Assembly: GCA_023250585.1 (NCBI GenBank)
Contig: JAHFAK010000068.1
Coordinates: forward strand, 1-12,755
Reading direction: 5' to 3'
Length of the DNA stretch: 12,755 nucleotides
From: Deltaproteobacteria bacterium
Lineage (GTDB): Bacteria > Bdellovibrionota_F > JAHFAK01
Under the pieces are notes generated by a model. That model had not been told where the DNA came from and made no database searches. It worked only from the letters and a program-made list of their open reading frames with translations. The position numbers and the translations under genes were made by a program. Of this stretch, positions 1 to 12,755 are shown in pieces (positions within the stretch are counted from its first letter, which is position 1; each line of letters starts with the position of its first letter).

Positions 1-1686
1 GATGTATGTGACAATGGCGATCCCGGAATAACCGATACAGACAAAGATGGAATTATGGATAGTAGCGATAATTGTTCTTCTATTGCAAATGCCGATCAAA
101 AAAATAGCGACAAAGATAAACTCGGCGATCTGTGTGATAATTGCCCAACAGCTGATAACCAAGACCAAAAAGATTCCAATAACGACAAAGTAGGAGATGC
201 ATGTACCGATACTGACGGCGATGGTAAATTTGATAGCCAAGATAATTGTCCTGCCAAAGCAAATGCTGACCAAAAAGATACTGACAGCGATAAAGTCGGC
301 GATGTATGCGATAACTGTGTGAATAATGCTAACACCGATCAAGCTGATGCCGATAAAGACGGCATAGGAGATGTGTGCGAAAGCGTTCCACCTACAGATT
401 CTGATGGAGATGGCATTGCTGATAGCATCGATAATTGCAAAGATAAATCAAATGTAGATCAAGTAGATACCGATGGCGATGGTATTGGTAATATGTGCGA
501 CGATGATTCATTCTTTAAAGCAGACGCATATGGATGTACGAGTAGCAATACTTTTACCTTGGTATCTGATGGGACTAAAACAAACAGCGACATCCAAAAT
601 GCACTAAATACCCAAATAAATGGCTCAAGTAAAAGATGCCTCAAATTGTCTGGAAATTTTAATATAAAGGCCCAAATAGATATTGGAAAAAGTGTGGTGT
701 TATTTAGCGATGGAAATGCCACGCTCATTAATAACGAAACCGATAGTAGTAAGTCATTTCGAATGATTAGTGTTAATATATCTGTGGATACTACCACCGT
801 TCGTATAGGTAATCTAAAACTCAATGGGAATAGAGACACAGAAAGTATCCAATCTCACTCTGGGGGGATTTCCATCATTGTTGCGGAAAGCATCGACTCA
901 ACTATTCTCATACAAAACTGTATAATCGTGAATCATTATTATGGAGGAGATGGTGCGGGAATTTTTGCAACTGTCTCGTCTTCAAAAATCGACATAGTGG
1001 ATAATTACCTGAGCAAAAATACTGTTGACTTTAGTGGAAATACTAATCAATCGCCCAATGGTGGGGGTATATACGCAAAATCCTCAGGTGATGTTTCACA
1101 GATTACTATTGAAGATAATATAATCAATCAAAATACTGCCCTTGATGATGAAAACGACGCATTAGGCGGTGGCTTATATGTTGAAGCAGCATTGAAATCA
1201 GCGATCTATATTAAGAATAATTCCATTACACAAAATACAGCACAGAGTGTATCCCAGTATGCATATGGTGGAGGAATTTCTGCTAAAATTGATGCAGAAA
1301 ATGGAACTATGATTGAGATAGATCAAAACGATATTTCAGGGAATAATGCGACAAGCAGCAACCTCAGTGCTATTGGAGGAGGGATTAATGCAATAGCCAA
1401 AAACGCCGCCGATATATCCATCACTAATAATTCCATTAATAATAATAAAGCCGAGAGTAAAGAAGCTGCTTCTGGTGGAGGTATTAAAGCATTTGTCGGG
1501 GGTTCCTCCACAATAGATATAGAGACAAATAGTATTAATAAAAATACTGCTACGAGTTCTTCATCATTGGAAACTGGAGGAGGAATATATGGTGTTATTT
1601 ATGGAGACAACGCGACATTAACCATTACAAATGATAATACATTTTCAGAGAACGCCCCTGACGATAAAAAGATATCTGAATTGTGA
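1..1686 (+). CDS. Surface protein with thrombospondin type 3 repeats and beta-helix, 5' partial
   Basis: The reading frame is open from base 1, so the gene starts outside the window; 561 residues are visible. Up to about base 510 the protein is a run of Asp/Asn-rich units ending in GDxC or GNxC, with DNC and DQ motifs. This is the thrombospondin type 3 calcium-binding repeat: five complete units plus part of one at the edge. The rest is a right-handed parallel beta-helix. It has about eight Gly-rich turns (GGGI, GGGL, AGIF types) spaced roughly 35-45 residues apart, alternating with NxIxxN turns, as in polymorphic outer-membrane proteins and pectate-lyase-like folds. The Ca-binding stalk plus beta-helix implies an extracellular or cell-surface protein, perhaps an adhesin or sheath component. 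No C-terminal anchor or sorting signal is evident; the protein simply ends after the last rung. The signal peptide would lie upstream. Domain calls are confident; function is inferred. Confidence 0.9.
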   Translation, partial: DVCDNGDPGITDTDKDGIMDSSDNCSSIANADQKNSDKDKLGDLCDNCPTADNQDQKDSNNDKVGDACTDTDGDGKFDSQDNCPAKANADQKDTDSDKVGDVCDNCVNNANTDQADADKDGIGDVCESVPPTDSDGDGIADSIDNCKDKSNVDQVDTDGDGIGNMCDDDSFFKADAYGCTSSNTFTLVSDGTKTNSDIQNALNTQINGSSKRCLKLSGNFNIKAQIDIGKSVVLFSDGNATLINNETDSSKSFRMISVNISVDTTTVRIGNLKLNGNRDTESIQSHSGGISIIVAESIDSTILIQNCIIVNHYYGGDGAGIFATVSSSKIDIVDNYLSKNTVDFSGNTNQSPNGGGIYAKSSGDVSQITIEDNIINQNTALDDENDALGGGLYVEAALKSAIYIKNNSITQNTAQSVSQYAYGGGISAKIDAENGTMIEIDQNDISGNNATSSNLSAIGGGINAIAKNAADISITNNSINNNKAESKEAASGGGIKAFVGGSSTIDIETNSINKNTATSSSSLETGGGIYGVIYGDNATLTITNDNTFSENAPDDKKISEL

Positions 1687-1700
1687 TATCTCTATTTTTT
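1670..1700 (+). terminator. Weak intrinsic terminator after the surface protein
   Basis: A 7-bp stem AGATATC/GATATCT (1670-1676 and 1685-1691, 8-nt loop) is followed after three bases by a run of T at 1695-1700. The stem spans the TGA stop codon. It is AT-rich and therefore weak, but its position and T-run fit a Rho-independent terminator. Confidence 0.45.
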
Positions 1701-1716
1701 AGAATTCATGGGTAAG

Positions 1717-1744
1717 TTGACTAAAACAAGATACCATCTATAAT
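1717..1744 (+). promoter_or_regulatory. Sigma70-like promoter of fetAB
   Basis: TTGACT (1717-1722) and TATAAT (1739-1744) are separated by 16 bp. Transcription would begin at about 1751, only two or three bases before the fetA ATG at 1754. No Shine-Dalgarno site fits in between, so the mRNA should be effectively leaderless. Confidence 0.65.
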
Positions 1745-1753
1745 TCTTACTCC

Positions 1754-2383
1754 ATGTCACTTTTCACCTTACAAAATATTCGCTACAAAAATATTCTTTC
1801 CATCCCTTCATTAGAAATCAAAAAAGGCAAAATGGTCGCACTCTATGGAAAAACGGGTTTGGGCAAAACTACTTTTCTGAAACTCTTACAAAATCTGATA
1901 AGCCCCGATACAGGAACTATTTTTTATAAAAATCAAGATTGTACTCAGATACATCCAAAATTATATAGAAAAGAAGTAATGATGATTCCACAGCATGCGG
2001 TTATATTTGGGAAAACAATTAAAGAAGATATGCTTACGGGAATACGATTACATAAATTATCCATTCCCCCTGATGAAACTCTCAAGCATACACTTGAAAC
2101 ATTAGAGCTCGATAAAAAACTTGAAAGTCCGACAAAAAATCTTTCAGGCGGAGAAAAGCAACGACTCGCCCTTGCACGAATGTTACTACTGACTCCTCAA
2201 GTGCTCCTGTTAGATGAGCCAACATCACATCTTGATGAAACAACAGAAAAACATATTCTTGGAGCTATCTTTGCGTGGGCACAACACAAAAATATTTCGC
2301 TTATCTTATCGACTCATTCTGAATACATACGAACCTCATTGGATATCAACGTCATTGAGCTCAATAAAATAAAGGAAACATAA
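1754..2383 (+). CDS. fetA: ABC transporter ATP-binding protein, FetA/YbbL type
   Basis: A 209-residue single ABC domain. Visible in order are the Walker A motif GKTGLGKT (residues 32-39), a Q-loop region at IPQH, the signature LSGGEKQ (about 129-135), Walker B VLLLDEP (about 151-157) followed by the D-loop SHLD, and the switch His in LSTHS. The length and the immediately following UPF0014 permease match the FetA-FetB pair. In E. coli (YbbL-YbbM) this pair is reported to export iron under oxidative stress; plant relatives (STAR1/STAR2) act in aluminium tolerance. The ATG at 1754 is the only sensible start, because the ABC fold begins within ten residues. A promoter lies directly upstream with no room for a ribosome-binding site. 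fetB follows after 3 bp, so the two are co-transcribed. The substrate is inferred from the family. Confidence 0.88.
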   Translation: MSLFTLQNIRYKNILSIPSLEIKKGKMVALYGKTGLGKTTFLKLLQNLISPDTGTIFYKNQDCTQIHPKLYRKEVMMIPQHAVIFGKTIKEDMLTGIRLHKLSIPPDETLKHTLETLELDKKLESPTKNLSGGEKQRLALARMLLLTPQVLLLDEPTSHLDETTEKHILGAIFAWAQHKNISLILSTHSEYIRTSLDINVIELNKIKET

Positions 2384-2386
2384 TAC

Positions 2387-3166
2387 ATGTATGAACTGCG
2401 AAATCTGAATTTTTTAAATATCCTCATTGGATATATTTTAATTGCGGGTGTTTATCTTTTTGTTAAGTGGAAAGGAATTTCAAGCGAAAAGTTGATTGCT
2501 GTTTCAACTCTTCGGATGACGTTTCAATTAATTCTAGCTGGATATGTACTCGAATATCTGTTCACCACTCATTCGCTCTTTTTAACACTGCTTATTCTCG
2601 CTATCATGGAAATAGTAGCTATTTTTAATATCTTCAGAATTGTCGAATTAGATCTATCCAGAAAATTAAAAAGCACTATTACTTTTTCAATTTTACTTGG
2701 AACATTAGGGTGTCTTTTCTTTTTCATCTTATTCGTCATTGGGCAGAAACCATGGTTCCATCCTCGCTATCTCATTCCCATTGGTGGAATGATTATGGGA
2801 AATTCAACGAATGGCATTGCACTTGGAATTACGAACCTCTTAAAAGGAATCGATGAAAAGCATGAACGCATTGAAGCACTGCTTATGATGGGAGCCCATC
2901 CGTACAAGGCAGTTAAAGATATTATCAATGGAGCATTTTCCTCATCAATTTTACCGCTTACAAATTCCATGATTGGAGCTGGTATTGTTGTCCTTCCGGG
3001 CATGATGACCGGTCAAATTCTTTCTGGTGAATCACCACTCATTGCCATTAAATATCAAATTATCGTCTATCTTGGTATTATTGCCAGCGTTTCCATCACA
3101 ACATTACTCTTTTTATTTACAAGCTATAAAAGCTTCTTCAATAAACACTGGCAATTACTTGAATAA
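2387..3166 (+). CDS. fetB: ABC transporter permease, FetB/YbbM (UPF0014) family
   Basis: A 259-residue integral membrane protein with about seven hydrophobic segments, the usual length and layout of the UPF0014/FetB family. The family hallmark is present in the middle: the glycine-rich segment PIGGMIMGNSTNGIALG, then an acidic, charged cytosolic helix (DEKHERIEALLMMGAHPYKA) that probably contacts the ATPase, then the LPGMMTGQILSGESP stretch between late membrane segments. It should sit in the inner membrane and form the export channel with FetA. The start is 3 bp after the fetA stop, with a weak AAGGA about ten bases upstream. The gene ends one base before the foldback repeat element at 3168. 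No soluble binding protein accompanies the pair, as expected for an exporter. Confidence 0.88.
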   Translation: MYELRNLNFLNILIGYILIAGVYLFVKWKGISSEKLIAVSTLRMTFQLILAGYVLEYLFTTHSLFLTLLILAIMEIVAIFNIFRIVELDLSRKLKSTITFSILLGTLGCLFFFILFVIGQKPWFHPRYLIPIGGMIMGNSTNGIALGITNLLKGIDEKHERIEALLMMGAHPYKAVKDIINGAFSSSILPLTNSMIGAGIVVLPGMMTGQILSGESPLIAIKYQIIVYLGIIASVSITTLLFLFTSYKSFFNKHWQLLE

Positions 3167-3167
3167 T

Positions 3168-3292
3168 ATGCTCAATTGCATTCAAACGCTAACTTCGTTG
3201 GCTTCGTCATCGGCTCCTCAGCGTACTACTTGCGTACGCTTGTGTCGCCTCCTCCTCGCCGCCTTGTTATCATTTTGAATGCAATTGAGTAT
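3168..3292. repeat. 125-nt foldback (REP/MITE-like) element after fetB
   Basis: Outer 19-nt inverted arms at 3168-3186 and 3274-3292 (core CTCAATTGCATTCAAA) pair with a single G-T exception. At the exact centre a second stem, AGCGTAC/GTACGCT (3220-3226 and 3234-3240), closes a 7-nt loop. Both stems share the midpoint 3230. The interior is clearly richer in G+C than the flanks and contains several TCCTC and CTTCG blocks. It begins one base after the fetB stop codon. It could be a mobile REP/MITE-type element, an mRNA 3'-end stabiliser or a transcription barrier. There is no T-run right after the hairpin, so a simple intrinsic terminator is less likely. Confidence 0.7.
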
Positions 3293-3303
3293 GAGAACAT
3301 AGC

Positions 3304-3335
3304 CTGGCGCTTTTTGACTGATTGTCGACGTTCAC
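3304..3335. repeat. 32-nt dispersed motif, copy 1
   Basis: This stretch matches 8577-8608 at 27 of 32 positions without gaps. Shared blocks include CTG, CGC, TTTTG, GATTGT and GACGTTCAC. It lies 11 nt beyond the end of the foldback element. No open reading frame explains the similarity: one copy has a stop in the frame shared on the plus strand. The function is unknown. Confidence 0.6.
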
Positions 3336-3366
3336 ATTTTTACTTTTTATTTTTATGTACGAGTTA

Positions 3367-3416
3367 TTTCGACTATTGTCAAATAAACTCGCGAGTATTT
3401 TTGACAATAGTCGAAA
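3367..3416. promoter_or_regulatory. 17-bp inverted repeat with internal palindrome, probable operator of the ATPase gene
   Basis: The arms TTTCGACTATTGTCAAA (3367-3383) and TTTGACAATAGTCGAAA (3400-3416) are perfectly complementary. Each arm is itself a quasi-palindrome (GAC...GTC). Between them lies the 10-bp palindrome ACTCGCGAGT (3387-3396). The right arm contains a consensus TTGACA (-35-like) and ends 19 nt before the ATPase ATG. This layout suits a regulator-binding operator or the terminus of a mobile unit. Confidence 0.6.
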
Positions 3417-3429
3417 ATAGTAGTAAGTT
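3401..3429 (+). promoter_or_regulatory. Possible promoter of the DUF4143 ATPase
   Basis: A perfect -35 TTGACA (3401-3406) is followed after 17 bp by TAAGTT (3424-3429), a poor -10 with three of six matches. The start would fall close to the ATG at 3436, the same near-leaderless geometry seen at the other promoters here. The -35 lies inside the inverted repeat, so a protein bound there would block it. Confidence 0.3.
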
Positions 3430-3435
3430 ACAATT

Positions 3436-4551
3436 ATGATAAAAAGATACTTAAAAACGCAGGTTCTAAAAGATATTCAGAAAAAGATGGTATTTATTGG
3501 AGGACCAAGACAGGTTGGCAAAACGACTTTTGCATGTGAACTACTTGGAAATAGTAAAAACGGATACCTTAATTGGGATATTTCAGAAAACAGAGAATCA
3601 ATACTAAAAAGAGAGTTGCCCAATTCAAAATTTTGGGTGTTTGACGAAATTCACAAATACAGGAAATGGAGAAATTATATCAAAGGATTGTATGATAAAA
3701 AAATTCCAGATCAAAAAATACTCGTAACGGGAAGTGCAAGACTTGATTATTATAGATTTGGAGGAGATTCGTTGCAGGGCAGATATCATTATTTGAGATT
3801 GTTTCCATTGTCAGTAGCAGAACTTAAAATTGTAACCGAAAATGATTTAAATGAATTACTGGAACTTGGATGTTTTCCCGAACCATTTTTTAGCTCATCA
3901 AAAATTGAATCTAAAAGATGGGCAAGGGAATACCGTACAAGAGTGATACAAGAAGATATTCGGACCTTAGAAAAAATATCTGATATAACAAATATCGAAT
4001 TATTAATGATTAAGCTGCCTGAAATGGTTGGGTCTCCACTTTCAATAAATTCTATTAGAGAAGACTTGCAGGTTAGCCACAAAGCAGTTTCAGATTGGAT
4101 TAATATATTAGAAAGATTATATGTTATCTTTAGACTACCTCCTTTTGGAACTTCACGGATTCGTGCCGTAAAAAAAGAACAAAAGCATTATCATTTTGAT
4201 TATACGCTGGTTAGCGATCAAGCGCTTAGATTTGAAAATCTTGTCGCACTAAATCTTCTTAAATGGGTCTCATATATTGAGGATACACAAGGTGAAGATA
4301 TCGAGCTTAGGTATTTTAGAGATATAGATGGAAGAGAGGTTGATTTTGTTATTGTAAAAAATAAAAAGCCAGTCACCTTTATAGAAGTTAAGTGGAATGA
4401 TACTGAAATTGGGAAAGGATTAAAATATTTAAAACAAAGATTCCCCGAGTGTGAAGCATATCAGATTTCTGCGGTTGGGAAAAAAGAGTATATTAATCAG
4501 GATGGAATTATTGTTCTTCCAGCAGTAAAATATTTAAGTAAACTTATTTAA
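3436..4551 (+). CDS. AAA_14/DUF4143 ATP-binding protein
   Basis: A 371-residue protein of the widespread AAA_14 plus DUF4143 family. Walker A GGPRQVGKT is at residues 22-30, Walker B WVFDEIHK at 67-74, and the sensor-like VTGSARLD at about 97-104. A middle part with a helix-turn-helix-like segment (IREDLQVSHKAVSDWI) follows. The C-terminal domain carries REVDF (residues 300-304) and FIEVK (315-319), a PD-(D/E)xK-like set with Asp303, Glu317 and Lys319. The biochemical role of this family is not settled; it is common in accessory regions of bacteria and archaea. The gene has no Shine-Dalgarno site and is preceded by a strong inverted repeat. It overlaps the TIGR02757 gene tail to tail by 8 nt. 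Nothing indicates truncation. Confidence 0.9.
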   Translation: MIKRYLKTQVLKDIQKKMVFIGGPRQVGKTTFACELLGNSKNGYLNWDISENRESILKRELPNSKFWVFDEIHKYRKWRNYIKGLYDKKIPDQKILVTGSARLDYYRFGGDSLQGRYHYLRLFPLSVAELKIVTENDLNELLELGCFPEPFFSSSKIESKRWAREYRTRVIQEDIRTLEKISDITNIELLMIKLPEMVGSPLSINSIREDLQVSHKAVSDWINILERLYVIFRLPPFGTSRIRAVKKEQKHYHFDYTLVSDQALRFENLVALNLLKWVSYIEDTQGEDIELRYFRDIDGREVDFVIVKNKKPVTFIEVKWNDTEIGKGLKYLKQRFPECEAYQISAVGKKEYINQDGIIVLPAVKYLSKLI

Positions 4552-5335
4552 AAAATTTGGTTTCTAAATCCTGCCAGGAAAGTTCTTTTCGGATGCCATA
4601 TCGTGTAATAGCAAAGTCGTATTTGGTTGGGTCATCGCTATTAAAACGTTTGAAGTGCTTCGTAATTTCACGAGCGGTTTTTATATCGGCATTTTTTCGT
4701 TCAGTAAAATCATACCGTAAACTAAAATAATGCATATGGGTATCGAGTGGAATAAGTAATTTTGAGGGAGGCAAATTCCATCCACCTCTATCGACAGCAT
4801 CTTTACGAATCATCCACCGCAAATACAGATTGAGTCGCTTACAGGCACTTCCCTTTTCTACACAAGGAAGTAAAGTTGCAAGAGATGATCGGGATATTTT
4901 CTTTATATTTTGCACAAAGAAGGTAAGTGAATCTTCGAGCGTTTCATGGCGTTCTTTATATCCATTTAACAAACATTGTTCGAGCGATCCATAGTTTTTA
5001 ATCGTTTCTCTCATTGCATACAGAAAAACACTAATCTCTCGGCCTGTAGTAAAGCGGTGCTTAAATGTTTTAAAAACATCATTTAATTCACGAGCAGTGC
5101 ATGTTTTTAATTTTTCATAGGGATGCGGACCTAAATATGAAAGTATGGACTGCACGCTTTTGAGAATCTGAGTTACCGTGCCATACGCAAGCGAAGAAGC
5201 AATAAGTCCGACTATTTCCCGATCTTCAAGCCGAGGATAATTGTAGAGAAACTCAAGAGGATCGGGATGAACATATTCACTTTTATTATATTTGGTATAA
5301 ATTGTTTCGAGAAAACGTTTTGAAATTTTTTTCAC
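4544..5335 (-). CDS. TIGR02757 (DUF2400) family protein
   Basis: The protein opens with the family's typical pattern: a short helix, YNKSEYVHPDPLEF, then DREIVGLIASSLAYGTVTQI. The C-terminal half includes PLDTHMHYFSLRY and a final FAITRYGIR segment. Members of this family have no experimentally fixed function that I know of; relationships to HhH-type DNA glycosylase folds have been suggested. I chose the GTG at 5335, giving 263 residues. It starts 10 nt after the rubredoxin stop and just ahead of the conserved region. The frame stays open upstream to an ATG at 5416, but that stretch is the out-of-frame shadow of the rubredoxin coding sequence. No clear Shine-Dalgarno site marks the GTG, so translation may be coupled to rubredoxin. 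The 3' end overlaps the ATPase gene by 8 nt. Confidence 0.85.
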   Translation of the reverse strand: MKKISKRFLETIYTKYNKSEYVHPDPLEFLYNYPRLEDREIVGLIASSLAYGTVTQILKSVQSILSYLGPHPYEKLKTCTARELNDVFKTFKHRFTTGREISVFLYAMRETIKNYGSLEQCLLNGYKERHETLEDSLTFFVQNIKKISRSSLATLLPCVEKGSACKRLNLYLRWMIRKDAVDRGGWNLPPSKLLIPLDTHMHYFSLRYDFTERKNADIKTAREITKHFKRFNSDDPTKYDFAITRYGIRKELSWQDLETKFFK

Positions 5336-5345
5336 AAAATTTTGG

Positions 5346-5507
5346 CTATTCTTCTTCGACGAATTGTTCTGAGGACCCAGCACACATAGGACATGCCCAA
5401 TCTTCGGGAAGTTCATCAAAAGGCGTCCCCGCTTCTACATCATTATCAGGATCACCTTTTTCAGGATCATAAATATAACCACAAACTTCGCACACATATC
5501 GTTCCAT
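5346..5507 (-). CDS. Rubredoxin
   Basis: A 53-residue protein, full length for a rubredoxin. It has both metal-binding knuckles, YVCEVCGYIYDP near the N-terminus and DWACPMCAGSSEQF near the C-terminus. Between them is the family segment GDPDNDVEAGTPFDELPEDW. The four cysteines bind one iron, and the protein acts as a small cytosolic electron carrier, usually for oxygen or peroxide reduction or for desaturase/alkane-oxidation partners. The second knuckle is CPMCA rather than the more usual CPxCG, a tolerated variation. A textbook AGGAGG lies 9 nt before the ATG (5517-5522), which fixes the start. It is probably transcribed with the TIGR02757 gene 10 nt downstream. No partner reductase or oxidase gene is in view. 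Confidence 0.95.
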   Translation of the reverse strand: MERYVCEVCGYIYDPEKGDPDNDVEAGTPFDELPEDWACPMCAGSSEQFVEEE

Positions 5508-5528
5508 ACTACTTTGCCTCCTCTTAAA

Positions 5529-5557
5529 AGGTTTTCTTTATTTTGTCCTGAAAACCT
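5529..5557. promoter_or_regulatory. 8-bp inverted repeat in the divergent intergenic region
   Basis: AGGTTTTC (5529-5536) and GAAAACCT (5550-5557) form a perfect inverted repeat around 13 nt. It lies in the 64-nt gap between the leftward rubredoxin and the rightward C45-like gene. Its position suits an operator shared by both, but no convincing -35/-10 pair was found on either strand. Confidence 0.3.
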
Positions 5558-5571
5558 GTCACAATAAGTAC

Positions 5572-7113
5572 ATGCCTAAAAATCTCTATAGAAAACATAA
5601 GAATGTCAATTTTTTTTTCGTGAATCAAGATTCTTATATAGAAGATTTTTACAGTAACCAAGCGGTCAAACAAGCATTTCTTAAGACTAACTTTTATTTT
5701 TACAGTACTTTTATTACGAATGTACTTTTGCAAACATTTAATTTTAAATCCGAAAAAATTAATAGATTCATTTCTGAAAAAATAGGTTTGTATCTTTCAA
5801 AACGATATGCACAAAATTTTCATACCGATGAGAAGAATGAGATTCAACGATTATCAAAGATTTTAAACATCGATCAGCGGCTTATTGAACAAGCCTTTGT
5901 TAATGCTGATGTTTTTAATTATCTTATCGCAATTACCGGAAAACTCAAAAGGTGTATTCCCAATTTTATTGCTGGAGGGTGTTCAACTATTATTGTTTCC
6001 CCTCCGCAATCAGAAACATTTTTAATTGGCAGAAATCTCGATTTTACTGGCATTGATTACTGGGATCGTGAACATGCTCTTTATATTTATAATCTGCCAA
6101 AATCTATTCCCTATATTGTTGTTTCCTCGATTGGAGCAACTATACCATTAAATGCCATCAACAAGGAAGGTATCTTTATTGCAATTCATTTTCTCTACTC
6201 AAAAAATGCATCCCTCAAAGGAACTCCTATTTATTCCATCTTAAATGAATTCATTAAAAATGTTCGGACAATTGAAGAAGGCATAAGCTTTCTGAAAAAA
6301 TGTTCATTTGCAGGATCATGGACAATAATTATTGGAAGCGCTCAAGAAGATAAAGCATGCGCCTGCGAGGTTAATGCGGACAGTTTTTCCGTTGTTACTC
6401 CAGACTACAAATATTTCTATTATGCGAATTGCTATCTCTCGGAAAAACTTAAAGACAGCGAAATCTGCATAAGTAAAGCGCTTCTCGAACACAATCAATT
6501 TCGAACTCAGCGCGCAGAGGAATATTTTCATCCTCAAACAGTCGTTACACCTGAACATATCGCTCATTTTCTTGGCGATCACTATGATGTCTATACCAAA
6601 CGGTATCGTCCCTTTGGGAATGCGATTGCAGCTTTGCATAATCTTTCATCCGTTATTATTGCTCCTCTACAAAATAAATTATGGATGAGTACAGCGAAAG
6701 CTCCTGTGTGCGATACTGATGAATATATTGGATTTGATACAAACGCGCTCTACAATAATGAAATACACGATGTTCCTTCGATCGAATTACTACAAAAAAA
6801 AATTCCCTCAGGAATTGAGGCATACAAAAAAGCTCATGTTGTCTGGTTTAATTCACAGGATAGCGAGACAGCAATTCGCTACCTCGAACAAGCAGTGAGC
6901 GAAAATCGCGATGAACCAATATATAAATTTGTTCTTGGGTTGTTTTTTCTAAAAAATAAAAAATTTACCGATGCCGAAATACTTTTTAAAGAATGCCTTG
7001 CAATTCCTGATTCTCCCCTACGTGTCGAGCAATATTCAAAATATTTAGATAAGGCTCGAAGAAAGCAATCAAGGGGAGTTAGGATAAATACGATACTTGG
7101 CGAAGCGTTATAA
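5572..7113 (+). CDS. C45/acyl-CoA:6-APA acyltransferase-like Ntn-hydrolase with TPR tail
   Basis: A 513-residue protein in three parts. Residues 1-136 are a helical N-terminal region. The catalytic core starts at GGC/STIIV, with Cys137 as the predicted nucleophile exposed by self-cleavage after Gly136. GRNLDF (153-158) follows, supplying the Arg, Asn and Asp typical of linear amide C-N hydrolases (penicillin V acylase, bile salt hydrolase, acyl-CoA:6-APA acyltransferase). The region continues through SSIGATIPLNAINKEGI and AGSWTIIIGSAQEDKACACEV. Roughly residues 420-500 form one or two TPR-like helical repeats (ETAIRYLEQAV, FTDAEILFKECL). The likely activity is hydrolysis or transfer of a non-peptide amide; the substrate cannot be told from sequence. 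No signal peptide or Shine-Dalgarno site is apparent. The gene overlaps the DUF4325 gene tail to tail by 6 nt. Confidence 0.8.
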   Translation: MPKNLYRKHKNVNFFFVNQDSYIEDFYSNQAVKQAFLKTNFYFYSTFITNVLLQTFNFKSEKINRFISEKIGLYLSKRYAQNFHTDEKNEIQRLSKILNIDQRLIEQAFVNADVFNYLIAITGKLKRCIPNFIAGGCSTIIVSPPQSETFLIGRNLDFTGIDYWDREHALYIYNLPKSIPYIVVSSIGATIPLNAINKEGIFIAIHFLYSKNASLKGTPIYSILNEFIKNVRTIEEGISFLKKCSFAGSWTIIIGSAQEDKACACEVNADSFSVVTPDYKYFYYANCYLSEKLKDSEICISKALLEHNQFRTQRAEEYFHPQTVVTPEHIAHFLGDHYDVYTKRYRPFGNAIAALHNLSSVIIAPLQNKLWMSTAKAPVCDTDEYIGFDTNALYNNEIHDVPSIELLQKKIPSGIEAYKKAHVVWFNSQDSETAIRYLEQAVSENRDEPIYKFVLGLFFLKNKKFTDAEILFKECLAIPDSPLRVEQYSKYLDKARRKQSRGVRINTILGEAL

Positions 7114-7407
7114 CATTAATCCTCTGTTTTTACAGACAATGAGCAGGACTTCATAATCTTTCGTATTCATACCGATAATTTTTATTTTTTTATTGAAGTC
7201 TTTTTTATCCCAGCCGAGTAATTGTAATTTTGCGAATCCTTCATCAAAAAACGATGTGCTCGCAATGATGACGCCACTAAAATTAATGGTAATATGCTCA
7301 TATTTCTTCAGAGCTACTAAAATGAGATTCCTTAACTTTTCACCTGCTTCACGCGAAATATGATCTTCTTTAAATTCATTTTTTATTGTAATCGTATATG
7401 TTTTCAT
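7108..7407 (-). CDS. STAS-like DUF4325 protein
   Basis: A 99-residue protein with the DUF4325 hallmarks. Near the N-terminus is an SREAGEKLR segment (residues 18-26). INFSGVIIASTSFFDEGFAKL follows, in which the SxSFxDE core (50-56) matches the family pattern. This fold is related to the STAS domain of anti-sigma-factor antagonists, where a conserved Ser at the equivalent loop is phosphorylated; Ser50 and Ser52 are candidates here. An AGGAG sits 5 nt before the ATG and overlaps the TAG stop of the upstream HATPase gene, with 8 nt between the genes, so translation is probably coupled. It most likely works with that HATPase protein as target or regulator. The role in partner switching is inference; the family assignment is firm. 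Confidence 0.85.
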   Translation of the reverse strand: MKTYTITIKNEFKEDHISREAGEKLRNLILVALKKYEHITINFSGVIIASTSFFDEGFAKLQLLGWDKKDFNKKIKIIGMNTKDYEVLLIVCKNRGLML

Positions 7408-7415
7408 ATGCTCTC

Positions 7416-8249
7416 CTATAGAAATATTTCATTTATTTTCTGATTCTCTAAGTCAAATCGTGCAAAACACCATGTTCCGTTTAAGGGATATTTTAATAAG
7501 GATTTTTGAGATTTTCGTGTTTTAAAGTAAAGCCTCATTTGCGCATTTCTACTGATGATCGTGAGTTTTGCATTATTTTTTTTCAGAAAGCTATAGAAGT
7601 AATAAAGTCCAAATCCTCCTTCACGAACTCTTCGTGTTGATATACCTTTTGCAAGCGCACGTTCTAAATATTCGATATCATTCTGCGCAACATATTTTTG
7701 TTCTAATTTTGCGGGTATGGTTACACCCATATCGAGGACTCCACAATGTAATTCATTGTTCCATAACCCTCCATACATATAATAGCGTTCAGCGCTTGAA
7801 TGATCGACGGTATTTTGCATGAGCTCATTCATAATTAATTGAATATCGAACCGTACATCATCATTAAGTATATTATTAAATTTATTAACGAGTTTTTCAG
7901 GAAATAACGGATTGAGCGCTTGTGAATTACACGTAAAAATAAGAGTATCTGATTCATAATCAAGTGTCTCTGTTTGAGATAAAGTATCAACCTGTGCATG
8001 ATGGATAATCTTCTCTACAATAGGTATTTTTTTTATTACTCTTTTTATTTTTCTTATCTTGATTTTTGTTTTCTGCTCAACTACTCGATCATACAAACAA
8101 GCAAGTATTGCATATCCTGCAGGTGAAACAAATCTCGTTCTCGAAAAATCAATCACTAAAGTTTTTTCATACTTAAACGCATAAAAGAGTTCTATAATGG
8201 TATCCATTCTTTGATCAGCAATTATTTCTGGCATAAAAAGCGTTTTCAT
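7416..8249 (-). CDS. STAS-like/HATPase_c (anti-sigma-factor kinase-like) protein
   Basis: A 277-residue protein. Residues 1 to about 60 are STAS-like (LVIDFSRTRFVSPAGYAIL). About 60 residues of linker follow, then a GHKL ATPase domain. That domain has the N-box IMNELMQNTVDHS (Asn and Asp/His positions as in SpoIIAB/RsbW relatives), the G1 box CGVLDMGVTIP and the G2 box GGFGLYYFYSF. No histidine-phosphoacceptor (DHp) domain or membrane segment is present, so this is more like a cytosolic serine kinase or anti-sigma-type ATPase than a two-component sensor. The ATG at 8249 is chosen; a TTG seven codons upstream (8270) would overlap the predicted promoter. It forms a two-gene operon with the DUF4325 gene downstream. 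The binding partner and output are not visible in the window. Confidence 0.82.
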   Translation of the reverse strand: MKTLFMPEIIADQRMDTIIELFYAFKYEKTLVIDFSRTRFVSPAGYAILACLYDRVVEQKTKIKIRKIKRVIKKIPIVEKIIHHAQVDTLSQTETLDYESDTLIFTCNSQALNPLFPEKLVNKFNNILNDDVRFDIQLIMNELMQNTVDHSSAERYYMYGGLWNNELHCGVLDMGVTIPAKLEQKYVAQNDIEYLERALAKGISTRRVREGGFGLYYFYSFLKKNNAKLTIISRNAQMRLYFKTRKSQKSLLKYPLNGTWCFARFDLENQKINEIFL

Positions 8250-8259
8250 TATATATACC

Positions 8260-8287
8260 AGTATAAACAATTATACAATAAAATCAA
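8260..8287 (-). promoter_or_regulatory. Sigma70-like promoter of the STAS-HATPase/DUF4325 operon
   Basis: On the minus strand, TTGATT (8287-8282) and TATACT (8265-8260) are 16 bp apart. Ten bases separate the -10 from the ATG at 8249, so the transcript would have a leader of only about 3-4 nt. No Shine-Dalgarno site is present. Confidence 0.5.
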
Positions 8288-8464
8288 TTATTTTTATATA
8301 TAACTATTTAATATTTAATAATTTTATTAATTTTACCTCATATTTAGTCGCATCCTAGATTAATTAAGCTCAAATAAAATGTGATTTATAAAAATTATTA
8401 TTATAACTATTTGTTATTATTTAATTATTATTGTGACTATATATTTAGTTTATTTCATGCCTAT

Positions 8465-8486
8465 CCAAAATAGAAATGGCCCCTTA
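8465..8486. mobile_element. Possible remnant of a transposon-associated repeat
   Basis: The segment AAAATAGAAATGGCCCCTTA resembles, from memory, a short motif (AAATAGAAATGTCCCCTTT) often seen beside REP-associated IS200-type transposase genes. No transposase reading frame survives nearby on either strand, so at most this is a remnant. The resemblance is recalled, not computed. Confidence 0.25.
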
Positions 8487-8576
8487 TAATATGACTTAAA
8501 GCCCTTGTCTCACTTTGATTGTTCTGTAGCACCTCATATGGATGACAGCTGGTCACATTTAAAGTACCATGCATGA

Positions 8577-8608
8577 CTGACGCCTTTTGTCCGATTGTTG
8601 ACGTTCAC
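8577..8608. repeat. 32-nt dispersed motif, copy 2
   Basis: Matches 3304-3335 at 27 of 32 positions in the same orientation. The flanks on both sides are not clearly similar, so the shared unit is short and bounded. It lies in a non-coding region, as does copy 1. Confidence 0.6.
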
Positions 8609-8710
8609 CTTATTCTCTGCCTTATTCTTTATTATTCTATGTTTCTAAGATTGCACCGCCTAAAATTAACAGTGTTGTAGCAAAGTAATAATATCTCCTT
8701 ATATTATAAT

Positions 8711-8730
8711 GGTTCCGTAAAAGCGGAATC
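8711..8730. repeat. Short hairpin, REP-like
   Basis: TTCCG (8713-8717) pairs with CGGAA (8724-8728) around a 6-nt loop and is followed by TCCAGG. It resembles the short dispersed hairpins of the GGATTCC-type common in proteobacterial intergenic regions. A single copy is seen here, so repeat status is unproven. Confidence 0.3.
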
Positions 8731-8844
8731 CAGGCATCTTTCCTTTCCGTAAGAATTTGATACGCTTAGAAATAATAATTGTTGATATTATTTTCGCAGT
8801 ATGTTATTTGCCGTGTAGTTATAAATCGTATACTGGGAGAAAAC

Positions 8845-9639
8845 ATGTATCATCTAAGACAAATTATCTTTGGTTTAATTTTTACACTAATTGTAAGCAT
8901 TTCTCTTACTGCTTTAAATTGGGCGGAGGACCCTGAACAGGTACCCGTTATTTCAGTAGAAGGAAAGATGTGGCCAATACCTGATAAAGCCTGTAAAGAA
9001 TATGCTGGTTATAAAGAAGTTATTGTAAATAATGTTAATGAATATCAAAAAGATGAATATCATTGCATTAAAGGAAAACCCGTGGGGAAACAGAGTGAGT
9101 TTAATGCAAAAGATTCTCAACTTAAGTTTGAAAGGTATTATGATAATAAAGGCTCTCATGATTTGACAGTTTGGTTACCTGATAATCTCATTATATCTTC
9201 ATATAAAGTTTTGAATGCAAGTGAAAATATTACCTATACAATTAAGATTTCCCCTTCTGAACAAGACACTGCTGCAATTGATCAAATGTCTGCAAAAGTT
9301 GAGTGCACTCGCTCCTCTATAATAAGTGACCCTTTCTATAGTTTTAGTAAACAATGTAATGACCTAAAATGGTATTTTCTCTTACTGTCGTATACGCTAA
9401 GTGAAAAAAAAGAGCTCACATTCAACGAAGCTACTATAATCACAGATAATGATCTCAAAACAATAGAAACCAGAAGTTCTACATTCACAAAGGAAAACAT
9501 CAAAAAATTAAAAGATGTTATTAGAGAAATACATGAACAAGAAAATAAATATGGAACGCATTATTTAGAAAAATATCAAGCTGCTCTCGATCTATTATGT
9601 ACTAAGATTTCCCAGCTCATGGATACTACAAACAAATAA
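8845..9639 (+). CDS. Secreted protein of unknown function
   Basis: A 264-residue protein I do not recognise. The ATG at 8845 is chosen because GGGAG lies a few bases upstream and a signal peptide starts immediately: a short basic start (MYHLRQ), a hydrophobic core (IIFGLIFTLIVSISLTAL) and a probable cleavage after NWA. The open frame extends upstream to 8779, but that adds no signal. The mature part is polar and Lys/Glu-rich. It has six Cys spread along it (CKEY, YHCIKG, VECTRS, KQCNDL, LLCTK and one in the hydrophobic leader-free part is absent, so five mature Cys are certain). A helical C-terminal third ends in TISQ-like residues. It is probably periplasmic or extracellular. No lipobox Cys follows the signal core. 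It stands alone between a long gap and a convergent gene pair. Confidence 0.7.
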   Translation: MYHLRQIIFGLIFTLIVSISLTALNWAEDPEQVPVISVEGKMWPIPDKACKEYAGYKEVIVNNVNEYQKDEYHCIKGKPVGKQSEFNAKDSQLKFERYYDNKGSHDLTVWLPDNLIISSYKVLNASENITYTIKISPSEQDTAAIDQMSAKVECTRSSIISDPFYSFSKQCNDLKWYFLLLSYTLSEKKELTFNEATIITDNDLKTIETRSSTFTKENIKKLKDVIREIHEQENKYGTHYLEKYQAALDLLCTKISQLMDTTNK

Positions 9640-9672
9640 AGAAGCCTAAACTTTATTCTTTTTATGCTTCTT
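9639..9672. terminator. Bidirectional terminator between convergent genes
   Basis: A 12-bp stem with one mismatch (9639-9650 with 9661-9672, core AAGAAGC/GCTTCTT plus TAAA/TTTA) closes a 10-nt loop. T-rich sequence follows on both strands. It covers the last base of the TAA of the secreted protein and the whole TAG of the nucleotidyltransferase gene, so it could end transcription from both sides. Confidence 0.5.
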
Positions 9673-10197
9673 CTCTTTTAAGAACTTCTTTACAAGACTA
9701 AAGTGATAGGTATCTATCTCTTCTGCAAATGTGGTAACAGCTTGTTTATACTTTTTTTCAAGAATAGCTAAAGATAGCTTTTGCGTAGTGAATAAGAATT
9801 CAATATCCTGAAAATCCTTATTTTCTAAACGAGAAATTTTGGAAATAATTAATGTATAAGGATCTAAAACATATACACGAATATTCTTAAATGACTCCTT
9901 GAATTCTCGAGCCTCTTCTTCAAAGTTCTCAGATATCAGATACATTCCATCGGCAGGAACATCAACATACAATCCATTATGCTCTTTCGAAAGCTTTGAA
10001 TTTCTTCCTGCTATCTTGAGAATATCCTTTGCTTCATCTGAACTTACAAGATCAATATCAACGGTAGATCGATGAGATCCATAATAAAGTAAAAGTGCAG
10101 AGCCTCCCAGAAGATATAATGAGTATGTTTTCTTTAGATTGAGTTGTGCATCAATATCGTGCAAAAACCCAACAAGATTGTCCCGTAAAAAACTCAT
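9646..10197 (-). CDS. Nucleotidyltransferase, DUF6036/AbiEii-like (putative toxin)
   Basis: A 183-residue protein with the pol-beta-type nucleotidyltransferase core. LGGSALLLYYGSHRSTVDIDL (residues 30-50) gives the GGS motif, Arg43, Thr45 and the metal-binding pair Asp47/Asp49. This arrangement (GGxA, RxTxDID) is that of DUF6036 and AbiEii-type proteins. Some relatives act as toxins by modifying tRNA or other acceptors with nucleotides. A further conserved stretch (VYVLDPYTLIISKISRLENKDFQDI) matches the middle helix of this class. The C-terminus is very Lys-rich. Its ATG overlaps the stop of the XRE gene by 4 nt (ATGA), so the pair is translationally coupled. The toxin role is inferred from the pairing; target unknown. 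Confidence 0.8.
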   Translation of the reverse strand: MSFLRDNLVGFLHDIDAQLNLKKTYSLYLLGGSALLLYYGSHRSTVDIDLVSSDEAKDILKIAGRNSKLSKEHNGLYVDVPADGMYLISENFEEEAREFKESFKNIRVYVLDPYTLIISKISRLENKDFQDIEFLFTTQKLSLAILEKKYKQAVTTFAEEIDTYHFSLVKKFLKEKKHKKNKV

Positions 10198-10856
10198 GAT
10201 AAATGCCTCTTAAAAGAATTAAGATCAAACCGATCGTATAAATACCACTCACGTACAAAATTATTTCTTACAGGTTCCAGCAAATCAAAAAACTTTGGAT
10301 CAAAATAAAAAGAATCTTTCTTGATAATTTTGAGCTCTTTTATTTTATTATAAACTGCTTGTAATTTTTTATTTTTATTTTCAAGTTTCAACGTAACATC
10401 TATTATAAAACCAAGTCTGTTCTGCAGTTTTTCTTGATAACAACGTTCAATGAGTTGATCAAAATTAATAGTATTGAGCTGCTTCCATAATAAAGCGGGA
10501 AGACATTCAAGATAGCGAGGTTCTTTAGGATTTTTCAAAATTTCTATAATGAGATCTTCGATTTTTCTTTTTTCACCCAAAACAAACGAAGATGTAACAA
10601 AAGTGTTTATTCCATAGTGCTCAAAATTATAAAGTATATCATCTTTAATGGCTTTTGGATCCTGAAAGAAAGCTTCCATAGTAACATTAAAATATCGGGC
10701 AATACTATAAAGCTCACGTGCTCTTAACTGAATTTTTCCTTTTTCAATTTTAGACCACATACTTTGTGAATATCCAAGTTTTTTTGCTACTTCATGTTGA
10801 GATAAGTTCTTCTCAATACGAAGCTTTTTAATGGAATCTCCAATTATTCTATTCAT
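10194..10856 (-). CDS. XRE-family regulator with AbiEi-like C-terminal domain (putative antitoxin)
   Basis: A 220-residue protein. Residues about 9-63 form an XRE helix-turn-helix (SQHEVAKKLGYSQSMWSKIEKG with the recognition helix SQSMWSKIE). The rest has an acidic/aromatic linker, then KNPKEPRYLECLPALLWK and LQNRLGFIIDVTLKLENK. That pattern, recalled from AbiEi-like antitoxin families, carries helices around a PxRxLExLPxLL and QNRLGF pair. Together with the nucleotidyltransferase this looks like an AbiE-type toxin-antitoxin unit in which the regulator precedes the effector. The ATG at 10856 lies 7 nt after a strong -10, so the mRNA is leaderless. Autoregulation by the HTH at that promoter is plausible but not shown. 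Confidence 0.78.
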   Translation of the reverse strand: MNRIIGDSIKKLRIEKNLSQHEVAKKLGYSQSMWSKIEKGKIQLRARELYSIARYFNVTMEAFFQDPKAIKDDILYNFEHYGINTFVTSSFVLGEKRKIEDLIIEILKNPKEPRYLECLPALLWKQLNTINFDQLIERCYQEKLQNRLGFIIDVTLKLENKNKKLQAVYNKIKELKIIKKDSFYFDPKFFDLLEPVRNNFVREWYLYDRFDLNSFKRHLS

Positions 10857-10863
10857 GACTATA

Positions 10864-10892
10864 ATTATATTCTAAAATTGAATAAAAATCAA
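10864..10892 (-). promoter_or_regulatory. Sigma70-like promoter of the XRE/nucleotidyltransferase pair
   Basis: On the minus strand TTGATT (10892-10887) and TATAAT (10869-10864) are separated by 17 bp, close to consensus. Only 7 nt lie between the -10 and the ATG at 10856, so transcription starts at or next to the start codon. The -35 overlaps the stop codon (10889-10891) of the DUF6580 gene. Confidence 0.7.
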
Positions 10893-11416
10893 TGGGTCAA
10901 AGAAGTTGAGAGACGTAAGGCGGGGAATTGTTTTTGAGCAAACGCAAACCCACCAAACAAAATTCCTATATATACTAAATCACCTGCAAGTGTATTTTGG
11001 AAAAATGGAAGAGCGGCAATATAGCATGTCATAAGGCCATTGATATTTTTTGTGTACATTCCGGAGAGCATCCATACACCAAAATTTGTTACGACAAAAA
11101 ACAGTACCGAGCTCATGAATGCTGTCGCGATAATTCTAGATGCAGTTCTTCGTTTCTGAAGCCATAAGCCAATAGCAATGATTGCAACAAAGCACCCATA
11201 CGTAAGAATCATCAACTGATGCAAACCGAGTATAAGATCACTCAGAAACAGAGCGGCGAGTGGAACGATAAAAGCAAAACGCTTTTGGGAAAAATATGCT
11301 CCACCAAAAAGGGCGATAGCAGCTATAGGAGCAAAGTTTGGCGGATGCGGAATTAAACGCGAAATTGCTGCAATAAGAATCATTGCAGTAAGAATCAAAT
11401 AACGAGAGTTAAACAT
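10889..11416 (-). CDS. DUF6580 family membrane protein
   Basis: A 175-residue integral membrane protein with about five hydrophobic segments. The family signature is clear: RLIPHPPNFAPIAAIALFGG near the N-terminus, LAALFLSDLILGLH next, then VTNFGVWMLSGMYTKNINGL with a Cys-Tyr pair, and ALPFFQNTLAGDLVYIGILFGG at the end. The size and layout resemble the substrate-binding S components of ECF-type vitamin transporters; this is a structural analogy, and no substrate is known to me for the family. The start is fixed by AAAGGAGG at 11422-11429, five bases before the ATG. Nothing riboswitch-like was recognised in the short leader. It ends 32 nt before the XRE gene, and the next promoter's -35 overlaps its stop. 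Confidence 0.85.
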   Translation of the reverse strand: MFNSRYLILTAMILIAAISRLIPHPPNFAPIAAIALFGGAYFSQKRFAFIVPLAALFLSDLILGLHQLMILTYGCFVAIIAIGLWLQKRRTASRIIATAFMSSVLFFVVTNFGVWMLSGMYTKNINGLMTCYIAALPFFQNTLAGDLVYIGILFGGFAFAQKQFPALRLSTSLTH

Positions 11417-11465
11417 AATTACCTCCTTTAGGTCCTTTCATAAAAACATTTATAAAATAATATTT

Positions 11466-11592
11466 TGAAAACCTCTAAAAAGTGTCCAGATACAAGGCGG
11501 CTGTAAAGTTGCAACCGGAGCGTATATGATAATACGTGAGGATTGCGACTTTACAGGCAACGCAGTAGATGGATAGTTTTTAGAGGTTTTCA
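11466..11592. repeat. 127-nt foldback (REP/MITE-like) element at the malic enzyme 3' end
   Basis: The arms TGAAAACCTCTAAAAA (11466-11481) and TTTTTAGAGGTTTTCA (11577-11592) are perfectly complementary. Further in, CTGTAAAGT (11501-11509) pairs with ACTTTACAG (11548-11556), followed by GCAA/TTGC pairing. The tip CGTAT/ATACG (11521-11525 and 11532-11536) closes a 6-nt loop, so the whole unit folds as one imperfect hairpin. The right arm contains the last codons and TAA stop of the malic enzyme. It is almost the same length as the element after fetB and is built on the same plan. Confidence 0.75.
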
Positions 11593-12755
11593 TATTTTAT
11601 AGGCAAATATTCAGGAAACCACATATAATCTTCAAGCTTACTTTCAAGAGTGTCAAGCGAAGGGTTATCGATAAGCCCTTCTCCTGCTGCCTGTTTTATA
11701 ATAGCAAGAGCAATCTGCTTTGAACACACCCGGATTTTATTAATCGAAGGATAGACTGATCCTTCTTGTATATCCTCATCGCTCAGCATGTTACCAAGCG
11801 CTTTTGCCGCTGCTAGAAAAAGTCCATCAGAAATGCGTCTGATTTTTCCAAAGCTTACACTCAATCCCATTCCCGGAAAAATATACGCATTATTTCCTTG
11901 GCCAATACGATATCGTTTACCATTAAATATCACCGGCTCAAATGGACTGCCTGTTGCAACAATTGCCGTTCCATTACTCCATCTTAATGCTTCTTCTGGT
12001 GTACATTCTGATTTTGAAGTAGGATTTGAGAGAGGAAAAATAATTGGGCGATCACACGACAAAACCATTGTTTCGATAATTTCTTTTGTGAATAAATTCT
12101 TTGTGGCTGAAACTCCAATTAATATAGTTGGCTTAACACCTTGAATAACTTCGAGAAGACTCATGCCTGCCCGAAATTCGCCTTTTGGTCGAGCATATTT
12201 TTTTTGAAATTCTTCGATATCTCCACGGTTTACAGTAATAAGACCTTCACGATCTATCATCCAAATAGATGCTTGTGCAGCCGCCTCTGTGCTTCCCGCT
12301 TCTTTCATGGCAAGGACAATTAAATCAGCAATGCCATGCCCTGCAGCTCCTGCGCCTGCAAAGACAATTTTTTGTTCTTGGATACTTTTCCCTGTCATTC
12401 GTAATGCACCAAAAATTCCCGCAAGCGCAACCGCGGCAGTTCCTTGAATGTCATCATTAAATGTACAAAGCTCATTTCTAAATCGCGCAAGCTGCTGAAT
12501 TGCATTGTCGCGATAAAAGTCTTCCCACTGTAACAGTACATTGGGGAACACTTTTTTAATTGCTTGGATAAAAGCATCAATAAATTTTTGATATGCTTCT
12601 CCTCGAATTCGTTTCTGTCGAAGACCAATATATAATGGATCCTTGAGGCGCGTTTCATTATCGGTTCCAACATCAAGAAAAATAGGAAGCGTATTATACG
12701 GAGGAATGCCAGCACAGAGCGTGTAGAGAGAAAGTTTGCCCATGGGAATGCCCAT
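11580..12755 (-). CDS. maeA: NAD-dependent malic enzyme, long form, 5' partial
   Basis: The C-terminal 391 residues of a long-form malic enzyme (usual length about 540-570); the N-terminal part lies beyond the right edge. The apparent Met at the edge is internal, within GMGIPxGKL. Visible are the catalytic Lys of MGIPMGKLSLY (residue 7 here), CAGIPPYNTLPIFLDVGTDN, the metal ligands Glu-Asp in WEDF (77-80), Asp in TFNDDIQGTAAV, the NAD-binding FAGAGAAGHGIAD, and SNPTSKSECTPEEA with GSPFEPV later. It decarboxylates malate to pyruvate with reduction of NAD(P); NAD is the usual cofactor of this form, but the specificity residue was not settled. The product links the TCA cycle to pyruvate in the cytosol. 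The last codons (ENL, stop) lie inside a foldback element. Confidence 0.93.
   Translation of the reverse strand: MGIPMGKLSLYTLCAGIPPYNTLPIFLDVGTDNETRLKDPLYIGLRQKRIRGEAYQKFIDAFIQAIKKVFPNVLLQWEDFYRDNAIQQLARFRNELCTFNDDIQGTAAVALAGIFGALRMTGKSIQEQKIVFAGAGAAGHGIADLIVLAMKEAGSTEAAAQASIWMIDREGLITVNRGDIEEFQKKYARPKGEFRAGMSLLEVIQGVKPTILIGVSATKNLFTKEIIETMVLSCDRPIIFPLSNPTSKSECTPEEALRWSNGTAIVATGSPFEPVIFNGKRYRIGQGNNAYIFPGMGLSVSFGKIRRISDGLFLAAAKALGNMLSDEDIQEGSVYPSINKIRVCSKQIALAIIKQAAGEGLIDNPSLDTLESKLEDYMWFPEYLPIKYENL

Follow-up and report, generated by a model that had tools for sequence, protein, structure and literature searches.

The stretch of DNA that we analysed, called the window below, is 12,755 nucleotides long and carries at one end a malic enzyme gene (positions 11580 to 12755, minus strand; PF00390 and PF03949, homologue alignments) whose 5' end is cut by the end of the contig. 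The gene that follows it downstream has the same orientation and encodes a DUF6580 membrane protein (10889 to 11416, minus strand; PF20221). The 3' end of the malic enzyme gene comes from an element that occupies positions 11466 to 11592 (the plus strand being the strand of its core) and that its fold, its copies in the genome and a core match at 11486 to 11572 identify as a tail-less copy of a MITE-like hairpin family. A near full-length hairpin with a perfect 16-bp arm had been noticed here by a sequence-only reading, and RNA folding confirmed it: the foldback reaches −66.6 kcal/mol (compare with −25.5±3.3 for dinucleotide shuffles, a z-score of −12.6), a value equalled by none of 200 shuffles.

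The outermost 16 bp of the hairpin pair perfectly and form the terminal inverted repeats, TGAAAACCTCTAAAAA on the left (11466 to 11481, plus strand; the family ends are GGGAACCTCTAAAAA) and its partner on the right (11577 to 11592, minus strand). Inside them lie the conserved left core arm CCAGATACAAGGCG (11486 to 11499, plus strand), common to copies under about ten phylum labels among the matches listed, and the conserved right core arm CAACGCAGTAGATGG (11558 to 11572, plus strand), which covaries with it. The region between the arms (11501 to 11556, plus strand) is an inverted repeat of 25 nt that combines a variable inner stem with a conserved apical hairpin (CCGGAG-CGTAT..ATACG-TGAGG) and shows covariation across copies. 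No open reading frame of 80 amino acids or more was found inside the element, and no Rfam family within the window. The malic enzyme reading frame, on the minus strand, ends at the TAA at positions 11580 to 11582, and thus the codons GAA AAC CTC TAA fall within the right arm, just as had been read from the letters. In homologue alignments, distant malic enzymes (about 41–45% identical) also stop close to the conserved motif MW.P.Y, so that the element's share of the protein is limited to three residues (E-N-L) and the stop.

A presumed target duplication, TATTT, flanks the element at 11461 to 11465 and at 11593 to 11597; when one base of the element is added on each side, the repeat becomes ATATTTT on both flanks (11460 to 11466 on the left). 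Since the sequence is AT-rich, this duplication is weaker evidence than those found across the family, from which the window copy departs both by the length of its repeat (5 or 7 bp instead of 4) and by having no left tail.

Looking for the unit in its own genome (2.24 Mb, 164 contigs), we found by BLAST about 21 further copies; a search with the core motif gave 25 copies in all, and the two methods combined about 29. These copies rule out a unique structure, the outcome that the earlier reading had said would count against it, and its suggestion that the element is mobile is now supported by copy number, terminal inverted repeats and target duplications. BLAST detected the element in none of 58 other genomes, neither the hairpin nor this malic enzyme had a match in the nearest genome examined, which belongs only to the same class, and no match was found in viral contigs, plasmids or phages that would indicate carriage by a virus or plasmid. 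Copies are about 125–155 bp long. In the standard form of about 152 bp, the left part consists, in order, of the end GG(G)nnCTCT..., a short tail and a second, imperfect copy of the end, GGGAACCTCT(A/C)AAAAAG; the core hairpin follows, and then the right end ...AGAGGTTCC(C). The terminal inverted repeats, 16 perfect bp in the window copy, are represented in other copies by ends of the GGGAACCTCT type, and the left tail is absent from the window copy and from at least two others (L007 and L009). The genome also holds three tail-only relics, each reduced to the left end and the opening bases of the second end copy, with the hairpin missing (L032, C161:2636; L033, C6:14434; L034, C14:12977), and L033 lies directly upstream of a response-regulator gene.

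Once the copies had been aligned and their ends placed by eye, 14 of the 29 proved to be bordered by an exact direct repeat of 4 bp, whereas 2000 shuffles of left against right flanks averaged 1.3 such cases and never exceeded 5. The repeats vary among copies (TTTA, TAAA, ATTA, TATA, TTAT, TTGA...) and are therefore target duplications rather than element sequence; they are AT-rich and mostly contain TA. Short, multicopy, devoid of a transposase gene, and provided with terminal inverted repeats and target-site duplications, the element is a MITE-like non-autonomous transposon. The sequence-only reading had also proposed that it could be a 3' structure intrinsic to the malic enzyme transcript, whose pairing constrains the C-terminus. 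Even with so strong a hairpin at the end of the gene, we give this proposal practically no credence: it is refuted by the other copies, since about 28 loci unrelated to this one carry the same unit, with target duplications.

The position of the copies relative to genes, which were called by ORF length only, departed strongly from a uniform-spacer expectation. Where a right-hand gene extends into the element, its stop lies 15–22 nt from the end of the core in 13 of 17 cases in the genome of origin and in 27 of 46 other cases, and the right boundary of the element lies about 18–20 nt from that same point. As a null, insertion was allowed uniformly anywhere in the pre-insertion spacer. Right-end stops fell on the boundary in 12 of 16 own copies (compare with 5.7 expected), in 35 of 59 copies from other phyla (14.0 expected) and in 10 of 14 copies of a second sample, made of loci fetched later for other purposes (4.7 expected). 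The same test applied to the left ends of the same loci gave no enrichment (3 of 9 versus 2.5, 4 of 43 versus 8.6 and 2 of 11 versus 3.3, respectively). Outside the genome of origin the left boundary is less exact and left-side stops cluster 34–45 nt before the core, which suggests that some left ends lie at stops too; the orientation bias is real and its size is uncertain. In ten own copies where the duplication is clean (L003, L004, L005, L009, L012, L015, L018, L019, L021 and L179), taking out the element and one repeat in silico left the neighbouring protein as it was. Taken together, these results show that, as a rule, the element is found exactly at a gene's stop codon in a single orientation, and that the protein is left unchanged.

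Survivorship by itself could produce such a pattern if short AT-rich or YTAR-like sites were preferred and insertions within genes were lost, stops being then the commonest harmless sites. The AT-rich duplications, usually with TA, fit this account, and the spacers of gene-dense genomes are so short that uniform insertion would by itself give 5.7 of 16. However, the observed values exceed the spacer expectation at least two-fold in three samples, some insertions lie on a stop despite 600–1000 bp of free spacer at the other side, and a nearly palindromic target preference does not account for a strong effect at the right end with none at the left. We thus hold an explanation by survivorship only to be possible, though rather doubtful.

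The window copy is not on a reconstructed stop codon. When its flanks were joined in silico, the malic enzyme fragment went from 391 to 404 residues, 16 inferred residues replacing ENL, and the new end overlapped the start of the next gene. The idea that landing at the 3' end of the gene had set its last residues is thereby supported and, since the joined flanks change the C-terminus, the window copy is either an exception or a case in which the ancestral stop was lost later.

The core is not confined to this genome. With the pattern CCAGATRCRAGGCG-N45..75-CAACGnnGYAGATGG, at least 115 stretches of named genomes matched, with about ten phylum labels among the matches listed: Rokubacteria, Deltaproteobacteria, Nitrospirae, Chlamydiae, Selenomonadales and Peptococcaceae, Methylomirabilota, Gemmatimonadetes, Chloroflexi, Bacteroidota, Gammaproteobacteria, Gallionella and Kaiserbacteria. 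Most carriers are MAGs, so single matches may be binning errors; isolates among them include Sporomusa malonica, Geothermobacter hydrogeniphilus and Geomobilimonas luticola. The distribution is patchy: the core was present in 5 of 386 sampled genomes (about 1%), with at least three copies in each, and was absent from the genomes nearest to that of the window. In a control, the reversed pattern matched nowhere in the 386 genomes. The asymmetric tail architecture recurs elsewhere with different end sequences, for example TTGATGGnnTCGTAAAAAGTC and CTAGCAGGCTGCTGAAAAAC. One genome of 5.3 Mb (G064, that of L133) has undergone an extreme expansion, with 812 sites of the end TTGAYGGnnTCGTAAAAAGTC, of the TTGATGGnnTCGTAAAAAGTC kind, and no transposase was seen between the end pairs examined in it.

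The R of CCAGATRC and the Y of GYAGATGG, two positions of the core arms that had been left free in the pattern search, were paired as G-C in 111 cases, A-T in 24, G-T in 4 and A-C in none; one A-C was seen among loci fetched later. Together with invariant flanking bases this pair frames a tandem G.A mismatch, and compensatory swaps occur at stem-base positions among non-redundant copies. The strand that carries CCAGAT... outfolds its complement in 25 of 25 own copies and in 102 of 109 others (127 of 134), and isolated mismatches are G.T rather than A.C at ratios of 44:10 (own) and 141:48 (other copies); as copies are related, the covariation and the mismatch counts are not fully independent. 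These data indicate that the fold of the core is selected.

The covariation and the one-strand folding bias are also what would be expected of a structured RNA, either a 3'-end processing or stability element or an sRNA, that had spread by transposition and is now kept for its function in the transcript. The elements lie directly after stop codons, several of them before a terminator-like hairpin, and one gammaproteobacterial copy (L118:7440-7513) reaches the Rfam sRNA family sX9 (RF02228) with 45.3 bits, narrowly over the gathering value of 44. That match spans half of the element and is on the opposite strand; moreover, relative to the flanking genes the strand that folds better is mostly the antisense one, no neighbouring gene is conserved, and the presence of the core in only 5 of 386 genomes is patchy. 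We judge a present function as RNA to be unlikely on these grounds, although it and transposition are not mutually exclusive. A second copy (L089:2992-3066) resembles sX9 weakly (31.8 bits for the same gathering value of 44), and no sX9 match was found in the window or in the other own copies. sX9 is a Xanthomonas sRNA that corresponds, on the opposite strand, to part of the hairpin element only, and it is listed among the most prevalent bacterial sRNA annotations (PMC9029176). It may be partly transposon sequence and, if part of so prevalent an Rfam 'sRNA' family is indeed of that origin, its annotation is affected.

We also looked for the enzyme that moves the element. Searches of the genome of origin for DDE_Tnp_1, DUF772, DDE_Tnp_1_6 and a decayed IS5-like protein yielded no transposase with matching ends; two DDE_Tnp_1 elements are present, with ends different from those of the hairpin family, and neither DUF772 nor DDE_Tnp_1_6 was detected. 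The same searches gave leads in other genomes only. A Chlamydiae MAG with a hairpin copy of the ACCTCT type (L050) contains a decayed DDE_Tnp_1 between inverted GAAACCTCTGAAAAAC and GAAACCTCTGGAAAAC, an IS5-like element whose ends match (ACCTCTGAAAAAC) and of which no equivalent was found in the genome of origin. IS1182-family elements of other genomes have the ends GAGGCTGTAGAAAAACCC and GAGACTGTCGAAAAA, which resemble copies of the CAGGCTGCTGAAAAA type, and two IS1182-family loci (L251 and L252) as well as two hairpin copies (L079 and L117) are found between duplicated palindromes. At L251 and L252, full copies of a terminator-like palindrome stand on both sides. In other, well-stocked genomes no transposase lay between paired ends, the candidate pairs L210-L214 enclosing ordinary genes. 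The likeness of the ends points to a partner in the IS5/IS1182 group, and is not proof of it. MITEs often outlive their autonomous partner, so its absence weakens the claim for this partner and not the assignment to the MITEs.

The strand-specific fold could instead recall REP elements of the REP/RAYT type, in which a Y1 (HUH) transposase recognises a hairpin in single-stranded DNA and mobilises it, and a Y1_Tnp gene containing the string CCAGATGCAAGG does exist on contig C13 of the same genome. Yet target duplications are present, no hairpin copy flanks the Y1 gene, the 12 shared bases belong to coding sequence, and the copies at other loci have no related Y1 gene in their vicinity, all of which makes this type of mobilisation very improbable. 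The gene itself (L036:1459-1896) is IS200-like, and its coding of CCAGATGCAAGG, part of a core arm, is probably a matter of chance.

As to mobilisation and the cause of the stop-codon placement, we infer the following. A DDE transposase of the IS5/IS1182 group would have worked in trans on the ends, its cuts in the target being staggered by 4 bp. Stop codons would be where insertions are made, or where they survive, the right end facing the gene, since a stop (TAA, or TA plus G) would be regenerated by the duplication, either alone or together with the first base of the element. One strand would have to fold, whether during transposition or as RNA, and this would be why the folded core is kept. 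The window copy has TGAA in place of GGG as its outermost bases, so no stop would form at the junction; translation of the malic enzyme would then run into the element and meet the TAA of the arm three codons on, giving the tail ENL. We consider this explanation as a whole, that of a tail-less MITE-like copy moved in trans by such a transposase, belonging to a family inserted at stops and keeping its fold, to be probable and the best available. Only tentatively, and with more doubt than conviction, do we go further and suggest a single cross-phylum family in which selection acts on the core as a single strand in its folded form, the machinery actively puts the right end on stops in one orientation, insertions are neutral to the protein by mechanism and not through survivorship, and the sX9 'sRNA' is a branch.

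MITEs are a kind of element that is already known. One of them, Chunjie of Geobacter uraniireducens, is said to lie in an operon without disturbing it, as its title has it, and it is by that title-level description that we liken the hairpin family to it. Bacterial MITEs such as Correia, ERIC, QMITE and Chunjie are likewise short, non-coding, multicopy and mostly intergenic, with terminal inverted repeats and target duplications (review PMC10969869). Those elements are described within one species or genus, whereas the hairpin core occurs under many phylum labels, with different ends, and its right end lies on stops. The IS5 family and the IS1182 family (for example IS1272/TnSha1, PMC4923244) have ends (GAGGCTGTAGAAAAAC, GAAACCTCTGAAAAAC) similar to those of the hairpin family; no internal sequence common to IS1182/IS5 elements and the hairpin family was noted. 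IS1182 members are known to target palindromes and enter terminator hairpins at the ends of genes, but IS1272 makes blunt insertions that delete part of the hairpin without duplication (PMC4923244), in contrast to the 4-bp duplications at stops described here. MIRU (PMC12548453) are also small repeats at gene junctions that little change the expression of their neighbours; according to the literature they insert at start codons with a coupled ORF, unlike the hairpin family with its core, its terminal inverted repeats and no long ORF. REP/RAYT elements and CGTC palindromes (PMC3733652) are again palindromic intergenic repeats present in several phyla, yet they are units of 20–40 bp tagged GTAG or CGTC and lack target duplications, when our family measures about 150 bp and has them. 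Multicopy palindromic families have been noted in Geobacter and Pelobacter genomes (PMC2700814, PMC2996986, PMC3543383); some are read as regulator sites or RNAs, and we set them beside the hairpin family by description.

In the open-access literature text we found no account of a cross-phylum core or of oriented stop-codon placement, and a literature search with the core sequence returned nothing relevant. If placement on stop codons is built into transposition, a transposon can enter gene-dense genomes without breaking genes and, if this is true, a directional signal exists beyond what a nearly palindromic target can give. The same core with different ends in distant phyla, in about 1% of the sampled genomes, raises the question of its role and of how it travels.

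Two other features of the window deserve mention. At 9646 to 10856, on the minus strand, a gene for an HTH protein is followed by, and overlaps, one for a DUF6036/AbiEii-like nucleotidyltransferase, which is possibly a toxin-antitoxin pair. Around the start of an AAA_14/DUF4143 gene lie two inverted repeats, at 3338 to 3445 (54-nt arms, 72%) and at 3168 to 3292 (19-nt arms, 95%, 87 nt apart).
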